This document shows positions 1 to 64,000 of a stretch of 64,000 nucleotides of DNA, in pieces (the stretch's first letter is position 1; the number at the start of each line of letters is the position of its first letter). Under the pieces are notes generated by a model. It made no database searches and was not told the DNA's origin. It saw only the letters and a program-made list of their open reading frames with translations. Origin of the DNA: Streptosporangium sandarakinum (GTDB taxonomy: Bacteria > Actinomycetota > Actinomycetes > Streptosporangiales > Streptosporangiaceae). The stretch lies in assembly GCF_013409935.1 (NCBI RefSeq), contig NZ_JACCCO010000001.1, forward strand, positions 620,001 through 684,000, read 5' to 3'. The position numbers were made by a program, and so were the translations under genes.

Positions 1-42
1 CAGCAGAGCGTCCATGTGTCCGCGGAGGGCGTCGGTGTTCAC
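1..42 (-). CDS. PadR-family transcriptional regulator, N-terminus only (cut by window edge)
   Basis: Only 14 codons are inside the window. They start at a GTG (complement of 40-42), preceded eight bases upstream by a GGGGAGG ribosome-binding site (complement of 47-53). The peptide reads VNTDALRGHMDALL, which matches the usual opening of actinobacterial PadR regulators (M-N-T-D-A-L-R-G-H-x-D-A-L-L). The gene is transcribed away from cydA and shares with it a 215-base intergenic region holding tandem palindromes. I infer that it represses itself and cydABDC. The fit rests on a short segment, so another winged-helix family is possible. Confidence 0.6.
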   Translation of the reverse strand, partial: MNTDALRGHMDALL

Positions 43-181
43 ATGGCCTCCCCGGTCTTCTCCCCGGCGGGACGCGCGGGACAGACGGAAGGCGTGGGAC
101 GCGAGGGAGGCACGGCCCTCGCGCCGTCGCTCTTGTCGGCTCGCTCGCTCACTCTCGTCACCCTACCTCTCGAATAGGCAT

Positions 182-224
182 CCTACATGTAGGCGTGCTA
201 CATGTAGAGTGTCTATAGGTAGAC
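182..224. promoter_or_regulatory. Tandem palindromic operators upstream of cydA
   Basis: Two copies of the perfect palindrome CTACATGTAG lie at 183-192 and 198-207. They are followed by an inverted repeat GTCTA-TAGG-TAGAC at 211-224, all within 35 bases of the cydA ribosome-binding site. The ATGT/ACAT half-sites resemble those described for PadR-type repressors. The site sits between the divergent PadR-like gene and cydA, so joint control is likely but inferred. Confidence 0.6.
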
Positions 225-257
225 AGACACAACAAGAGATGTGACGGAGGTGAGATC

Positions 258-1442
258 GTGGACGTGCTCGACCTGGCCCGGACCCAGTTCGCCGTGACGG
301 GAAGCCTGCACTTCCTGTTCGTCGTGCTGACCCTCGGCCTGGCCCCCCTGGTCGCGATCATGCACACGCGGTACGCACTGACCGGCAGGCCGCTCCACGA
401 GCGCCGGACCCGGTTCTGGGGCCAGATCTACGTGATCAACTACGCCCTGGGGATCTTCACGGGGCTGGTGATGGAGTTCCAGTTCGGCCTGAGCTGGAGC
501 GGCCTGTCGCACTACGCGGGCGACGTCTTCGGCGCGCCGCTGGCCATCGAGACGCTCGGCGCGTTCTTCCTGGAGTCCACGTTCCTGGGCCTGTGGATCT
601 TCGGCTGGCACCGGCTGCCGAAGTGGCTCCACGTGGCCTGCATCTGGCTGGTGACGCTGACCGCCTACGCCTCCGCACTGTGGATCATGGCGGCCAACTC
701 GTTCCTGCAGAACCCGGTCGGCGCCGTGGAGCGGGGCGGCCGGCTGGTGCTGACCGACTTCGGGGCGCTGCTGACCAACCCGGCGCTGGCCATGTCCCTG
801 CCCCACGTCATCGGCGCGGCCCTGTGGGCCGGCGGTTTCGTGATGATGGGCGCCAGCGCCTACCACCTGTTCCGGCGCACCGCCGACCGGGAGTTCTTCA
901 CCGGCTCGCTCCGGTTCGGCGTGATCGTCGCGTCCGTCGGCTCGCTCGTCACGGTCGGCTTCGGCTACGCCCAGTTCGGCATGCTCGGCCAGTACCAGCC
1001 GGGCAAGTTCAGCGCCGAGCCGCTGGCCGGGATGGGACTCGGCCTGATGATCCTCATCGGCCAGACGCTCCAGCTCCTGCTCGCCTTCGTGCTGCTGCCC
1101 GCCGTGTACTGGCTGCCGCGCTGGCGGTGGGCGCAGCCCCTGCTGATGGCGATGACCCCGCTGCCGTTCCTCGCCGCGATCTTCGGCTGGCTGGCCCGCG
1201 AGGTCGGCCGCCAGCCGTGGCTGATCAACAAGAGGCTGACCGTCGCCGACGCCATGTCCCCCGGCCTCACCCCCGGCATGGTCACGGCCTCGCTCATCGG
1301 GTTCGCCGGCGTGCTGGGCCTGCTGGCCGTCGTCGACTACCTCCTGATCGCCCGCGCCGTACGGCGCGGCCCCTCCTCCGTCGCCCTCGGCGCCCCCGGC
1401 CCGGCCGATCCGGCCGAGCGCGCGCCCGCGCTGAGCCTCTGA
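258..1442 (+). CDS. cydA: Cytochrome bd quinol oxidase subunit I (compact form)
   Basis: Membrane subunit that oxidises quinol and carries the hemes of the bd oxidase, reducing oxygen to water. The GTG start follows GGAGGTGAG at 246-254. Visible family features are the early SLHF histidine (heme b595 ligand), the segment with two glutamates (IETLGAFFLES) of the proton path, the SLPH histidine (heme b558), and the GRQPW motif near residue 316. At 394 residues it is shorter than most CydA proteins (about 440-520). The Q-loop entry reads QPGKFSAEP instead of the usual QPxKxAAxE. It leads the cydABDC operon, 15 bases before cydB. Confidence 0.95.
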   Translation: MDVLDLARTQFAVTGSLHFLFVVLTLGLAPLVAIMHTRYALTGRPLHERRTRFWGQIYVINYALGIFTGLVMEFQFGLSWSGLSHYAGDVFGAPLAIETLGAFFLESTFLGLWIFGWHRLPKWLHVACIWLVTLTAYASALWIMAANSFLQNPVGAVERGGRLVLTDFGALLTNPALAMSLPHVIGAALWAGGFVMMGASAYHLFRRTADREFFTGSLRFGVIVASVGSLVTVGFGYAQFGMLGQYQPGKFSAEPLAGMGLGLMILIGQTLQLLLAFVLLPAVYWLPRWRWAQPLLMAMTPLPFLAAIFGWLAREVGRQPWLINKRLTVADAMSPGLTPGMVTASLIGFAGVLGLLAVVDYLLIARAVRRGPSSVALGAPGPADPAERAPALSL

Positions 1443-1457
1443 CCCCCGGGAAGGCAC

Positions 1458-2225
1458 ATGGACATCCTCTGGCTGGGCGTGCTCGCCCTGCTGCTGATCG
1501 GCTACTTCGCCCTGGAAGGCTTCGACATCGGCCTCGGCCTGCTGCTGCCCGTGCTGGGCCGTACCTCCCGGGACCGCGACCGGATCGTCGCCGCCATGGC
1601 GCCGTTCGTGCTGGCCAATGAGGTGTGGCTGGTGGCGGTGGCGGGCGTGCTGTTCGGCGCCTTCCCCGCGGCCGAGGGCGAGGCCCTGTTCGGCCTCTAC
1701 CCGCTGGTGGTCACCCTGCTCCTGTCGTGGATCGTGCGCGACGCCGGCCTGTGGTTCCGCCGCCGCCTCGACGGCTCCGCCTGGCGGGCGGCCTGGGACT
1801 GGGCGATCTTCGCCGGTTCGGCGGGCCTGGCGCTGAGCTGGGGCATGGCGCTGGCGGCGATCGCCGGCGGCCTGTCCGGGCCCGCGGTCGGGCTGCCCGG
1901 CCTCGGCGCCGGGCTGCTGGTGGCCGCGGCGTTCGCCTTCCACGGCTGGACGTTCGCCTCCTGGCGGCTGCCGGACGGCCCGACCGGCTCGCGCCGTACC
2001 GGAAGGGCGCTGCTGGTGTCGGCGTGCGTGGCCGCCGCGCCGGCCGCGGCGGTGGCCGCGGCGACCGCCCCGTGGCTGCTGGAGCGCGCCGCGCCGGCCG
2101 GGACGCTGGGTGTGCTCAGTGTCATAATCCTGCCGTTCACACCCCTGATGGTCGGTGCGCAAGTATGGGTGTGGCGCGCCTTCGGTCCCCGGAGCGCCGC
2201 CGACCGGATGCCGTCGTTCTTCTAG
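1458..2225 (+). CDS. cydB: Cytochrome bd oxidase subunit II, short form
   Basis: Partner subunit of CydA. The N-terminus LEGFDIGLGLLLP and the following FVLANEVWLV segment are typical of CydB. The protein has about seven predicted membrane segments in 255 residues, whereas usual CydB proteins have eight or nine segments in 330-380 residues. Roughly 80 residues of the second helical bundle appear to be missing, while the C-terminal helix is kept. The reading frame is intact and the codon use matches its neighbours, so this looks like a compact variant rather than a broken gene. Start ATG follows GGGAAGG. Confidence 0.88.
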   Translation: MDILWLGVLALLLIGYFALEGFDIGLGLLLPVLGRTSRDRDRIVAAMAPFVLANEVWLVAVAGVLFGAFPAAEGEALFGLYPLVVTLLLSWIVRDAGLWFRRRLDGSAWRAAWDWAIFAGSAGLALSWGMALAAIAGGLSGPAVGLPGLGAGLLVAAAFAFHGWTFASWRLPDGPTGSRRTGRALLVSACVAAAPAAAVAAATAPWLLERAAPAGTLGVLSVIILPFTPLMVGAQVWVWRAFGPRSAADRMPSFF

Positions 2226-2246
2226 CGTCGCTCTTCTAAGGTTTCC

Positions 2247-4085
2247 ATGCACAAGGATCTCCTACGGCTGGCGCGCGGCGAGCGGGCCGTCCGCGGGCAC
2301 CTGGCCCTCTGCCTGGCCGCGGCGGTCCTCGCCGGGCTGCTCGTCCTCGCCCAGGCGGAACTGCTCGCCGGGGTGCTGTCCGGGCGGTTCGCCACCTCCG
2401 CGCTGGGGCTGCTGGCGCTGGTCGTCGCGGCCCGCGCGGCGCTCGGCCTGTTGCAGGGCGTGGCCGCCGGGCGCACCGTCGCGGGGGTGAAGACCGCGCT
2501 GCGCCACCGGCTGCTGGGCAGGCTGCGCGACATGGGCCCGGCCCGGCTGGCCGCCCACCGCTCCGGCGAGCTGGTCACGCTCACCGGCCGCGGCCTGGAC
2601 GCCCTCGACCCCTACCTGTCGGGATACCTCCCCGCGGTCGCGGTGGCCGGCGTGGTGCCGGTCGCCGTACTGGTCCGGCTGTTCGCCGCCGACCTGACCA
2701 GCGCGCTGATCGTGCTGGTCACGGTGCCGCTCATCCCGATCTTCGGCGCGCTGGTCGGCATGCACACCAAGGCCGTCACCGAGCGGCAGTGGCGGGCCCT
2801 CGCCCGGCTCGGCGGCCACTTCCTGGACGTGGTCCGGGGCCTGCCCACGCTGCGGGCCTTCGGCCGGGCCCGCTACCAGGCCGAGGTGATCGCGAGGGTG
2901 GCCGACGCCCACCGCGCCGCGACGATGCGCACCCTGCGGGTGGCGTTCCTGTCGTCGCTGGTGCTGGAGCTGGCGGCGTCGCTGTCGCTGGCGCTGGTCG
3001 CCGTGCCGGTGGGCCTGCGGCTGCTGTCGGGGTCGCTGGACCTCTCGGCCGCGCTGCTGGTGCTGCTGCTGGCGCCGGAGGCTTATCTTCCGCTGCGCGT
3101 CATGGGCAACAAGTTCCACGCGGCCATGGAGGGGGTCGCCGCGGCCGACGAGGCGTTCGCCGTACTGGACGAGCGGGCCGATCCCCCGGCGGAGGGGCGG
3201 GCGGAGCAGCGCCCGGCGGCCGGCGCGGGCTCCGGGGACGGCGCGGCCATCGGTACGGTGACCGGCGCGGGCGCGATGGACCGTGCGAGAGCGGGGAACG
3301 GCGTGTACGGCGGCGCGGCGCCGGAGATCCGGCTGGAGAACGTCACCGTGCGCTACCCGGGCCGCGAGGACGCGGCGTTGGAGGACGTCTCGCTGGTGAT
3401 CGCGCCCGGCGAGCGGGTCGCGCTGGTCGGTGAGAGCGGTGCGGGCAAGAGCACGCTGCTGCACCTGCTGCTCGGGTTCGTCGAGCCCGTCTCGGGCCGG
3501 GTCCTCGTGGACGGCGTCGAACTCCACGGGCTCCGCGAGCCCCGGGCCGGTGAGCCTGCGGAGCTCGCGGAAGACGGGAGCCGCGCGGAACCGGCGGGGC
3601 TTCCAGGGCTCATGGGGCTCGACGCCTGGCGGGCCCGGCTGGCGTTCGTGCCGCAGCGGCCGCACCTGTTCGCCGCGTCCGTGGCCGACAACATCCGGCT
3701 CGGCGCCCCCGGCGCGACGGACGCCGAGGTCCGGGCCGCGGCCCGCGCCGCGCACGCCGACGAGTTCGTCTCCGCGCTGCCCGAGGGCTACGGCACGGTG
3801 CTGGGCGAGCGCGGGGCGAACCTGTCGGCCGGGCAGCGCCAGCGGGTCGCGCTCGCCCGGGCGTTCTGCCGCCCGTCGGCCGGCCTGCTGCTGCTCGACG
3901 AGCCGACGGCCCGGCTCGACGGCCGCAGCGAGGCCGCCGTGGTGGCCGCGACCCGGGAGCTGGCCGAGGGCCGCACCGCGGTGATCGTGGCCCACCGGCC
4001 CGCGATGATCGACGTCGCCGACCGGGTGATCAGGATCGCCGACGGGCGCGTGGTGGCCGCCGCCCCGGCCGGGGAGGCGCGATGA
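2247..4085 (+). CDS. cydD: Thiol reductant ABC exporter subunit CydD
   Basis: Fused permease-ATPase half-transporter which, with CydC, exports reduced thiols or heme-related reductant needed for cytochrome bd assembly. The first 300 or so residues form a six-helix membrane domain. The nucleotide-binding domain has Walker A GESGAGKST (near residue 395), signature LSAGQRQR (about 525) and Walker B LLLLDEP (about 548). A Gly/Ala-rich linker of about 45 residues separates the domains, and an extra loop of about 25 residues follows Walker A. The ATG lies 21 bases after cydB and the stop overlaps the cydC start. Confidence 0.93.
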   Translation: MHKDLLRLARGERAVRGHLALCLAAAVLAGLLVLAQAELLAGVLSGRFATSALGLLALVVAARAALGLLQGVAAGRTVAGVKTALRHRLLGRLRDMGPARLAAHRSGELVTLTGRGLDALDPYLSGYLPAVAVAGVVPVAVLVRLFAADLTSALIVLVTVPLIPIFGALVGMHTKAVTERQWRALARLGGHFLDVVRGLPTLRAFGRARYQAEVIARVADAHRAATMRTLRVAFLSSLVLELAASLSLALVAVPVGLRLLSGSLDLSAALLVLLLAPEAYLPLRVMGNKFHAAMEGVAAADEAFAVLDERADPPAEGRAEQRPAAGAGSGDGAAIGTVTGAGAMDRARAGNGVYGGAAPEIRLENVTVRYPGREDAALEDVSLVIAPGERVALVGESGAGKSTLLHLLLGFVEPVSGRVLVDGVELHGLREPRAGEPAELAEDGSRAEPAGLPGLMGLDAWRARLAFVPQRPHLFAASVADNIRLGAPGATDAEVRAAARAAHADEFVSALPEGYGTVLGERGANLSAGQRQRVALARAFCRPSAGLLLLDEPTARLDGRSEAAVVAATRELAEGRTAVIVAHRPAMIDVADRVIRIADGRVVAAAPAGEAR

Positions 4086-5965
4086 GCCGGCGGGACGAGG
4101 AGCGGGAGGACGCGGCGGTGGACCGGGACGACACGGACCGGGGAGGCACGGGCCGGGGAGGCACGGGCCGGGGAGGCACGGGCCGGGGAGGCACGGTCGC
4201 CACGGCGCGGACCGGAGGGACCGCGTCTCTGGAGGACACCGCGACGGTGCGGGCCGGCGGGGGGACCGCCGTCCGGGCGAAGGCGCCGGTACGGCCCGGC
4301 AGGCGGCTGGCCCTGGCCGCGGCGGCCGGCGCGGCGGCGGAGCTCGCCGGGCTCGGGCTGATCGGCTCGGCGGCGTGGCTGATCACCCGGGCGGCCGAGC
4401 AGCCGCCGCTGGCCGCGTTGAGCGTGGCGATCGTGGGGGTGCGGGCGTTCGCGACCACCCGGGGCGTCCTGCGCTACGGCGAGCGTCTGGCCGGGCACGA
4501 CGTGGCGCTGCGCGCCCAGGCCACGACCCGGGAGCGGCTCTACGAGGCGCTCATCCCCGCCGGGCTGCCCGGACGGCGCGGCGCGGACCTGCTCAGCCGG
4601 ATGGTGGACGACACCGACGCCGCCCAGGACCTGCTGGTGCGCGTCCTGCTCCCGGCGGCGGCGGCGCTGGTGACCACGCTCGCCGCCGTGGTGCTCGCCG
4701 CGTTCCTGCTCCCGGCGGCGGCCCTGGCGCTGCTGGCCGGGCTGGCGGTGGCCGGGGCGCTGATCCCGGCCGGCACCGCCGCCGCGGCGCGCCGCTGGGC
4801 GGAGCGGATCGCCCCGGCCCGCGCCGACCTGGCCGCCCGGGTCGCCGACCTGGTGCACGGCTCGGCCGACCTCGCGGCCTACGGCGCCGGGGACCGGGCG
4901 CTCTCGGCCTGCGCCGAGGCGGACGCCCGTCTGGCCCGGCTGGAGCGCCGCCAGGCGCGGGGGAACGCGCTGGCCACCGGTGCGGGCGTGCTCACCCAGG
5001 GCCTCACCGTGCTGGCCGTCGTGCTGGTCGCCCGGGGCGCCGGGACGGGCCCGGTCGCCACGGCGGTGCTCGCGCTGACCGCGCTGGTGGCGTTCGAGCC
5101 GGTGCTGCCGATGGCCGCGGCCGGGGAGCGGCTGACCGGGGTGCTGGCCGCCCTGCGCCGTCTGCGGGAGATCCGCGCGACCCCGCCGGCCGTCGCCGAG
5201 CCGGCCCGGCCCCGCCCCGTCCCGGCGGGCCCGCCGGCCGTCGAGGTCTCCGGCCTGGTGGTCCGGCACGGCGACGGCCGCGCCCCCGCGCTCGACGGCG
5301 TCAGCCTGACCCTCACCCCCGGCAGGCGCGTCGCCCTGGTCGGCCCCAGCGGGGCCGGCAAGAGCACGCTGCTCTCGGCCCTGATGCGCCTGGTGGAGCC
5401 GGAGTCCGGCGTGGTCCGGCTGAACGGGACCGACATCCGCGAGCTGGCCTCCGACGACGTCCGCGCGGTGATGACGGGCCTCACCCAGGACCCGTACGTG
5501 TTCCGGGCGTCGCTGCGCGACAACCTGCTGCTGGCCGGCCCCGAGGCCGGCCCGGACGAGCTGGCGGAGGCGGTACGGCGGGCCCGCCTGGACCGGTGGG
5601 TGGAGCGGACCGGCTGGGACACCGTCCTCGGCGAGGACGCCCGGACGGTGTCCGGCGGGCAGCTCCAGCGACTGGCGCTGGCGCGGGCCCTGCTGCACGA
5701 CCCGCCGGTGCTGCTGCTGGACGAGCCCGCCGAGGCGCTGGACACCGAGACGGCCGAGGCGCTCATGGCCGACCTGCTGGACGCCACGCGGGGCCGTACG
5801 ACGCTGCTGGTCACGCACCGCCTGCACGGGCTGGAGCAGGTCGACGAGATCGTCGTCCTGGAGAACGGCCGGGTGACGCAGCGCGGCACCCACGACGAGC
5901 TGGTGGGCGTCCCCGGCTACTACGGCGACCTGTGGCGGTCGGAGGAGATGGTCTCCCGCCGCTGA
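4082..5965 (+). CDS. cydC: Thiol reductant ABC exporter subunit CydC
   Basis: Second half of the CydDC transporter, with membrane helices followed by an ATPase domain: Walker A GPSGAGKST near residue 420, signature VSGGQLQR near 522, Walker B LLLLDEP near 543. The ATG overlaps the cydD stop as ATGA, implying translational coupling. The N-terminal 65 residues or so are a charged low-complexity extension with four GGTGR repeats and have no counterpart in usual CydC proteins, so the functional start may be later. In that case translation could begin at an internal codon shortly before the first helix (around residue 75). Confidence 0.92.
   Translation: MSRRDEEREDAAVDRDDTDRGGTGRGGTGRGGTGRGGTVATARTGGTASLEDTATVRAGGGTAVRAKAPVRPGRRLALAAAAGAAAELAGLGLIGSAAWLITRAAEQPPLAALSVAIVGVRAFATTRGVLRYGERLAGHDVALRAQATTRERLYEALIPAGLPGRRGADLLSRMVDDTDAAQDLLVRVLLPAAAALVTTLAAVVLAAFLLPAAALALLAGLAVAGALIPAGTAAAARRWAERIAPARADLAARVADLVHGSADLAAYGAGDRALSACAEADARLARLERRQARGNALATGAGVLTQGLTVLAVVLVARGAGTGPVATAVLALTALVAFEPVLPMAAAGERLTGVLAALRRLREIRATPPAVAEPARPRPVPAGPPAVEVSGLVVRHGDGRAPALDGVSLTLTPGRRVALVGPSGAGKSTLLSALMRLVEPESGVVRLNGTDIRELASDDVRAVMTGLTQDPYVFRASLRDNLLLAGPEAGPDELAEAVRRARLDRWVERTGWDTVLGEDARTVSGGQLQRLALARALLHDPPVLLLDEPAEALDTETAEALMADLLDATRGRTTLLVTHRLHGLEQVDEIVVLENGRVTQRGTHDELVGVPGYYGDLWRSEEMVSRR
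4139..4198 (+). repeat. 15-bp tandem repeat inside the cydC 5' end
   Basis: Four head-to-tail copies of the 15-base unit CGGGGAGGCACGGGC, the last with one change, encode RGGTG four times. The period is a multiple of three, so gain or loss of copies keeps the frame. Confidence 0.95.
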
Positions 5966-5972
5966 GGCACCC

Positions 5973-5999
5973 GGCCGGATCTTCCCGGCGAATCCGGCC
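5973..5999 (+). terminator. Probable terminator after cydABDC
   Basis: Inverted repeat GGCCGGAT (5973-5980) and ATCCGGCC (5992-5999) with an 11-base loop, eight bases after the cydC stop. No T-run follows, which is usual in actinomycetes. Confidence 0.6.
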
Positions 6000-6012
6000 A
6001 CGGGAGTTGAGT

Positions 6013-6064
6013 TTGCGACGCAATCCGGTTTACAGTTCAAACCACAAGGTTTGCGTCACAAACT
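6013..6064. promoter_or_regulatory. Operator cluster: TTGCG-A-CGCAA plus two GGTTT-N7-AAAC sites
   Basis: A perfect inverted repeat TTGCGACGCAA lies at 6013-6023. It is followed by two copies of the motif GGTTT-N7-AAAC, at 6027-6043 (GGTTT/AAACC) and 6048-6064, whose centres are 21 bases apart (two helical turns). They sit just upstream of the operon encoding a winged-helix regulator, so autoregulation is the simplest reading. Confidence 0.6.
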
Positions 6065-6087
6065 TGTTTATCCCTTGAAGGGGCACC

Positions 6088-6714
6088 GTGGACGACGACG
6101 AGCGGGCGCTGAGCCCGCAGGAGATGCTCCGGCTCATCGAGCAGCAGGAGACGGCCGCCGCCGAGCGGTTCGTCCCCGACCCGGTGCCGCACTTCCTGGC
6201 CTGGGGAGTGGCCTGGCTGGCCGGATACGGCGCGCTGTTCCTGCACTACGGCCTGTTCGGCAGGCCGTACGCGCCGGTGCCGGCCTGGGCGGCCCTGACG
6301 GTGCTGTGGGTGCTGATGGTGGCCGCGCTGGTGATCAGCGCGGCCACCATGTGGCAGCTGCGCAGCCCGGTGCGCGGGCCGTCCCAGGAACGCGGCACGA
6401 TGTACGGCCTGTCCTGGGCCCTGGGCTTCCTCGGGGTGTGGACGGTGGGCATCCGGTTCGGCCAGCAGCTTCCCGAGGCCGAGACCGGCCTGCTGTGGGC
6501 CGGCCTGTCCATGATGACGGTCGCCATGCTCTACGTGGCGGGCGGCGCCGTCTGGCACGAGCGGACGATGTTCCTCTTCGGGGTCGGCATGGCCGTGCTC
6601 AACGCGGCCGGCGTGATGGCCGGCCCCGGCTGGCACGCGCTGCTGATGGCTGCGGGCGGCGGGGGTGGATCGATCGTGGCCGGCCTGCTGCTGCGCAGGG
6701 CGAGGCGCCGGTGA
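6088..6714 (+). CDS. Membrane protein of unknown function, first gene of ABC operon
   Basis: A 208-residue protein with a charged N-terminal 35 residues followed by about six hydrophobic segments, ending in a basic tail (LLRRARRR). The GTG start is preceded by GAAGGGG at 6077-6083. I do not recognise a characterised family. Its stop overlaps the GTG of the following winged-helix regulator (GTGA), and an ABC exporter follows. It may be a membrane sensor or an accessory protein of that exporter; this is inference from context only. Confidence 0.8.
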   Translation: MDDDERALSPQEMLRLIEQQETAAAERFVPDPVPHFLAWGVAWLAGYGALFLHYGLFGRPYAPVPAWAALTVLWVLMVAALVISAATMWQLRSPVRGPSQERGTMYGLSWALGFLGVWTVGIRFGQQLPEAETGLLWAGLSMMTVAMLYVAGGAVWHERTMFLFGVGMAVLNAAGVMAGPGWHALLMAAGGGGGSIVAGLLLRRARRR

Positions 6715-7025
6715 CCTCCGGCCTCGACCCGGTGATCCACGCGCCGGCCCGGCTGCGGGTGGTCGCCACGCTCAACGCCCTGCGCGAGGGCGACACCGTC
6801 ACCTTCCCCGGCCTGCGCGACCTCCTCGGCATGACGGCCGGCAACCTCTCGGTGCACCTCGGCAAGCTGGAGGACGCCGGATACGTGGAGATCACCAAGA
6901 CCCACCGGGGCCGCACCCCCGTCACCTACGTCGCCCTCACCCGGCGGGGCCGCCTGGCCTTCGAGGACTACACCGCCGAGATCCGCTCGCTTCTCGACGC
7001 CGCGTCGCCCCCCGCCGACGGCTGA
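6711..7025 (+). CDS. Winged-helix (MarR/ArsR-like, HTH_27 type) transcriptional regulator
   Basis: A 104-residue protein consisting almost wholly of one winged helix-turn-helix. The recognition part reads LLGMTAGNLSVHLGKLEDAG, followed by the wing YVEITKTHRGRTPVTYVAL. This arrangement is typical of the short regulators found beside ABC-2 exporters. The start is a GTG overlapping the previous stop. It probably binds the paired GGTTT-N7-AAAC sites upstream of the operon. Confidence 0.85.
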   Translation: MTSGLDPVIHAPARLRVVATLNALREGDTVTFPGLRDLLGMTAGNLSVHLGKLEDAGYVEITKTHRGRTPVTYVALTRRGRLAFEDYTAEIRSLLDAASPPADG

Positions 7026-7067
7026 CGCACCTCCCCGACTCCCCCCTACGACATGAAAGGCCCCATG

Positions 7068-7949
7068 ATGGAGACGCTGGCGCGCGCCATCGAGGTCACC
7101 CGCCGCTACGGCAGCGTGACGGCCCTGGACGGGGTGTCGCTCGACATCCGCCGGGGCGAACTGGTCGGACTGCTCGGCCCCAACGGCGCCGGCAAGTCCA
7201 CCCTGATCAACCTGTTCGCCGGGCTGCGCAGGCCCCACTCGGGCCGGGTCGAGCTGTTCGGCGGCTCCCCCGCCGACCCCGTACGGCGCCGCGACATCGG
7301 CGTCACCCCGCAGGAGACCGGGCTGCCGTCGACCCTGCGGGTCCGCGAGGTGGTCGACTTCGTCACCGCCCACTACCCGCGCGGCGCCGCCCGCGGGGAG
7401 CTGCTGGAGCGGTTCGGGCTGACCGGGATGGAGCGCCGGCAGATCGGCGGGCTGTCGGGCGGCCAGAAGCGGCGGCTCGCGGTGGCGCTGGCCTTCGCCG
7501 GGAACCCGCGGCTGGTCTTCCTCGACGAGCCGACCACCGGCCTGGACGTCGAGGCGCGCCGGGCGCTGTGGGACGCCGTCCGGGACTTCCACGCCGGCGG
7601 GGGCACCGTGGTGCTCACCAGCCACTACCTGGAGGAGGTCGAGGCGCTGGCCGAGCGGGTCGTGGTGGTCGACCGGGGCAGGGTCCTGGCCGACGACACC
7701 GTGGCGGCGGTCCGGGACATCGCCGGGATGCGCCACGTCACGCTGACCGCCGGGGAGCTGCCCGACCTGCCCGGCGTCGTACGCGCCGAGCGGGACGGCT
7801 CCCGCGTCCTGCTGCTCACCGCCGACGCCGACGCGCTGGTCCGGGCACTGGTCCGGGCCGACGTCCCCTTCACCGGGCTGGAGATCCGTCCCACCTCCCT
7901 GGAGGAGGCGTTCCTGACCATCACCGCCCACGAGCCCCAGGCGGCCTGA
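7068..7949 (+). CDS. ABC transporter ATP-binding protein
   Basis: Cytoplasmic ATPase of an ABC-2 type exporter (DrrA/CcmA-like). Walker A GPNGAGKST (about residue 40), signature LSGGQKRRL (about 129), Walker B LVFLDEPTTGLD (about 149) and the switch histidine in TSHYLEE are all present. I chose the ATG at 7068 because the GAAAGG at 7055-7060 is well spaced for it; in-frame ATGs at 7053 and 7065 are alternatives. The partner permease follows after about 100 bases. The substrate is unknown. Confidence 0.93.
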   Translation: METLARAIEVTRRYGSVTALDGVSLDIRRGELVGLLGPNGAGKSTLINLFAGLRRPHSGRVELFGGSPADPVRRRDIGVTPQETGLPSTLRVREVVDFVTAHYPRGAARGELLERFGLTGMERRQIGGLSGGQKRRLAVALAFAGNPRLVFLDEPTTGLDVEARRALWDAVRDFHAGGGTVVLTSHYLEEVEALAERVVVVDRGRVLADDTVAAVRDIAGMRHVTLTAGELPDLPGVVRAERDGSRVLLLTADADALVRALVRADVPFTGLEIRPTSLEEAFLTITAHEPQAA

Positions 7950-8047
7950 CCCCCTCCGCGGGCCCGGCCACGGTTCCCTCGCTCCCCCGCCGCGCCACCC
8001 CGCCGGCCCCTCCCCGGCTCGCACGCTCCCGAGAAAGGGACGCCCCC

Positions 8048-8785
8048 ATGTCGCTCCTCCTGACCCACACCAAGTACCGGTTCCTGGAGACCATCCGGGT
8101 CCCGATCGCGGTGGTCGGCAACACCTTCTTCCCGTCGGCCTCGATGCTGTTCTTCGTCGTCCCGTTCGCCGGGGACGACCCGCTCGTGGCCACCCTCGCC
8201 ACCGGGTCGATGATGACGTTCTCGGTGATGTCCACCGCCCTGTTCACGCACGGCCTCGGGGTCGCCGACGACCGCGCCCAGCCGTGGGACCCGTACACGC
8301 GCACCCTCCCGGCGGGCCCGTGGCCGAGGTTCGGGTCCAACATCCTCAACGGGCTGATCATGACGCTGCTCGGCATCCTGCCGGTGCTCGTCATCGCCGC
8401 CACGCTCACCGAGGCGACCGTGACCCCGGCGCAGCTGCTGCTCGGCCTGGGCGCGCTGCTCGTCGCGTCGATCCCGTTCACCCTGATCGGCCTGTTCGTC
8501 GGCTACCTGCTGCCGGCCAAGGCCGCGATCGCGGTCGTCCAGCTCGTGCTGCTGCCGATGGCGGTGGGCGGCGGCCTGCTGATGAGCCCGACGGACCCGC
8601 CCGCCTTCATCGCGGCCGTCGCCCCCTTCCTGCCCACCCGGGGCGGGGCCGAGCTGGTCTGGGCCGCGGTCGGCGGGCCCGCGCCCCGGGCGCTTCCCCT
8701 GGCCATGCTCGCGGTGTGGACCGTGGTGGCCGGGGCGCTGGCCGTCTGGGCCTACCGCCGCGACGAGGGCCGCCGCTTCTCCTGA
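8048..8785 (+). CDS. ABC-2 type transporter permease
   Basis: A 245-residue integral membrane protein with about six helices. It keeps the ABC-2 permease pattern of an N-terminal amphipathic stretch before the first helix, a central hydrophobic block and the P-x-x-P-rich ending (FLPTRGGAELVW). The ATG is preceded by GAAAGGGACG. With the upstream ATPase it forms a probable homodimer-based exporter. The 98-base gap before it is GC-rich and shows no separate promoter, so it is most likely co-transcribed. Confidence 0.9.
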   Translation: MSLLLTHTKYRFLETIRVPIAVVGNTFFPSASMLFFVVPFAGDDPLVATLATGSMMTFSVMSTALFTHGLGVADDRAQPWDPYTRTLPAGPWPRFGSNILNGLIMTLLGILPVLVIAATLTEATVTPAQLLLGLGALLVASIPFTLIGLFVGYLLPAKAAIAVVQLVLLPMAVGGGLLMSPTDPPAFIAAVAPFLPTRGGAELVWAAVGGPAPRALPLAMLAVWTVVAGALAVWAYRRDEGRRFS

Positions 8786-8829
8786 GGCGGCCGCGTCGCC
8801 CCGGCCCTCCGCGGGCTCCCGCACCGTGA

Positions 8830-8880
8830 GGAAAAGGACGTGCCGCCGGATCCCCTCCGTCCGGCGGCACGTCCTTTTCC
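8830..8880. terminator. Strong bidirectional terminator
   Basis: A perfect 21-bp stem (8830-8850 with 8860-8880) and a 9-base loop, flanked by AAAA on one side and TTTT on the other. It lies between two convergent genes, so it should stop transcription from both sides. Confidence 0.92.
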
Positions 8881-9004
8881 AGGGAGCGAGCAGCATCCGT
8901 CCCCGGGCTTTCGGCGCGGCCCCGCCGGTCCGCCGGGCCGTACGGCGGCGCGTGCCGCCGCACGGTTCGGGCCGGGCCGTACGGCGGGCCGGCGCGGCGG
9001 GAGA

Positions 9005-10330
9005 TCAGGAGGTGGTGGTCTTCTCCTCCAGGGTCACCCGGACGTTCTGCTCACGGCCGTCGCGGAGGTAGGTGAGCGACACCTCCTGGCCCGGCTTGAG
9101 GCCGCGCACCGCGCCGACCACCGTGTCGGGGCCGTCGACCGCGGTGCCGCCGATCTTGGTGATGACGTCGCCCTGCTTGATCCCGGCCTTCTGCGCGGGG
9201 CTGTCCGCGGTGACCTGGGCGACGAGGGCGCCGGTCGTGTCGCCGGTGGCCTGGGCGAGGTTCACGCCGAGGAAGGCGTGGGAGACCTTGCCGCTCTTGA
9301 TGAGCTGGTCGGCCACCTGCTTGGCGGTGTTGATCGGGATGGCGAAGCCGACGCCGATGTTCCCGTCGCCGCCGTTGGTGGCGATGGCCGAGTTGATGCC
9401 GACGAGCTGGCCGCGCGTGTCGACCAGCGCGCCGCCGGAGTTGCCGGGGTTGATCGCCGCGTCGGTCTGGATCGCGTGGCCGATCGTGGTGGGTCCGCTC
9501 TCGGCCCGCTGCTGCTGTCCGCCGCCCCAGCCGCCGCCCCAGCCGGGCGGGAGCTGCGGCTGCTGCTGCTGTCCGCCGACGGTCACCGTACGGTCCAGGG
9601 CGCTGACGATGCCGGCGGTGACCGAGCCGGACAGGCCCAGCGGGCTGCCGACGGCGAGCACGGAGTCGCCCACCTTGAGTTTGTCGCTGTCGCCGAGCGA
9701 CGCGGCGGTGAGGCCGGAGACGTCGTTCGCCTTGATGACCGCCAGGTCGGTGGCCGGGTCGGTGCCGACGATCCGCGCGGTGGCGGTCTTGCCGTCGCTG
9801 AACTTGACGGTCACCTCGCCGCCCTGCCCGCCGGCCTCGACCACGTGGTTGTTGGTCAGGATCATGCCGTCCGCCGTCAGCACCACGCCCGATCCCTCGC
9901 CGCTCCCGCCGGCGGCCTTGACCTGGATGGACACCACCGACGGCTGGACCGCCGCGGCGACGTCGGCGACCGTGGTCACGTTGCCCGCCGGAGCGGCCAG
10001 CGGCGCCGACACCGCGGCCGGCGCGGTCGCGGGGCCGTCGCCGAAGGAGGCCGTGGCGACGGAGCCGACCACGCCGCCCCCGACGGCCGCCACGGCCAGC
10101 GCCAGTCCCGCGCCGATCTTCTGCGCGGCGGTGAGCCGCGTCCGCTGGGCGGGGACGGCCCCGGGCGCCGGGGCGGTGAGCGCCTCCGGCACCGGGTGGA
10201 TCAGCGTCGGCTGCGGGTCGGCGGGCCTGGAGGCGGCGAAGCCTCCCGCGCGCGGCGGCACCTTGCCGAACTGGCTCCACCCGGTCGCATCGGCCGGGGT
10301 GGTGTCCTGCCCGTCCTTGTTCGGTTCCAT
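9005..10330 (-). CDS. HtrA/DegP-like serine protease with PDZ domain
   Basis: Membrane-anchored quality-control protease acting outside the cytoplasm. The cytoplasmic N-terminal 80 residues are Pro/Ala-rich, one transmembrane segment follows (residues about 90-115), and then comes a trypsin-like domain. The triad is visible: H in NNHVVE (about 162), D in TDLAVIK (about 193), S in GNSGGA (about 297). A C-terminal PDZ domain covers residues about 345-435. A Gln/Gly/Trp-rich loop near residue 250 is an insertion. The ATG start at 10330 is preferred over an upstream in-frame start because the extension lacks homology-like character. Confidence 0.93.
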   Translation of the reverse strand: MEPNKDGQDTTPADATGWSQFGKVPPRAGGFAASRPADPQPTLIHPVPEALTAPAPGAVPAQRTRLTAAQKIGAGLALAVAAVGGGVVGSVATASFGDGPATAPAAVSAPLAAPAGNVTTVADVAAAVQPSVVSIQVKAAGGSGEGSGVVLTADGMILTNNHVVEAGGQGGEVTVKFSDGKTATARIVGTDPATDLAVIKANDVSGLTAASLGDSDKLKVGDSVLAVGSPLGLSGSVTAGIVSALDRTVTVGGQQQQPQLPPGWGGGWGGGQQQRAESGPTTIGHAIQTDAAINPGNSGGALVDTRGQLVGINSAIATNGGDGNIGVGFAIPINTAKQVADQLIKSGKVSHAFLGVNLAQATGDTTGALVAQVTADSPAQKAGIKQGDVITKIGGTAVDGPDTVVGAVRGLKPGQEVSLTYLRDGREQNVRVTLEEKTTTS

Positions 10331-10618
10331 GTCTTGATCCCCCAACTCCTCGCGTCGCCCATGCCGAGCCGGGGCGGCGACCGCTGACTCCAGTGCCTCC
10401 AAAGATGCCGGAGAGGGTGTAAGACCAGGTTAAGAGGATGATCGGGAAAGAAGCGCTCTTCTCACGCGGCCTTTATGCGCCGTGGTCAGCGGGCTCGGCG
10501 CACCCCGGATTTCCGTGATGGATCTCACGCCGGACCGGGCCGGGCCGTGCCGGAGCGGGCGCGAGGGCGGCCGTACGGGGGCGGACCGGGTGACGGCCGG
10601 ACCGGGTGACGGCGCGCG

Positions 10619-12175
10619 TCAGGGCCGGGCGGGCCAGTACTCGTCGCGCAGCAGGCGCTTGTAGAGCTTGCCGGTGGGGTGGCGGGGCAGTTCCTCGCGG
10701 AAGTCCACCGACTTCGGGCACTTGTACGACGCGAGCCGCTCCCGGCAGTAGGCGATCAGCTCCGCCTCCAGCGCGGGACCGGCCAGGTCCATCGAGACCG
10801 GCGAGACGACGGCCTTGACCTGCTCGCCCATCTCCTCGTCGGGGACGCCGAAGACCGCGACGTCCGCGACCTTCGGATGGACCGACAGGACGTTCTCCGC
10901 CTCCTGCGGGTAGATGTTCACCCCGCCGGAGATGATCATGTAGGAGCGGCGGTCGGTCAGGTAGAGGAAACCGTCCTCGTCGAGGTGGCCGATGTCGCCG
11001 AGGGTGGTCCAGCCCCTGCCCCGGGGGTCGCGTGACGCCCGCGTCTTGGCATCGTCGCCGTGGTAGACGAACTGCGGCCCGTCGGAGAAGTAGACGGTGC
11101 CGTGCTCGCCCGGCGGCAGCTCCTCCCCCTCCTCGTCGAGGATGCGCACGGTGCCGAGCAGGGCGCGGCCGACCGTGCCCGGGTGCTTGAGCCAGTCCTC
11201 GGAGCCGACGTGCAGGAAGCCGTTGCCCTCGGTGCCCGCGTAGTACTCGTGGATGATCGGCCCCCACCATTCGATCATCTGCTCCTTGACCGGGATCGGG
11301 CAGGGGGCGGCGGCGTGGATGGCGCACCTCATCGACGACAGGTCGTAGCGGGCCCGGGTCCCGGCGGGCAGCTTGAGCATCTTGATGAACATGGCCGGCA
11401 CCCACTGCGAGTGGGTCACGCCGTACTGCTCGATGAGCGCGAGGGCCCGCTCGGGGTCGAACCTCTCCATGACCACGACCGTCGCGCCGAGCCGCTGGAA
11501 GGTCATGCAGTACCGCAGCGGGGCGGCGTGGTACAGCGGGGCCGGGGAGAGGTAGACGCTGTCGGCCGACGGCGCGAACAGCAGCCGCACGAGCTGCAGC
11601 AGGCCCCCGGGCGCGTCCAGCGGCGCCTTGGACAGGACGGGTTCGACGCCCTTGGGACGGCCGGTGGTGCCCGAGGAGTAGAGCATGTCCGCGCCCTGGC
11701 ACTCGTCGGCGATGGGAGTGGGCGGGTGCGCCGCCACCGCCTCCTCGTAGGAGACGAATCCCTCCGCCCCCTCCGGGACGCCGTCGAGCATGAGCCGCAG
11801 CTCGACCTTCGGGGTCAGGGCGGTGACGGAGGCGGCCACGTCGGCCAGGGAGGCCGAGGAGATGAAGACCCGCGCCCCGCAGTTGTCGACGATGTAGGCC
11901 AGCTCGTCGGTCCGCAGCCGGGAGCTGATCGCCGTGTAGTAGAGACCCGACCGGTGGGCGGCCCAGGCGATCGTCAGGAACAGCGGGTGGTTCTCCAGGA
12001 TGAAGGCGATGTGGTCGCCCGGCCGCAGCCCCGCGGCCCGGAGGAGGTGGGCCAGCCGGTTGGACTCCTCGTCCAGCTCACGGTAGGTGACGACCCGCCC
12101 CGAGTCGGCCATGATCACGGCGGGCTTGTCCGGCGAGGTGGCGGCGATCGCTCCCGGGTGCATGCAACCGAACAT
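10619..12175 (-). CDS. Acyl-CoA synthetase (AMP-forming, FadD/4-coumarate-CoA ligase family)
   Basis: Adenylate-forming ligase that activates a carboxylic acid as acyl-AMP and transfers it to CoA. The signature YSSGTTGRPKG (about residue 160), the EYYAGTEGNG motif, the LGDIGHLDEDGFLYLTDR hinge region and the C-terminal lysine in PTGKLYKR are present. Length is 518 residues. The start is ambiguous: ATG at 12175 or ATG at 12163 (MHPGAIAA). Substrate chain type cannot be read from the sequence. It lies downstream of metNIQ, separated by a strong hairpin. Confidence 0.9.
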   Translation of the reverse strand: MFGCMHPGAIAATSPDKPAVIMADSGRVVTYRELDEESNRLAHLLRAAGLRPGDHIAFILENHPLFLTIAWAAHRSGLYYTAISSRLRTDELAYIVDNCGARVFISSASLADVAASVTALTPKVELRLMLDGVPEGAEGFVSYEEAVAAHPPTPIADECQGADMLYSSGTTGRPKGVEPVLSKAPLDAPGGLLQLVRLLFAPSADSVYLSPAPLYHAAPLRYCMTFQRLGATVVVMERFDPERALALIEQYGVTHSQWVPAMFIKMLKLPAGTRARYDLSSMRCAIHAAAPCPIPVKEQMIEWWGPIIHEYYAGTEGNGFLHVGSEDWLKHPGTVGRALLGTVRILDEEGEELPPGEHGTVYFSDGPQFVYHGDDAKTRASRDPRGRGWTTLGDIGHLDEDGFLYLTDRRSYMIISGGVNIYPQEAENVLSVHPKVADVAVFGVPDEEMGEQVKAVVSPVSMDLAGPALEAELIAYCRERLASYKCPKSVDFREELPRHPTGKLYKRLLRDEYWPARP

Positions 12176-12204
12176 TACTCTGCCGGTTGCCGGGTGAGAA
12201 GAAA

Positions 12205-12248
12205 CGGCCGGGCCGCGGTCCCGGAGGTTCGGGACCGCGGCCCGGCCG
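12205..12248. terminator. Terminator between metQ and the acyl-CoA synthetase
   Basis: An 18-bp perfect stem (12205-12222 with 12231-12248) and an 8-base loop, about 95 bases past the metQ stop on the minus strand. Confidence 0.8.
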
Positions 12249-12341
12249 CGCGGCACGCGGGGTGCGCGGCCGTACGGGGAGCGCCGTCAGGCGGGGTGCG
12301 CGGGCCCCGTACGGATCGCACGATCGCGCACGGGCGCGGGG

Positions 12342-13181
12342 TCAGGAGGCGGGGATGACCGCGCCCTTGTACTGCTGCTCGATGAACTGCTTCACCTCGG
12401 GACCGGCGAGCAGCTTGGCGAGCTTGACCACGCGCGGGTCCTTCTCCTTGCCCGCCGCCACGACCAGGCCGTTGGCGTAGGGGTTGTTCTCGGCCTTCTC
12501 CAGCACCAGCGCGTTCTCGGCCGGCGTCAGACCGGCCTCCAGGGCGTAGTTGCCGTTGATGACGGCGGCGTCCACGTCGTCCAGCGAGCGGGGCAGCTGC
12601 GCGGCCTCCAGCGGCTGGAACTTCAGGTTCTTGGGGTTGCCGGTCACGTCCCGCTCGGTGGCCGCGGTGCCGGCGCCCTCCTTCAGGGTGATCACGCCGT
12701 TGTCGGCGAGCAGCTTCAGCGCCCGGCCGAGGTTGGTGGCGTCGTTGGGCACGGCGACGGTCGCGTTCGAGCCCAGCGCGTCCAGGCTGGTGATCTTCTT
12801 GGAGTACAGGCCCAGGGGCTCCAGGTGGACCGGCTGCAGGAAGGTCAGCTTGGTGCCCTTGGAAGCGTTGAAGTCGTCCATGTAGGGCTTGTGCTGGAAG
12901 AAGTTGGCGTCGAGCTGGCCGTCGTCGAGCTGGACGTTCGGCTGGACGTAGTCGGTGAACTCGACGATCTGGAGGTTCAGGCCCTCCTTGGCGGCGAGCT
13001 TGTCCTTGACGAACTTCAGGATCTCGGCGTGCGGGACCGGGCTGGCGCCGACCTTGAGGACGTCGGAGGCCGAGGACGTGCCTCCGTCGCCGGACCCGGA
13101 CCCGGACGAGCCCGAGCCGCAGGCGGCCAGGGCCAGGGTCAGCGCGATGATCGCGGAGACGATGCCGAAGAGCTTGCGCAT
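12342..13181 (-). CDS. metQ: Methionine ABC transporter substrate-binding lipoprotein
   Basis: NlpA/MetQ-family solute-binding protein that delivers methionine to MetNI. The signal peptide ends in the lipobox ALAAC, with lipidated Cys21, followed by a Ser/Gly linker. The body starts with LKVGASPVPHAEIL, the standard opening of MetQ. Length of 279 residues is normal. It is the last gene of metN-metI-metQ, separated from metI by a 147-base GC-rich spacer with inverted repeats, which may raise or stabilise its own message. Confidence 0.95.
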   Translation of the reverse strand: MRKLFGIVSAIIALTLALAACGSGSSGSGSGDGGTSSASDVLKVGASPVPHAEILKFVKDKLAAKEGLNLQIVEFTDYVQPNVQLDDGQLDANFFQHKPYMDDFNASKGTKLTFLQPVHLEPLGLYSKKITSLDALGSNATVAVPNDATNLGRALKLLADNGVITLKEGAGTAATERDVTGNPKNLKFQPLEAAQLPRSLDDVDAAVINGNYALEAGLTPAENALVLEKAENNPYANGLVVAAGKEKDPRVVKLAKLLAGPEVKQFIEQQYKGAVIPAS

Positions 13182-13328
13182 GGTGTGCTTCCTTGTTGAT
13201 ACGGCGTCCGGCGGCCCGCTCGCGGCGGGGCCTCCGGGAGACGGAGAAAGAGGTCCTCCGGGAGCGGCCCCGCCCGCGGCGGGACCCCCCGGGGGGCGGA
13301 AAAGGGCGTGGAGAGGCGCTGGGACAGG

Positions 13329-13985
13329 TCAGCGACGGGCCAGGCGGCGGGCGACGAAGTCGCCCAGCATCTGGCCGAGCTGCACGATGACGATCAGGAC
13401 GACGACGGTGACGATCATCAGCGGGGTCTCGAAACGCTGGTAGCCGTAGCGGATGGCCAGGTCGCCCAGCCCTCCGCCGCCGATGGCGCCGGCCATCGCC
13501 GAGTAGGAGATCAGCGCGACGACGGTCACCGTGAGACCCGCGACCAGGCCGGGCATCGCCTCCGGCAGCAGGACCTTCCCGACGATCGTCGTACGGCTCG
13601 CACCCATCGCCTGGGCGGCCTGCACCTTGTCGTCGCCGACCTCGCGCAGGGCGGTCTCCACCAGCCGGGCGAAGAACGGCGCGGCGCCGAGGGTCAGCGG
13701 GACCACCGAGGCTGTGGTCCCGATGGTGGTGCCGACGATCATCCGGGTCAGCGGGATCACCGCGATCATCAGGATGATGAACGGCAGCGACCGGCCGATG
13801 TTGACCACCAGCCCGAGCACCCGGTTCAGCGGCGTGGAGGGCAGCAGCCCGCCGCGGTCGGTGACGACCAGCGCGACGCCGAGCGGCAGCCCGATCAGCA
13901 CGGTGAACAGCGTGGACCAGGCGACCATCTCGGCGGTCTGCCCGGTCGCCTCCCACAGCAGGGGAGCCATCTCGTCCCAGGTCAT
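13329..13985 (-). CDS. metI: Methionine ABC transporter permease
   Basis: A 218-residue permease with five predicted helices. The EAA loop reads AAQAMGASRTTIVGKVLLPEA near residue 145, the contact site for the MetN ATPase. The start overlaps the metN stop as ATGA. Family, size and operon position agree with MetI. Confidence 0.95.
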   Translation of the reverse strand: MTWDEMAPLLWEATGQTAEMVAWSTLFTVLIGLPLGVALVVTDRGGLLPSTPLNRVLGLVVNIGRSLPFIILMIAVIPLTRMIVGTTIGTTASVVPLTLGAAPFFARLVETALREVGDDKVQAAQAMGASRTTIVGKVLLPEAMPGLVAGLTVTVVALISYSAMAGAIGGGGLGDLAIRYGYQRFETPLMIVTVVVLIVIVQLGQMLGDFVARRLARR

Positions 13986-14944
13986 CGGGCTTCCTCCACC
14001 AGCAGGCCGCGCTCGGTCAGGTGGGCGAGGGCGGCTTCCCGCCCGCCGCCGGTGAGGTGCACGCGCAGCCGTCCGGCCGCGACCCCGGCGACCTCCTCCA
14101 GCGCCCCGCCGAGGATGTTGACGTCCACGTCGAACTTGCGGACCACCTGCGAGATCACCGGCTCGCCGGCCTGTCCGGCGAAGGTGATCGTGACGGCGCC
14201 GGGTTCGGCCGGGGGAAGCGGGAACAGCTCCTCGGTCAGCCGGGATCCCGGCCGGGCGAGCAGGTCGGGGATGGCCCCGGACTCCTGGATCCGGCCGTCC
14301 TTCATGATGGCGGCCGAGTCGCAGATCGACTTGACGACGTTCATCTCGTGGGTGATCAGCAGGATGGTCAGGCCGAGCTCGCGGTTGAGGCTCTTCAGCA
14401 GGGCGAGGATCGACTGGGTGGTGGCCGGGTCGAGAGCCGAGGTGGCCTCGTCCGACAGCAGCACCGCGGGCCTGCCCGCCAGCGCGCGGGCGATGCCGAC
14501 GCGCTGCTTCTGGCCGCCGGACAGCTGCCCGGGGTGCGCCTTCGCCTTGTCGGCCAGGCCCACCAGCTCCAGCAGCTCGGCGACGCGCCGGGCGCGCTCG
14601 GCCCGGCCGACCTTCATGACCTCAAGGGGGAACGCGACGTTCCCGGCGACCGTGCGGGAGGACATCAGCGCGAAGTGCTGGTGCACCATCCCGATCCCGC
14701 GGCGGGCCAGGCGCAGCTCGCCCTCCCCCAGCGCGGTCAGCTCCCGGCCGGCCACGGTCACCGTGCCCTCGGTGGGCCGTTCCAGCAGGTTCACGCAGCG
14801 CAGCAGGGTGCTCTTGCCCGCACCGCTGCGGCCCAGCACACCGAAGATCTCACCGTCGCGGACCCGGAGGTCGACGCCGTCGACGGCGACCACCTCGCGT
14901 CCACGATCCCGGTAGACCTTGCGCAGGCCTGACACGTCGATCAC
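13982..14944 (-). CDS. metN: Methionine ABC transporter ATP-binding protein
   Basis: ATPase of the methionine importer. Walker A GRSGAGKST (about residue 40), signature LSGGQKQRVG (about 143) and Walker B VLLSDEATSALD (about 163) are present. A C-terminal NIL domain (about residues 245-320) is the part that senses methionine and inhibits transport in this family. The start is a GTG (complement of 14942-14944) with a GGGGGA stretch about ten bases upstream. The long leader upstream contains micro-ORFs and palindromes. Confidence 0.95.
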   Translation of the reverse strand: MIDVSGLRKVYRDRGREVVAVDGVDLRVRDGEIFGVLGRSGAGKSTLLRCVNLLERPTEGTVTVAGRELTALGEGELRLARRGIGMVHQHFALMSSRTVAGNVAFPLEVMKVGRAERARRVAELLELVGLADKAKAHPGQLSGGQKQRVGIARALAGRPAVLLSDEATSALDPATTQSILALLKSLNRELGLTILLITHEMNVVKSICDSAAIMKDGRIQESGAIPDLLARPGSRLTEELFPLPPAEPGAVTITFAGQAGEPVISQVVRKFDVDVNILGGALEEVAGVAAGRLRVHLTGGGREAALAHLTERGLLVEEAR

Positions 14945-14998
14945 AGCTGTGAATCCCCCAAACGGATGTCGAAAAAAGGACGTCGAGCGGGGGAAGGG

Positions 14999-15070
14999 CT
15001 AGCGGGTGCCCGGGTGGAAGGGCAGGTGGCTCAGGCGGCGCAGAACGTAACGGTCCGCGGGGCAGGTCAT
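14999..15070 (-). CDS. Possible leader peptide ORF (23 aa) before metN
   Basis: An ATG-to-TAG frame encoding a basic 23-residue peptide beginning MTCPADRY, located 55 bases before metN. An AAGG lies about ten bases upstream of its ATG. It may be a translated leader, but coding cannot be shown from one sequence. Confidence 0.3.
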   Translation of the reverse strand: MTCPADRYVLRRLSHLPFHPGTR

Positions 15071-15116
15071 GGTGGGAGCCTTCGTGAAGTCGCGAAGAGG
15101 ACGGGGCGGGGCGGGG

Positions 15117-15158
15117 TCAGCGCGCGGAGCGGGTCCGGCGCATCTCACACATGCACAT
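15117..15158 (-). CDS. Sulfur-amino-acid-rich micro-ORF in the metNIQ leader
   Basis: Thirteen codons read MCMCEMRRTRSAR: five of the first six residues are Met or Cys, which is striking in front of a methionine importer. A GAGGG lies 12 bases upstream of the ATG. An overlapping frame (15145-15168, GTG start) would give the heptapeptide VSRHVHV. Cys-rich leader peptides that attenuate sulfur genes are known in actinobacteria. A similar role here is inference. Confidence 0.4.
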   Translation of the reverse strand: MCMCEMRRTRSAR

Positions 15159-15400
15159 GCCGCGACACGACCCTCGGTTCGTCGAGGTCGGCGCGGCACG
15201 GCGGGTCGTCTTCACGTCCGCGTCAACACATGCCCTCGAAACCCTATTCCTGATATTTCATGTGATTCAGGTCACTTTACCGAAATAGGGCTGACCAGGG
15301 AGAACGGGCGAAGCGGCCTCCCGGGACTCTCCGGGGGCCGCGCGGCGTGCCGTTCGCGCATCACCCGGCCTTCCCGAAGACCGCGCGGCGCGCCGCCTGC

Positions 15401-16561
15401 TCAGACGTGGCGGTAGGGGTCGCGCAGCGGGACCGCCCGCGCGGCGAAGGCGTCCTTGATCTCCTGCATCCGCGGGCCGGGCGCGTAGAAGCGCCCCTTG
15501 GTCTCACCGTACGGCCGCAGCCACCCTCCGGCCGCCAGGTCGCGCAGGTCCCTGGCCGCCTGGCCCTGGCTGAGCGCCTCGTCGGCCTGGTACCGGCTGC
15601 GGCGCAGCCGCCGGTTGACGAACACCTCGTAGAGCGCGGAGACGGTCCGCGGGTTCAGCCCGTCGGCGTCGACCCGCTCCTCCAGCATCGTCCACACCTC
15701 CCCCGCCTCGGCCAGCCGCCGCCCGACCTGCTGGGCCTGGAGGTGGTGGGCCCGCAGGCAGAACCGCACCCAGGGCAGTGTGTCGTCATGCGGGTTCCAC
15801 TGGCCGCCCTGCCCTTGGGCCAAGGCGTCGTAGTAGTCGTACGTGGCCCTCCCCTGGCCCAGCCACTCCTCGATGGAGGAGAACTCCGGGGTGGTGATCT
15901 GGTCGCGGCCGAGCACCAGCGTCTGCAGCGCCCGGGACATCCGGCCGTTGCCGTCGCGCCAGGGGTGGATGCTCACCAGGTTGAAGTGGGCCATGGCCGC
16001 CCGCACGTAGCTCGGCGCGTCGAGGTCGCCCGAGTTGAGCCAGCCGGCCAGCTCCTCCAGCAGCTCCGGCACCTCCTCGGCGTCCGGGCCCTCGTAGACG
16101 ACCTCGCCGGTGGCCGTGTTGCGGACGTAGATGCCGCCGGGCCGTACGGCGCCCGGGGTCTTGTCCACGTGGTGGCCGATCATCATGAAGTTGAGCGCGT
16201 GGAGCAGGCCGGTGTCGAACCGGAACGCCCGGGTGTGGGAGAGGATCCGGATGTAGGTGAGCGCCTGCTGGTAGCCGGCGATCTCCCTGGCCACCGTGGC
16301 GGGGGTCTCCAGCGGGTCCTCACCGGCCATGATCGACTCGATGTCCTCGACGCTGGCGCGGTAGCCCTCGATGGAGTTGGACCCCTGGATGGCCAGGGCC
16401 TGGAGGTGGCGCCGGAGTCTTCCGTCCCAGCGGTGGGTCTCGGCGAGACGATACTTCAGGTCGCGCCGCATCTCCTCGATCTCGCCGAGGACCTTGTCGT
16501 CGATGGCCTCCAGGTGAGGCGTGCCGTACAGCATGCGTTCATGACAGCATGGACGGAACAT
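15401..16561 (-). CDS. Fic family protein (AMPylase fold, class II autoinhibited)
   Basis: Fic-domain protein expected to transfer AMP (or another nucleotide part) to a target protein. The catalytic motif is HPWRDGNGRMSR (about residue 195), matching HPFx(D/E)GNGRxxR with W for F. An inhibitory motif SNSIEGYR lies at about residues 59-66 (S/T-xxx-E-G/N), upstream of the Fic core, which defines class II. A C-terminal winged-helix-like region follows. No antitoxin-like neighbour is present. The start is ATG 16561, or ATG 16534 giving MLYGTPHL. A -10-like TATAAAT lies about 27 bases upstream of the first. Confidence 0.92.
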   Translation of the reverse strand: MFRPCCHERMLYGTPHLEAIDDKVLGEIEEMRRDLKYRLAETHRWDGRLRRHLQALAIQGSNSIEGYRASVEDIESIMAGEDPLETPATVAREIAGYQQALTYIRILSHTRAFRFDTGLLHALNFMMIGHHVDKTPGAVRPGGIYVRNTATGEVVYEGPDAEEVPELLEELAGWLNSGDLDAPSYVRAAMAHFNLVSIHPWRDGNGRMSRALQTLVLGRDQITTPEFSSIEEWLGQGRATYDYYDALAQGQGGQWNPHDDTLPWVRFCLRAHHLQAQQVGRRLAEAGEVWTMLEERVDADGLNPRTVSALYEVFVNRRLRRSRYQADEALSQGQAARDLRDLAAGGWLRPYGETKGRFYAPGPRMQEIKDAFAARAVPLRDPYRHV

Positions 16562-16655
16562 CCGTTCAAGTGAATGAATGATTCGTCCATTTATATCCTT
16601 CGGTGAGCCGGCCGGGACGGTGAGCGGCCTCCGCTCGGCTCACCGCCCGGAACGG

Positions 16656-16689
16656 CGAACGGCCCGCCCTCCGGAGGGCGGGCCGTTCG
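16656..16689. terminator. Terminator after lon
   Basis: A perfect 34-base palindrome (17-bp arms, 16656-16672 and 16673-16689), about 75 bases after the lon stop. A second, weaker hairpin (GGTGAGC/GCTCACC) lies just beyond. Confidence 0.85.
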
Positions 16690-16762
16690 TCACGGGGGCG
16701 GCCGGTCAGGCCGCGCGCGGCCGGTCGGATCACGTGCGATCGGCCGGACCGCGTGAGCCGGG

Positions 16763-19132
<2,370 letters not shown>

Positions 19133-19146
19133 GCGCACTCCAAGGG

Positions 19147-19165
19147 TTGAGTTATACCGACTCAA
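19147..19165. promoter_or_regulatory. HAIR element (HspR operator) of lon
   Basis: TTGAGT-N7-ACTCAA, an exact core match to the HspR-associated inverted repeat CTTGAGT-N7-ACTCAAG. A TATAAC -10-like hexamer on the minus strand overlaps it, so bound HspR would block transcription. HspR itself is not in the window. Confidence 0.88.
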
Positions 19166-19250
19166 TTAATGAGAGCGGCTATATGTTCCCGGGATTGAGC
19201 GTGTTCGCCGTGAGCGATCGTAATTCTGTAATCGACGCCTCCGGGCAAGC

Positions 19251-19453
19251 TTCCGGACGGACACTCGGGCGGGCTCCCGGACGGACGCTCGGGCGGGCTC
19301 CCGGACGAATCACTCCCGAGTGGGCTCCCGGACGAATCACTCCCGAGTGGGCTCCCGGAGGGATCACTCCCGGCCGGACTTCCGGAGGGATCACTCCCGG
19401 GTGGGACGGTAGGCATCACCCCGGGGTGGGACGGAACGCATCACTCCGGAGGG
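19251..19453. repeat. 24/27-bp tandem repeat array between lon and the two-component system
   Basis: About seven degenerate head-to-tail units. Two 27-base units (19295-19321, 19322-19348) are identical and two more (19349-19375, 19376-19402) are close variants. The conserved core is ATCACTCCCG. In the identical units CACTCCCGAGTG forms a small inverted repeat (CACTC-CC-GAGTG). An open frame across it on the minus strand would give only a Gly/Ser/Pro repeat, so I treat it as noncoding. The rest of the 19133-19490 gap holds the lon promoter and, at 19475-19490, a probable leaderless promoter (TAGGCT six bases before the kinase ATG). Confidence 0.85.
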
Positions 19454-19490
19454 GGACGCCGGCCGCCCGCGCTCCCCCTAGGCTGGGCCG

Positions 19491-20798
19491 ATGCCCCCGC
19501 GTGACGCTCTCTCCCGGCTTTCCCGGCCGCTGGTCCGCGCCCTGGCGAAGGGGGAGCCCGGCCCGCCGTTCCCCCGGTCGCGGCGCCTCCGGCCCCGGGT
19601 GCCGGCCTTCCTCGGGCTGCTGCCGTTCCGGACCGTCGACCTGGCCCTGGTGGCCGACCTGGTGCTCGCCTGGATCCTGTTCGCCTCCGGCTACTCGGTC
19701 CTGCTGACCGTCAACGACGAGCCGCCCATGCCGGGTGTCCCGGCTCCGGGCATCAACGTGAACGTCCTCCTCCTCTGCGCGGTCGCCTCCTCACTGCCCC
19801 TGGCGCTGCGCGACCGGTGGCCGCTGGCGGCCTGGCGGCTGGCCACCGGCGGCATGCTCCTGGCCGCCTACTTCGTGGGCCGGCTGTCCTCGCACTCCTA
19901 CTCCACCGCGGGCATCATCACCTACCTGCTGGTCGTCTACTCGGTGGCGGTGCGCTGCGACCGCGAGACCACCCTCGGGACGTGGCTCGTCTCGGTGCTC
20001 GCCCTGGTCGTGGTCAGCACCAACGGCGGCGAGATCGTGCTGGGCGCCGGCCTGCTGACGGTGACCGCGCTCCTGGGCTACAACGTGCGGAGCAGGCGCC
20101 TGGCCGCCGGCCGGCTGGCGGAGGAGGAACGGCGCAGCGAGCGGGCCCTGGCGGCGCAGGCCGTACTGGAGGAACGGACCAGGATCGCCCGGGAGCTGCA
20201 CGACGTCGTCGCCCACCACATGTCGGTGATCGCCATCCAGGCCGAAGCCGTGCCGCTGAAGGCCGCCGGGGACCCCCGCGTGCTGGAGGAGGGGCTCGCG
20301 GAGATCCGCGCGCTGTCACTGGCGACCATGACCGAGATGCGCCGCGTGCTGGGGGTGCTGCGCGACGGCGGCGAACGCGCCGACACCGCGCCGCAGCCGG
20401 GCCTCGGCCGGCTGGAGGAGCTGGTCGCCACCGCGAGGTCGGCCGGGCTCACCGTGACGCTCCGGCTGGGCGGCGACCTGCTGGGACTGCCCGAGGCGGT
20501 GAGCCTCTCGGCCTACCGGATCGTCCAGGAGGCGCTGAGCAACGCCATGCGCCACGCGCCCGGCTCGGCCGTCTCGGTGCGGATCACCCGCTCCGCCGAC
20601 GAGCTGCGCGTCCACGTGGCGAACGGCCCCGGCGTCGACGGCCGCGATCGCACGCCGGGCAACGCCGGGCACGGCCTGCTCGGCATGCGGGAACGGGTCT
20701 CCATGCTCGGCGGGAAGCTGTGGGCGGGGCCGGTCGGGAAGGGCTTCGCGGTCACCGCCATACTTCCGATCATGGAAGACACGGAGGGCGGCGCATGA
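19491..20798 (+). CDS. Two-component sensor histidine kinase (NarL/DesK class)
   Basis: A 435-residue membrane kinase. The N-terminal half has about five transmembrane helices with little extracytoplasmic sequence. The HisKA_3 dimerisation box reads ARELHDVVAHHMSVI, with phospho-accepting His near residue 235. The ATPase domain shows the N-box VQEALSNAMRHA and the G-box GHGLLGMRERV. The ATG starts six bases after a TAGGCT -10 hexamer, suggesting leaderless translation. The stop overlaps the response-regulator start. The signal sensed is unknown. Confidence 0.95.
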   Translation: MPPRDALSRLSRPLVRALAKGEPGPPFPRSRRLRPRVPAFLGLLPFRTVDLALVADLVLAWILFASGYSVLLTVNDEPPMPGVPAPGINVNVLLLCAVASSLPLALRDRWPLAAWRLATGGMLLAAYFVGRLSSHSYSTAGIITYLLVVYSVAVRCDRETTLGTWLVSVLALVVVSTNGGEIVLGAGLLTVTALLGYNVRSRRLAAGRLAEEERRSERALAAQAVLEERTRIARELHDVVAHHMSVIAIQAEAVPLKAAGDPRVLEEGLAEIRALSLATMTEMRRVLGVLRDGGERADTAPQPGLGRLEELVATARSAGLTVTLRLGGDLLGLPEAVSLSAYRIVQEALSNAMRHAPGSAVSVRITRSADELRVHVANGPGVDGRDRTPGNAGHGLLGMRERVSMLGGKLWAGPVGKGFAVTAILPIMEDTEGGA

Positions 20799-21451
20799 CG
20801 ATCCGGGTGCTCATCGCCGACGACCAGGGCATGGTGCGGACCGGCTTCACCGTGTTCCTCAGCTCCCAGCCGGACATCGAGGTCGTCGGCGAGGCCGCCG
20901 ACGGACGCGAGGCCATGGCCCGGACGGCCGAGCTGCGGCCGGACGTCGTGCTGATGGACGTGCGGATGCCGGTCATGGACGGCCTGGCCGCCACCCGGGC
21001 CATCCTGGACGCGGACGGCCCGAAGCCGAAGGTGCTGATCCTGACCACCTTCGACCTCGACGACTACGTGTACGAGGCGCTGCGGGCCGGGGCGAGCGGG
21101 TTCCTGCTCAAGGACGCCTCCGCCCAGCAGCTCGCCGAGGCGGTCCGGGTCGTCGCCTCCGGTGACGCGCTGCTCGCGCCGTCGGTGACCCGGCGGCTGA
21201 TCTCGGAGTTCGCCCGCGTCGGGCCGCGCCGCCCGCGCGCCCGGCCGGCCGACATCACCGAGCGCGAGACCGAGGTCCTCACCCTGATCGCCCAGGGCCG
21301 CTCCAACCAGGAGATCGCCGAACAGCTCGTGGTGTCGGAGCAGACCGTCAAGACCCACGTGGGCCGCATCCTGGCCAAACTGGACCTGCGCGACCGCGCC
21401 CAGGCGATCGTCTACGCCTACGAGACGGGCCTGGTCCGCCCCGGCGGCTGA
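20795..21451 (+). CDS. LuxR/NarL-family response regulator
   Basis: A 218-residue partner of the kinase. The receiver domain has the acidic pair in IADDQ, the phosphorylated Asp near residue 55 (VVLMDVRMP), the conserved Thr in LTTFD and Lys in LLKDAS. The C-terminal LuxR helix-turn-helix reads ITERETEVLTLIAQGRSNQE onward, with recognition helix VSEQTVKTHVGRIL. The ATG overlaps the kinase stop (ATGA). A likely target is the next gene, whose upstream region has repeated GTGAC motifs; this is inference. Confidence 0.95.
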   Translation: MTIRVLIADDQGMVRTGFTVFLSSQPDIEVVGEAADGREAMARTAELRPDVVLMDVRMPVMDGLAATRAILDADGPKPKVLILTTFDLDDYVYEALRAGASGFLLKDASAQQLAEAVRVVASGDALLAPSVTRRLISEFARVGPRRPRARPADITERETEVLTLIAQGRSNQEIAEQLVVSEQTVKTHVGRILAKLDLRDRAQAIVYAYETGLVRPGG

Positions 21452-21471
21452 TCCGGGGCTCCACCGCGCGG

Positions 21472-21539
21472 CCGGACGCGACCCACCCGGCCAGGGCCTC
21501 GTACGGCGAGCGGCGCCCGGGGCGCCGCCGCGCGTCCGG
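21472..21539 (+). terminator. Probable terminator after the two-component operon
   Basis: An outer stem CCGGACGCG/CGCGTCCGG (21472-21480, 21531-21539) encloses an inner hairpin CGGCGCC-CGG-GGCGCCG (21511-21527). Confidence 0.6.
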
Positions 21540-21545
21540 GCCCGG

Positions 21546-21662
21546 AGTGACGTCCGGGGTGACCCCCTCCCCCCACGGGGTGACCCGGAGGGTGAGCACG
21601 CCGGGGTGACGCGGGTGACAGACCCCGGTTCATAGCGTCCTGTCCGATCCCCCCGATCGGAC
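21546..21662 (+). promoter_or_regulatory. GTGAC direct-repeat array and 5'-leader hairpin upstream of hydrolase
   Basis: Six GTGAC/GTGAG motifs, most as GGGTGAC, begin at 21547, 21559, 21580, 21592, 21606 and 21615. After a CATAGC-like -10, a perfect hairpin GTCCGATC-CCCCC-GATCGGAC (21642-21662) ends one base before the GGAGGT ribosome-binding site. Confidence 0.55.
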
Positions 21663-21672
21663 CGGAGGTCCC

Positions 21673-22410
21673 ATGCTCTACCGCGCGTTCACCGCCGTCA
21701 TCGTCGCCGCCCTGGCCTACACGGCCGTTCCAGCCGCCCACGGCGACCGGATCATCCGCGTCTACGGCGATCTGCGCGCGGCCGAGCGCGTCGTGGTCGT
21801 CGTCCCCGGCTCCGACACCACGGCCGCCAACTTCGACGGCGGCCGGGCCGACCCGTACAGCACGCCGGCGTTCGGGGCCCGGAGCGTGCTGGCCGAGGCG
21901 CGGGCGCTTGACCCCGGGGCACGGCTGGCGGCGGTCGCCTGGCTCGGGTACGACAGCCCGGCCACCACCAGTGTCGGAACGCTGACCGACCGGGCCGCCC
22001 GGCGTGGGGCGGTGGAGCTGCGGCGCTACCTCGGTGAGACGCTCCGCGGCAAGCGGGTCAGCCTGCTGTGCCACAGCTACGGCTCGGTGGTGTGCGCCGG
22101 AGCCGCCCCGGGGTCGGGGGTGGAGAGCCTCGCCGTCTTCGGCAGCCCGGGGCTCGGCGTCTCGTCCGCGGCGGAGCTGGGCGTCCCGCTGTGGGCGGGC
22201 AGCGGGCGGAGCGACTGGGTACGGAAGGTGCCGAAGGTACGGCTGGGCCCGCTGGGCTTCGGGCCGGACCCGGCGGCGCCGGGCTTCGGGGGCAACGTGT
22301 TCGCCACCGGCGACGTGGGACACAGCGGCTACCTGCACCCGGGCACCGAGTCGCTGCGCAACCTCACCCTGATCGCCCTCGGCCGGACCGGCGAGGTGTC
22401 CCGTGGCTGA
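21673..22410 (+). CDS. Secreted alpha/beta hydrolase (DUF1023-like)
   Basis: A 245-residue protein with an N-terminal signal peptide ending near AAHGD. The nucleophile elbow is CHSYGS (Ser near residue 134), the region before it is VVVVPGSDTTAANFD, and the C-terminal GHSGYLHPGTESL carries the likely catalytic His. This layout matches the DUF1023 alpha/beta hydrolases of actinomycetes. The substrate is unknown. ATG with GGAGGT upstream. Its end overlaps the next gene by eight bases, so the two are translated together. Confidence 0.85.
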   Translation: MLYRAFTAVIVAALAYTAVPAAHGDRIIRVYGDLRAAERVVVVVPGSDTTAANFDGGRADPYSTPAFGARSVLAEARALDPGARLAAVAWLGYDSPATTSVGTLTDRAARRGAVELRRYLGETLRGKRVSLLCHSYGSVVCAGAAPGSGVESLAVFGSPGLGVSSAAELGVPLWAGSGRSDWVRKVPKVRLGPLGFGPDPAAPGFGGNVFATGDVGHSGYLHPGTESLRNLTLIALGRTGEVSRG

Positions 22411-23587
22411 CCGCACCGTACCGGCACGGCGGCCCGCGCCCGCCCCCGGCGCCCCCGGCGCCCCCGGCGCCCTCGCCGCCCTCGCCGCCCGGATGGAGGC
22501 CGCCACCCCGGCCGGCCGGGACCGCGGGGTGGACGCGCTGCGGGCGCTGGCCGTCGCCGGGGTGGTCACCGGCCACTGGCTGGTCACGGCGTGGACGCCC
22601 CACCCCGGCGGGACCGTGCGCGTCTCCAGCCCGCTCGCCCACATGCCCTGGCTGACGCCCGCTTCGTGGGTGCTGCAGACGCTGGCGGTGTTCTTCTTCG
22701 TGGGCGGGTACGCGGCGGCGCGGAGCCTGCGGTCGGCCGCCGGATACCGGCTGTGGGTGCGGGCCAGGATGCGGCGGCTGCTGCGTCCGGTGGGCCTGCC
22801 CGCCCTGGTGTGGGCGGGCGTCGCCGCCGGACTGGCGGTGGGCGGCATGCCGATCGGGCCGATCCGGTCGCTGGTGCAGCCTGCGGTCGGGCCGGTGTGG
22901 TTCCTGGCGGTCTTCGCCGCGCTCACCGCGGCCACCCCCCTGCTGCGGGCCGCGCCGCTCGCCGTGGCGGGCTCGGCCGCCACGGTCGTGCTCGCGGCGG
23001 ACGCGGTCCGGTTCGGGCTCGGCGGGCCGTCCTGGCCGGGGTGGGTGAACGTGGTGGCCGGATGGCTGGTGCCGTACGCGCTGGGCGTCGCCTGGGCGGG
23101 CGGGGCGTTCACCTCGCGCCGGGTGGCGGCGGGCATGCTGGCGGCGGGCGCGGCCGGGACCGCGGCGCTGGTCGCCTGGTTCGGGTATCCGGTGAGCATG
23201 GTCGGCGTCACCGGGGCGAAGGTGTCCAACCTCAGTCCGCCCACGCTCGCCGCGGTCTGCTTCGGGATCGCCCAGGTGGGACTGGCGCTGCTGGTACGCG
23301 GGCCGCTGGCCCGGCTGATGCGGCGGCCCCGGCTGTGGGCGGCGGTCGCGCTGGTGAACCTGTCGGCGATGACCGTCTTCCTGTGGCACCAGACCGTTCT
23401 CACCGCGGCGGCGCTGGCGGTGCTGCGACTCGGCGGGCTTCCCGGTCTGGTGGAGGCGCCCACCGGCCCGGCCTGGCTGGCGCACCGGCTGGCCTGGCTG
23501 CCGGTGTTCGCCGCGCTGCTGGCCCTCGTCGTGCCGGCCGTCCGCGCGGCCGGACGGCTCCGCGGCGGACGTCCCGGGCCCGGGTGA
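22403..23587 (+). CDS. Acyltransferase 3 family membrane protein
   Basis: A 394-residue protein with about ten membrane helices. The family motif RDRGVDALRALAVAGVVTGH (about residues 33-52) includes the conserved His proposed as the catalytic base. These enzymes O-acylate sugars, lipids or antibiotics at the membrane. The N-terminal 30 residues are Pro/Ala/Gly-rich. The GTG start overlaps the hydrolase gene, so the hydrolase/acyltransferase pair may act on a common cell-envelope substrate (inference). Confidence 0.88.
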   Translation: MADRTVPARRPAPAPGAPGAPGALAALAARMEAATPAGRDRGVDALRALAVAGVVTGHWLVTAWTPHPGGTVRVSSPLAHMPWLTPASWVLQTLAVFFFVGGYAAARSLRSAAGYRLWVRARMRRLLRPVGLPALVWAGVAAGLAVGGMPIGPIRSLVQPAVGPVWFLAVFAALTAATPLLRAAPLAVAGSAATVVLAADAVRFGLGGPSWPGWVNVVAGWLVPYALGVAWAGGAFTSRRVAAGMLAAGAAGTAALVAWFGYPVSMVGVTGAKVSNLSPPTLAAVCFGIAQVGLALLVRGPLARLMRRPRLWAAVALVNLSAMTVFLWHQTVLTAAALAVLRLGGLPGLVEAPTGPAWLAHRLAWLPVFAALLALVVPAVRAAGRLRGGRPGPG

Positions 23588-23686
23588 ACCGGCGGACGGA
23601 AGGTCGCTGCGAGTTTGACGGTTTTGGGGGGCTTTGTGAGGCTGGGGAGCCACGCCAGCGCAAATCCCCTTCCACACGGAGCGATA

Positions 23687-24340
23687 TTGAGTCAGGCACC
23701 GTTCTCCGAAGTGCTCAGGAACGCCACCCGGGACGACCACGCCGCGGCCGAGAACCAGGACTACCTCGTCGCGCTGCTGGCCGGCCGGCTCAGCCCGGAG
23801 GGCTACGGAGCGATGGTCGCCCAGAACCACTTCGTCTACACCGCGCTCGACCGCGTCTCCCGGACCCTGGCGGACGACCCGGTGGCCGCGCCGTTCGTCC
23901 TGCCCGAGCTGTACCGGGGGGAGGCGCTGGCGCGCGATCTGGAGACGGTCTACGGCCCCGGCTGGCGGTCAGTGATCGAGCCGTCGGCGCCGACCCTCGC
24001 CCTGGTGGCCCGCATCGAACACGTCGCCGCCTGGCCGGGCGGCTACGTCGCCCACCACTACACCCGCTACCTGGGCGACCTCTCGGGCGGGCAGTTCATC
24101 CGGCGGGAGCTGCGGCGGATCTACGGCTACGGGCCGGACGGCGGCGCCGACTCCTACCGCTTCGACGCGATCGGCAGCATCCCTCACTTCAGGCGGGAGT
24201 ACCGCGCCCGGCTGGACGCCCTGCCCGCCGGCGAGGACGAGCGGCTGCGGATCGTCCAGGAGGCCAGGCTCGCCTTCCGGCTCACCACCGAGGTGCTGGC
24301 CGACCTCGGCCGCACCGTCCGCGCCGAACCGGCCGCCTGA
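23687..24340 (+). CDS. Biliverdin-producing heme oxygenase
   Basis: Soluble enzyme that opens heme to biliverdin, CO and Fe(II), giving iron from heme. The proximal heme His lies in RDDHAAAEN (near residue 18) and the distal-helix signature YLGDLSGGQ lies near residue 128. From the TTG at 23687 (GGAG five bases upstream) the protein has 217 residues, the usual family length. A longer frame from 23615 adds a segment unlike the family. No heme-uptake genes are adjacent. Its 3' end overlaps the convergent membrane gene by 59 bases. Confidence 0.9.
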   Translation: MSQAPFSEVLRNATRDDHAAAENQDYLVALLAGRLSPEGYGAMVAQNHFVYTALDRVSRTLADDPVAAPFVLPELYRGEALARDLETVYGPGWRSVIEPSAPTLALVARIEHVAAWPGGYVAHHYTRYLGDLSGGQFIRRELRRIYGYGPDGGADSYRFDAIGSIPHFRREYRARLDALPAGEDERLRIVQEARLAFRLTTEVLADLGRTVRAEPAA

Positions 24341-26073
24341 TCCGCGAACGCAGGTCACCACAGGCCGGCCCGAGCAGCGCCACGACGACCACCAGCGCCG
24401 CGAGCCAGCCGTGGCGCACCTCCTCCCAGCCGTCCTCCTGGGGGTACGGCCACGGCCAGTACGGGCCCCGGGCGACCAGGCTCACCGAGACGGCCGCGAG
24501 CAGACCGCCCGTCCCGGCGAGACCGGCAACCCTCCCCGGGTGCAGCCGAGCGGCCACCGACGCCGACAGCAGACCGACCGCGACGCACACCGCCGCCTCC
24601 ACCGCCATCCCCGGCGCTCTCAGCTCGTCACCCGCGCGCAGCCTGGCCACGGCGATCGTGCAGGCGGCCGCCCAGGTCAGCCCGGCGCCCAGGGCGCCCA
24701 GGGCGCGGCGCAGCCCCTGACGCGCCCGGCGGGGCACCGGGGTGGCGCCGGTGTCGGCGTCCATCGCGTCGGACACGGTGAACGCGGCCGCCGCGCCCAG
24801 CAGCACCGCCGTCATCCGCAGCAGGGTGAGCGCCGTCCCCCACCCCAGGGCCGCGCCGGCGGCGACCGCGGAGATCATCAGCAGGGCCAGTGCGGCGGCG
24901 ACCGCGAGGGGGTCGTCCCCCGTGGCGCGCAGCCGGACGAGCCGGCCGACCAGCGCGGAGGCCAGCGCCCCGCGGTGGGCGTCGGCCGCGCCGGCCCGGC
25001 CCCACACCATGAACGTCCCGATGGACCGATCGTCGTGGTCGTCGGCCATCCACCAGCTGTCGGAGTACTGCCGGACGACCGGCAGCCGGCCGCGCGCCGC
25101 CGGGGGCAGCGCCTCGACGACGGGCTCCACGGCCGAGGCCCACAGCGGGATCCAGGAGACGTACCGCGGGAACGCGCAGTACGTGACGGCACCCCGCTTC
25201 TCGCACCTGCGGGAGTCCGGTCCGAGGTAGCGGTCGCGGACCCGCGCCGGGACGAGCCGCGCGGTGAACTTCATGCCCCTCGCCAGGGGCGGGTTCATCT
25301 CCTCCCCTCCCGGGGCGGCGGCGGTCGCGGCGGCCCCCGCGGGCACCGCCACCGCCGCCGCGGTCACCGCGGCCGCCAGGCGCGCCGGCCGGATCCCGTG
25401 CCGCAGCAGGGCCACGGCGGCGAAGAGGGCGACGGCCGCGACCAGGTACAGCACGTGCAGGCCCGACGGCCGGGCCGGCCAGTCGGGGCCGTGGAACAAG
25501 CACCACCGGCAGGAACCAGCCGCCGTAGCCGCCCTGGTTGCCGTTCAGCCAGGTGAACACTCCCAGCAGGAAGGCCGCCGCAGGCACCGCGACCGGCCAG
25601 GGCGCCCACCTGCCGAGCACCGCGCCCAGCCCCGCGGCGAACGGCACCGCCAGCACCCCCGCCAGCGCCTCGTACGGGTCGAACGTACCGGCCACCGGCC
25701 CCATGGCCAGCCGCGCCGCCAGGTAGAGGACCATCGTCAGCGCGGCGATCCCGGTGCCCGCCGCCACTGCCGCGACCACCGCCGCCACGGTCCGCTCCGG
25801 CGCCCGGCCCGGCAGCGGGCCGAGCGTCTCCGGCATGCCCTCGCGGGTGTCCCGGGAGGCGGCGAGGTGGGCGGCCAGCATGGCGGCGGCGGCGAGCAGC
25901 GGCATGGCGCCCGACATGCTCACCGGGTCGACGGTCAGGTCCGGCAGCCGCTCCCGGACCGCGTACAGCCGCAGGACCAGGCACAGGGCCGCCGCGCCCC
26001 ACAGCAGCGGGCCGCGCAGCAGCCGGCGCGTCTCGAAGGCCACCAGCGCCCGCAGACCGGCGGAGGGCGTCAC
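24282..26073 (-). pseudogene. Multi-pass membrane protein gene with a frameshift
   Basis: Two consecutive frames look like one membrane protein. The first, from a GTG at 26073, encodes about 190 residues with several helices and ends its sensible part at GGYGGWFLPVV. The second resumes one base out of frame near 25495 with FHGPDWPARPSGLHVLYLV and runs 400 residues with more helices and an extracytoplasmic loop to 24282. A single extra T in the GTGCTTGTTCC stretch (complement, near 25495) would explain it. It could be a real lesion, an assembly error or a programmed shift. The architecture resembles permease-like proteins encoded beside ABC ATPases and ECF sigma factors. No ATPase is present. 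Confidence 0.65.
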
Positions 26074-26333
26074 GCCGCCGCCTCGCCTCCCGACGCGTCG
26101 TAGCGGCGCGCGTCCCGCCAGACGGCCACGAACGTGTCCTGGAGCGCGTCGTCCACCAGGTCCGCGTCGGCGCAGCGGCGGGCCAGCCGGGCCCGCAGCC
26201 AGGGCGCGTGCCGCTGGTGCAGCAGCCGCAGCGCCTCCATCCGCCCGGCGGCGACGGCCGCCATGAGTTCGGCGTCGTCGCTGTCCGGGCCGACCGGGGG
26301 CGGTTCGCGGCGCCCGATCCTGAAGAGATCCAC
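26070..26333 (-). CDS. Truncated ECF sigma factor (region 2 only)
   Basis: An 87-residue protein with a good sigma-70 region 2: LLHQRHAPWLRARLARR, then DLVDDALQDTFVAVWRDARRYD. It stops at DASGGEAAA, exactly where family members continue with AWLW into the linker and region 4. Without region 4 it cannot recognise a -35 element by itself. The stop overlaps the GTG of the membrane gene (GTGA). A deletion joining the two genes is the simplest origin. An ECF-type promoter lies directly upstream. Confidence 0.8.
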   Translation of the reverse strand: MDLFRIGRREPPPVGPDSDDAELMAAVAAGRMEALRLLHQRHAPWLRARLARRCADADLVDDALQDTFVAVWRDARRYDASGGEAAA

Positions 26334-26341
26334 ATTCCGGT

Positions 26342-26370
26342 CTATCGCGGGATCCGCCGGCTCCGGTTCC
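26342..26370 (-). promoter_or_regulatory. ECF-type promoter of the truncated sigma factor gene
   Basis: On the minus strand GGAACC (-35, complement of 26365-26370) and CGATAG (-10, complement of 26342-26347) are separated by 17 bases. Only eight bases separate the -10 from the GTG start, so the message would be nearly leaderless. The match to the GGAAC/CGATA class suggests former or present autoregulation. Confidence 0.65.
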
Positions 26371-26465
26371 GTCTCGGGGGAAATGCCGGGCCGACTTCTG
26401 TGACGGCGGGAAATGTCGGTGACGGCGGCTAGTTTCCGATCATCCCGATCCCGAGGAGACCGCCG

Positions 26466-26792
26466 ATGTACCGCCAGGGTGACATCCTGATCGTTCCCGT
26501 CGCCGAGGAGGCCGTGCCGCCTTCGGTCAGGACCGCGCCGTCCGCGCCGCGCGACGCCCGGGGCCGCCTAGTCCTGGCCCTGGGCGAGGCCACCGGCCAC
26601 GCCCACGCGGTGGTGGGCCCGGGCACGCTCGTCCGCGGCCTGCACCCGATGGACCCCGACCACCTGCATCTGCCCGGCGGCGGGCGCGTCGTCCACGAGG
26701 AGCACGCCGCGATCCCCCTGCCCAGGGGGTGGTACCGCGTGCAGCGCCAGCGCGAGTACATCCCCGGCGCCTTCCGCGTCGTCGCCGACTGA
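26466..26792 (+). CDS. Small conserved protein of unknown function (partner of DUF6745 gene)
   Basis: A 108-residue soluble protein starting MYRQGDILIVPV and containing EATGHAHAVVGPG and LPGGGRVVHEEHAAIPLPRG. It has six His residues but no recognised catalytic motif. Strong GAGGAG ribosome-binding site nine bases before the ATG. It lies 13 bases before the DUF6745 gene, so the two form an operon. The beta-rich pattern with repeated Gly-His turns suggests a small barrel or cupin-like fold, but I cannot assign a function. Confidence 0.8.
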   Translation: MYRQGDILIVPVAEEAVPPSVRTAPSAPRDARGRLVLALGEATGHAHAVVGPGTLVRGLHPMDPDHLHLPGGGRVVHEEHAAIPLPRGWYRVQRQREYIPGAFRVVAD

Positions 26793-26805
26793 GGAGTCCC
26801 CGAGC

Positions 26806-27837
26806 ATGACCGTCACCACCGAATTCGCCGACGTCCTGGCCGCCGCCGCGCAGCGCTGGGAGGAGGTCGCCTTCCGGGCCGGGCCCGCCGATCGTCCCGA
26901 GGCGGAGGCCGGCGTACGGCTGGCCTACCGGGCCGCCGGGCTGGCCGAGCCCGGGGAGATCGTCTGGGCCGACTCCCCCCTCGCCGGCGCCCGGGCCGCC
27001 GCCCTGCTCGACACCGGCCGGTCCGTGCGTGACGCGGTGCGGACCGGCCCGTGGCAACGCGCCAGGGCGGAGGCGTACGCCGCCCTGGGCCCGACGGGCT
27101 GGGCGCTGGCCTGGGCCCTCACCGGAGGTCGGCTCTGGGACCCGGTGAACGGGATCGTGACCCGGATCCGCCAGGGCGTCGCCGCCGCGGAGGAGTCGCA
27201 GACCGCCGCCGCGGCGCTGCGCGCCTCGACCCTGGACGCCGTGCTGGGCCAGCACGACGCGCCGTGGCTGGCGCTGTTCGACGCCCTGGACCGGCCGGAG
27301 ACGGAGGGGCTCGCCCGGGTCGCGCGGTCGGCGGGCTGGTGGTGGCCGTTCGAGCGGGTGGCCGTCGTGTGCGAGCGCCCCGCCGAACTGCACCGCGACG
27401 GGATGTCGCGCCTGCACCGCGCCGGCGGTCCGGCGCTGTCGTTCCCCGACGGTTTCGCCGTGCACGCCTGGGGCGGCATGCCGGTCCCCGCCGGCTTCGC
27501 CGCCACCATGGCGGCGCTGACCGTGCAGCGGATCGACGCCGAGGAGAACGCCGAGCTGCGCCGGGTCATGCTGGAGCACTTCGGCTACGACCGCTACCTC
27601 GCCGAGTCCGGCGCCGTCCCCGTGCACCGCGACGAGGCGGGCGTGCTGTGGCGGATCGTCCTGCCGGACGACGAGCCGGTGACGATGGTCGAGGTGGTCA
27701 ACTCCACCGCCGAACCCGACGGAACCTTCCGCAGATACTGGCTGCGGGTCCCGCCGTCCACCCGCACCGCCCGCGAGGGCGTGGCCTGGACCTTCGGCAT
27801 GACCGAGACCGACTACCGGCCGGTCAGGGAGACTTGA
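26806..27837 (+). CDS. DUF6745 domain-containing protein
   Basis: A 343-residue soluble protein. The C-terminal part (ENAELRRVMLEHFGYDRYL, then the WLRVPPSTRTAREGVAWTFG stretch) matches the DUF6745 family as I know it. The N-terminal half is Ala-rich and helical with WWWPFERVAVVCERP in the middle. No signal peptide or membrane segment. The family has no established function. Its convergent neighbour is the STM4011-type radical SAM gene, 104 bases away. Confidence 0.8.
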   Translation: MTVTTEFADVLAAAAQRWEEVAFRAGPADRPEAEAGVRLAYRAAGLAEPGEIVWADSPLAGARAAALLDTGRSVRDAVRTGPWQRARAEAYAALGPTGWALAWALTGGRLWDPVNGIVTRIRQGVAAAEESQTAAAALRASTLDAVLGQHDAPWLALFDALDRPETEGLARVARSAGWWWPFERVAVVCERPAELHRDGMSRLHRAGGPALSFPDGFAVHAWGGMPVPAGFAATMAALTVQRIDAEENAELRRVMLEHFGYDRYLAESGAVPVHRDEAGVLWRIVLPDDEPVTMVEVVNSTAEPDGTFRRYWLRVPPSTRTAREGVAWTFGMTETDYRPVRET

Positions 27838-27941
27838 GCCCGGCGGCGCCGACCCCGCCGGGCGGGCGCGCGACGCGGGGTCCGGTCACGCGCGCCCGTC
27901 CGGCCGGTGCGCCGGCGAGGGCCCCGATCCGGCCTTCGGTC

Positions 27942-28940
27942 TCAGCGGGCCCGGCCGTGGAAGGCGGGGACACGCTCCAGGATCCCCCCGGCGAAGACGT
28001 CGTAGAGGCCGGTGGGCTCCAGGTGCACGTAGCCGATGTGGCAGTCGCACAGGGCGGCCGGGCACGGCCGGGCGCGCGGCCGGAACGTCCCGTCGTAGAG
28101 GTTGCCGAGGACTTCCGGGACGAAGTGGCAGCGCCGTACGGTGCCCTCGCCGTCCACCGAGATCACGGTGTCCCCCGTACGGCACGGCCGTCCGGCGCTG
28201 CGGTGCGGCGTGCGGCTGTAGGAGAAGAGCGGGTCGAGCCGCGTCCACTCGGCCGCCTCGGCGTCGGTGTAGGAGTGCCCCTCGGCGGCGTTGACCCACA
28301 GGTAGACCTCGGCGGGCAGGTCGTCACGGAGCCGGCGGGCGTGGTCCAGGTGCTCGGGCAGCCCCACGACGCCCACGCTGAAGCGGACGCCCATCCCGGT
28401 CAGGTCGCGGCACCGGCCGAGGAACCGCTCGTAGCCGACCTGCCCGGGGTGGTAGGTGACCCACAGGGCGAGGGTGCCGAGATCGGCCTCGCCCAGCCAG
28501 CCGGTGCGGCAGCTGAGGTTGGTCTGGATGGCGACCCGCCGGACGTGCGGCAGGTGGCTGAGCCCGACCATCGCCCGCCGGTACCACGATCGGACGAGCC
28601 CCTCGCCCCAGGGGGTGAACAGCACCGAGACGGGGTGGTCGCGCTCCGCCGCCCACCGGGTGAACCGCTCCAGCGCCGCCCGGTCGCGGCGCAGCCGGGC
28701 GGGGTCGTCGCGGCGCTTGGCGAACGGGCAGTAGGGGCAGTCGTAGTCGCAGCTGGACAGGGGCCCCCGGTAGAGGACGGTCAGGTGGCCGGCGTCGCGG
28801 CCGGCCGCGGCACGGTCCGGCGCCGTGTCGCCGCGGTCACACGCGCCGGGCGCGGCACGGTCGTGTGCGGCGCGATCGTGTGCGGCACGGTCGTGCACCG
28901 TGAGGACGGGCAGCTCGCGGGGTCGTTCTCGCTCGTTCAC
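27942..28940 (-). CDS. STM4011-family radical SAM protein
   Basis: A 332-residue radical SAM enzyme. The [4Fe-4S] motif is CDYDCPYC (CxxxCxxC, about residue 65). After the SAM barrel there are five more cysteines (RPCRTG, RRCHF, CPAALCDC), as in proteins carrying a SPASM/twitch-like auxiliary cluster. Residues about 12-25 are a triplicated HDRAA linker encoded by a 15-base repeat. GTG start overlapping the STM4012-type stop (GTGA). It is the last gene of the five-gene operon. The reaction is unknown. Confidence 0.88.
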   Translation of the reverse strand: MNERERPRELPVLTVHDRAAHDRAAHDRAAPGACDRGDTAPDRAAAGRDAGHLTVLYRGPLSSCDYDCPYCPFAKRRDDPARLRRDRAALERFTRWAAERDHPVSVLFTPWGEGLVRSWYRRAMVGLSHLPHVRRVAIQTNLSCRTGWLGEADLGTLALWVTYHPGQVGYERFLGRCRDLTGMGVRFSVGVVGLPEHLDHARRLRDDLPAEVYLWVNAAEGHSYTDAEAAEWTRLDPLFSYSRTPHRSAGRPCRTGDTVISVDGEGTVRRCHFVPEVLGNLYDGTFRPRARPCPAALCDCHIGYVHLEPTGLYDVFAGGILERVPAFHGRAR

Positions 28941-30313
28941 CGCGCCTCGTATCCCGCCATCAGCTCCCGGACCGCGCCGGAGAACAGCGCCGGGCCGATC
29001 GCGTCGGAGTGCGCCAACCCTTCCGCGGTGAGCCGCGGCCACCCGGCGTCCGTCTCCAGCCACCCCCGGGCGGCGAGGCGGTCGAACTCGGAGCCGAAGT
29101 CGGCCGTCGCCTCGGTGCCGAAACGCGCCCGGTAGGCGGCCGGGTCGAGCCCCTCGGCCTGGAGCAGCGACTGGATGAGATGGCGGCGGCGGCGCTCGTC
29201 GTCCCCCAGGCGGAACCCCACGTTGGCGGCGGTGAAGTCACCGGGCGCCAGCCGTACGTAGTCGTCGATGATGGCGCGCACCTGGCGGGTGCCGACCGCG
29301 TACTCGTGCGAGTAGTGCAGGGCGGAGGTGTAGGAGCGGGCGCCGCAGCCGAGCCCGACCATGCCGTCGCTCTGGCAGCAGTAGCCGGTCGTGTGTGCGG
29401 GGGCCGCCGTGCGGGCGGGGTCCGGCAGCCGGAACATCCGCATCGACACCTGCTCGTACCCCGCGGCGAGCAGGTGGTCGCGTCCCCGCCGGTAAAGGCC
29501 CAGCCGGTGGTCGTCCCAGTCGCGCGCGCGGCGGCCGAGACCGGTGAGCGGCCGGACGTACAGCGGGTAGAGGTAGATCTCCTCGGGTTTCCAGGCGAGC
29601 GCCGCGTCCAGCGAGTGACGCCACGACCGGGCGTCCTGCCCGTCGATGCCGTAGATGAGGTCGAGGTTGAGCGTCTCGAACCCGGCCTCCCTGATCCGGC
29701 CGAGCGCCGCCTCGACCTCCGCGCGCCGCTGCGGCCGGACCGCCGCGCGGGCCTCGGCGTCGATGAAGCTCTGCACGCCGATCGAGATCCGGGTGGTGCC
29801 CCGCTCGGCCAGGACCGCCAGGCGGTCGGCGGTCGCGGTCGCCGGTGAGGTCTCCACCGACAGCGGCACGGTCCGCAGGTCGACGCCCATGGTCCGCTCG
29901 GCCAGGTCGAACAGCCGGGTGAGTTCGGCCGCGCTCAGGTAGGTGGGGGTGCCGCCGCCGACGGCCGCGACCGCGAACACCGGTCCGCCCGGGGCTCCGC
30001 CGGGGGCGCCGGGGGCAGCGCCGGAAGCACTGTCCAGGGCGGCGTCCAGGGCCTCCCGTACGGCGCCGGCCTGGCGCTCCAGGGCGTCCAGGTAGGCGGC
30101 GACGAGCTCGTCCGGCGCGCCGGTCCGGGTGAACAGGTTGCAGAACCCGCAGCGCATCTCGCAGAACGGGATGTGCAGGTAGAGGGAGAGGCTGTCCATC
30201 GGCTCGCCCTCCCACACCCGCCGCAGCGGCGGGCGCGGATCCAGCGGCCGGTAGGCCGTCTTGTGCGGGTAGGCGTAGACGTATCCCTGGTAGGGGCTCG
30301 TGGCCGTCACCAT
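28937..30313 (-). CDS. STM4012-family radical SAM protein (HemW/HemN-like fold)
   Basis: A 458-residue protein. The motif CEMRCGFC (about residue 50) follows SLYLHIPF, as in HemN/HemW-type enzymes, and a HemN C-terminal-like domain follows the barrel. It differs from HemW by the N-terminal extension (SPYQGYVYAYPHKTAYRPL) and by the operon context, which assigns it to the STM4012 family. The ATG overlaps the end of the STM4013-type gene by seven bases. No function is established; a role in heme synthesis is not supported by the neighbours. Confidence 0.9.
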   Translation of the reverse strand: MVTATSPYQGYVYAYPHKTAYRPLDPRPPLRRVWEGEPMDSLSLYLHIPFCEMRCGFCNLFTRTGAPDELVAAYLDALERQAGAVREALDAALDSASGAAPGAPGGAPGGPVFAVAAVGGGTPTYLSAAELTRLFDLAERTMGVDLRTVPLSVETSPATATADRLAVLAERGTTRISIGVQSFIDAEARAAVRPQRRAEVEAALGRIREAGFETLNLDLIYGIDGQDARSWRHSLDAALAWKPEEIYLYPLYVRPLTGLGRRARDWDDHRLGLYRRGRDHLLAAGYEQVSMRMFRLPDPARTAAPAHTTGYCCQSDGMVGLGCGARSYTSALHYSHEYAVGTRQVRAIIDDYVRLAPGDFTAANVGFRLGDDERRRRHLIQSLLQAEGLDPAAYRARFGTEATADFGSEFDRLAARGWLETDAGWPRLTAEGLAHSDAIGPALFSGAVRELMAGYEAR

Positions 30314-31110
30314 GCTCCCTGTCTCATCGTGAACTCCCCGTAGGGGACGGTCCAGACGGCCTCGTGGCCGATCCGGTGCCCGACGTATCCGTCGTCGCCG
30401 TAGGCGGTGCCGTGGTCGGAACAGACGATCGCGAAGCCGGGCCGCCTGGCGCTCATCAGGGTGAACAGCCTGCCGATGTGCCGATCGACGTACTCCAGCG
30501 CGGCGGCGTGGCTGCGCAGGTCGTCGCCGTGCTCACGGGCCGCACCCGGTAGGTGGAACCAGTTCGGCTGGTGCAGCGCCGAGACGTTGACGAACAGGAA
30601 CACCGGTCCCCGGGCGCCCCGCACCACCCGCTCGGCGCACTCGATCTGCGCCTCGAACGAGGTCGGCGAGGTCACCCCGAACGCCGGCTCCCAGTGGCTC
30701 TCGGCGAACAGTCCGGGAAGCGCGGATCCGAGCGGGGTGAGCTTGTTGAAGAAGCCCACCCCTCCCACGCAGACCGTGTGGTATCCGGCCCGGGCCAGCC
30801 CGCCGGGCAGGTCCGCCGCGTCGAACACCCAGGTGCCCTCGGCCGTCGTCTCGCTGCCGGGGAACGCCGCCGCGAACAGCCGGGGGTGCGGCCCCGGCGC
30901 GGCCGGGGTGGGCAGGAAACCGGCCAGGATCGCGGCGTGCGCTGCATAGGTGAAGCTGCCGGGGCTGTGCCGGCGTTCCCATCGCCCGCCGGGCAGCGCC
31001 CGGGCCAGGGTGGGCAGCCTCCCCGCCCTGATCAGCTCGTCGGCCACGTCGTAGCGGAGCGTGTCGAGCGTCACCAGCAGCAGGTCGTGGCTGCCCACGA
31101 TCGCGTTCAT
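30307..31110 (-). CDS. STM4013/SEN3800-family hydrolase (alkaline phosphatase/sulfatase fold)
   Basis: A 267-residue protein starting MNAIVGSHDLLLVTLDTLRYD. TLDTLRYD is the metal/nucleophile strand of the alkaline-phosphatase superfamily. CSDHGTAYGDDGYVGHRIGH supplies the second metal site. It lacks the Cys-x-Pro-x-Arg sulfatase signature, so a phosphatase or phosphodiesterase is likelier than a sulfatase. The start may be further upstream: GTG codons at 31194 and in the following 15-base repeats are in frame, and the first overlaps the previous stop as GTGA. Confidence 0.85.
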   Translation of the reverse strand: MNAIVGSHDLLLVTLDTLRYDVADELIRAGRLPTLARALPGGRWERRHSPGSFTYAAHAAILAGFLPTPAAPGPHPRLFAAAFPGSETTAEGTWVFDAADLPGGLARAGYHTVCVGGVGFFNKLTPLGSALPGLFAESHWEPAFGVTSPTSFEAQIECAERVVRGARGPVFLFVNVSALHQPNWFHLPGAAREHGDDLRSHAAALEYVDRHIGRLFTLMSARRPGFAIVCSDHGTAYGDDGYVGHRIGHEAVWTVPYGEFTMRQGAW

Positions 31111-31153
31111 GTCCCGGGTCGCGCCCGGCGCGCCGCCCCGGCCGCCCCTCGTC

Positions 31154-31200
31154 CCGCCGCTCACCGCGTCACCGCTCACCGTGTCACCGCTCACCGTGTC
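31154..31200 (-). repeat. 15-bp repeats carrying stop/start codons between STM4014- and STM4013-type genes
   Basis: About three copies of GTGACACGGTGAGCG on the minus strand. The stop of the upstream gene is the TGA in the first copy. In the frame of the next gene each copy offers a GTG start, so repeat number could alter which start is used. Confidence 0.75.
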
Positions 31201-32567
31201 ACCGCCGCGTGGGAGACGGCCGCGTGGCCTGCGGACGGGTGATCCGCGGGCGAGCGACCCGCGGGCGGATGGCCCGCGGAAGGATGACCGGCGGACGGGC
31301 GGCCCGCGGGCGCGCCGGCGGGCGGGTGGGCGGGCACGTGGCGGGCGAGGACCGCCCGGACCTGGGCCGCGTAGGTGTCGAGCCCCTCGGCCGCGCCTCC
31401 CGGCAGGCCCGTCAGGCCGGGCAGCAGGTCGCCGAAGGCGTTGACCTCCGCCACGGCGACGCCGCGCCAGTCGGCGCCCACCATCACGTCCACCCCGGCG
31501 CACAGGCTGCCGGGAAAGCACGCCGCGGCCCGCGCGCAGGCGTCCAGGACCCGATCCCAGCCCCGCGGGCCGAGCCGCGCCCGGACCGCGCCGAGGTCGC
31601 CGCGCACGCCGCCGAGGTGCAGGTTCGTCATGGGGGCGCGGGCGGCGCGGACGACCGCGTGGGTGGGTGTGCCGCCGACGGTGACCACCCGCAGGTCGAT
31701 CACCCGGCCGCCGAAGCCCGCCTTGGGGAACCACCGCTCCACGTGGAGACCGTCGGCGGCCAGCAGGTCGATGATCGCCGCCACCTCGTCCTCGTCCCCG
31801 TAGGAACGCACCCGGAGCGAGTTGTGCAGTTCCACCGCGGCCCGCCCGTCTCCGCGCGGCCCTCCCCCGGTCCGACCGTCCCCGCGAGGCCCGCCTCCAG
31901 CCCGCCCGTCTCCACGTGGCCCGCTTCCGGCCCGCTCGCCCTCGTACGGCCCGGCCCCGGCCGCTCCGCCCCGGATCAGCTCCGCCGAGGTCACGGCCTT
32001 GATCCTGGACCCGGCGACCTGAAGGGCGACGACCCCGGAGGCCGAGGAGCCGTGGGCGGACTTGACGAACACCCTCCGCCAGCCGGCCCGGTCCATCCGC
32101 TCGCGCAGTTCGGCGTAGCCGCCGACCGGCCCGGGCAGGGCGGGCGGCACCGGCACCCCGGCCGCCGCCAGCCTCGCGTGGCACCGCCGTTTGTCGAACA
32201 TCACCGCGATCTCGTCGACGTCGGCGAGCAGTACCGCGCCCGGGGTGCGGGCGACGGCCCGGCGGATCCGCTCCAGCCCGGCTGTCAGGGCCGCGTGCCA
32301 GGCGGCTCCCCCGCCGGCCCGGGTCGGCCGTCCGGGGCCGCGCAGCAGCGCGTCGGCCTCGGCGTCCTGGCCGGGCGACTCGATCCGCACGAGCGTCCCC
32401 GGCTCGATCCGGATCTCCTCGTCCCGCAGCACGCGGGTCCAGGGGACGACCGCGGGCGCGGGCAGGCCGTACCGGGCGCAGGCGGCGGCGAACAGGGTCA
32501 CCCTGCGGTCGCCGGGCGTCCCGACGACGGCCGTCCGGACCGGCGTGCGATCACCGTGTTCGGTCAC
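31191..32567 (-). CDS. STM4014-family ATP-grasp-like protein
   Basis: A 458-residue protein with ATP-grasp features: GWRRVFVKSAHGSSASGVVAL (Lys and Gly-rich loop, near residue 170) and the metal-binding AVAEVNAFGD near residue 385. Such enzymes join a carboxylate to an amine or thiol using ATP. A Gly/Arg/Asp-rich stretch of PRGDGRAGG repeats interrupts the domain near residue 220. The C-terminal 50 residues are PAGHPSAG-like repeats that run into the stop. GTG start with AAGGA eight bases upstream. Confidence 0.82.
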   Translation of the reverse strand: MTEHGDRTPVRTAVVGTPGDRRVTLFAAACARYGLPAPAVVPWTRVLRDEEIRIEPGTLVRIESPGQDAEADALLRGPGRPTRAGGGAAWHAALTAGLERIRRAVARTPGAVLLADVDEIAVMFDKRRCHARLAAAGVPVPPALPGPVGGYAELRERMDRAGWRRVFVKSAHGSSASGVVALQVAGSRIKAVTSAELIRGGAAGAGPYEGERAGSGPRGDGRAGGGPRGDGRTGGGPRGDGRAAVELHNSLRVRSYGDEDEVAAIIDLLAADGLHVERWFPKAGFGGRVIDLRVVTVGGTPTHAVVRAARAPMTNLHLGGVRGDLGAVRARLGPRGWDRVLDACARAAACFPGSLCAGVDVMVGADWRGVAVAEVNAFGDLLPGLTGLPGGAAEGLDTYAAQVRAVLARHVPAHPPAGAPAGRPSAGHPSAGHPPAGRSPADHPSAGHAAVSHAAVTR

Positions 32568-32649
32568 CTGGCGTCCTTACGAGGTCGGGGTCGGGGTCGG
32601 GATCGGAGCCCGGATCCGAGTCGGAGCCGGGAGGGAGCGGCGGGAGCGG

Positions 32650-33603
32650 TCACTCGGCCACCGCGACGTAACGCCAGTCGTCGTCGGGATCCTCCTGCTC
32701 CGACAGGTCGACCTCGACGCCGGTGCCGGCGAAGGCCGCCCGGACCCGCTCGGTCATCTCGTCGCTCAGGTAGTGGTGGTGCAGGTCGAGGCGCGCGAGG
32801 TGGGTCAGCGGCTGGCCGGACAGCAAGGCCTCGGCACCGGCGTCGGTCAGCGTGCCCATCGACAGCGCCAGCGACGTGAGCCGGGCCACCACCGGCGCCG
32901 ACGCCACCGCCGCGGCGATCTCGTCCTGGATCTCGCTGTCCTGCAGGCCCAGGTGGCGCAGGGCGGGCAGTCGCTCGCCGGACAGGATCGGCGCCAGGTC
33001 CGCCACGGTGGCGTCTCCGCCGTACTCCGAGACGCCCAGCCACAGCTCCAGGTACTCCAGGGCGGGCAGGTCGGATGCCGCGACGCCGCGCACGACCTGG
33101 GCGGGCAGCCCGCCCGTCTCGAACCGGAGCACCCTGAGGTTGCCGTGGCGGACCGGGCTCAGCGTGAGCCCGGTGCCCCCGCGCACCTCCAGCCGCTCCA
33201 GCAGCGGGAACGCCTCCAGCAGCGGGGTGACGTCGCTCTGCTGGATCCAGGAGATCTCGCACTCCTCCGACGGCATCGCGCCGAGGAACAGGGAACGCAG
33301 GGCCGGGAGGCGGTCGGCGTTGCGGGCGAGCAGCTCGACGACCCGCGAGCTGCCCGTGTCGTAGGCCTCCTCCCAGCCGCCGATGATGAGCGCCTTCACC
33401 GCGGCGGTGTCCGTCTTCTCCAGGAAGGTGGTGAACCGCTGCTCGTAGCCCTCACCCGAGTCGTAAACGCTCTCCGCGATCCGCCACGCCGCCTGGTCGG
33501 CGGCGGGCGTCCGGTCGCCGGAGTCCGGGATCGCGATCGGCAGGCCGGCGTAGGTGCCGTCGTAGAGACCGTCGACGCGGTCGGTGAACTCGGTGTGGTC
33601 CAT
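32650..33603 (-). CDS. STM4015-family leucine-rich-repeat protein
   Basis: A 317-residue acidic protein and the first gene of the operon. From about residue 90 it has irregular leucine-rich repeats (LPALRSLFLG, FPLLERLEVRGG, LPALEYLELWLG, LPALRHLGLQDS, LTHLARLDLHHHYL), suggesting a curved binding surface. No signal peptide. The ATG has GGAG seven bases upstream. In this five-gene set it is the probable scaffold or target-recognition part, or a substrate of the radical SAM enzymes. This is inference. Confidence 0.88.
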   Translation of the reverse strand: MDHTEFTDRVDGLYDGTYAGLPIAIPDSGDRTPAADQAAWRIAESVYDSGEGYEQRFTTFLEKTDTAAVKALIIGGWEEAYDTGSSRVVELLARNADRLPALRSLFLGAMPSEECEISWIQQSDVTPLLEAFPLLERLEVRGGTGLTLSPVRHGNLRVLRFETGGLPAQVVRGVAASDLPALEYLELWLGVSEYGGDATVADLAPILSGERLPALRHLGLQDSEIQDEIAAAVASAPVVARLTSLALSMGTLTDAGAEALLSGQPLTHLARLDLHHHYLSDEMTERVRAAFAGTGVEVDLSEQEDPDDDWRYVAVAE

Positions 33604-33879
33604 CGGGGGCTCCCGTCAGCTGGAATGCGGCAGAAGACGTCCTACCAGAGATCGCCGACACTCCAGGAATCGCGGCCCCCGCCGGCGTCGGGAGGGGAGC
33701 GGCGGCGGGGGTCCCGAACGCCCTCCCCCGCCCGGAAGCGGGATCTCCCCGGAGGCGTCCGGTGACCGGCGGCACCCCTCCGGGGACATCGGGTGACCGG
33801 CGGCGGGTCTCCGTTTCCGGCCGCGCGGGCGGCGAGCCGCAAACACCGGCGGCGAGCCGGAACAACCGCGGAACCCCGG

Positions 33880-33894
33880 TGATTGTGACAATCA
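33880..33894. promoter_or_regulatory. Palindrome overlapping the MFS start codon
   Basis: TGATTG-TGA-CAATCA, a perfect inverted repeat whose last base is the A of the ATG. It looks like a repressor site, though no regulator gene adjoins. The rest of the 33604-33893 gap is GC-rich, with direct repeats GGTGACCGGCGGC (from 33760 and 33792) and GGCGGCGAGCCG (from 33829 and 33848). Confidence 0.5.
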
Positions 33895-35327
33895 TGGACA
33901 ACGGTCATCTCCGGCTCCGTTCGGCCGCCGGCCGGTGGGTGCTCACCGCCACCGTGCTCGGCTCCGGCATCGCGCTGCTGGACGGCACGGTCGTGAACGT
34001 GGCACTCCCCGCGCTCGGCCGCGACCTGGACGCCGACATGGCGGGCCTGCAGTGGACCGTCAACGCCTACACCCTCACCCTGGCCGGCCTGATCCTGCTG
34101 GGCGGCTCACTGGGCGACCGGTACGGCAGGCGCCGGGTCTTCCTGGTCGGCGTGGTGTGGTTCGCGCTCGCCTCGGCCGCGTGCGGCCTGGCGCCCGGGG
34201 TGGAGGCGCTGGCCGCGGCCCGCGCGCTGCAGGGTGTCGGCGGCGCCCTGCTGACCCCCGGGTCGCTGGCGATCATCCAGTCGTCCTTCGCCCCCGAGGA
34301 CCGGCCCCGCGCGATCGGCGCCTGGTCGGGGCTGGGCGGGGTAGCGGCGGCCGTCGGGCCGCTGCTGGGCGGCTGGCTGGTGGAGACGGCCGGTTGGCGC
34401 TGGGTGTTCCTGATCAACCTGCCGCTGGCCGCGCTCGTGGTGGCGGTGACCGTACGGCACGTGCCCGAGAGCCGGGACGCCGGAGCCACCGGGCGGTTCG
34501 ACGTGCTCGGCGCGGCGCTGGCCGCGCTGGCGCTGGCCGGGATCACCTACGGTCTGATCGGCCTGTCGGCGCCCTGGATCGTGGCGGGCGCGGCGCTGGG
34601 CGCGGTGTTCGCCTGGCTGGAGGTCAGGCGCTCACCGGACGCGCTCGTGCCGATCGGGGTGTTCGCCTCGCCGGTCTTCGTCGCGGTCAACGCCGTCACG
34701 CTGGTCATGTACGCCGCGATGGGCGTGGTGTTCTTCCTGCTCGTCGTCCAGCTCCAGGTCTCGGCCGGATTCTCGCCGATGGTCGCCGGATCGGCGATGA
34801 TCCCGATCACCGTGCTGATGCTGCTGCTGTCGCCGGCGGCGGGCGAGCTGGCCAGGCGGATCGGCCCGCGCGTCCCGATGGCGGGCGGCATCCTGCTGTG
34901 CGCCGCCGCGCTGGTGCCGATGTCGTGGATCGGCCCCGGCTCCTCCTATGTGACGGGCGTGCTGCTGCCGGTGTCGCTGTTCGGCCTGGGCCTGTCGGCG
35001 GCGGTGGCTCCGCTCACCGCCACCGTGCTGGCCAGCGCCGCCGACCGCTACGCGGGCGTGGCCAGCGGCGTCAACAACGCCCTGGCCAGGACCGGCGGGC
35101 TGCTGGCGGTCGCCGCGATCCCGCCCCTGGTGGGCCTGACCGGCGACGCCCTGCGGGACCCCACGGCCTTCACCGCCGGGTTCCGCGTGACGATGCTGGT
35201 CGGCGCGGTGATGATGGCCGCCGCCGCGGTGGCCGCCTTCTGGACCATCCGCCGCAACGTCCTGGCCGGCGAGGACGGCGCGCCGCTCAACGGTGCACCA
35301 GCCGGGCCAGGCCCGGATAGTCGGTGA
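33894..35327 (+). CDS. MFS multidrug exporter, DHA2 (EmrB/QacA) family
   Basis: A 477-residue drug:proton antiporter with about 14 predicted helices. Motif D1 reads LDGTVVNVALPALG, motif A GGSLGDRYGRRRVF (about residue 65) and motif C LLTPGSLAIIQSSF follows. The ATG at 33894 starts the conserved part and has no clear ribosome-binding site, so it may be translated leaderless. The 3' end overlaps the convergent glycolipid-binding gene by 41 bases. The substrate cannot be predicted. Confidence 0.94.
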   Translation: MDNGHLRLRSAAGRWVLTATVLGSGIALLDGTVVNVALPALGRDLDADMAGLQWTVNAYTLTLAGLILLGGSLGDRYGRRRVFLVGVVWFALASAACGLAPGVEALAAARALQGVGGALLTPGSLAIIQSSFAPEDRPRAIGAWSGLGGVAAAVGPLLGGWLVETAGWRWVFLINLPLAALVVAVTVRHVPESRDAGATGRFDVLGAALAALALAGITYGLIGLSAPWIVAGAALGAVFAWLEVRRSPDALVPIGVFASPVFVAVNAVTLVMYAAMGVVFFLLVVQLQVSAGFSPMVAGSAMIPITVLMLLLSPAAGELARRIGPRVPMAGGILLCAAALVPMSWIGPGSSYVTGVLLPVSLFGLGLSAAVAPLTATVLASAADRYAGVASGVNNALARTGGLLAVAAIPPLVGLTGDALRDPTAFTAGFRVTMLVGAVMMAAAAVAAFWTIRRNVLAGEDGAPLNGAPAGPGPDSR

Positions 35328-35859
35328 CGATCCCGTCGGTGTCCAGGGACAGGTCCGCGGTGAAGCCCTCGCTCTCGTAGCGCACCAGACCGGGTTCCAG
35401 GTGGGTGTAGCGCTGGGCGTGGCGCAGCACCCGCAGGTGGGGCACCTCGACCAGGGCCATGACGAGGTCCATCCGCCCCTCGCACTCGTTGAGGCCGTGA
35501 CGCAGCACCGGCATCGTGTTGGTCAGCGGCGACAGGCCCAGGTCGCAGTCGAGCGCGCCGTTGAGGGCCTGGACGTTCCCGCCCGGCGACGGCCCGGCCA
35601 GGTGCCCCATCTCCTTGGTCTCGCACGACCAGGTGCCGTGCTCGGAGCGGCGCAGGTCGAGCGCCCGGTGCCAGCCCGCGCCGTGGGCCCGCACCGACAG
35701 CGTCTCGGTCAGGTAACCGGGGAAGGTCCGCAGGGTGTACTCCAGCCGGTAGGGCAGCGGATCCGCGCCGATCGCCACCCCGACCGCCACCAGTTCGGAT
35801 GCGAGATCCACCTCCGCGTACTCGGCGCCCTCGTCCTTCAACCACACGAGTGCCCGCAT
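35287..35859 (-). CDS. Putative glycolipid-binding family protein (PF06475-like)
   Basis: A 190-residue soluble protein. The pattern YRLEYTLRTFPGYLTETLSV, then WHRALDLRRSEHGTWSC, then LDCDLGLSPLTNTMPVLRH matches the family named after a Pseudomonas glycolipid-binding domain. Most members are uncharacterised, and no signal peptide is visible. ATG start. The GC-rich region upstream to the P450 gene shows GGGGCCGTG repeats near 35948-35975. Confidence 0.85.
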   Translation of the reverse strand: MRALVWLKDEGAEYAEVDLASELVAVGVAIGADPLPYRLEYTLRTFPGYLTETLSVRAHGAGWHRALDLRRSEHGTWSCETKEMGHLAGPSPGGNVQALNGALDCDLGLSPLTNTMPVLRHGLNECEGRMDLVMALVEVPHLRVLRHAQRYTHLEPGLVRYESEGFTADLSLDTDGIVTDYPGLARLVHR

Positions 35860-36052
35860 CGTTCGCTCCCCCCTCCGTCCGGCGTCCCACCCCCGGGGAA
35901 ACCGGCCGACGGCACCGACGTACCCCCGTGGCCTCCCCCGGAACCACGGGGCCGTGGGGCCGTGGGGCCGTGGGGCTGTGGAGGTGACCGCCCCGCGTCC
36001 CGTGGCCCACGCCCGGGCCGGTCCGGGCCCGCCGGGTCGCCGGGTCGCCGGG

Positions 36053-37282
36053 TCAGAAGGTGAACGCCTGCCGGCGGACGCTGTTGTCGAAGTTGGACAC
36101 CAGCAGTTCCGGCTCGCCGACCGTGCGGATCATCGGCAGCCGGGTGAACAGCTCGCGGAACATCGTCCGGATCTCCATGCGGGCGAGGTTGGCCCCCAGG
36201 CAGAAGTGCGGGCCCGGCCCGCCGAACCCGACGTGCGGCTTGGTGTCGCGGGTGATGTCGAACCGGTCGGGGTCGGGGAAGACCGCCTCGTCGCGGTTGG
36301 CCGAGCCGTAGAAGAGCACGACCTTGTCCCCGCGCCTCAGGCGCAGGCCGCGCAGGTCGTAGTCCTGGGTGACGGTGCGGCGGAACTGCATGATGGGCGA
36401 GACGTAGCGGACCATCTCCTCGATCGTCCCGCCGATGCGCCCCTCGAAGTCCTCCAGCAGCGCGCTGCGCTGGCCGGGATGGTCGGTGAGCAGCTTCATG
36501 CCGTGCGCCATGGTGTTGCGGGCCGTCTCGTTGCCCGCGACGAGCAGCAGCGCGAAGAACGACCCCAGCTCGCGGTCGGTGAGCCTCTCCCCGTCCACGT
36601 TGGCGGTGACCAGCGCCGAGATCAGGTCGCCGCGCGGCTTCCTGGCGCGTTCCCGGCCGAGCCGGATCACCAGGCGCTGCAGGGCGAGGAGCGCGACGGT
36701 GTTCTGCGCGGCCATCCGCACGGTGTGCGGCAGGCTGGGCCGTATCCCGCTGTAGGCGGTGGAGATGTCCACCTGCCGGTGCACCGCGGCCCGCATGTCG
36801 TCGGGAATGCCCATCATGTCGCAGATGACGTGGATGGGCAGCCGGGCGGCGACCTGGCTGACGAAGTCGCGCGGCCCCTCGGCCAGCACGTCGTCGACGA
36901 TCCGGGCGCACGCGGCCTCGATGTCGCCCTGCAGCCCGGCGAGCATCTTGGGGCTGAACGCGCGTGAGACGATGCGGCGCAGCCGGGCGTGCCGGGGGTC
37001 GTCCATGTTGACCATGGACTCGCCGAACACGTGCTTGACCCAGCCGGGTGGTTCGGGGCTGGTCACGCCCGGCTCGCTGGAGAACACCCTGGCGTTGCGG
37101 CTGGCCTCCACCACGTCGGCGTGCCGGACCAGCGCGTAGAAGCCCTTGCCGGAGCGGAGCAGCGGCACGCGCTTCTCCGCGAAGAACACCGGCCGGTCCA
37201 GGGCGCGCAACCGGGCGAACGCCTCGTGACGTTCCTTGGGCGAGCGACGCCAGAAGTCGAGATCAGCCAGGTCGATGCGCAT
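36053..37282 (-). CDS. Cytochrome P450 (CYP124/125/142-like)
   Basis: A 409-residue heme monooxygenase. The heme-binding loop FGGPGPHFCLGANLAR carries the proximal Cys near residue 358. The I-helix reads AGNETARN, with Asn-Glu in place of the usual Asp/Glu, and the ExxR motif lies in the K-helix (EEMVRYVSP). FGGPGPHFCLGANLAR is common in mycobacterial lipid and sterol hydroxylases, so a lipid-like substrate is plausible. ATG at 37282 with GAGG just upstream. No ferredoxin gene is adjacent. Confidence 0.92.
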   Translation of the reverse strand: MRIDLADLDFWRRSPKERHEAFARLRALDRPVFFAEKRVPLLRSGKGFYALVRHADVVEASRNARVFSSEPGVTSPEPPGWVKHVFGESMVNMDDPRHARLRRIVSRAFSPKMLAGLQGDIEAACARIVDDVLAEGPRDFVSQVAARLPIHVICDMMGIPDDMRAAVHRQVDISTAYSGIRPSLPHTVRMAAQNTVALLALQRLVIRLGRERARKPRGDLISALVTANVDGERLTDRELGSFFALLLVAGNETARNTMAHGMKLLTDHPGQRSALLEDFEGRIGGTIEEMVRYVSPIMQFRRTVTQDYDLRGLRLRRGDKVVLFYGSANRDEAVFPDPDRFDITRDTKPHVGFGGPGPHFCLGANLARMEIRTMFRELFTRLPMIRTVGEPELLVSNFDNSVRRQAFTF

Positions 37283-37300
37283 GACCTCAATCCTGACATG

Positions 37301-37322
37301 GCCTTTATCTAAGGCGATCGCC
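37301..37322. promoter_or_regulatory. Overlapping inverted repeats upstream of the P450 gene
   Basis: GCCTT-TATCT-AAGGC (37301-37315) overlaps the perfect palindrome GGCGATCGCC (37313-37322), 19-40 bases before the start codon. Likely operator or promoter site; the regulator is unknown. Confidence 0.45.
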
Positions 37323-37547
37323 CCTGACCAGGTCTTTACCTTACCGGACTGTGATATAGCGCAACCCGTACCCGCGTCGGCCGCAGGGATTTCATCTCCT
37401 TGTGAACCGGATGCCCGGATCCTCACGGACCATTCATCTCCGCGTCCCCGGCGGGCTCGGCGGGCCGTCCCGGCACCGGGGCGGGCGTCCGTCCGGTGGC
37501 GGCGACCCTGGCCGCCGCCGCCGGGGACGCGCTCCTCGGCTACGCCC

Positions 37548-38111
37548 TCACCGGACCTTCGACTTCGCGGTGACGCGGCTGCGGACCGTCTTGGCGAGCG
37601 CGCCGAGCGAGACGTGCCGGTCGGAGGTGACGGCCGCGCCGAACTTCGCCACGGCGGTGCCGCGGCGGCGGACCACCCAGCCCCGGATCTTGACGGTCGT
37701 CGAGTCCCCCTTGTCGAGCGAGGTGACCAGGCACCGTACGGAGCGCCCCCTGGTGGAGCACTTGACGCTGCGCGGCTTGTCGATCACCTTGACCGCGCGG
37801 AAGGCGCGGGAGAAGTCGCCGGTGAGCGCCATGTAGTGCTGTCCCTTGGCGCTCTTGTTGCGGACCTTGACGGTGTAGGTGAGGTAACCGCCCCGGTGGG
37901 TGTACTTGGGGAAGTACACGTCGTAACGGAAGTTCCTCGGGGGAGCGGCGGCGGTCCGGGCGGCCGCGGCGGTGGCGGCTCGGGCCGCCGCGGGGGGCGC
38001 CGCCGCCGCCGCGGCGGCCGGCGAGGCGGGGACGAGAAGGGTGCCGCCCGCCGCCGCGGCGAGAGCCGCGGCGGCGAGCCTCTTGGGGAGGTAGCTCATA
38101 AGCCGCATCAT
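37548..38111 (-). CDS. Secreted protein of unknown function
   Basis: A 187-residue protein with a basic start, a hydrophobic Ala-rich signal sequence and a long Ala/Pro linker (residues about 30-57). The folded part begins FRYDVYFPKYTHRGGYLTYT and reads like a single beta-sandwich repeat of the kind found in DUF11/CARDB-type extracellular proteins. Two Cys (VKCS, VRCL) could form a disulfide. Possible starts are ATG 38111 and ATG 38099. Confidence 0.75.
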   Translation of the reverse strand: MMRLMSYLPKRLAAAALAAAAGGTLLVPASPAAAAAAAPPAAARAATAAAARTAAAPPRNFRYDVYFPKYTHRGGYLTYTVKVRNKSAKGQHYMALTGDFSRAFRAVKVIDKPRSVKCSTRGRSVRCLVTSLDKGDSTTVKIRGWVVRRRGTAVAKFGAAVTSDRHVSLGALAKTVRSRVTAKSKVR

Positions 38112-38210
38112 CCATCAAAACCATCGGGATTCCCCGGGTTGTCCGGAACGAATTCGACGCGGCCGTCCACCCGGGGCCGTCCGCCCGCGGCCGTACGGCG
38201 GGGCGCGGTG

Positions 38211-39059
38211 TCAGGCGGGCGCCGGGACGCCGAGGTACGGCGCGAGGTGGGCGTTGAGCGCGCCGCAGCCGAGATACTTCTCCACGGTGTGGAAGTCGAA
38301 CCGGTCCAGGTTCACCAGGGCCTCCTGGTCCACCCCGGTGAAGCAGGCGCGCAGGCTCGGGGGGATCGCCGCGATGTCGTCCTTGTCGGCGATGTTGACC
38401 CAGCGACGGACCCCCGGCGGCCGGGCGCCCCAGCCGTTGACCGGCGCGGGCAGCAGCCGCTCGAAGATCACGTCGCGCATGCCGAGCGGGCTGCCGAGGG
38501 TGATCAGCAGATCCACCTCCAGACCTGGGTCGGACCACAGCGTCTCATAGGCCACCACGCTGCCGAGCGAGTGCGCGATCACCGCCTTCGGCCGGTTGCG
38601 CCTGATCACCTCGGCCACCGCCGACCGCACCTTCGCCCGCACCCCGCCGCCCGCGGCGAGGTAGGCGGCGACCTCCGGGCAGAAGAACCCGGCGAAACCG
38701 GCCGCGTCGGCCCGCATGCGATCCAGCAGCCAGCGGGTCATCCGGTTCAGCGCCCCGGTCAGCCCCTCCCCCACCGCGTCGAGCTGCCTGGCCCAGGCGA
38801 CGAAGACCTCCTGCGCCCCGGCGTCCATGCGCTCCACCGCCCGCGGCGCCTCGTTCCCGTGCCCGCCCAGCAGGTGGGCGTAGTAGGCGATCTCGGTGAG
38901 GTAGCGCTCCCCGCCGTACGGCCGGCCGCCGGTCAGCCCGGCGTGCAGGTAACGGTCCCACTTGCCGCGCATCACGGTGGCGGCCCCCGCGACGGAGCCC
39001 CCGGCGTCGCGGTAGTAGTGGTACTTGCCTATCCCGTGCACACCGACGATCTTCTCCAC
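38211..39059 (-). CDS. Alpha/beta-hydrolase-fold protein of unknown function
   Basis: A 282-residue cytoplasmic protein. It opens VEKIVGVHGIGKYHYYRD (oxyanion-type HGIG), has a nucleophile elbow AHSLGSVVAYE (Ser near residue 172), a likely acid in NIADKDDIAAI and a likely His in FDFHTVEKY. There is no signal peptide. The GTG at 39059 follows GAGGGACGGGG; upstream sequence in the same frame is low-complexity. It resembles lipase-like proteins often left as hypothetical in actinomycetes. The substrate is unknown. Confidence 0.75.
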   Translation of the reverse strand: MEKIVGVHGIGKYHYYRDAGGSVAGAATVMRGKWDRYLHAGLTGGRPYGGERYLTEIAYYAHLLGGHGNEAPRAVERMDAGAQEVFVAWARQLDAVGEGLTGALNRMTRWLLDRMRADAAGFAGFFCPEVAAYLAAGGGVRAKVRSAVAEVIRRNRPKAVIAHSLGSVVAYETLWSDPGLEVDLLITLGSPLGMRDVIFERLLPAPVNGWGARPPGVRRWVNIADKDDIAAIPPSLRACFTGVDQEALVNLDRFDFHTVEKYLGCGALNAHLAPYLGVPAPA

Positions 39060-39352
39060 GTACCCCGTCCCTCGCTCGGCCGATCCGCGCCCGCCCCCGG
39101 TCGCCCGGGCACCGGCGCCGGCGGCCGTCCGCGTCCCGCCCGGGGAGCCCCGCACCGCCGGCGCCCGGCGATCAACCGGGCCGCATGTCACTGTGGCGGA
39201 AGCCGGGGCGCGCCACAAGAGCGTCTCCCGCCGGCCGGGGCCGTACATGCCATAAATCGCTTGATCGACGGGTTTGACCGCTGGTTATCCTGGAACCCTT
39301 CCCCGGGGAGACCCCCGCCGCAATCCGCACCGATGACGAGGAGCCAGTCGCC

Positions 39353-39775
39353 ATGCCCGGTCCGCTTCAGATCAGCGGCTCGGTCATCGTGCCCGAGACC
39401 GAGCTCCGCTGGCGCTTCTCCCGCTCCTCGGGTCCGGGCGGCCAGGGGGTCAACACCACCGACAGCCGGGTCGAGCTCGGCTTCGACCTCGCCGCCACCG
39501 ACGCCTTCCCCCCGGCCCTCAAGGACCGGGCCCTCTCCCGCCTCGGCCCCCGCCTGGTGCACGGCGTCATCACCGTCACCGCCTCGGAGTTCCGCTCCCA
39601 GCTGCGCAACCGGGAGGCCGCCGGGATGCGCCTGGCCCAGCTCCTGCGCGAGGCGATCGCCCCGCCGGCCAGGAAGCGCCGCCCCACCAAGCCCAGCCGG
39701 GGCGCCGTCGAACGCCGCATCGCCGACAAGAAGCGGCGCTCGGAGCTCAAGCGCCTGCGCCGCGACGGCCTCTGA
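39353..39775 (+). CDS. arfB: Peptidyl-tRNA hydrolase ArfB (ribosome rescue)
   Basis: A 140-residue release-factor-like protein that frees stalled ribosomes by hydrolysing peptidyl-tRNA without a stop codon. The GGQ motif is at residues 29-31 in SSGPGGQGVN. The basic C-terminal tail (RRIADKKRRSELKRLRR) is the part that enters the empty mRNA channel. ATG start. A possible promoter TTGATC-N19-TATCCT lies at 39261-39291. The upstream gap 39060-39352 otherwise shows nothing coding. Confidence 0.95.
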   Translation: MPGPLQISGSVIVPETELRWRFSRSSGPGGQGVNTTDSRVELGFDLAATDAFPPALKDRALSRLGPRLVHGVITVTASEFRSQLRNREAAGMRLAQLLREAIAPPARKRRPTKPSRGAVERRIADKKRRSELKRLRRDGL

Positions 39776-39873
39776 GCCGGTACAGGGTCCACCGCCCGGC
39801 CGGGGGACGGTCCCGGAGCCCGGTGAGCACCCGGAAAGACACGCCCCCGCCCGGCCGCCGGCGCACGACCCGC

Positions 39874-40512
39874 TCACGGGGCGGGCCGGCGGTCCTCCAT
39901 CTCCCACAGGTGGTCCAGGACGTGCCAGGCGATCCGGCGGGCGGCGTAGCGGGCCGGCCAGCCGCCCGGCACCACGGGCCCGCCTTGGGACGGCTCGGCC
40001 AGCACCGCGGCGATGTCCGCCCGCAGCGCCGCCAGGCCCGCCGCGTCGCGGAACGGCCGGTGCCGTACCCCGATCTTCCGCGCGTAGGAGCGCTCGGCCT
40101 CGATCACGTGGGCCACCATCTTGTCGCGGTCCCGGCCACCGCCCCGCGGGCCCTTGCGCAGCTCCTCCGGGGAGACCGCGGCCGCCTCGTCGAACAGCTC
40201 CCACGCCGCCCGGACCAGCGCGGCGGCCCGCGCCGCCTCGTCCGCCTCCACCGGCTTGCCGTCCAGCTCCGGAATCGCCTCGATCGCCCCGAAGTCGGTC
40301 GTCGTGCCGCCCCGGGCCCGCTCCACGACCACCGGGTCACCCGGCTCGAACACCAGCCCGGCGCGCTCGGCGACCGGCCGGTAGCGCGGCGCGTAGTCCG
40401 CCAGCGCCTCCAGTGCCGACTCCTCCGACCGGCCGATGCGGCACCAGCCGGGCCACCCGATCGCGCAGGCGAAGACCTTCTTCGGGCCGATCTCCAGATA
40501 AACGTCCGTCAT
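39874..40512 (-). CDS. Conserved hypothetical protein, possibly DinB-like
   Basis: A 212-residue soluble protein starting MTDVYLEIGPKKVFACAIGW. A central helix with AHVIEAERSYARKIG and a C-terminal helix with WHVLDHLWEMEDR recall the His-bearing helices of the DinB four-helix family, but the N-terminal half is different. I do not know its function. The ATG lies just upstream of the HAD gene's 3' end, both on the minus strand. Confidence 0.75.
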   Translation of the reverse strand: MTDVYLEIGPKKVFACAIGWPGWCRIGRSEESALEALADYAPRYRPVAERAGLVFEPGDPVVVERARGGTTTDFGAIEAIPELDGKPVEADEAARAAALVRAAWELFDEAAAVSPEELRKGPRGGGRDRDKMVAHVIEAERSYARKIGVRHRPFRDAAGLAALRADIAAVLAEPSQGGPVVPGGWPARYAARRIAWHVLDHLWEMEDRRPAP

Positions 40513-40567
40513 ACCGCCCCAGCGTGCCACCGGAACGTGACAGCACCCGTCAGGTACGGCCGGCCCG

Positions 40568-41353
40568 TCAGACCCCCGAATCGATCATGTCGACCAGGTC
40601 CGCCACCGAGTTGACCACCTGGGACGGGCGGAACGGGTAGCGGTCCACTTGGTCACCGCCCATGACGCCGGTGAGCACCAGGATCGTGTGCAGCCCCGCC
40701 TCCATGCCCGAGACGATGTCGGTGTCCATCCGGTCGCCGATCATCGCGGTGCTCTCGCTGTGCCCGTCGATGGCCCGCAGCGCGCTGCGCATCATCATCG
40801 GGTTGGGCTTGCCGATGAAGTACGGCGAGACGCCCGTCGCCTTGGTGATCATCGCCGCGACCGCGCCGGTGGCCGGCAGCGACCCCTCGTTGGACGGGCC
40901 CACCGGGTCGGGGTTGGTGGCGATGAACCGGGCGCCGCCCTCGATCAGCCGGATGGCCCGGGTGATCTGCGTGAAGCTGTAGGTGCGGGTCTCGCCGAGC
41001 ACCACGTAGTCGGGGTCGATGTCGGTCAGCACGTACCCCGCCTCGTGCAGCGCGGTGGTCAGCCCGGCCTCCCCTATCACGTAGGCGGAGCCGCCGGGGC
41101 GCTGCAGGGTGAGGAACTGGGCGGTGGCGAGCGCCGACGTCCAGATCGCCTCCGGCGGGATGTCCAGCCCCGCCGCGCGCAGCCGCACGGCCAGGTCCCG
41201 CTGCGTGTAGATGGAATTGTTGGTCAGGACCATGAACCGCTTGCCGGACTCGCGCAGGCGCCGGATGAACTCGTCGGCGCCGGGCACGGGGTGCCCCTCG
41301 TGGACGAGCACCCCGTCCATGTCCGACAGCCAGCACTCGATCGGCTTGCGCAT
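40568..41353 (-). CDS. HAD-IIA family hydrolase (NagD-like phosphatase)
   Basis: A 261-residue cytoplasmic phosphatase. Motif I is LSDMDGVL (nucleophile Asp near residue 10), motif II LTNNS, motif III Lys in GKPNP and motif IV GDRMDTD. The cap is of the C2 type that defines subclass IIA. Such enzymes dephosphorylate sugar phosphates or nucleotides. I chose ATG 41353, with GGGGGAACGGTGGAG directly upstream; ATG 41377 is possible. Confidence 0.93.
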   Translation of the reverse strand: MRKPIECWLSDMDGVLVHEGHPVPGADEFIRRLRESGKRFMVLTNNSIYTQRDLAVRLRAAGLDIPPEAIWTSALATAQFLTLQRPGGSAYVIGEAGLTTALHEAGYVLTDIDPDYVVLGETRTYSFTQITRAIRLIEGGARFIATNPDPVGPSNEGSLPATGAVAAMITKATGVSPYFIGKPNPMMMRSALRAIDGHSESTAMIGDRMDTDIVSGMEAGLHTILVLTGVMGGDQVDRYPFRPSQVVNSVADLVDMIDSGV

Positions 41354-41670
41354 CTCCACCGTTCCCCCATCTTCCATGGCATCGGGATCAAACAGTCCAA
41401 CGGGACAAGGATGGCAGGAGGGGTGCGGGCGGCGCGCGCGAGGTCAGGACACGGGGGACCAGGACATGAAAGGCGGGAAGGCCCGGAGGTCAGGGCGCGA
41501 GGGCCTCCGGCGCCGCCTCGGCGCGGCTCGTCGATTCCACCGGGTCGGCGTCCGGCTTCCCGGGCCACCTCCTTTACGTTGTAGATTTTTTGATCGATGC
41601 CGTCGAGGTCCCCCCGCCCGCACCGATCCAGCGGTACGGCGGGACCGGTGACGGGTGGTTCACTTGGCGG
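41354..41670. promoter_or_regulatory. Divergent intergenic region between HAD and APH-like genes
   Basis: 317 bases. The recognisable element is an A+T-rich segment at 41570-41597 with a TAGATT -10-like hexamer (41582-41587) reading toward the kinase gene. In-frame TTG and other codons between 41590 and 41671 could extend that gene. Nothing else is evident. Confidence 0.4.
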
Positions 41671-42693
41671 GTGAGCGACAGCGACGATCTCATCGACGAC
41701 CTCCGGCGGCTGGCCGAGCGGCACGGCGACGGCCCCGCCGAGGTCATCCCGACCCGGCCGGACGTGGTGATCGTCCGGGCCGGGTCCATCGTGGTCAAGG
41801 CGCACGGCCCCGGCGCCCGGAGGGAGCCGCTGGAGCTGCGGGTGCGGGCCGCGGCGCATCCGGCGCTGCGCGGGATCGTGCTCGGGCCGGTGACCGAGGA
41901 GGTCGCCGTCGTGCGCGGCAGGCTCGTCACCGTGTGGCCCGCGGGCACCCCGGTGGACCCGGGCGACCCGGACGCGGCCCCGTGGACGGCGGCGGCGCGG
42001 CTGCTGGCCCGGCTGCACGCCGTACCGGCGCGGGCGCTGCCCCCGCTGCCCCCGGCGGGCGGCCCGGCCCGGGTCGCGGCGACGGTCGCCCGGCTGGAGG
42101 GCCGCTCCCCCGCCGCGGACCTGGTGCGCCGCACCCTGGCCTGCCTGCCCCTGCCCGGCTCCCCCGCCTCCCCCGGCGACCTTCCCGGCGGGTTCCCCGC
42201 TCCCGGCGCGCGGCTGCCCGGCCCTCGCGTCCCTCTCGACTCCACCGGCGCCCCCGGTCACCCGGGCGAGCCCGGCGCGTCCGCCGCCGCGGGCTCGCTC
42301 GCCCACGGCGACTGGCACATGGGCCAGCTCGTCAGCGCCGGGGGCGAGTGGACCCTCATCGACATCGACGACCTGGGCACCGGCGACCCGGCCTGGGACC
42401 TGGCGCGACCCGCGGCGTGGTTCGCGGCCGGGCTGCTGGAGCCGTCCGTCTGGCACGGCTTCCTCGCCGCCTACCGGGCGGCCGGCGGGCGCGCCGCCGG
42501 AGCCGAGGGCGACGACCCGTGGCCGCGGCTCGACCTGCCCGCCCAGGCGATGACCGTGCAGCTCGCGGCGGCCTCGATCGACAAGGCCGAGCGGGCCGGC
42601 CGGCCGCTGGACGAGGTCGAGCACGCCCTCCTCGACACGTGCGAGAAGATTGCCCGGGCCAGAAACGCCTGCCACGGCGCACCCGCGCAGTAG
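41671..42693 (+). CDS. Aminoglycoside-phosphotransferase-family kinase
   Basis: A 340-residue APH-fold protein. The catalytic loop reads LAHGDWHMGQLV (Brenner-type HxDxxxxN variant, with Asp as base) and the metal-binding motif is LIDIDDLGTGDPAWDLA. It probably phosphorylates a small hydroxyl metabolite or drug; resistance is not implied. A Pro/Gly/Ser-rich loop of about 50 residues sits just before the catalytic loop. GTG at 41671 is preferred; an in-frame TTG at 41590 would add 27 residues and lies at a -10-like promoter element. Confidence 0.82.
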   Translation: MSDSDDLIDDLRRLAERHGDGPAEVIPTRPDVVIVRAGSIVVKAHGPGARREPLELRVRAAAHPALRGIVLGPVTEEVAVVRGRLVTVWPAGTPVDPGDPDAAPWTAAARLLARLHAVPARALPPLPPAGGPARVAATVARLEGRSPAADLVRRTLACLPLPGSPASPGDLPGGFPAPGARLPGPRVPLDSTGAPGHPGEPGASAAAGSLAHGDWHMGQLVSAGGEWTLIDIDDLGTGDPAWDLARPAAWFAAGLLEPSVWHGFLAAYRAAGGRAAGAEGDDPWPRLDLPAQAMTVQLAAASIDKAERAGRPLDEVEHALLDTCEKIARARNACHGAPAQ

Positions 42694-42739
42694 GTTATGG
42701 GTACTTCAAGGAAACGCGAACAACAAGGAGATCGGCCAC

Positions 42740-43012
42740 ATGCAGTGCCCGAAGTGCCGGGGCCTGATGCGCACCTACGAGCGCAACGGCGTCCACATCG
42801 ACCAGTGCGAGAGCTGTCGAGGGATCTTCCTTGACTACGGCGAGCTGGAGACCCTCACCCGCATCGAGAGCCAGTGGTCCCAGCAGCACCACTCCGCGCC
42901 GCCGCCGCCTCCCCCGCCGGTGCACGGCGCCCCGGGCTGGGGCGCGCCGCACCACGGTCACTACGGCCACCACCGCCAGCGCAGCTGGGTGGGCATGCTC
43001 TTCTCGACCTGA
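42740..43012 (+). CDS. TFIIB-type zinc-ribbon protein
   Basis: A 90-residue protein. CPKC (Cys3, Cys6) and CESC (Cys23, Cys26) bind one zinc, followed by RGIFLDYGELETLTRIE, the standard zf-TFIIB small-protein pattern. The second half is Pro/His-rich (seven consecutive prolines, six or more His), perhaps a metal-binding or flexible tail. AAGGAG nine bases before the ATG. Function is unknown across the family. Confidence 0.9.
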   Translation: MQCPKCRGLMRTYERNGVHIDQCESCRGIFLDYGELETLTRIESQWSQQHHSAPPPPPPPVHGAPGWGAPHHGHYGHHRQRSWVGMLFST

Positions 43013-43020
43013 CCGGTCGC

Positions 43021-43074
43021 CGCGCCCGCCCCGGCGAAGGCGGGCGCGGCTCGCCCGCCCGGGGCGGGCGAGCC
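43021..43074. terminator. Double-hairpin bidirectional terminator
   Basis: Two consecutive hairpins: CGCGCCCGCC/GGCGGGCGCG (43021-43030, 43039-43048) and GGCTCGCCCGCCC/GGGCGGGCGAGCC (43048-43060, 43062-43074). They fill the whole gap between two convergent genes. Confidence 0.85.
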
Positions 43075-43075
43075 G

Positions 43076-44029
43076 TCAGGTCGGGAAGTCGCCCGGCTTG
43101 ACCCGCCGGGAGCGGGCGTTGCCCCCGACGACGGGGTTCAGGGTGAGGGTCCAGTTCTTCCAGCTGATCTGGGTGGCGGTGTAGGTCGTCCGGAACCGCA
43201 GCGCCTTCTCGAACCGCTCGAAGGCGCACGACCGGGTGAAGGTCCGGGCCTTGGAGTCCCAGTCGTCGCCGAGGGTGTAGTAGACCTTGTAGCTGCCGTC
43301 CCGCACGCCGCGGACCTTGAACTTCGACTTCTTGCGCACGTAGACGGTGACGACCTTCTTCTTCCCCCGCACCAGGACGACGACGGCGTCCTGGCGGTTG
43401 CCGTTGCGCAGCTCCAGGTAGCCGCGCCCGGTGCGGCTCTCGGAGCGGACGTAGCGGCCGTTGGGCAGGCGGCGGGTGCGCTGCGCGGCCGCCTTGACCG
43501 GCACGACGTCGGCCGGGTATCCGGTCAGCGAGCGCGCGGCCTCGCGCACCGCGGTCAGCTCGTCCTCGCGCTCCATCCTGGTCAGCACGGCCGGGCCGGT
43601 GCAGACCTCCTGGTTCTGCGCCTCCTGGCGCGCGGTGTCGAAGGCGGCGGCGAACCGGCGCAGCGCCGTCAGATAGGCGTCGTGCGCGGTCCTGACCTCG
43701 GTGGGCGGCGCCAGCTCCGCCAGCCGGGTCACCGCGTCGTTCACCGTGGTCGAGGTCCGCTCCAGCCGTCCGTCGAGGCTCTTCGGCCCGTCGGTCGCGG
43801 CGAGTTTCCGCAGCGCGTCGCGCACCGGGCCGCGCGCCTTCTCCAGTTCGCTCCGGTACTCCTCGGCGGTCAGGGCGGCGGGGGCCGGCGTGCCGGAGGA
43901 GGAGGTCGTCCCGTCGGCCCCCGCGCCGGTCGCGGGCCGGTCTGCGGCGGGCTCGCGGTCGCCTGCCGTGCAGGCGCACAGGGTCAGGGCGGTGATCACG
44001 ACACAGGAAAGCAGCCGGGGGGTGGTCAC
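43076..44029 (-). CDS. Lipoprotein of unknown function
   Basis: From the GTG at 44029 the protein has 317 residues, a hydrophobic signal and a lipobox-like TLCAC, then a Ser/Thr/Ala/Pro linker. A helical segment (AEEYRSELEKARGPVRDALRK, then further helices) is followed by a Lys/Arg-rich beta region with repeated Tyr (YVRKKSKFKVRG, GSYKVYYTLG). The C-terminal part may be a small beta-sandwich. I do not recognise the family. An upstream in-frame ATG (44056) is less likely. Confidence 0.75.
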   Translation of the reverse strand: MTTPRLLSCVVITALTLCACTAGDREPAADRPATGAGADGTTSSSGTPAPAALTAEEYRSELEKARGPVRDALRKLAATDGPKSLDGRLERTSTTVNDAVTRLAELAPPTEVRTAHDAYLTALRRFAAAFDTARQEAQNQEVCTGPAVLTRMEREDELTAVREAARSLTGYPADVVPVKAAAQRTRRLPNGRYVRSESRTGRGYLELRNGNRQDAVVVLVRGKKKVVTVYVRKKSKFKVRGVRDGSYKVYYTLGDDWDSKARTFTRSCAFERFEKALRFRTTYTATQISWKNWTLTLNPVVGGNARSRRVKPGDFPT

Positions 44030-44155
44030 CTGTCCCACTATCGCCTGATAGATCATCGCACGTCAATGGCGAATCCCCAGCCCACCACCGCTATATCTAC
44101 CAATACAGATAAATAGCGCTCAGCAAGATGAATTTTCCATCAAAGCGAAAAAGCG

Positions 44156-44698
44156 CTATTCACGGGCGCCCGGCAGCAGCCGCCGAATGGCCAGCCCCGC
44201 CGCCATGCCGGTGGCCGCCCCGGCGAGCACGTCGCCCGGGTAGTGGACGCCGGTGTAGACGCGGGAGAAGCAGACCCCCGCGGCCAGCGCGCCGATCGGG
44301 ACCGCGACCGCCGGGGGCGCCTCCAGCGCCACGGCCGTGGCGAACGCGGCGGCGGAGGCGGAGTGGCCGGACGGGAACGAGGCCGACACCGGCCTGCGGA
44401 TCAGCCGCTCCAGCGGCAGCCCCTCGGCCGAGGGGCGGGTGCGGCCGAAGATCTGCTTGCCCACCAGGTTCACCAGCGGGCTGGCCAGGCTGATGGCGAG
44501 CAGGCCGCGCGTCGCGGCGCGGCGCAGCGGCCGGCGGCCGGTGGCCACCAGCGCCCCGGCCAGCCCGGCCCACAGCAGCGAGTTGTCGGCGGCGCGGGAC
44601 AGCGCGGGCACGAAACGCTCCAGGCCGGGCAGGTGCGCCCCCGCCACCGCGGCGAAGAGCCTCCGGTCCAGCCTGCTCAGCCATGACCTCACCCGCAT
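44156..44698 (-). CDS. PAP2-family membrane phosphatase
   Basis: A 180-residue protein with about five helices. The three acid-phosphatase motifs are present: KQIFGRTRP, PSGHS and SRVYTGVHYPGDV. Likely acts on undecaprenyl diphosphate or phosphatidic-acid-like lipids at the membrane. The ATG at 44698 has GGAAGG eight bases upstream. The upstream 100 bases in the same frame are low-complexity and I left them out. Confidence 0.9.
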   Translation of the reverse strand: MRVRSWLSRLDRRLFAAVAGAHLPGLERFVPALSRAADNSLLWAGLAGALVATGRRPLRRAATRGLLAISLASPLVNLVGKQIFGRTRPSAEGLPLERLIRRPVSASFPSGHSASAAAFATAVALEAPPAVAVPIGALAAGVCFSRVYTGVHYPGDVLAGAATGMAAGLAIRRLLPGARE

Positions 44699-44802
44699 GC
44701 GCACCACCTTCCCGTACGGCCTCTCGCCTTCCCGCGCGGCCGGCCGTCTCACCGTCTTCCCGCACGGCCGCCTTTTCCACGCGTCCGTCTCCCGGCCGGC
44801 CG

Positions 44803-45222
44803 TCAGCCGACGGTGATCCGGAAGACGGCGTCGCCCGAGGCGCGTCTGCTCGCGTCGTCCGGGGGCGTCCGGCCGTTCTGGCAGCGGCGGCAGTTGGAGA
44901 TCGTGACGGTGGTCGTGCCCGGGTGCTTGGCGTTGAAGATGAAGTAACGGGCCGGGCCCGCGGCGCCGGAGGCGGGGCTGGGTTCCTCGCTGATGAAGGA
45001 GGCCACCGCGACGTCGGGCAGGTCGCCCATCTCCCAGTGGTCGCCGGCCCGCTCGTCGTCGTCCACCGCCAGCGCGAACCGCGCGCCCGGGGTGAGCCGG
45101 ACGTCCACGGTCCTGCCGACGCTCCCGTGGAAGACCGTGCCGACGTCCTTGACGGCGCTTCCGGAGCCGCAGCCCCCGGCCAGTGCCACCAGCAGCAGGG
45201 CGACCAGCCCCGTTCGGTACAT
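44803..45222 (-). CDS. Lipoprotein, possibly chagasin-like (I42 inhibitor fold)
   Basis: A 139-residue protein with a signal ending in the lipobox LAGGC. The pattern of a strand VDVRLTPGARFALAVDD, then HWEMGDLP, then RYFIFNAKHPGTTTVTISN resembles I42-type cysteine-protease inhibitors, though the NPTTG loop is not evident. A late CRRC pair may form a disulfide. The start is ATG 45222; a GTG one codon upstream is also possible. The 45223-45406 gap upstream is made of GGGGCCGGGGC-like repeats. Confidence 0.65.
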   Translation of the reverse strand: MYRTGLVALLLVALAGGCGSGSAVKDVGTVFHGSVGRTVDVRLTPGARFALAVDDDERAGDHWEMGDLPDVAVASFISEEPSPASGAAGPARYFIFNAKHPGTTTVTISNCRRCQNGRTPPDDASRRASGDAVFRITVG

Positions 45223-45406
45223 CACCCGGCTCAGCGTAGCGAGCCCGCACGGGCGCCGCCCCGTAGGGCACCGCCGTACGGCCCGGCGGCGTCCGGGGCC
45301 CCGCTCCGGCGGACAGGGCCGGAGCGGGGCCGGGGCGGGGCCGGGGCGGCCGAGGCGGGGCCGGGGTGCGACCGGGAGGCCGGGCCCGGAACCGCCGGCG
45401 GGGCGG

Positions 45407-47434
45407 TCAGGCGCCGGCGAGGCGGGAGCGGTAGACGCGCCGGGCGCGCTCGTAGAGGGCCAGGTGGTCGTCGAGCTGCCCGGGACGGTCGAAGACCCCG
45501 AGGTCGCGGACCATCGCCTCCAGTCCGTCCAGCCAGTCCAGGCACCAGCGGACGTCCTCGGGCCTGGCCACGTGACGGCCGGCCACGTCGAGGTAGACCG
45601 GGCTGGTGTGGGCGTGGACGCCCTCACCGGTCAGTGACCGCTCGTGCGGGCCGCCGACGGCCACCGCGACGACGTAGGTGGGGTCGCCGGCGACCAGCTC
45701 CGCGGTCAGCTCGCCGGGCGGCCCCTCCGCCAGGACGCCGTCGGCGGTGCGGATCTCCAGCCGCTCCACCTCGGGGCCGATCGAGCGCACGACGATCGGG
45801 ACCCGGTCGCCGGGCGAGAGGTCCAGGGTCTCGCCAGGTCCCCGGCCGCCGGCCGACAGCTCCAGCCAGGGGCCGGTGGTGCCGAAGGTGCGGCCCCGCC
45901 GTACGGCCTCGGCGAACGAGGCGGCGGTGAGCGGCCCGTCCACCCGGGCGTAGACGCGGGCCCAGCCCGGCGGGTTGGACTGGTTGCCCCGCCGGGCGAA
46001 GGAGATCATCGCGTCGGTGCCCGCGGTGACCGCGAGCCGGTTGCCCGCGCCGACCAGCCGCCGGTAGATCGCGGCGGGCCCGGTGATCGTGGTCTGGCTG
46101 AGCACGTCGAGGCTGTCGACCAGGCCGAGCGCGGCGTCGGCGACGATCTCCCGGGCCGTGCAGTTGCGGCCCGAGGCCAGGCCCACCTCGGGGCCGTCGG
46201 CGTCGGTGGCCGCGGCGTGGAAGGGGTGGCTGTAACCGAGGAGCGCGCCGAGACCGCGGAGCTCCTCGCAGCCGGCGGCGTTGGGCGGCCAGTCGGCGGC
46301 GCCGGCGAAGCCGGTGTGGAACCGCGAGGGCGGGGCCGAGACTCCGAAGGCGTACAGGTGGCCGAGCAGGTCGTTGCGGTACTCGACGCCGAGCCTGGCC
46401 AGGTGGGTGGCGTCCGACCACGGCAGGTCCCGCCCCGCCCAGTGCTCCAGCGCCTCGGCGTCGTAGACGCGCTGGGAGGAGACGTTCCCGGCGACCAGGT
46501 TGAGCACGTGCAGGTCCTCGCCGTGCTGGATGGCGGCGGCGTGCTCGGGCAGGCCGACGGTGTCGCCGGCCCAGTTGAGGTGGACGTGCATGTCGCCGCC
46601 GTACCAGCCGCGCGCCGCGGCGTCGTAGAGGCGCTCCGGGGTCAGCTCGACCAGGGTCTCCTCGCCGGCCACCGGGGTGACCTCCACCTGGGCGGCGCCG
46701 TACTCCATGCCCCGGGTCACCCGCACGGTCAGCGGTTCGGCGGGGACGTCCAGCACGACGTCGTCGCCGTGGAAGTAGGGCAGCACGTGGTAGTCGCGGC
46801 GGGCGGGGACGCCCTCGGGGTACCAGCCCTGCTCGTGCTCGCCGTGGACGCCCCACCGGCAGGGGAAACCGGCGCGCAGCCGCAGGCGGGCGGCGGCGGC
46901 CGGGCGGGTCAGCGCCGAGAGGTCCACGCGGCGGCCGTCGGCGACGACCTCGCTCGCGCTGGTGATCCCGACCAGCCGGGCGCCGCGCGGGGCGATCTCG
47001 TGGGTCTCGCCGTCCACCGTGACGGTGGTCTTCTCGTCGCGGGCGGAGTCGAGCAGCAGGGTCGTGCGCAGCGGCCGGTCGTCCAGTACGGCCTGCGGGA
47101 GCGCCTCCAGGGTGTGGCCGCCGGGGGTGAGGCGGAGCGCGGCGAGGTTGTCACGGACCCGTCCGTCCAGGACGTTGCGCACGATCTCGTCCATGTCGAG
47201 CCCGACCAGGTGGGCGCGCCGCTCCTGGGGGGACAGGTCCGGGCGGCGGGCGGCGACCATGGCGTGGCAGACGTCCCAGAAGGTGTCGGTGCCCATGAGG
47301 TAGGCGTCGGTCGCCATGGACTTGACGTAGAAGATGGGGTTCTCACCCCAGGTGACGCCGTGCTCGGCCAGCAGCCGGCGGTACTCCTCGGCGGCCCGGG
47401 CTACGGCGGGCGGCAGGAGCGGGTCGTGACACAT
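45407..47434 (-). CDS. CehA/McbA-family metallohydrolase (PHP domain)
   Basis: A 675-residue protein. From about residue 285, YGGDMHVHLNWAGD gives the PHP metal-binding HxH. Further ligands are likely in GYSHPFHA (about 405) and GTDAMISF (about 485). The N-terminal 280 residues are beta-rich accessory domains. CehA/McbA enzymes hydrolyse carbamate and related esters; the natural substrate here is unknown. No signal peptide is evident. ATG with GGGGAGG upstream. A palindrome lies about 100 bases upstream. Confidence 0.88.
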   Translation of the reverse strand: MCHDPLLPPAVARAAEEYRRLLAEHGVTWGENPIFYVKSMATDAYLMGTDTFWDVCHAMVAARRPDLSPQERRAHLVGLDMDEIVRNVLDGRVRDNLAALRLTPGGHTLEALPQAVLDDRPLRTTLLLDSARDEKTTVTVDGETHEIAPRGARLVGITSASEVVADGRRVDLSALTRPAAAARLRLRAGFPCRWGVHGEHEQGWYPEGVPARRDYHVLPYFHGDDVVLDVPAEPLTVRVTRGMEYGAAQVEVTPVAGEETLVELTPERLYDAAARGWYGGDMHVHLNWAGDTVGLPEHAAAIQHGEDLHVLNLVAGNVSSQRVYDAEALEHWAGRDLPWSDATHLARLGVEYRNDLLGHLYAFGVSAPPSRFHTGFAGAADWPPNAAGCEELRGLGALLGYSHPFHAAATDADGPEVGLASGRNCTAREIVADAALGLVDSLDVLSQTTITGPAAIYRRLVGAGNRLAVTAGTDAMISFARRGNQSNPPGWARVYARVDGPLTAASFAEAVRRGRTFGTTGPWLELSAGGRGPGETLDLSPGDRVPIVVRSIGPEVERLEIRTADGVLAEGPPGELTAELVAGDPTYVVAVAVGGPHERSLTGEGVHAHTSPVYLDVAGRHVARPEDVRWCLDWLDGLEAMVRDLGVFDRPGQLDDHLALYERARRVYRSRLAGA

Positions 47435-47530
47435 GGTTCCTCCCCGTGACGAGGCGCCTGACGATCGCCGTCATCGTGGCACCCGGACACGGACCGCTAT
47501 GGACCTGTCACGCTCATCGGGATGATTTAT

Positions 47531-47542
47531 CACTACTTAGTG
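47531..47542. promoter_or_regulatory. Inverted repeat CACTA-CT-TAGTG upstream of the CehA-like gene
   Basis: Perfect 5-bp arms in a short A+T-rich stretch (47521-47552) of the gap between the CehA-like gene and cvnD. Operator-like; no regulator is adjacent. Confidence 0.4.
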
Positions 47543-47629
47543 GTAGAAAACCCAACCCATCATGGCCGATCTTTCCCCGGTTCCGGCGGCACTCCCGGAG
47601 CGGACGCCGGAGGCCGCCGGGAACCCGGC

Positions 47630-48235
47630 TCAGCGGCTGCTCGGCGCCGGGCCCAGGCGCATCCGCATCGCGTGCTCCACCAGCGTGATCAGGACCTCCT
47701 TGCCGGACTCGCGGCGGCGGGCGTCGCACATCACGATCGGGATGTCCTCGTGGAGGGTCAGGCCGAGCCGTACCTCGTCGAGGTCGTAGCGGCGGGCGCC
47801 GTCGAAGCAGTTGACCGCGACGATGAAGGGCGTCTCGCGCCGCTCGAAGTAGTCGAGGGAGGGGAAGCAGTCGGCCAGCCTGCGGGTGTCGGCGAGCACG
47901 ACCGCGCCCAGCGCGCCGAGGGCCAGCTCGTCCCACAGGAACCAGAACCGCTCCTGACCGGGTGTGCCGAACAGGTACAGCCGGTAGTCGTCGCCGATGG
48001 TGATGCGGCCGAAGTCCATCGCGACCGTGGTGGTCTTCTTGCCCTCCACGCCCGACAGGTCGTCGATCCCGATGCCCTGGTGGGTCAGGGTCTCCTCGGT
48101 GCGCAGCGGCTCGATCTCCGACACCGACCCGACCAGGGTCGTCTTGCCGGCTCCGAAGCCGCCGGCGACCAGGATCTTGATCGCCTTGGGCAGCGTGACG
48201 CGCCCCGCGTCGCGATCAGAGCGCACGGAGTCCAT
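47630..48235 (-). CDS. cvnD: Conservon small GTPase
   Basis: A 201-residue Ras-like GTP-binding protein, the output switch of the conservon membrane complex. The P-loop is GGFGAGKTT (about residue 25), switch I contains TLTHQGIGIDDL and switch II FGTPGQERF. The usual NKxD base-recognition motif reads NCFDG, a change common in CvnD proteins. Start ATG, overlapping cvnC by 20 bases. It closes the cvnA-B-C-D series. Confidence 0.95.
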   Translation of the reverse strand: MDSVRSDRDAGRVTLPKAIKILVAGGFGAGKTTLVGSVSEIEPLRTEETLTHQGIGIDDLSGVEGKKTTTVAMDFGRITIGDDYRLYLFGTPGQERFWFLWDELALGALGAVVLADTRRLADCFPSLDYFERRETPFIVAVNCFDGARRYDLDEVRLGLTLHEDIPIVMCDARRRESGKEVLITLVEHAMRMRLGPAPSSR

Positions 48236-48602
48236 CCAGCACCGCCTTGTAGAGCTTCTCGTCGTGCATGTCCGTCTCCGAGTGAGGTTCTTGCGTGGCG
48301 ATGAGTCCCTGGTCGAGCAGGTCGCTGAGCAGGACGCGGACCGTGCCCGCCGGGAGGTTGATGTGCGCGGCGATCTCCGCCACCGACTGCGGCCGGCGGC
48401 AGAAGCGCACGATGGCCTGGCACTCCGGATCGAGACCGCCCGTCCCCGCGTGGGCGGGGCCCACGGCCACCGCCAGGGTGATCAGGTCGAACCGGCCTCG
48501 GGTGGGCTCGGTTCTGCCGCGGGTGAGGACGTAGGGCCGGACGATCGCTCCGGCCGCCTCCCCCACCCACTGCGTGTCGGGATGCTCGTCGGAGGCGGGC
48601 AT
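48216..48602 (-). CDS. cvnC: Conservon DUF742 protein
   Basis: A 128-residue protein with the DUF742 signature: IVRPYVLTRGRTEPTR at the start and a winged-helix-like part SVAEIAAHINLPAGTVRVLL followed by DLLDQGLI. It links the sensor complex to the GTPase. The ATG overlaps the cvnB stop (TGATG). Confidence 0.95.
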   Translation of the reverse strand: MPASDEHPDTQWVGEAAGAIVRPYVLTRGRTEPTRGRFDLITLAVAVGPAHAGTGGLDPECQAIVRFCRRPQSVAEIAAHINLPAGTVRVLLSDLLDQGLIATQEPHSETDMHDEKLYKAVLDGLRAL

Positions 48603-49024
48603 CACGGGCCGTCGTTCCCGGCGAGGTCCGATCGCGCCGGTGAGGTGAGGTACTGGCCGACCCGGGTCACGAGCATGGCCATCTCGTAGGCCACCAGGCC
48701 GACGTCGGCCTGGTGGGCGCAGAGCACCGCCAGGCAGGCTCCCTGCCCGGCCGCGGTCACGATCAGGTACGCCGACCGCATCTCGATGATGGTCTGGCGC
48801 ACCGCGCCGCCCTCGACGCGGTCGCTGACCCCCCTGCCCAGGCTCTGGATCGCCGACCCCACCGCGGCCAGGTGCTCGGCGTCGGCCCGGTCGAACCCCT
48901 GTGAGGCGGCCAGCAACAGGCCGTCGGTGGAGAAGACGATGCCGTGCTCGGCCTCCTCCACCCTCGCGACCAGGTCGTCCAGCAACCAGGCCAGGTCGGT
49001 GAAAGATCCTGTTCCCTGCACCAC
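48602..49024 (-). CDS. cvnB: Conservon roadblock/LC7-domain protein
   Basis: A 140-residue roadblock/LC7 protein (MglB-like), a candidate GTPase-activating partner of CvnD. The fold pattern LAWLLDDLVARVEEAEHGIVFSTDGLLLAAS at the N-terminus is diagnostic when read in parts. It lies 98 bases after cvnA and directly before cvnC. Confidence 0.95.
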   Translation of the reverse strand: MVQGTGSFTDLAWLLDDLVARVEEAEHGIVFSTDGLLLAASQGFDRADAEHLAAVGSAIQSLGRGVSDRVEGGAVRQTIIEMRSAYLIVTAAGQGACLAVLCAHQADVGLVAYEMAMLVTRVGQYLTSPARSDLAGNDGP

Positions 49025-49122
49025 TCGTTGTCCTCTTTCTGCTTAATTCTGCTGAAAGGGCCTTAGATCGCCCGCCGCGGCGGCCCCCGACGCCGGCGCG
49101 GATCGGAGTCGTCACGGAATCG

Positions 49123-51594
49123 TCATCGGTCTTGTTCCCGGAACGGGCCGTCCGCCGGGTCGCCCTCGTCGGAGATCAGTTGCGCGGCCTCGGACCGGCC
49201 CCGGCGCGTACCGGCCTGGAAGGAGGCCATGGCCGCGCGGATCGCGTCCGGCGAGGGCTCGCCGTCGCCGGGCTCGGCCGCTTCCTGGGGCTCGGCGGGC
49301 CAGGGGCGCTCCTCCTGGAGGGGGGCCGCGAGGTTGGTCTGCGGGACGCGGCGCGGCAGGCCGCCGGGCGTGTGGCTGGTGTCGGGCGGCGGCAGGACCG
49401 GCGGCGCCGCGGGCGTGTCGGCGGCCGCACGGCGTGCCGCCACCGGTTCGCCGTCCCCGCCGTCCCCGTCGCGTTCGCCGGTGACCGGGGCGGTACGGAC
49501 GACCTCGGCGGCCCGGCGCGCGGACTCCCGGGTCCGGCTCTCCCGGAAGGCGGAGCCCGGCGCGGAGGAGACGGCCGCCGGGGACGGCTCCGCGGGGAGT
49601 CCCGCCCGCGGGGCGGCGGAGAAGACCGCCTCGGGGACCCGTACGGAGTTCTCCACCGTGACGCCGGCGGGGATCCCGGCGTCCCCGGACCTGTCCCGCC
49701 CGCCGTCCTCGCCGTCGCTCACCAGTTCCTGGGGGATGAGGACGACGACCGTCGTGCCGCCGTACGGCGAGATCTTGAACGCCACCCGGATCTCGTGCCG
49801 CTCGGCCAGCCTGCTGACCACGTACAGTCCCAGGCGGGCGTTGCCGGCGAGCTTCAGCTCGGGGGGGTTGGCGATCCGCTCGTTGGCGGCGGCGATGTCC
49901 TCCGGGCTCATGCCCAGGCCCCGGTCCTCGATCTCCAGGGCGTAGCCGTGGGCCACGACGCCCCCGCTGACCTGCACGGTCGTGTAGGGCGGGGAGAAGG
50001 ACGCGGCGTTCTCGACGAGCTCGGCCACCAGGTGGATGACGTCGCCGACCGCCCGCCCCTCCAGGTTGGCGTCTCCCAGGGGCAGCACGTCCACCCGGGT
50101 GTAGTCCTCGATCTCGGCCAGCGCGCCGCGGACCACGTCGATCATCGGGACCGAGTCGCGCCAGGCGCGGCCGGGCGAGGCGCCGGCCAGCACCAGGAGG
50201 TTCTCGGCGTAGCGCCGCATGCGGGTCGCCAGGTGGTCGAGCCGGAACAGGTCCCGCAGCTCCTGCGGGTCGTTCTCCCGCCGTTCCATGACGTCCAGCA
50301 CGCTGAGCTGGCGGTGGACGAGCGACTGGGTGCGGCGGGCGAGGTTGCGCAGGATGTCGGCGATGTCGCGGCGGAGCTGGGCCTGCTCGGCGGCGACCTT
50401 GATGGCGGTGCGCTGCACGGCGTTGAACGCCTGGCCGACCTGGCCGATCTGGTCGCTGCCGAACTCCAGCTCGGGGGCCTCGGCCGCGACGTCGACGTCC
50501 TGGCCGTGGCCGATCCGCTCGACCACCGACGGCAGCCGCTCGTCGGCGAGTTCCCGGGCCGCGTCGCGCAGCTTCTCCAGCTGCCGGATCAGGGCGCGGG
50601 CGGTGGTGATGGCCAGCACGATCGAGGCGATGACGGCGATCAGGCCGAGTCCGCCGGCCAGCGCCAGCCGGACGATGACTCCGGTGGCGACCGGCCCGGA
50701 CCGCTCGACCACGCCGGCGCCGGAGGCGAGGACGGCCTCGGCCAGCCGGGAGTGCGCCGGCTGGGCGACCGCGCTCCACTGCTGGGCGTCGACCAGCCCG
50801 GCGGGCACCGCCTGGTCGTTGCCGATCAGCAGGGTCTCCAGGGAACGCAGCCGGGTGAACTGCTGTCCTTCCGACAGCCGCCGGTGGGCGTCCCGGTCGG
50901 AGTCGGGCAGCTCGTCCATCGACTGGGTGATCAGAAGCTGCCGGTTGCCGACGAGCTGGGTGAGCTGGACGCGCTCGGCGCCGGTGAGCCGCCCCGCCGT
51001 CAGGGCGCCCGCCACCAGGGCGTCCTCCTGGGCCAGGAGGTCACGGGCCCGGTTCATCCTGATCAGCGCCCGGGTGTCCCCGGCGATCTCCTCGTCGTCC
51101 AGCGTCGCCATGGAGTCGTAGACGCGGAAGACGGCGTCGACGATGCCGGTGAACATGGCGGCCGCGCGGGCGCGGTCCATCTGCCCGTTGTCGATCGCCG
51201 CGCGCGCGGCGGCCAGGTCGTCGAGCAGCCGGCGGGTCTCGTCGAGGTGCCTGCCGAGCGCGTCGCCGCCCAGCAGTTCCACGGCGCGGCCGGCGGTGAG
51301 CGTGCGGAAGTTCGCGGTGGCCTTGTCGGTGCGCCCGCGCTGGGTGGCCAGCGCCTGCTGCCGCTGGCGCGGCCCGCCGGGCCTGCCGAGCGTGACGGCG
51401 GTGAGGCGGCGCTCGGCCTGCAGGGCGACGATGAGCTGCTCGCCGGGGTCGGCGACCTCCGTGCTGAGCGTGGCCACGCCCAGCATGTTGAGGCCGTCAC
51501 GGACGGTCACCCACGCGGTGAACGCCCAGAGCGCGACAAGTGACACCAGCAGCGCCGTCACCTTGGTCCGCAGGCGTGGGTCACGCACGCGCAT
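49123..51594 (-). CDS. cvnA: Conservon sensor kinase-like protein with nitrate/nitrite-sensor domain
   Basis: An 823-residue membrane protein. Helix 1 is at residues about 12-30, followed by a NIT-type extracytoplasmic domain (to about 300), helix 2 (about 310-330) and a HAMP-like region. An ATPase domain then has N-box LVAELVENAASFSPP, EDRGLGMSPED and RLGLYVVSRLAERH. The C-terminal 200 residues are Pro/Ala-rich and disordered. As in other CvnA proteins the canonical phospho-accepting H-box is absent. It directly follows the terpene genes on the same strand after 212 bases. Confidence 0.94.
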   Translation of the reverse strand: MRVRDPRLRTKVTALLVSLVALWAFTAWVTVRDGLNMLGVATLSTEVADPGEQLIVALQAERRLTAVTLGRPGGPRQRQQALATQRGRTDKATANFRTLTAGRAVELLGGDALGRHLDETRRLLDDLAAARAAIDNGQMDRARAAAMFTGIVDAVFRVYDSMATLDDEEIAGDTRALIRMNRARDLLAQEDALVAGALTAGRLTGAERVQLTQLVGNRQLLITQSMDELPDSDRDAHRRLSEGQQFTRLRSLETLLIGNDQAVPAGLVDAQQWSAVAQPAHSRLAEAVLASGAGVVERSGPVATGVIVRLALAGGLGLIAVIASIVLAITTARALIRQLEKLRDAARELADERLPSVVERIGHGQDVDVAAEAPELEFGSDQIGQVGQAFNAVQRTAIKVAAEQAQLRRDIADILRNLARRTQSLVHRQLSVLDVMERRENDPQELRDLFRLDHLATRMRRYAENLLVLAGASPGRAWRDSVPMIDVVRGALAEIEDYTRVDVLPLGDANLEGRAVGDVIHLVAELVENAASFSPPYTTVQVSGGVVAHGYALEIEDRGLGMSPEDIAAANERIANPPELKLAGNARLGLYVVSRLAERHEIRVAFKISPYGGTTVVVLIPQELVSDGEDGGRDRSGDAGIPAGVTVENSVRVPEAVFSAAPRAGLPAEPSPAAVSSAPGSAFRESRTRESARRAAEVVRTAPVTGERDGDGGDGEPVAARRAAADTPAAPPVLPPPDTSHTPGGLPRRVPQTNLAAPLQEERPWPAEPQEAAEPGDGEPSPDAIRAAMASFQAGTRRGRSEAAQLISDEGDPADGPFREQDR

Positions 51595-51806
51595 AGCATC
51601 AACCCCGGAAAAAGCAGAGAAATGGCCATTTCATCGCGGACCGGCCAGCACATATGAGTCGCCGTCGCCGCCTTGCGGGGATAAGTGGTACATCCCCAAT
51701 GCACCCGGCAAACCCTAGCAATATCCCCAAATACCCTCAAGGCGAGGCGTGAGCAATAATGCCCCTCTGTCCTTTTCGCGGGGTTCACTAGTGGTTTTTC
51801 CGATGC

Positions 51807-53486
51807 TCACTCCGGCATGGCGCCCATCTCCCTCCCGGAGAGGTGGAGGGCTCCCAGGACGGCCGCCTGGACGATGGCCGCCGGCAGGTAGAGATCCTTG
51901 TCGACCCACAGCGGCGGCGGCCGGTGGTCCCGGGCGGCCAGCAGCGCCTCGCGGCCGCGCCGTACCGCGTCCCGCTCCCGGCCGCGGGCGGCGCCGGTCA
52001 GCAGCAGGGTCTGCAGCGCGTAGGCGGTCTCCTCGGCGGTGCCCTCCCAGCGGCCCCAGGAGCCGTCCGGGCGCTGGGTGGCGAGCACCCACTCCGCGGC
52101 CCGGCCGACCGCCTCCCGCGACTCCGGGCCGCCGAACTCGGTCAGGGCGATCGCGCAGCAGGCCGTGGCGTAGTACGGCGAGACGTGCCAGCGGTCCGTC
52201 CACTTCCCCTCGCCGTCCTGCCGCCCGCGCAGCCAGGAGGCGAGCTTGGCGACGACGGCCGCGTGCCGGGGCTCGCCGCCGCGGCGGCGCACGTACTCGC
52301 CGAAGGCGTCGAGCACGTGCGCGTTGGTCGTCGGGGACATCCCCTCCTCGCCGCGCCAGGTGCAGAAGTGAGTCTCCAGCTCGAACGGCCACAGCCCCTC
52401 CGGCTCGCGCGGCTCGCCGAGCAGCGCCAGGGCGTACAGCGCCACGGAGGTGGTGTCGGCGTCGGCCGGCAGCCCCGGCCCGGTGGCGACCCCGTCCGGT
52501 CCCAGCCCCTCGCGCAGACTCGCCGCCAGCTCCGGCGGCGCCTCCACGGGGAGGCCGGCGCGCAGCAGCCAGCTCAGCGTCCAGCCGCGCTCGAACACGG
52601 TGATGGGGAGGGCGCACGGCACCGGCCCGCCGGAGACCGACACCACCTCCTCCAGGTACCGCCGCACCGGGGCCGCCGCGCCGGGCGGGCGCGCGCCGTT
52701 CCCGGAGCCGCCCGCGGAGGCGTCCCCCTCCGGCCCGGCGTGCCGCGGGGCCGCGGCCAGCCAGGCGGCGCTCGCCGCGGGCGACGCGCCGACGGCCGCC
52801 ATGCCGTCGGTCATCGGCGTGGGGACGACGCCCGGCGAGGCCGCCCCCTCCGGACCCGCCGACTCCAGCGCGTGGACCAGCTTCTGCGGGACGGCCGCGC
52901 CGGAGGCCATCCACCGCCTGACCGCCGCCAGCTTGGCGCCGTCCGCGCCGGGGAACGGCCCCGGCACCGGTCCGAGACGGCCGGCGGTGTCCGGGTCCTC
53001 CGCGTCGAGGTGGCCGCCGATCAGGGAGAGCAGGTGGGGCACGATGAGCTCGATCGCCGGCATGTCCGGCAGCGGCTCCTCCCGGCCCGCGACCGCCCCG
53101 GCCCGCACCAGCTCCATCCCCCGGGCGGCGGCCTTGGCCAGCAGCTCGCGGTCGGCCGGGGAGGACTCCCGTCGCCGCTCGGCCAGCAGCGCCTCGACCA
53201 CGCTGAGGGTGGGGACGAGGCCGTGGTGGCCCGGAGGGCCCCAGCCGCCGTCCCCCCGCTGGGTGGCGATCAGGAAGTCGATCCGCCCGGCGTGCCCGGA
53301 CAGCCACGGCGCCAGGCTCACCACCCGGCCGGTCTCGTACGGCGAGGCCGACACCTGTCCCCAGGGCGCGGCCAGCAGCCCGGCCACCAGCTCCCGTGCC
53401 GCGGCGGGCAGGTCGCCCGGGGCCGGAAGCCGGCCGGGCGCCGGGACGGGCCGGGCGGCGGCGCTCACGGCGCCCACGGCGTTCAC
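51807..53486 (-). CDS. Class II diterpene cyclase (labdadienyl/copalyl diphosphate synthase type)
   Basis: A 559-residue terpene cyclase that starts cyclisation by protonating the isoprenoid chain. The catalytic DxDTT motif reads DADTTS at about residues 341-346. QW-like repeats occur (DGGWGPPGHHG, QRPDGSWGRWEG), and the terminal WVDKDLYLPAAIVQAAVLGAL matches bacterial class II diterpene cyclases. Gly/Ala/Pro-rich inserts (about residues 200-275) enlarge the central part. The GTG overlaps the stop of the class I synthase. Product stereochemistry cannot be predicted. Confidence 0.88.
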   Translation of the reverse strand: MNAVGAVSAAARPVPAPGRLPAPGDLPAAARELVAGLLAAPWGQVSASPYETGRVVSLAPWLSGHAGRIDFLIATQRGDGGWGPPGHHGLVPTLSVVEALLAERRRESSPADRELLAKAAARGMELVRAGAVAGREEPLPDMPAIELIVPHLLSLIGGHLDAEDPDTAGRLGPVPGPFPGADGAKLAAVRRWMASGAAVPQKLVHALESAGPEGAASPGVVPTPMTDGMAAVGASPAASAAWLAAAPRHAGPEGDASAGGSGNGARPPGAAAPVRRYLEEVVSVSGGPVPCALPITVFERGWTLSWLLRAGLPVEAPPELAASLREGLGPDGVATGPGLPADADTTSVALYALALLGEPREPEGLWPFELETHFCTWRGEEGMSPTTNAHVLDAFGEYVRRRGGEPRHAAVVAKLASWLRGRQDGEGKWTDRWHVSPYYATACCAIALTEFGGPESREAVGRAAEWVLATQRPDGSWGRWEGTAEETAYALQTLLLTGAARGRERDAVRRGREALLAARDHRPPPLWVDKDLYLPAAIVQAAVLGALHLSGREMGAMPE

Positions 53487-54367
53487 AGCGTCCCCCAGTA
53501 GTCACCGACCTGGTAGAACCCGGCGCAGAAGTCCATCTGGCGCTCCATGTAGCGGGTCAGCTCCGGGTGGGCGTCCAGCGTGGCCAGCAGTTCCCTGGCG
53601 TGGGCGGCGAGTTCGGTGGCCCGCCGCTCGATCCCGGCGTGGCCGCCGGGATCGAGCGGGATCGCGTTGAGGTCGCCCCAGGCGACGTCCCGCTCGTAGG
53701 TGCCGAGGTCGTTGAGGAGGCGGATGACCCGCTGCACGGCCCGGCTCGCCTCGCGCAGCGGCTCGACGCCGGAGATCGCCGCGCCGTCGGCGACGTGGAT
53801 CCAGTGGGCGGCGAGGACGAAGGAGAACCCGAGGTTGTCGGCGTTGGCGAGGTACTCCTCCAGCGTGGGCCGGGCCTTCTCACTCTTCCAGCGCCACTCG
53901 GTGAGCATGCCGTCCAGCATCCGCCGCAGCTCGTCTCGCCAGACCGGTCCGAGCACGCCGTACGCGGGCGAGGCGGACAGCTCGTCGCGGATGCCGGCCA
54001 GCATGCGGGTCAGGTCGTCGCCGGAAGAGGGCGGGGCGCCCGCGGCCACGTCGGCGCAGCGCCGGGCGATGTCCTCGACCTCCTCCCGGGAGGTGGCGAC
54101 GTAGTCGACGAGCCAGTCCAGGCCGAAGGCCCACAGGGTGACCTTGTTGGCCATCCGCAGCCGGTCGGCGCCGAGCCACGGCCCGCTGAAGGCCATCGCC
54201 AGGGAGAGCGTGCTGTACAGGGCGGCGTCGAACGGCTTGGCGGAGAACAGCCCCGGATAGGCCGCCGCCCACTCGCGCATGTCCCGCTGGGCGCGTCCGG
54301 CTCCGGCGCAGATCGCCCCGCACTCCGCGGCCGGCGGCCAGGCGTCCCGGGCGGGCACGGCCGTCAT
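53483..54367 (-). CDS. Class I terpene synthase
   Basis: A 294-residue class I terpene synthase that ionises a diphosphate. The first metal motif is the variant LDWLVDYVATSREEVEDI (near residue 83), with no textbook DDxxD. The NSE triad reads NDLGTYERD (near residue 217), with Asp for the final Glu. The C-terminal RYMERQMDFCAGFYQVGDYW resembles the RY-bearing end of the family. ATG overlaps the P450 stop, GTGA joins it to the class II cyclase. It should convert the class II product to a diterpene. Confidence 0.85.
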   Translation of the reverse strand: MTAVPARDAWPPAAECGAICAGAGRAQRDMREWAAAYPGLFSAKPFDAALYSTLSLAMAFSGPWLGADRLRMANKVTLWAFGLDWLVDYVATSREEVEDIARRCADVAAGAPPSSGDDLTRMLAGIRDELSASPAYGVLGPVWRDELRRMLDGMLTEWRWKSEKARPTLEEYLANADNLGFSFVLAAHWIHVADGAAISGVEPLREASRAVQRVIRLLNDLGTYERDVAWGDLNAIPLDPGGHAGIERRATELAAHARELLATLDAHPELTRYMERQMDFCAGFYQVGDYWGTL

Positions 54368-55749
54368 CGCGCGGCCCCGACCCGGTCGCGTCCGGCGAAG
54401 GCCACCTTCAGCATGATCTTCTGCTTCGGGCGCAGCGAGGCCGCCCAGCCCATGGGGTACGGCCCCGGGGTGGGCACCGACACGCGGTACCGGCTGAGGA
54501 TGGAGGCGACCACGAGCGGCGCCTCGACGTAGAACAGGTGCTCGCCCAGGCACTTGTGCGGCCCGCCGCCGAAGGGGAAGTAGGAGTACCTGTGCCTGCG
54601 CTCCCCCTCGGCCGGCGCGAACCGCTCGGGGTCGAACTCGTCCGGGCGCTCCCAGAACCCGTCCAGCCGCTGCGTGGCGTAGGGGCAGATGAACACCGTC
54701 GAGCCGCGCCGGATCCGCACGCCCCCGACCTCCGCGTCCTCCATGACCTGGCGCGGCAGCAGCCAGCCCGCCGGGTACATCCGCAGGGTCTCCAGCAGCA
54801 CCATCCGGGTGTAGGCGAGCCGCGGGAGGTGCTCGGGCCGGGCCGGGCCGTCGCCGACCACCTCGTCGATCTCGGCCTGGAGCCGGGCCTCGACCTGCGG
54901 GTGCTCCTTCAGCAGCAGCCACAGCCAGGTGATGACCATCGCGGTGGTCTCCGAGGAGGCGGCGTAGACGCTGACCAGGGCGTCGCGGATCTGCTTGGCG
55001 GTGAGCGGGTCGCCGTTGTCGTCGGTGGAGCGGCAGAGCATCGAGATGACGTCGGTGCTGTCGTCGGGGTGGTCCATGGCCCGGCGCACGATCGGGTACA
55101 CGACGTCGTCGATCCGCTGGACGGCCTTCTCCAGGGCCCGGTCGCGGGGCACCCGGACCGTGTAGGGCATGAACGGCATGAGGAACCGGTAGACGAGGGA
55201 GTTGGCGACCGTGTCGAAGGCGGGGATGATGTCCTCCCCGTCCTTGCGGTCCAGCTTGTCGCCGAACAGCACCCGGTTGACGATGTAGGTGAGGATGGTG
55301 GACATCTCGGTGGCGGCGTCGAAGCTCTGCCCGGTCCGGGCGTGGCCGTCCCACTCCTCGATGCGCCCGGCGACGCGGCGGGAGACCTCCTCGGCGATCG
55401 TGGCGATGTACCGGGTGGTGAACATCGGCTGCAGGATCTTCCGGCTGATGCTCCACTGCTCGCCGTCGCCCATGATGCTGTGCCCGAAGAGCCGCTCCAG
55501 GGGCCGCCAGAACATCCCCATCCGCTGGTAGTTCGTCCACTCCAGGCGCATCACCTGCTGGACGTGGTCGGGGTGGGAGACCAGGTAGGGGCGGAACGGC
55601 CCCAGTCCCAGCCGGACGACCTCCCCGCCGGACTCCCGGGCGATGCCCGCCAGGGCGACCGCGGGACCGCGGAGCAGGGCCGGGAGTGCCCGATACATCG
55701 GAACTGACCTCGCCCGCCGGGCGGATAGGACGGCCACATCTGTCGGCAT
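54364..55749 (-). CDS. Cytochrome P450 of the terpene operon
   Basis: A 461-residue P450, first gene of the terpene operon. The heme loop FGGGPHKCLGEH carries the Cys near residue 396, the I-helix is AASSETTA, and the ExxR lies in LLETLRMYPAGW. Long-chain (CYP4/CYP102-like) layout. It likely oxidises the terpene made by the two downstream enzymes. The ATG at 55749 has GGGGAG 11 bases upstream. No redox partner gene is nearby. Confidence 0.92.
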   Translation of the reverse strand: MPTDVAVLSARRARSVPMYRALPALLRGPAVALAGIARESGGEVVRLGLGPFRPYLVSHPDHVQQVMRLEWTNYQRMGMFWRPLERLFGHSIMGDGEQWSISRKILQPMFTTRYIATIAEEVSRRVAGRIEEWDGHARTGQSFDAATEMSTILTYIVNRVLFGDKLDRKDGEDIIPAFDTVANSLVYRFLMPFMPYTVRVPRDRALEKAVQRIDDVVYPIVRRAMDHPDDSTDVISMLCRSTDDNGDPLTAKQIRDALVSVYAASSETTAMVITWLWLLLKEHPQVEARLQAEIDEVVGDGPARPEHLPRLAYTRMVLLETLRMYPAGWLLPRQVMEDAEVGGVRIRRGSTVFICPYATQRLDGFWERPDEFDPERFAPAEGERRHRYSYFPFGGGPHKCLGEHLFYVEAPLVVASILSRYRVSVPTPGPYPMGWAASLRPKQKIMLKVAFAGRDRVGAAR

Positions 55750-56245
55750 CGCCAAGGTCTCCCCACCGGCGCCCCGAATCCGCGCAGCACGAGATCGCCC
55801 ACGACGGTGCGGGCCGTACGGGATCCGAAGGCGGGGTCCGGCCACCTCGCCACGGCCGGTTCCCGCGCGGGGAAAACAGGTCAGGACCTGCCGGAGGACA
55901 GCCCTCGCGCGACCTTCCCGCGCACCGTCATGCGCTTTCCGTCCTTGCGGTATTCACTGAGCGCACTATTACGACATTTGCAACTCTTGGCGCGAAACAT
56001 TACATGATCCACCACTCGTGATCAAGTGATGATAAAATCATAAAGTGCATCAGTGCCGCCAACACCGGTCATTGGTCCCGAATTAACAAGATAGGAACCC
56101 CTGGATGTCAACTTTCTCCTTGACATCCGGCCACGGCGGATGGTCACCTGGGGCCCGGCCGATCCGGCGCCGCCGGGCATGACGGGCCGGCCGTCACGGC
56201 GGGTCCCCCGCTCGCGAACCCCCGGCCCACCGGCCCGGGACCCGC
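55750..56245. promoter_or_regulatory. A+T-rich control region upstream of the terpene operon
   Basis: A 496-base gap. The segment 55955-56110 is far richer in A+T than the rest of the window. It carries inverted repeats: CACT-CGTGATCA-AGTG (56013-56028) and ATGAT-AAA-ATCAT (56029-56041), placed directly next to each other. The 56150-56245 part is GC-rich with GGCCCGGCC/GGGCCGGCC arms and may terminate meaB. No ORF is supported. Confidence 0.6.
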
Positions 56246-57214
56246 TCACTCGCGGAAGGCCGCCAGGATCCGGTCGGCGGCCAGGGACGGCGTCAGCGTC
56301 CCGGCCCGCACGTCCCGCTCGACCTCGGCGGTCATCTCGGCGACCCGCGGGTGCTCGCGCAGCGCCGCCAGCAGCCGGTCCGTCACCAGCGACCAGGTCC
56401 AGCGGACCTGCTGGCGGCGGCGGCGCTCCTCCAGCTCGCCCGAGGCGGCCAGCGCGTCCTGGTGGGCGACGACGCGCGCCCACAGCTCGTCCAGGCCGGC
56501 GCCCGACATCCCGCTGCAGGTCAGCACCGGCACCGTACGCTCCGAGCGCAGCAGCCGCAGCGCCCCGGCCAGCTCCCGGGCCGCCTTGCGGGCGTCGGCC
56601 TCCCCCGGGCCGTCGGCCTTGTTGACCGCGATCACGTCGGCGAGCTCCAGCACGCCCTTCTTGATGCCCTGGAGCTGGTCGCCCGTCCGGGCCAGGGCCA
56701 GCAGCAGGAAGGTGTCGGCCATGTCGGCGACGGCGGTCTCGGACTGGCCCACGCCGACGGTCTCCACCAGCACGACGTCGTAGCCGGCCGCCTCCACCAC
56801 GACCATCGCCTCCCGGGTCGCCCGGGCGACGCCGCCCAGGGTGCCGGAGGTGGGCGAGGGCCGGATGAAGGCGTCCGGGTCGGCGGCCAGACGCGCCATC
56901 CTCGTCTTGTCACCGAGGATGCTGCCGCCGGTCCTGGTCGACGACGGATCGACGGCGAGCACCGCCACCCGGTGCCCCTGACCGGTCAGCCGCACGCCGA
57001 GGGCGTCGATGAACGTCGACTTGCCCACCCCCGGCACGCCGGTTATGCCGACCCGGCGCGCCCGGCCGGCCAGCGGGGCCAGCTCGACCAGCAGCCGCTG
57101 CGCCAGCTCCCGGTGGTCGGGCCGGGAGGACTCCACCAGGGTGATCGCCCGCGCGATCCACGCCCGGGAGCCCTCCTTCACCCCCGTGACGTAGTCGTCA
57201 AGCGTCCGCGCCAT
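56246..57214 (-). CDS. meaB: Methylmalonyl-CoA mutase-associated GTPase MeaB
   Basis: A 322-residue G3E-family GTPase that loads and protects the adenosylcobalamin of methylmalonyl-CoA mutase. P-loop GVPGVGKST (about residue 58), the [18 protein letters not shown] switch, ETVGVGQSE and the NKAD specificity motif are present. The ATG lies 17 bases inside the mutB 3' end, so it is translationally coupled to its client. Confidence 0.97.
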
Positions 57215-59360
57215 GACCCAGCCGGGTGAGCAGGTCGGCGAGCAGCCCGCGGGCGGCGTCGGCGATCACGGTGCCGGGCGGGAAGATCGCCGAGGCCCCG
57301 GCGGCGCGCAGCGCGTCGAAGTCGCCCGGCGGGATCACCCCGCCGACCACGATCATGACGTCCTCGGCGCCGAGTCCGGCCAGCGCGTCGCGCAGCGCGG
57401 GCACCAGCGTCAGGTGCCCGGCCGCCAGCGAGGAGACCCCGACCACGTGCACGTCGGCCTCGACCGCCTGGCGGGCGACCTCCTCGGGCGTCTGGAACAG
57501 CGGGCCGACGTCCACGTCGAACCCGAGGTCGGCGAAGGCCGTGGCGATCACCTTCTGGCCCCGGTCGTGACCGTCCTGGCCCATCTTGGCCACCAGGATC
57601 CGGGGGCGGCGCCCCTCCAGCCGCTCGAACTCGGCGCACATGCCGCGGACCTCGTCCACGCCGGAACCCACCTCCTCGCGGTACACCCCGGAGATCGTGC
57701 GGATCTGGCCCGCGTGCCGGCCGAAGACCTTCTCCAGCGCCTCGGAGATCTCCCCGACGGTCGCCTTGGCGCGGGCCGCCTCCACCGACAGCGCGAGCAG
57801 GTTCGCGTCGCCCGCCGCGCCCTTCGTCAGCGCGGCCAGCGCCTCCTCCACCGCCCGCGGGTCGCGCTCGGCGCGCAGCCGGCGGAGCTTGTCGAGCTGC
57901 CGGGCCCGCACCGCGGTGTTGTCCACCTTGAGCACCTCGATGGGCTCGTCGGCGTCGGGCCGGTACTTGTTGACGCCGATGACCGGCTGCGCCCCGGTGT
58001 CGATGCGCGCCTGGGTGCGGGCGGCGGCCTCCTCGATGCGGAGCTTGGGCAGCCCGGCGTCGATCGCCCTGGCCATGCCCCCGGCCGCCTCCACCTCCTC
58101 GATGTGCCCCCACGCCTTCCGCGCCAGCTCGTGGGTGAGCCGCTCCACGTAATAGGAACCGCCCCACGGGTCGATCACCCGGCAGGTGCCCGACTCCTGC
58201 TGCAGCAGCAGCTGGGTGTTGCGGGCGATCCGCGCCGAGAAGTCGCTCGGCAGCGCCAGCGCCTCGTCCAGCGCGTTGGTGTGCAGCGATTGGGTGTGCC
58301 CCTGGGTGGCGGCCATCGCCTCCACGCAGGTGCGCACCACGTTGTTGAAGACGTCCTGGGCGGTCAGCGACCAGCCGGAGGTCTGCGAGTGCGTCCGCAG
58401 CGACAGCGACTTGGGGTTCCCCGCCCCGAACCCCGACACCAGCCTCGCCCACAGCAGCCGGGCGGCCCGCAGCTTGGCGACCTCCATGAAGAAGTTCATG
58501 CCGATGCACCAGAAGAACGACAGGCGCGGCGCGAACGCGTCGACGTCCAGGCCCGCCCCGACCCCGGCCCGCAGGTACTCCAGGCCGTCGGCGAGGGTGT
58601 ACGCCAGCTCCAGGTCGCAGGTGGCCCCGGCCTCCTGGATGTGGTACCCGGAGATCGAGATCGAGTTGAACTTCGGCATCCGCTCGCTGGTGTAGGCGAA
58701 GATGTCGGAGATGATCCGCATCGACGGCCCCGGCGGGTAGATGTAGGTGTTGCGGACCATGAACTCCTTGAGGATGTCGTTCTGGATGGTCCCGGCGAGC
58801 TGCTCGGGCGCCACCCCCTGCTCCTCGGCGGCCACGATGTACAGCGCGAGCACCGGCAGCACCGCGCCGTTCATGGTCATCGACACGCTCATCTTCTCCA
58901 GCGGGATGCCGTCGAAGAGCTGCCGCATGTCGTAGATGGAGTCGATCGCCACCCCGGCCATGCCGACGTCGCCGGCCACCCGGGGGTGGTCGGAGTCGTA
59001 GCCCCGGTGGGTCGCCAGGTCGAAGGCGACCGACAGGCCCTTCTGCCCCGCGGCGAGGTTGCGCCGGTAGAAGGCGTTGGACTCCTCGGCGGTGGAGAAG
59101 CCGGCGTACTGCCGGATCGTCCACGGCTGGGTGGCGTACATCGTCGGGTACGGCCCGCGCAGGTACGGCGCCACGCCCGGGTAGGTCGCCGGGAAGTCCA
59201 GCCCATCGAGGTCGGCGGCGGTGTAGAGGGGCTTCACGGCGACCCCCTCGGGGGTCTCCCACACCGGCCCGCCCGTGCCGTCCCCGGCGGCCCGCCGTAC
59301 GGCAGGCCCGGCGGCGCTCGCCCCGCCGTCCAGCGGGACCGCGGAGAAGTCGGGAATCAT
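57198..59360 (-). CDS. mutB: Methylmalonyl-CoA mutase, large (catalytic) subunit
   Basis: A 720-residue AdoCbl enzyme interconverting methylmalonyl-CoA and succinyl-CoA. The TIM-barrel has [17 protein letters not shown] and WGGSYYVE. The C-terminal cobalamin-binding domain has the base-off motif [10 protein letters not shown] (His near residue 598) and the GG of [10 protein letters not shown]. The ATG at 59360 overlaps the mutA stop. The N-terminus carries a 30-residue Ala/Gly-rich lead before the conserved WETPEGV. Confidence 0.97.
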
Positions 59361-61165
59361 CGGGTCACCCCCAGGTCGTCGAAGGTCGTGCGGAGCACGC
59401 CGAGCGCGTCGCACCCGGCGTACAGAAGGGCGTCCACGCCCGGGTACTCCCCCCGCCCCGCCAGCCATATCCGCCTGGCCCCGGCCGCGCGCAACGCGGC
59501 GGCCACCGGGCCGGCGTGCTCGCCGTACAGGCGGTCGGCGGAGCAAAGGCAGGCGACCCGCGCGCCGGAGGCGGTGAACGCGGCGGCGATCTCCTCCGGG
59601 TCGGTCAGCGGGCCGCCCGACACGGTGGCGATCCCGCCGGCCTGGAACAGGTTGGCCGCGAACGACGTCCTGGCGTTGTGCGCCGCGACCGGCCCGATGG
59701 TCGCCAGGAACACGTGGGGGCGGACCGGCTGGGCGTCGGCCAGGTCGCGCAGCCGCTCGAACTCCCCGGCGTAGTGGACGCCGGTGACCGGACGCGGGTG
59801 CGGGGGGCGCCGCAGCGGGCGCTCGGCCAGGTCGGGGAACTCGCTCACCCCGGTGATCGGGTCGCGGCGGTGCGCGACGGCCTCCGAACGCCGCTCCCGG
59901 GTGGCGGCCAGCCGCCGGGCGACCAGGTCGTCCCCGGCCCGCGACCCCGCGCCGCCGGCGCGCTCGATCTCCTGGAACCACTCCCAGGCCCGCTCGGCCA
60001 GGTCGCGGGTGAGGCGCTCGACGTAGTAGGAGCCGCCGGCCGGGTCGGTCACCCGGGCCACGTGGGCCTCCTCCAGCAGCAGGGAGTGGGTGTTGCGCGC
60101 GATGCGGCGGGCGAAGGCGTCCGGCAGGCCCAGCCGGGCGTCGAACGGCTGCACGGTCACCGCGTCGGCCCCGCCGGTGCCGGCCGCGAAGCAGGCGAGC
60201 GTGGTGCGCAGCATGTTCACCCACGGGTCGCGGGCGGTCATCATGGCCGAGGAGGTCACCGCGTGCTGCCGCTGCCCGGCGTTCCGCGTCACCCCGCACA
60301 CCTCGGCGACGCGGGCCCACAGCAGGCGCGCGGCGCGGAGCTTGGCGATGGTGAGGAACTGGTCGGCGGTGGCGGCGTAGCGGAACTCCAGCTGCCCGAA
60401 CGCCTCCTCCTCGCTCAGCCCGGCGCCGGTCAGCACCCGCAGCGCCGCGACGCCCGCGGCAACGGAGCAGCCCAGCTCCTCGGCGTCGCCGCCGCCGGCG
60501 TCGTGGTACGGCGTGGCGTCCACGACGGCCGCGCGCAGCCCGGGGAAGCCCGCGGCGCAGCGCCGGGCCAGGTCCGCGGCGGTCTCCGGGTCGCGCAGCG
60601 GATCCGCGCCCAGGGTGCCGGTCAGGAAACCCGCCGCGGGCCCGCCGTCACCGCTCCCGGGAGGCGCCTCCGGCCGGGTCGGCCGCTCGCGGGCGGCCTG
60701 CCCGGCGGCCAGCGCGAACAGGGTCTCGGCCGCCTCGCGGGTGCGCTCCCCCGCGTCCAGCGCGACCGAGATCAGCTCCAGGTGGACCCGCTCCAGGACG
60801 CGGGGCAGGTCCTCGGGCTCGACGGCGAGCCACAGCGAGGTGACGCCGTTCTCCAGGTCGGCGAGCACCGCCTCGGGGTCGGCCGCCTCGTGGCGCTGCC
60901 GTATCTCCCAGCTCCCGCCCCCGGGCCGGGAGCCGCGGACGTAGGGGGCCTCGCCCGGCAGGCCCGGATCGCCCGGCAGGTCGGAGGCGTCGTAGATCGG
61001 GGCGATGGTGACGCCGTCGTGGGTCGTGAAGGCCAGCGCCTCCTCGGGCGAGGCCGCCTCGACGCCCGACCTGCGCAGGACCCCGAGCGCCAGCTCCCGC
61101 CACCGCTCCCGCGTGGCCGGGGGGAAGCCGGCGGTCCATCGAAGTTCCTCAGGCGGCACCGTCAT
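59357..61165 (-). CDS. mutA: Methylmalonyl-CoA mutase, small subunit
   Basis: A 602-residue non-catalytic homologue of MutB. The barrel motifs [12 protein letters not shown] and [19 protein letters not shown] are kept. In the C-terminal domain the cobalamin motif DxHxxG is lost ([16 protein letters not shown]), as expected for the beta subunit. ATG at 61165. First gene of mutA-mutB-meaB, serving propionate/odd-chain metabolism and precursor supply. Confidence 0.96.
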
Positions 61166-61295
61166 GCCTGGGATGGTAAGCCCCACGGCCCGGTGACGGC
61201 CTCCCGGGGTCCCCGCCCGGGTGTGTCCCGGCCGCCGCGCGGCGGATCTCCCGCGGTCTCTCCCGGGGTGGCCGGGGCACAGGGGTCCGGGCGCG

Positions 61296-62060
61296 TCAGG
61301 TGACGGGCTCCTCCCAGGCGGCGTTCCAGGTGGCGCGGTCGACGGCGCCGGTGGCGGGCAGGCCCTTCTCGTCCTGGAACTTGCGGCAGACCCGCTGGGA
61401 CTCCTCGCCGTACAGGCCGTCGGCGTCGAGGTCCCAGCCGCGCTCGCGCATCTGCCGCTGCCAGGTGCGGACGTCCTCACCCTCCATGACCGGCGGATAC
61501 TTGAGGACGCGGCCGGGGAAGACCGGGTGCGGCTCCGGCGGGGCGGGGGTGGCGCCGGGACGCGGCGCGCCCCGCCTCACCCACGCGTACAGCGGCTCGC
61601 CGGGGCAGTCGGTGGCGTACCCGTCGCGGTGGCCCTTGATCTCCCGGCCCGCGCCGCCCTCGGCCCGCAGGTACTCGACCGCGTCGAGGACGGCGTGCAG
61701 GATGCCGTCGGTGGGCTTGGTGAGCCCGGTCGAGCCGACCAGGCCCAGCACCGCGTAGTGGCCGCTGTTGAGACCGGGGCCGTTGGCCGCGGGCAGGTGG
61801 TGCGGCCCCCTGCCCTCGAACACCTTCCGGTGCGGACACGCCACCATGCTGTAGCCGATGTCCAGCCAGCCGTTGCCGTCCATGTGCTGGTTCTGGATGG
61901 ACCGGACCAGGGCGACGCACTTGGCGTGGTCGTCGACGATGCCGGGGTCGACGCGCCCGCCGGTGTAGTGGACCTTCACACCCCTGGTGGAGGAGATCCT
62001 CGAGTATGAGCCGCGCGGGGCGCGGGCGCCCCATTCGCGGCGTTTCACGATGTCGGCCAC
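61296..62060 (-). CDS. PGRP-type N-acetylmuramoyl-L-alanine amidase with peptidoglycan-binding domain
   Basis: A 254-residue cell-wall hydrolase. The amidase domain (residues about 1-165) starts DIVKRREWGARAPRG and has the zinc ligands in VKVHYTGG and HRDGYATDCPG, plus the LDIGYSMVAC strand. A PG-binding domain follows (residues about 185-250: VRTWQRQMRERGWDLDADG, then SQRVCRKFQDEKG). GTG at 62060 has GGAG seven bases upstream. No signal peptide is visible, so it either leaves the cell by another route or acts like an endolysin. Confidence 0.9.
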   Translation of the reverse strand: MADIVKRREWGARAPRGSYSRISSTRGVKVHYTGGRVDPGIVDDHAKCVALVRSIQNQHMDGNGWLDIGYSMVACPHRKVFEGRGPHHLPAANGPGLNSGHYAVLGLVGSTGLTKPTDGILHAVLDAVEYLRAEGGAGREIKGHRDGYATDCPGEPLYAWVRRGAPRPGATPAPPEPHPVFPGRVLKYPPVMEGEDVRTWQRQMRERGWDLDADGLYGEESQRVCRKFQDEKGLPATGAVDRATWNAAWEEPVT

Positions 62061-62368
62061 AGGTGTCTCCAGGGGGAACGCGAACTGCTCGATGTACCGC
62101 GCGACCGACGTTATCCGTAGTGTCCCGCGAGGCGGGGCGCGTTTCGCAAATACCACCAGTCGCATCTCTGTCACATGCGGGGCCGATGACGGTTTTCGCC
62201 CCGAACATGGACGTACCACTTCCACCGCCGGAGCGGTCGAAACCACCGGCGTCCCGCGGCGCGAGGCCGGTCCGCTCCCGCGCGGGCCCGCCGCCGGCGG
62301 GGGATCGCAGGTCGGGGGCGAGGGGCACGGGCCACGACGTCCCGCCGAGGCCGGGGCGAACCGCCCCG
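62061..62368. promoter_or_regulatory. Intergenic region between amidase and mtnA
   Basis: 308 bases. The part 62100-62170 is less GC-rich and includes a GGATAAC -10-like element (minus strand, near 62113), serving the amidase gene. 62220-62368 is GC-rich with no clear structure. I looked for a c-di-AMP riboswitch, which often precedes actinobacterial wall hydrolases, and did not recognise one. Confidence 0.35.
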
Positions 62369-63349
62369 CTACGGCGTCTCGCCCCGGTCGGGGCGGATGA
62401 CCCGGCGTTCGGTGACGATGGCGGTGATCAGGTCGCGCGGCGTCACGTCGAAGGCCGGGTTCAGCACCGCCGCGCCCTCCGGCGCCAGCCGTACCCCGCG
62501 CACGCCGAGCACCTCCTCCGGGTCGCGGTCCTCGATCTCGACGAGGTCCCCGGAGGGGGTCGCGAGATCCACCGTGGACTCCGGGGCGACGACGACGAAC
62601 GGCACCCCGGCGCGGCGGGCGCCCAAGGCCAGCGCGTAGGAGCCGATCTTGTTGGCGGTGTCGCCGTTGGCGGCGATCCGGTCGGCGCCGATCAGCACGG
62701 CGTCGGCCTCGCCCCTGGCCAGCAGGAACGGCCCCGCCGAGTCGACGATCAGCCGGTACGGCGCGCCCATCCGGCCCAGTTCCCAGGCGGTGAGCCGGGC
62801 GCCCTGCAGCAACGGCCGGGTCTCCAGGGCTATCGCCCCGGCCAGCCGTCCCCGTTCGTGCAGGGTCTGCACGACGCCGAGCGCGGTGCCGCGCTCCACC
62901 GCGGCCAGGCCGCCGGTGTTGCAGACGGTCATGATCCGTGGCCGGTCGCGGCCGGTCAGCTCGCACACCAGGTCCGCGCCCCGCTCCCCCATGGCGTGGC
63001 AGGCCGCGATGTCGGCGTCGCGGATCTCCAGCGCGCGACCGAGCACCGCCTCGAACCCCTCGTCGAGGTGCTTCAGCGCCTCGTCCACGCCCCAGGCGAG
63101 GTTGACCGCGGTCGGCCGGGCGGCCCGCAGCCGGGCCGCGGCGGCCGCCGGATCCGGTTCGGTGGCCGCCGCGAGCGCGACGCCGAGCGCCCCGGCCACG
63201 CCGAGCGCGGGCGCCCCCCGCACGGCCAGCCGCCGGATGGCGTCGATGAGGCCGTCCACCGTCCCGACCCGGATGACGGCGCACTCGCCGGGCAGCAGGG
63301 TCTGGTCCACGAGCTCGACGGCGTCGCCGGCCCAGTCGATCGTCCGCAT
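62369..63349 (-). CDS. mtnA: S-methyl-5-thioribose-1-phosphate isomerase
   Basis: A 326-residue enzyme of the methionine salvage pathway, converting methylthioribose-1-phosphate to methylthioribulose-1-phosphate. The catalytic Cys lies in MTVCNTGGLA (about residue 157) and the Asp in GADRIAANGDTANKIGS (about 235). VRGAPALGVAGALG near residue 45 is the phosphate loop. ATG at 63349. The other mtn genes are not in the window. Confidence 0.95.
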   Translation of the reverse strand: MRTIDWAGDAVELVDQTLLPGECAVIRVGTVDGLIDAIRRLAVRGAPALGVAGALGVALAAATEPDPAAAAARLRAARPTAVNLAWGVDEALKHLDEGFEAVLGRALEIRDADIAACHAMGERGADLVCELTGRDRPRIMTVCNTGGLAAVERGTALGVVQTLHERGRLAGAIALETRPLLQGARLTAWELGRMGAPYRLIVDSAGPFLLARGEADAVLIGADRIAANGDTANKIGSYALALGARRAGVPFVVVAPESTVDLATPSGDLVEIEDRDPEEVLGVRGVRLAPEGAAVLNPAFDVTPRDLITAIVTERRVIRPDRGETP

Positions 63350-63463
63350 GTCCGGCAATCTACGCCCGCTCCCCGGGTGGTCCGCCACCCCTGTTCCGGC
63401 CCGGCGGGCCACGGCCGTACGGGGACGCGGAGGACTGACCTGTGCGCCACCGGCGTCAGGGGA

Positions 63464-63541
63464 GCCTGTCCTTCCGGACAGGCCGGACCGGCACGCACCG
63501 AGCTTCCGTGACGACCGTCCGCCCAGGTCGGACGGGCGGAC
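63464..63541. terminator. Two consecutive hairpins upstream of the DUF4232 gene
   Basis: GCCTGTCC-TTCC-GGACAGGC (63464-63483) and GTCCGCCC-N9-GGGCGGAC (63517-63541). They lie between divergent genes, so they are either leader structures of the plus-strand gene or regulatory sites rather than classical terminators. Confidence 0.4.
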
Positions 63542-63636
63542 CCGGTACGGCGCGCGCGAAGGCGCCCGCTCCGAGTACCCCCGACGTCCCCGCAGCCCGG
63601 CGAACAAGGCGAGGCCGCAGGACGTCATAGGGAGAC

Positions 63637-64000
63637 ATGAGACGATCCAACGGCGCCGGGAGCCTCCCGGCTTTCTCGATGATGGTGGCGGGCGCGCTGA
63701 TGGCCTCGGCCGCGTGCGGTTCGGCGACGCCCGTCCAGCGGAGCATCTCCCCGGCGGGGAACGCGGCCGGGGACACGCGGCCCGCGAGCGCCGTCCCGGC
63801 GGCCGGCGCCGCCGCCGCCCTCTCCGACGCGGCGGCACCCGGGCGCTGCCGGACCGGCGCGCTCTCGGCCCGGGTCGGCCGGGTGGACGCGGGCGCGGGC
63901 CAGCGGCACGCGCCGCTGGTGCTCACCAACGGGTCCACCCGGACCTGCTGGGTGTACGGCTTCCCGGGCCTGGTCACGATCGACCGCAACGGCGACGCGC
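63637..64000 (+). CDS. DUF4232-like lipoprotein, N-terminal part (cut by window edge)
   Basis: 121 codons are inside the window and no stop is reached. The ATG follows GGGAGA. A signal peptide ends in the lipobox ASAAC (Cys27), then a 50-residue Ala/Pro/Gly linker. The folded part starts CRTGALSARVG and continues HAPLVLTNGSTRTCWVYGFPG, the pattern of DUF4232 domains, with paired Cys. Secreted or membrane-anchored; function unknown. Confidence 0.85.
   Translation, partial: MRRSNGAGSLPAFSMMVAGALMASAACGSATPVQRSISPAGNAAGDTRPASAVPAAGAAAALSDAAAPGRCRTGALSARVGRVDAGAGQRHAPLVLTNGSTRTCWVYGFPGLVTIDRNGDA

Follow-up and report, generated by a model that had tools for sequence, protein, structure and literature searches.

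A five-gene radical SAM locus centred on an LRR protein with an invariant C-terminal glutamate: a proposed tail-modification system

Introduction

The STM4011-4015 protein families are annotated in many genomes, including that of Salmonella, under locus-tag names only. What might these five proteins do together, and which of them, if any, is the substrate of the others? We addressed this question in a 64,000-nucleotide stretch of the Streptosporangium sandarakinum genome (hereafter the window), in which the original prediction recognized all five families, facing a pair of genes for a small protein and a DUF6745 protein, and described the families as lacking an established function. The literature searched, most of it outside subscription journals and preprints, agrees with that description: STM4011-4015 occur there in passing table entries with no pathway assignment, and no mention was found of DUF6745, of SEN3800 or of the enzyme and LRR terms combined.

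Results and Discussion

Searches against NCBIfam and Pfam, together with a check of open reading frames, placed all seven genes where they had been predicted, between positions 26466 and 33603 of the window. Each of the five minus-strand genes scores over the NCBIfam cut-off of its expected family, and the two-gene operon convergent to them is present on the plus strand. The features are as follows.

26466-26792, plus strand: 108-aa protein, first gene of the pair, with invariant His and Glu residues and a C-terminal Asp
26806-27837, plus strand: DUF6745 protein, 343 aa, second gene of the pair (PF20530, 364.4 bits; cut-off 27)
27942 to about 28940, minus strand: STM4011, radical SAM protein whose C-terminal domain is rich in Cys, about 332 aa when read from a putative GTG start at 28940 (NF038073, 392.8; cut-off 200)
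28937-30313, minus strand: STM4012, HemN-like radical SAM protein, 458 aa (PRK08208, 622.1 bits; cut-off 380)
30307-31110, minus strand: STM4013, alkaline-phosphatase-superfamily hydrolase, 267 aa (NF038075, 403.6 bits; cut-off 250)
31191-32567, minus strand: STM4014, ATP-grasp protein, 458 aa, GTG start (NF038074, 408 bits; cut-off 175)
32650-33603, minus strand: STM4015, LRR protein, 317 aa (NF038076, its sole NCBIfam match, 408.9 bits; cut-off 275)
32650-32715, minus strand: acidic linker and C-terminal tail codons of STM4015 (about the last 21 residues) with the stop codon; the terminal Glu is the proposed modification site

The reading frames of STM4012 and STM4013 overlap by 7 bases, and the joint occurrence of the five genes exceeds chance. 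Of 81 actinomycete loci fetched through STM4015, 74 contain all five. Across 394 genomes of the class, STM4014 was above its cut-off in 55, all of them within the set of 56 in which STM4015 exceeds its own cut-off. The annotated gene order is identical in records from a Methylobacterium, three Deinococcus, a Paenibacillus and a Salmonella; one locus (L223) departs from the usual order, with 4014 and 4015 on the opposite strand. Where STM4015 lies away from the enzymes, these were found elsewhere in the genome in six of the seven genomes checked, and an eighth genome with a detached STM4015 has STM4014 on another contig. A second sample was gathered through STM4011 and comprised the best 80 of 458 loci, ordered by similarity to Paenibacillus; STM4015 occurs in 78 of these 80, and the other two are short contigs. 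Because of this ranking, 51 of the 80 loci are from Bacillota.

The C-terminus of STM4015 offers the clearest clue to function. In the window the protein ends in DDDWRYVAVAE, and Glu is the last residue of all 241 distinct STM4015 sequences drawn from the 81 actinomycete loci, the STM4011 sample (best 80 of 458) and plasmids (nine copies), a count that was reduced from 243 since two genes had been met twice via different collections, and from which frames below 150 bits (81-locus set) or below 60 bits (STM4011 sample) were excluded. The corresponding residue, E317, does not vary in a 28-row alignment that spans six bacterial groups. Each STM4015 of the STM4011 sample (best 80 of 458) has the terminal Glu, including those from Acaryochloris, Blastocatellia, Undibacterium and Paenibacillus. 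Within the 81 actinomycete loci, 153 of 153 copies end in Glu, compared with 24 of 854 other genes. These comparison genes were called with a simple GC-based caller and retained above a length of 120 aa, and some of them are shadow frames. Upstream of the Glu, the 153 copies have Y, F or W at position -6 in 152, A at -4 in 131 and V at -3 in 140. A tail pattern, defined after the tails were known, recovered 121 of 124 called STM4015 genes and 0 of 1557 other called genes at the same loci.

Between the last LRR strand and the tail lies a linker of 26-87 residues in the 241 copies, with a D/E content of 45%, compared with 16% in the STM4015 body. Up to seven copies of STM4015 stand in arrays, and two or more copies are present in 37 of the 81 loci. 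For 140 pairs of paralogues from the same locus, identity is 75% over the last six residues, 64% over the body and 18% over the linker. Copies located far from the enzymes (loci L085, L090 and L091) keep the terminal Glu. Beyond the tail, the LRR body is itself well conserved across phyla. From these features we propose that STM4015 consists of a docking domain built of LRRs and, extending from it, a flexible acidic arm that bears the invariant terminal Glu.

The gene next to STM4015 points to what may act on this residue. Profile searches against solved structures back the earlier description of STM4014 as ATP-grasp-like, with matches to LysX (4.2e-5) and RimK (1.1e-4). In comparisons of its predicted fold, the top nine structures by Z are all ArgX/LysX and RimK (Z 22.8-21.6), and the first Foldseek match is ArgX solved together with LysW. 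Other ATP-grasp enzymes trail these by a small margin in both profile and fold. STM4014 also carries an insertion rich in Gly and Arg (about residues 205-240) and a C-terminal extension of low confidence. By its best matches, then, STM4014 appears to be a LysX/RimK-type ATP-grasp ligase, with those enzymes as its nearest solved relatives by that small margin.

Such ligases work on terminal Glu residues or at protein C-termini. Two sources describe LysX/ArgX-type enzymes as joining amino groups to the gamma-carboxyl of a carrier's C-terminal Glu, and the carrier LysW as having a conserved C-terminal Glu in an EDWGE motif (PMC10433800, PMC9303977). RimK, according to another, adds Glu at the C-terminus of RpsF, ribosomal protein S6 (PMC4741518). 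Given an invariant Glu end and an adjoining ligase of the type that uses a terminal Glu, STM4015 is probably a carrier or substrate for the two radical enzymes. We put at about even chances the view that the five core genes form a system for modifying the tail, centred on this Glu. The original prediction had offered two readings, synthesis of a small metabolite or peptide and post-translational modification of the LRR protein; the Glu end and the relatives of STM4014 favour the LRR protein as the likely target.

The tail could instead be a non-covalent recognition signal, for enzyme assembly or for a protease, with the enzymes acting on a free metabolite. C-terminal motifs of this length are frequently docking or degradation signals, and the chemistry at the tail is itself inferred; against this, the sole absolutely invariant residue is the very one expected to serve a ligase of the LysX/RimK type, and the neighbouring gene encodes an enzyme of that kind. 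We consider a purely docking role quite improbable.

The remaining enzymes would supply the chemistry that follows ligation. STM4013, earlier assigned to the alkaline-phosphatase fold, has profile matches to nucleotide pyrophosphatase/phosphodiesterases and sulfatases of solved structure, which uphold that assignment, and D16, F53-T54, D232-H233 and H249 are invariant in 17 aligned rows. The CxxxCxxC motif occurs in 75 of 75 homologous frames of STM4012 and in 75 of 75 homologues of STM4011, where five more Cys are invariant. Against the PDB, STM4011 has a single match, the peptide-modifying radical SAM enzyme SkfB (E 9.1e-4). Among PADLOC models of anti-phage defence, STM4012 weakly matches PDC-M51A over 87 residues of the radical SAM region (E 3.5e-5), and no match was found for the remaining six proteins of the locus.

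The likeness to SkfB raises the question of whether STM4015 is a RiPP-type precursor, with the LRR portion as leader and the C-terminus as a core that is modified or cross-linked and then cut off as a peptide or redox cofactor. Two radical SAM enzymes and an ATP-grasp do adjoin a protein that occurs in multiple copies and whose C-terminus is conserved, the graspetide ligase PsnB ranks third in Foldseek for STM4014, and position -6 is aromatic in 237 of the 241 distinct proteins. SkfB and PsnB systems thus share comparable enzyme classes with this locus, but here a large folded LRR protein takes the place of a short precursor, and the core has no maturation protease gene. Moreover, the LRR body is more conserved between phyla than expected of a leader. 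Among the ORFs considered, a non-systematic set as far as short ones are concerned, no small precursor peptide was identified. Tyr is obligatory in the modified core of PQQ and mycofactocin. At position -6 of STM4015, the one position covered by our comparison, no such obligatory residue was found: Glu alone is invariant in the tail, and four of the 241 proteins, Salmonella and Methylobacterium among them, have V, S, S or N at -6. Obligatory Tyr chemistry of the PQQ/mycofactocin kind therefore does not suit all members, and we judge a cleaved peptide product unlikely.

Alternatively, the modification may be permanent, as with RimK and S6, in which case extension or capping of the terminal Glu would yield an LRR protein that is itself the functional end product, perhaps serving as a sensor or regulator that exists in multiple versions. 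The place of RimK among the closest structural relatives of STM4014 fits this, and multiple paralogues at a locus, together with distant copies ending in Glu, agree with a single modification shared by several proteins. RimK is an ATP-grasp enzyme that acts at a protein C-terminus (PMC4741518), and its fold is close to that predicted for STM4014; the systems differ in that RimK lacks radical SAM partners and has a ribosomal substrate, whereas the proposed substrate here, STM4015, is an operon-encoded LRR protein. Four enzymes seem excessive for a simple extension, and the LRR surface is conserved and undiversified among paralogues and phyla, a pattern easier to reconcile with docking to unchanging enzymes than with binding of many different partners. 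We rank this explanation next after a carrier role, and its probability is still low.

The most likely reading is that STM4015 is a swinging-arm carrier, similar to the amino-group carriers, for building a small product. STM4014 would use ATP to activate the carboxylate of the C-terminal Glu of STM4015 and couple an amino-bearing group to it. STM4012, which is HemN-like, and STM4011, which is SPASM-like, might next modify the attached group or residues of the tail, and STM4013, as a metal-dependent hydrolase, may take off a phosphate or sulfate ester or trim the product. Amino-group carrier systems (LysW with LysX/ArgX, and AmCP clusters such as that of Vzb22) likewise pair a terminal-Glu carrier with a dedicated ATP-grasp (PMC10433800, PMC9303977), and STM4015 has the invariant C-terminal Glu that marks such carriers. 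However, it is not a LysW-type small Zn carrier with EDWGE: the 317-aa protein here is built of LRRs, with RYVAVAE as its tail and a motif of the (W)RYVAVxE kind. It is accompanied by two radical SAM enzymes and a hydrolase, and the operon lacks the kinase, reductase, aminotransferase and releasing peptidase of the amino-group carrier pathway. A mixed literature search also returned work on 3-thia-amino acids, whose pearlins, or PEARL scaffold peptides, resemble the proposed system in that a reusable scaffold bears the growing product at its C-terminus; there, loading is by an aminoacyl-tRNA-dependent ligase, whereas here it would presumably be by an ATP-grasp (PMC9303977).

The convergent gene pair had been included on proximity. 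Its DUF6745 protein is the single DUF6745 match in the genome of the window. Within the 394 class genomes, matches above 300 bits number 32, one per genome in 32 genomes (314-400 bits), and all 32 lie within 8 kb of STM4015. Matches to E 0.001 occur in at least 48 of the 394 genomes, with up to seven candidates scored per genome; the weaker ones (at most 229 bits) lie outside the STM4015 locus and were handled as a separate paralogue group, one example being a 228.8-bit match in a genome without STM4015 (G406). The 108-aa protein has one PHROG match, of unknown function (2.7e-13), and no match in Pfam to E 0.1 or in NCBIfam to E 0.001. His and Glu residues and the C-terminal Asp are invariant in its 24-row alignment, and D is the last residue of all 55 linked homologues.

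This linkage is recurrent, as the original prediction required for the pair to count as part of the system, but not universal. Of the 56 genomes in which STM4015 exceeds its cut-off, 24 have no strong DUF6745 match, and the pair was found in none of the 51 Bacillota loci of the STM4011 sample (best 80 of 458), nor beside the operon in the Salmonella, Paenibacillus and Bacteroides records. Where present, it stands at either end of the operon depending on the lineage, and it is also found without the five core genes. Since the pair is absent beside the operon in some lineages and occurs alone, it is an accessory module, more than a mere neighbour, and may act as a lineage-restricted helper.

Two other neighbours were considered as members of the system. 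A DHA2-type MFS gene lies divergent to STM4015, within 500 bases, in 18 of the 81 loci; it was excluded because it seems lineage-restricted and antisense shadow frames of the gene caller blur the group. A P450-like group (20 loci) was left out on the same grounds.

Conclusion

The DUF6745 gene and its 108-aa partner, hitherto anonymous, can now be treated as a defined accessory module, one that phages also carry. For the five core families, listed so far as of unknown function, an invariant terminal Glu beside a LysX/RimK-like ligase yields a hypothesis that turns on one residue. In its fullest form, which we advance tentatively and at less than even chances, STM4015 would be the first LRR-based carrier, with a docking domain, an acidic swinging arm and a Glu loaded by STM4014, on which the radical SAM pair would build a metabolite or cofactor in Actinomycetota, Deinococcota, Bacillota, Pseudomonadota, Bacteroidota, Cyanobacteriota and Acidobacteriota, with the phage-related DUF6745 pair as a lineage-specific partner. 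If correct, this would represent a new class of carrier protein or protein-tail modification driven by radical enzymes, and the tail and arrays of STM4015 would provide a genome-mining handle for a product that nobody has sought.

Gene organization and predicted enzymes

The original prediction that five genes of the STM4011-4015 families lie on the minus strand was confirmed, as all five exceed their curated NCBIfam cut-offs. They encode a leucine-rich repeat (LRR) protein (STM4015), an ATP-grasp ligase of the LysX/RimK type (STM4014), an alkaline-phosphatase-superfamily hydrolase (STM4013) and two radical SAM proteins (STM4012 and STM4011).

Genes of the locus
33603 down to 27942, minus strand: STM4015, STM4014, STM4013, STM4012, STM4011
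26466-26792, convergent to the five-gene core: 108-aa gene
26806-27837, convergent to the five-gene core: DUF6745 gene (PF20530, 364.4 bits)
33762-35327, divergent from STM4015: DHA2-type MFS transporter gene

STM4013 and STM4012 overlap by 7 bases, and the likely start codon of STM4011 is a GTG overlapping the end of STM4012. Only 13 bases separate the 108-aa gene from the DUF6745 gene, which is the sole DUF6745 match in its genome. We fetched 80 regions around STM4015, giving 81 loci with the window. The DHA2-type gene, a possible exporter that appears lineage-restricted, lies less than 500 bases from STM4015 in the same adjacency in 18 of these, and on a Paenibacillus plasmid a DHA2 efflux gene is found two genes upstream of STM4015.

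STM4011 and STM4012 both keep the CxxxCxxC motif (75/75 frames each). STM4011 has five further invariant cysteines, and its single PDB match is SkfB (9.1e-4). STM4013 matches structures of phosphodiesterase/pyrophosphatase and sulfatase, and its conserved Asp, Thr and His positions would fit a metal-dependent hydrolase. The STM4014 of the window (31191-32567) carries a glycine/arginine-rich insertion of low model confidence (residues ~205-240) that is missing from the other rows of the STM4014 alignment.

Distribution of the five-gene core

Of 394 genomes of the class, 56 carry STM4015 above the cut-off, as do 97 of 200 genomes of the family. STM4014 passes its own cut-off in 55 of the 394, every one within the STM4015-positive set; the single STM4015 genome without it (G361) is an assembly of 1310 contigs. 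The full set of five genes is present in 74 of the 81 loci, the exceptions being L085, L090, L091, L108, L121, L124 and L130. A search of seven genomes, six of them the sources of such exceptions and the seventh G361, located both STM4013 and STM4014 in all six, either close by or at another site, and neither in G361. In the L124 genome STM4014 is on a separate contig. L108 (9253-10554) is a decayed locus with STM4015 and a short C-terminal DUF6745 fragment, the other core genes being absent; the same genome holds STM4014 and STM4013 intact on a different contig.

Gene order is identical in plasmid records from Methylobacterium, three Deinococcus, Paenibacillus and Salmonella. The Bacteroides record has STM4015, STM4014 and STM4011 annotated; of STM4013 there is only a weak piece (73 bits). 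On this Bacteroides finegoldii plasmid (L142), STM4013 is cut down to a short piece, no gene is annotated as STM4012, and STM4015 (6873-7946) has an additional N-terminal stretch, presumably a WGR domain. A paralogue of STM4013 occurs on a Streptomyces albidoflavus plasmid (L138, 7738-9901) unaccompanied by the other four genes; its neighbours are a NUDIX hydrolase and a product annotated as lasso peptide biosynthesis B2.

The C-terminal tail of STM4015

All 153 STM4015 copies in the 81 loci end in Glu; of the 854 other genes called in these loci, 24 do. Most information resides in the final six residues (Y/F at -6, V/T/I at -5, A at -4, V at -3, S/A/G at -2, E at -1), preceded by a linker of varying length in which 45% of the residues are acidic. 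Because the search profile behind this set includes the tail, the count was repeated on loci found through STM4011 (the best 80 of 458, ranked by similarity to Paenibacillus): STM4015 is present in 78 of the 80, and all copies end in Glu. Pooling the 81-locus copies, those from this STM4011 scan (best 80 of 458) and nine plasmid copies gave 241 distinct sequences, with the terminal Glu in 241 and an aromatic residue at -6 in 237.

Distant STM4015 tails
Salmonella: MNAMYTE
Bacteroides: YYPMITE
Paenibacillus: RYPSLTE
Deinococcus: RYVALGE
Methylobacterium: RSIAVSE

These vary at the remaining positions, leaving the terminal Glu as the constant and the -6 aromatic as almost constant. A role of the tail as a docking peptide seems very improbable.

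Two or more STM4015 copies, and up to seven, occur in 37 of the 81 loci. Among 140 pairs of same-locus paralogues, identity is 75% in the final six residues, 64% in the LRR body and 18% in the linker, and the copies remote from the enzymes in L085, L090 and L091 keep the terminal Glu. A swinging-arm carrier calls for this combination of a conserved body, a flexible linker that varies and an end that does not; several paralogues are less expected of such a carrier. A RiPP-like outcome is in our view unlikely.

The DUF6745 pair

The DUF6745 pair had been included in the system on proximity alone; its linkage proved recurrent, but not universal. In the 394 genomes, all 32 DUF6745 matches above 300 bits share a contig with STM4015, at most 8 kb away (positions compared by eye); weaker matches (300 bits or less) are located elsewhere. 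DUF6745 occurs in 59 of the 81 loci and the 108-aa gene in 55. In 45 loci the pair lies beyond the 3' end of STM4011 and is convergent; in 13 it lies 5' of STM4015 and is divergent. It lies upstream of the core on the same strand in Methylobacterium, downstream and convergent in the three Deinococcus records, and after STM4011 on the same strand in an unclassified bacterium (L223), where STM4014 and STM4015 lie on the opposite strand. That the pair persists in at least four arrangements points to a functional link with the core.

Among the best 80 of 458 STM4011 loci, the pair occurs in 0 of 51 from Bacillota and 22 of 29 others, and none lies beside the operon in the Paenibacillus, Salmonella and Bacteroides records. 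Deinococcus ficus and Skermanella have the pair, with the five genes absent within 9 kb; cyanophage LMM01 encodes it as adjacent gp175 and gp174, again without the five genes, and gp37 and gp38 of a Mycobacterium prophage form a similar pair. The pair is thus an accessory module rather than a universal component.

The 108-aa protein has an invariant C-terminal Asp (55/55 linked homologues, and two phage homologues), so that, besides STM4015, another protein of the locus ends in an invariant acidic residue. In the non-actinomycete DUF6745 proteins of L133-L136 the N-terminal part resembles short leucine-rich repeats; that of the window protein is helical. VWA-domain genes lie near STM4015 in Deinococcus taeanensis (L134, 2284-4302) and directly 3' of the pair in Deinococcus ficus (L140, 9404-11263).

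A possible carrier-like mechanism

LysX/ArgX attach an amino compound to a carrier through the gamma-carboxylate of its C-terminal Glu (PMC10433800, PMC9303977), and RimK extends the C-terminus of S6 with Glu (PMC4741518). The analogous roles here would be loading of the STM4015 tail for STM4014 and docking of the enzymes for the LRR body, with the acidic arm bringing the loaded terminus to the hydrolase and both radical SAM enzymes. The five-gene system may work as amino-group carrier systems do, but it is not one of them: STM4015 was checked for the LysW-type carrier feature and lacks it. Permanent modification of the tail is in our view as unlikely as a RiPP-like outcome; for tail modification with a carrier-like logic we put the chances as about even.

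The STM4011-4015 families are already known by name; a literature search, with most subscription papers outside its scope, returned no function for them or for DUF6745. What appears to be new is the invariant terminal Glu of STM4015 and its pairing with a LysX/RimK-like ligase, together with the STM4015 arrays and a DUF6745 pair that is recurrent yet accessory.
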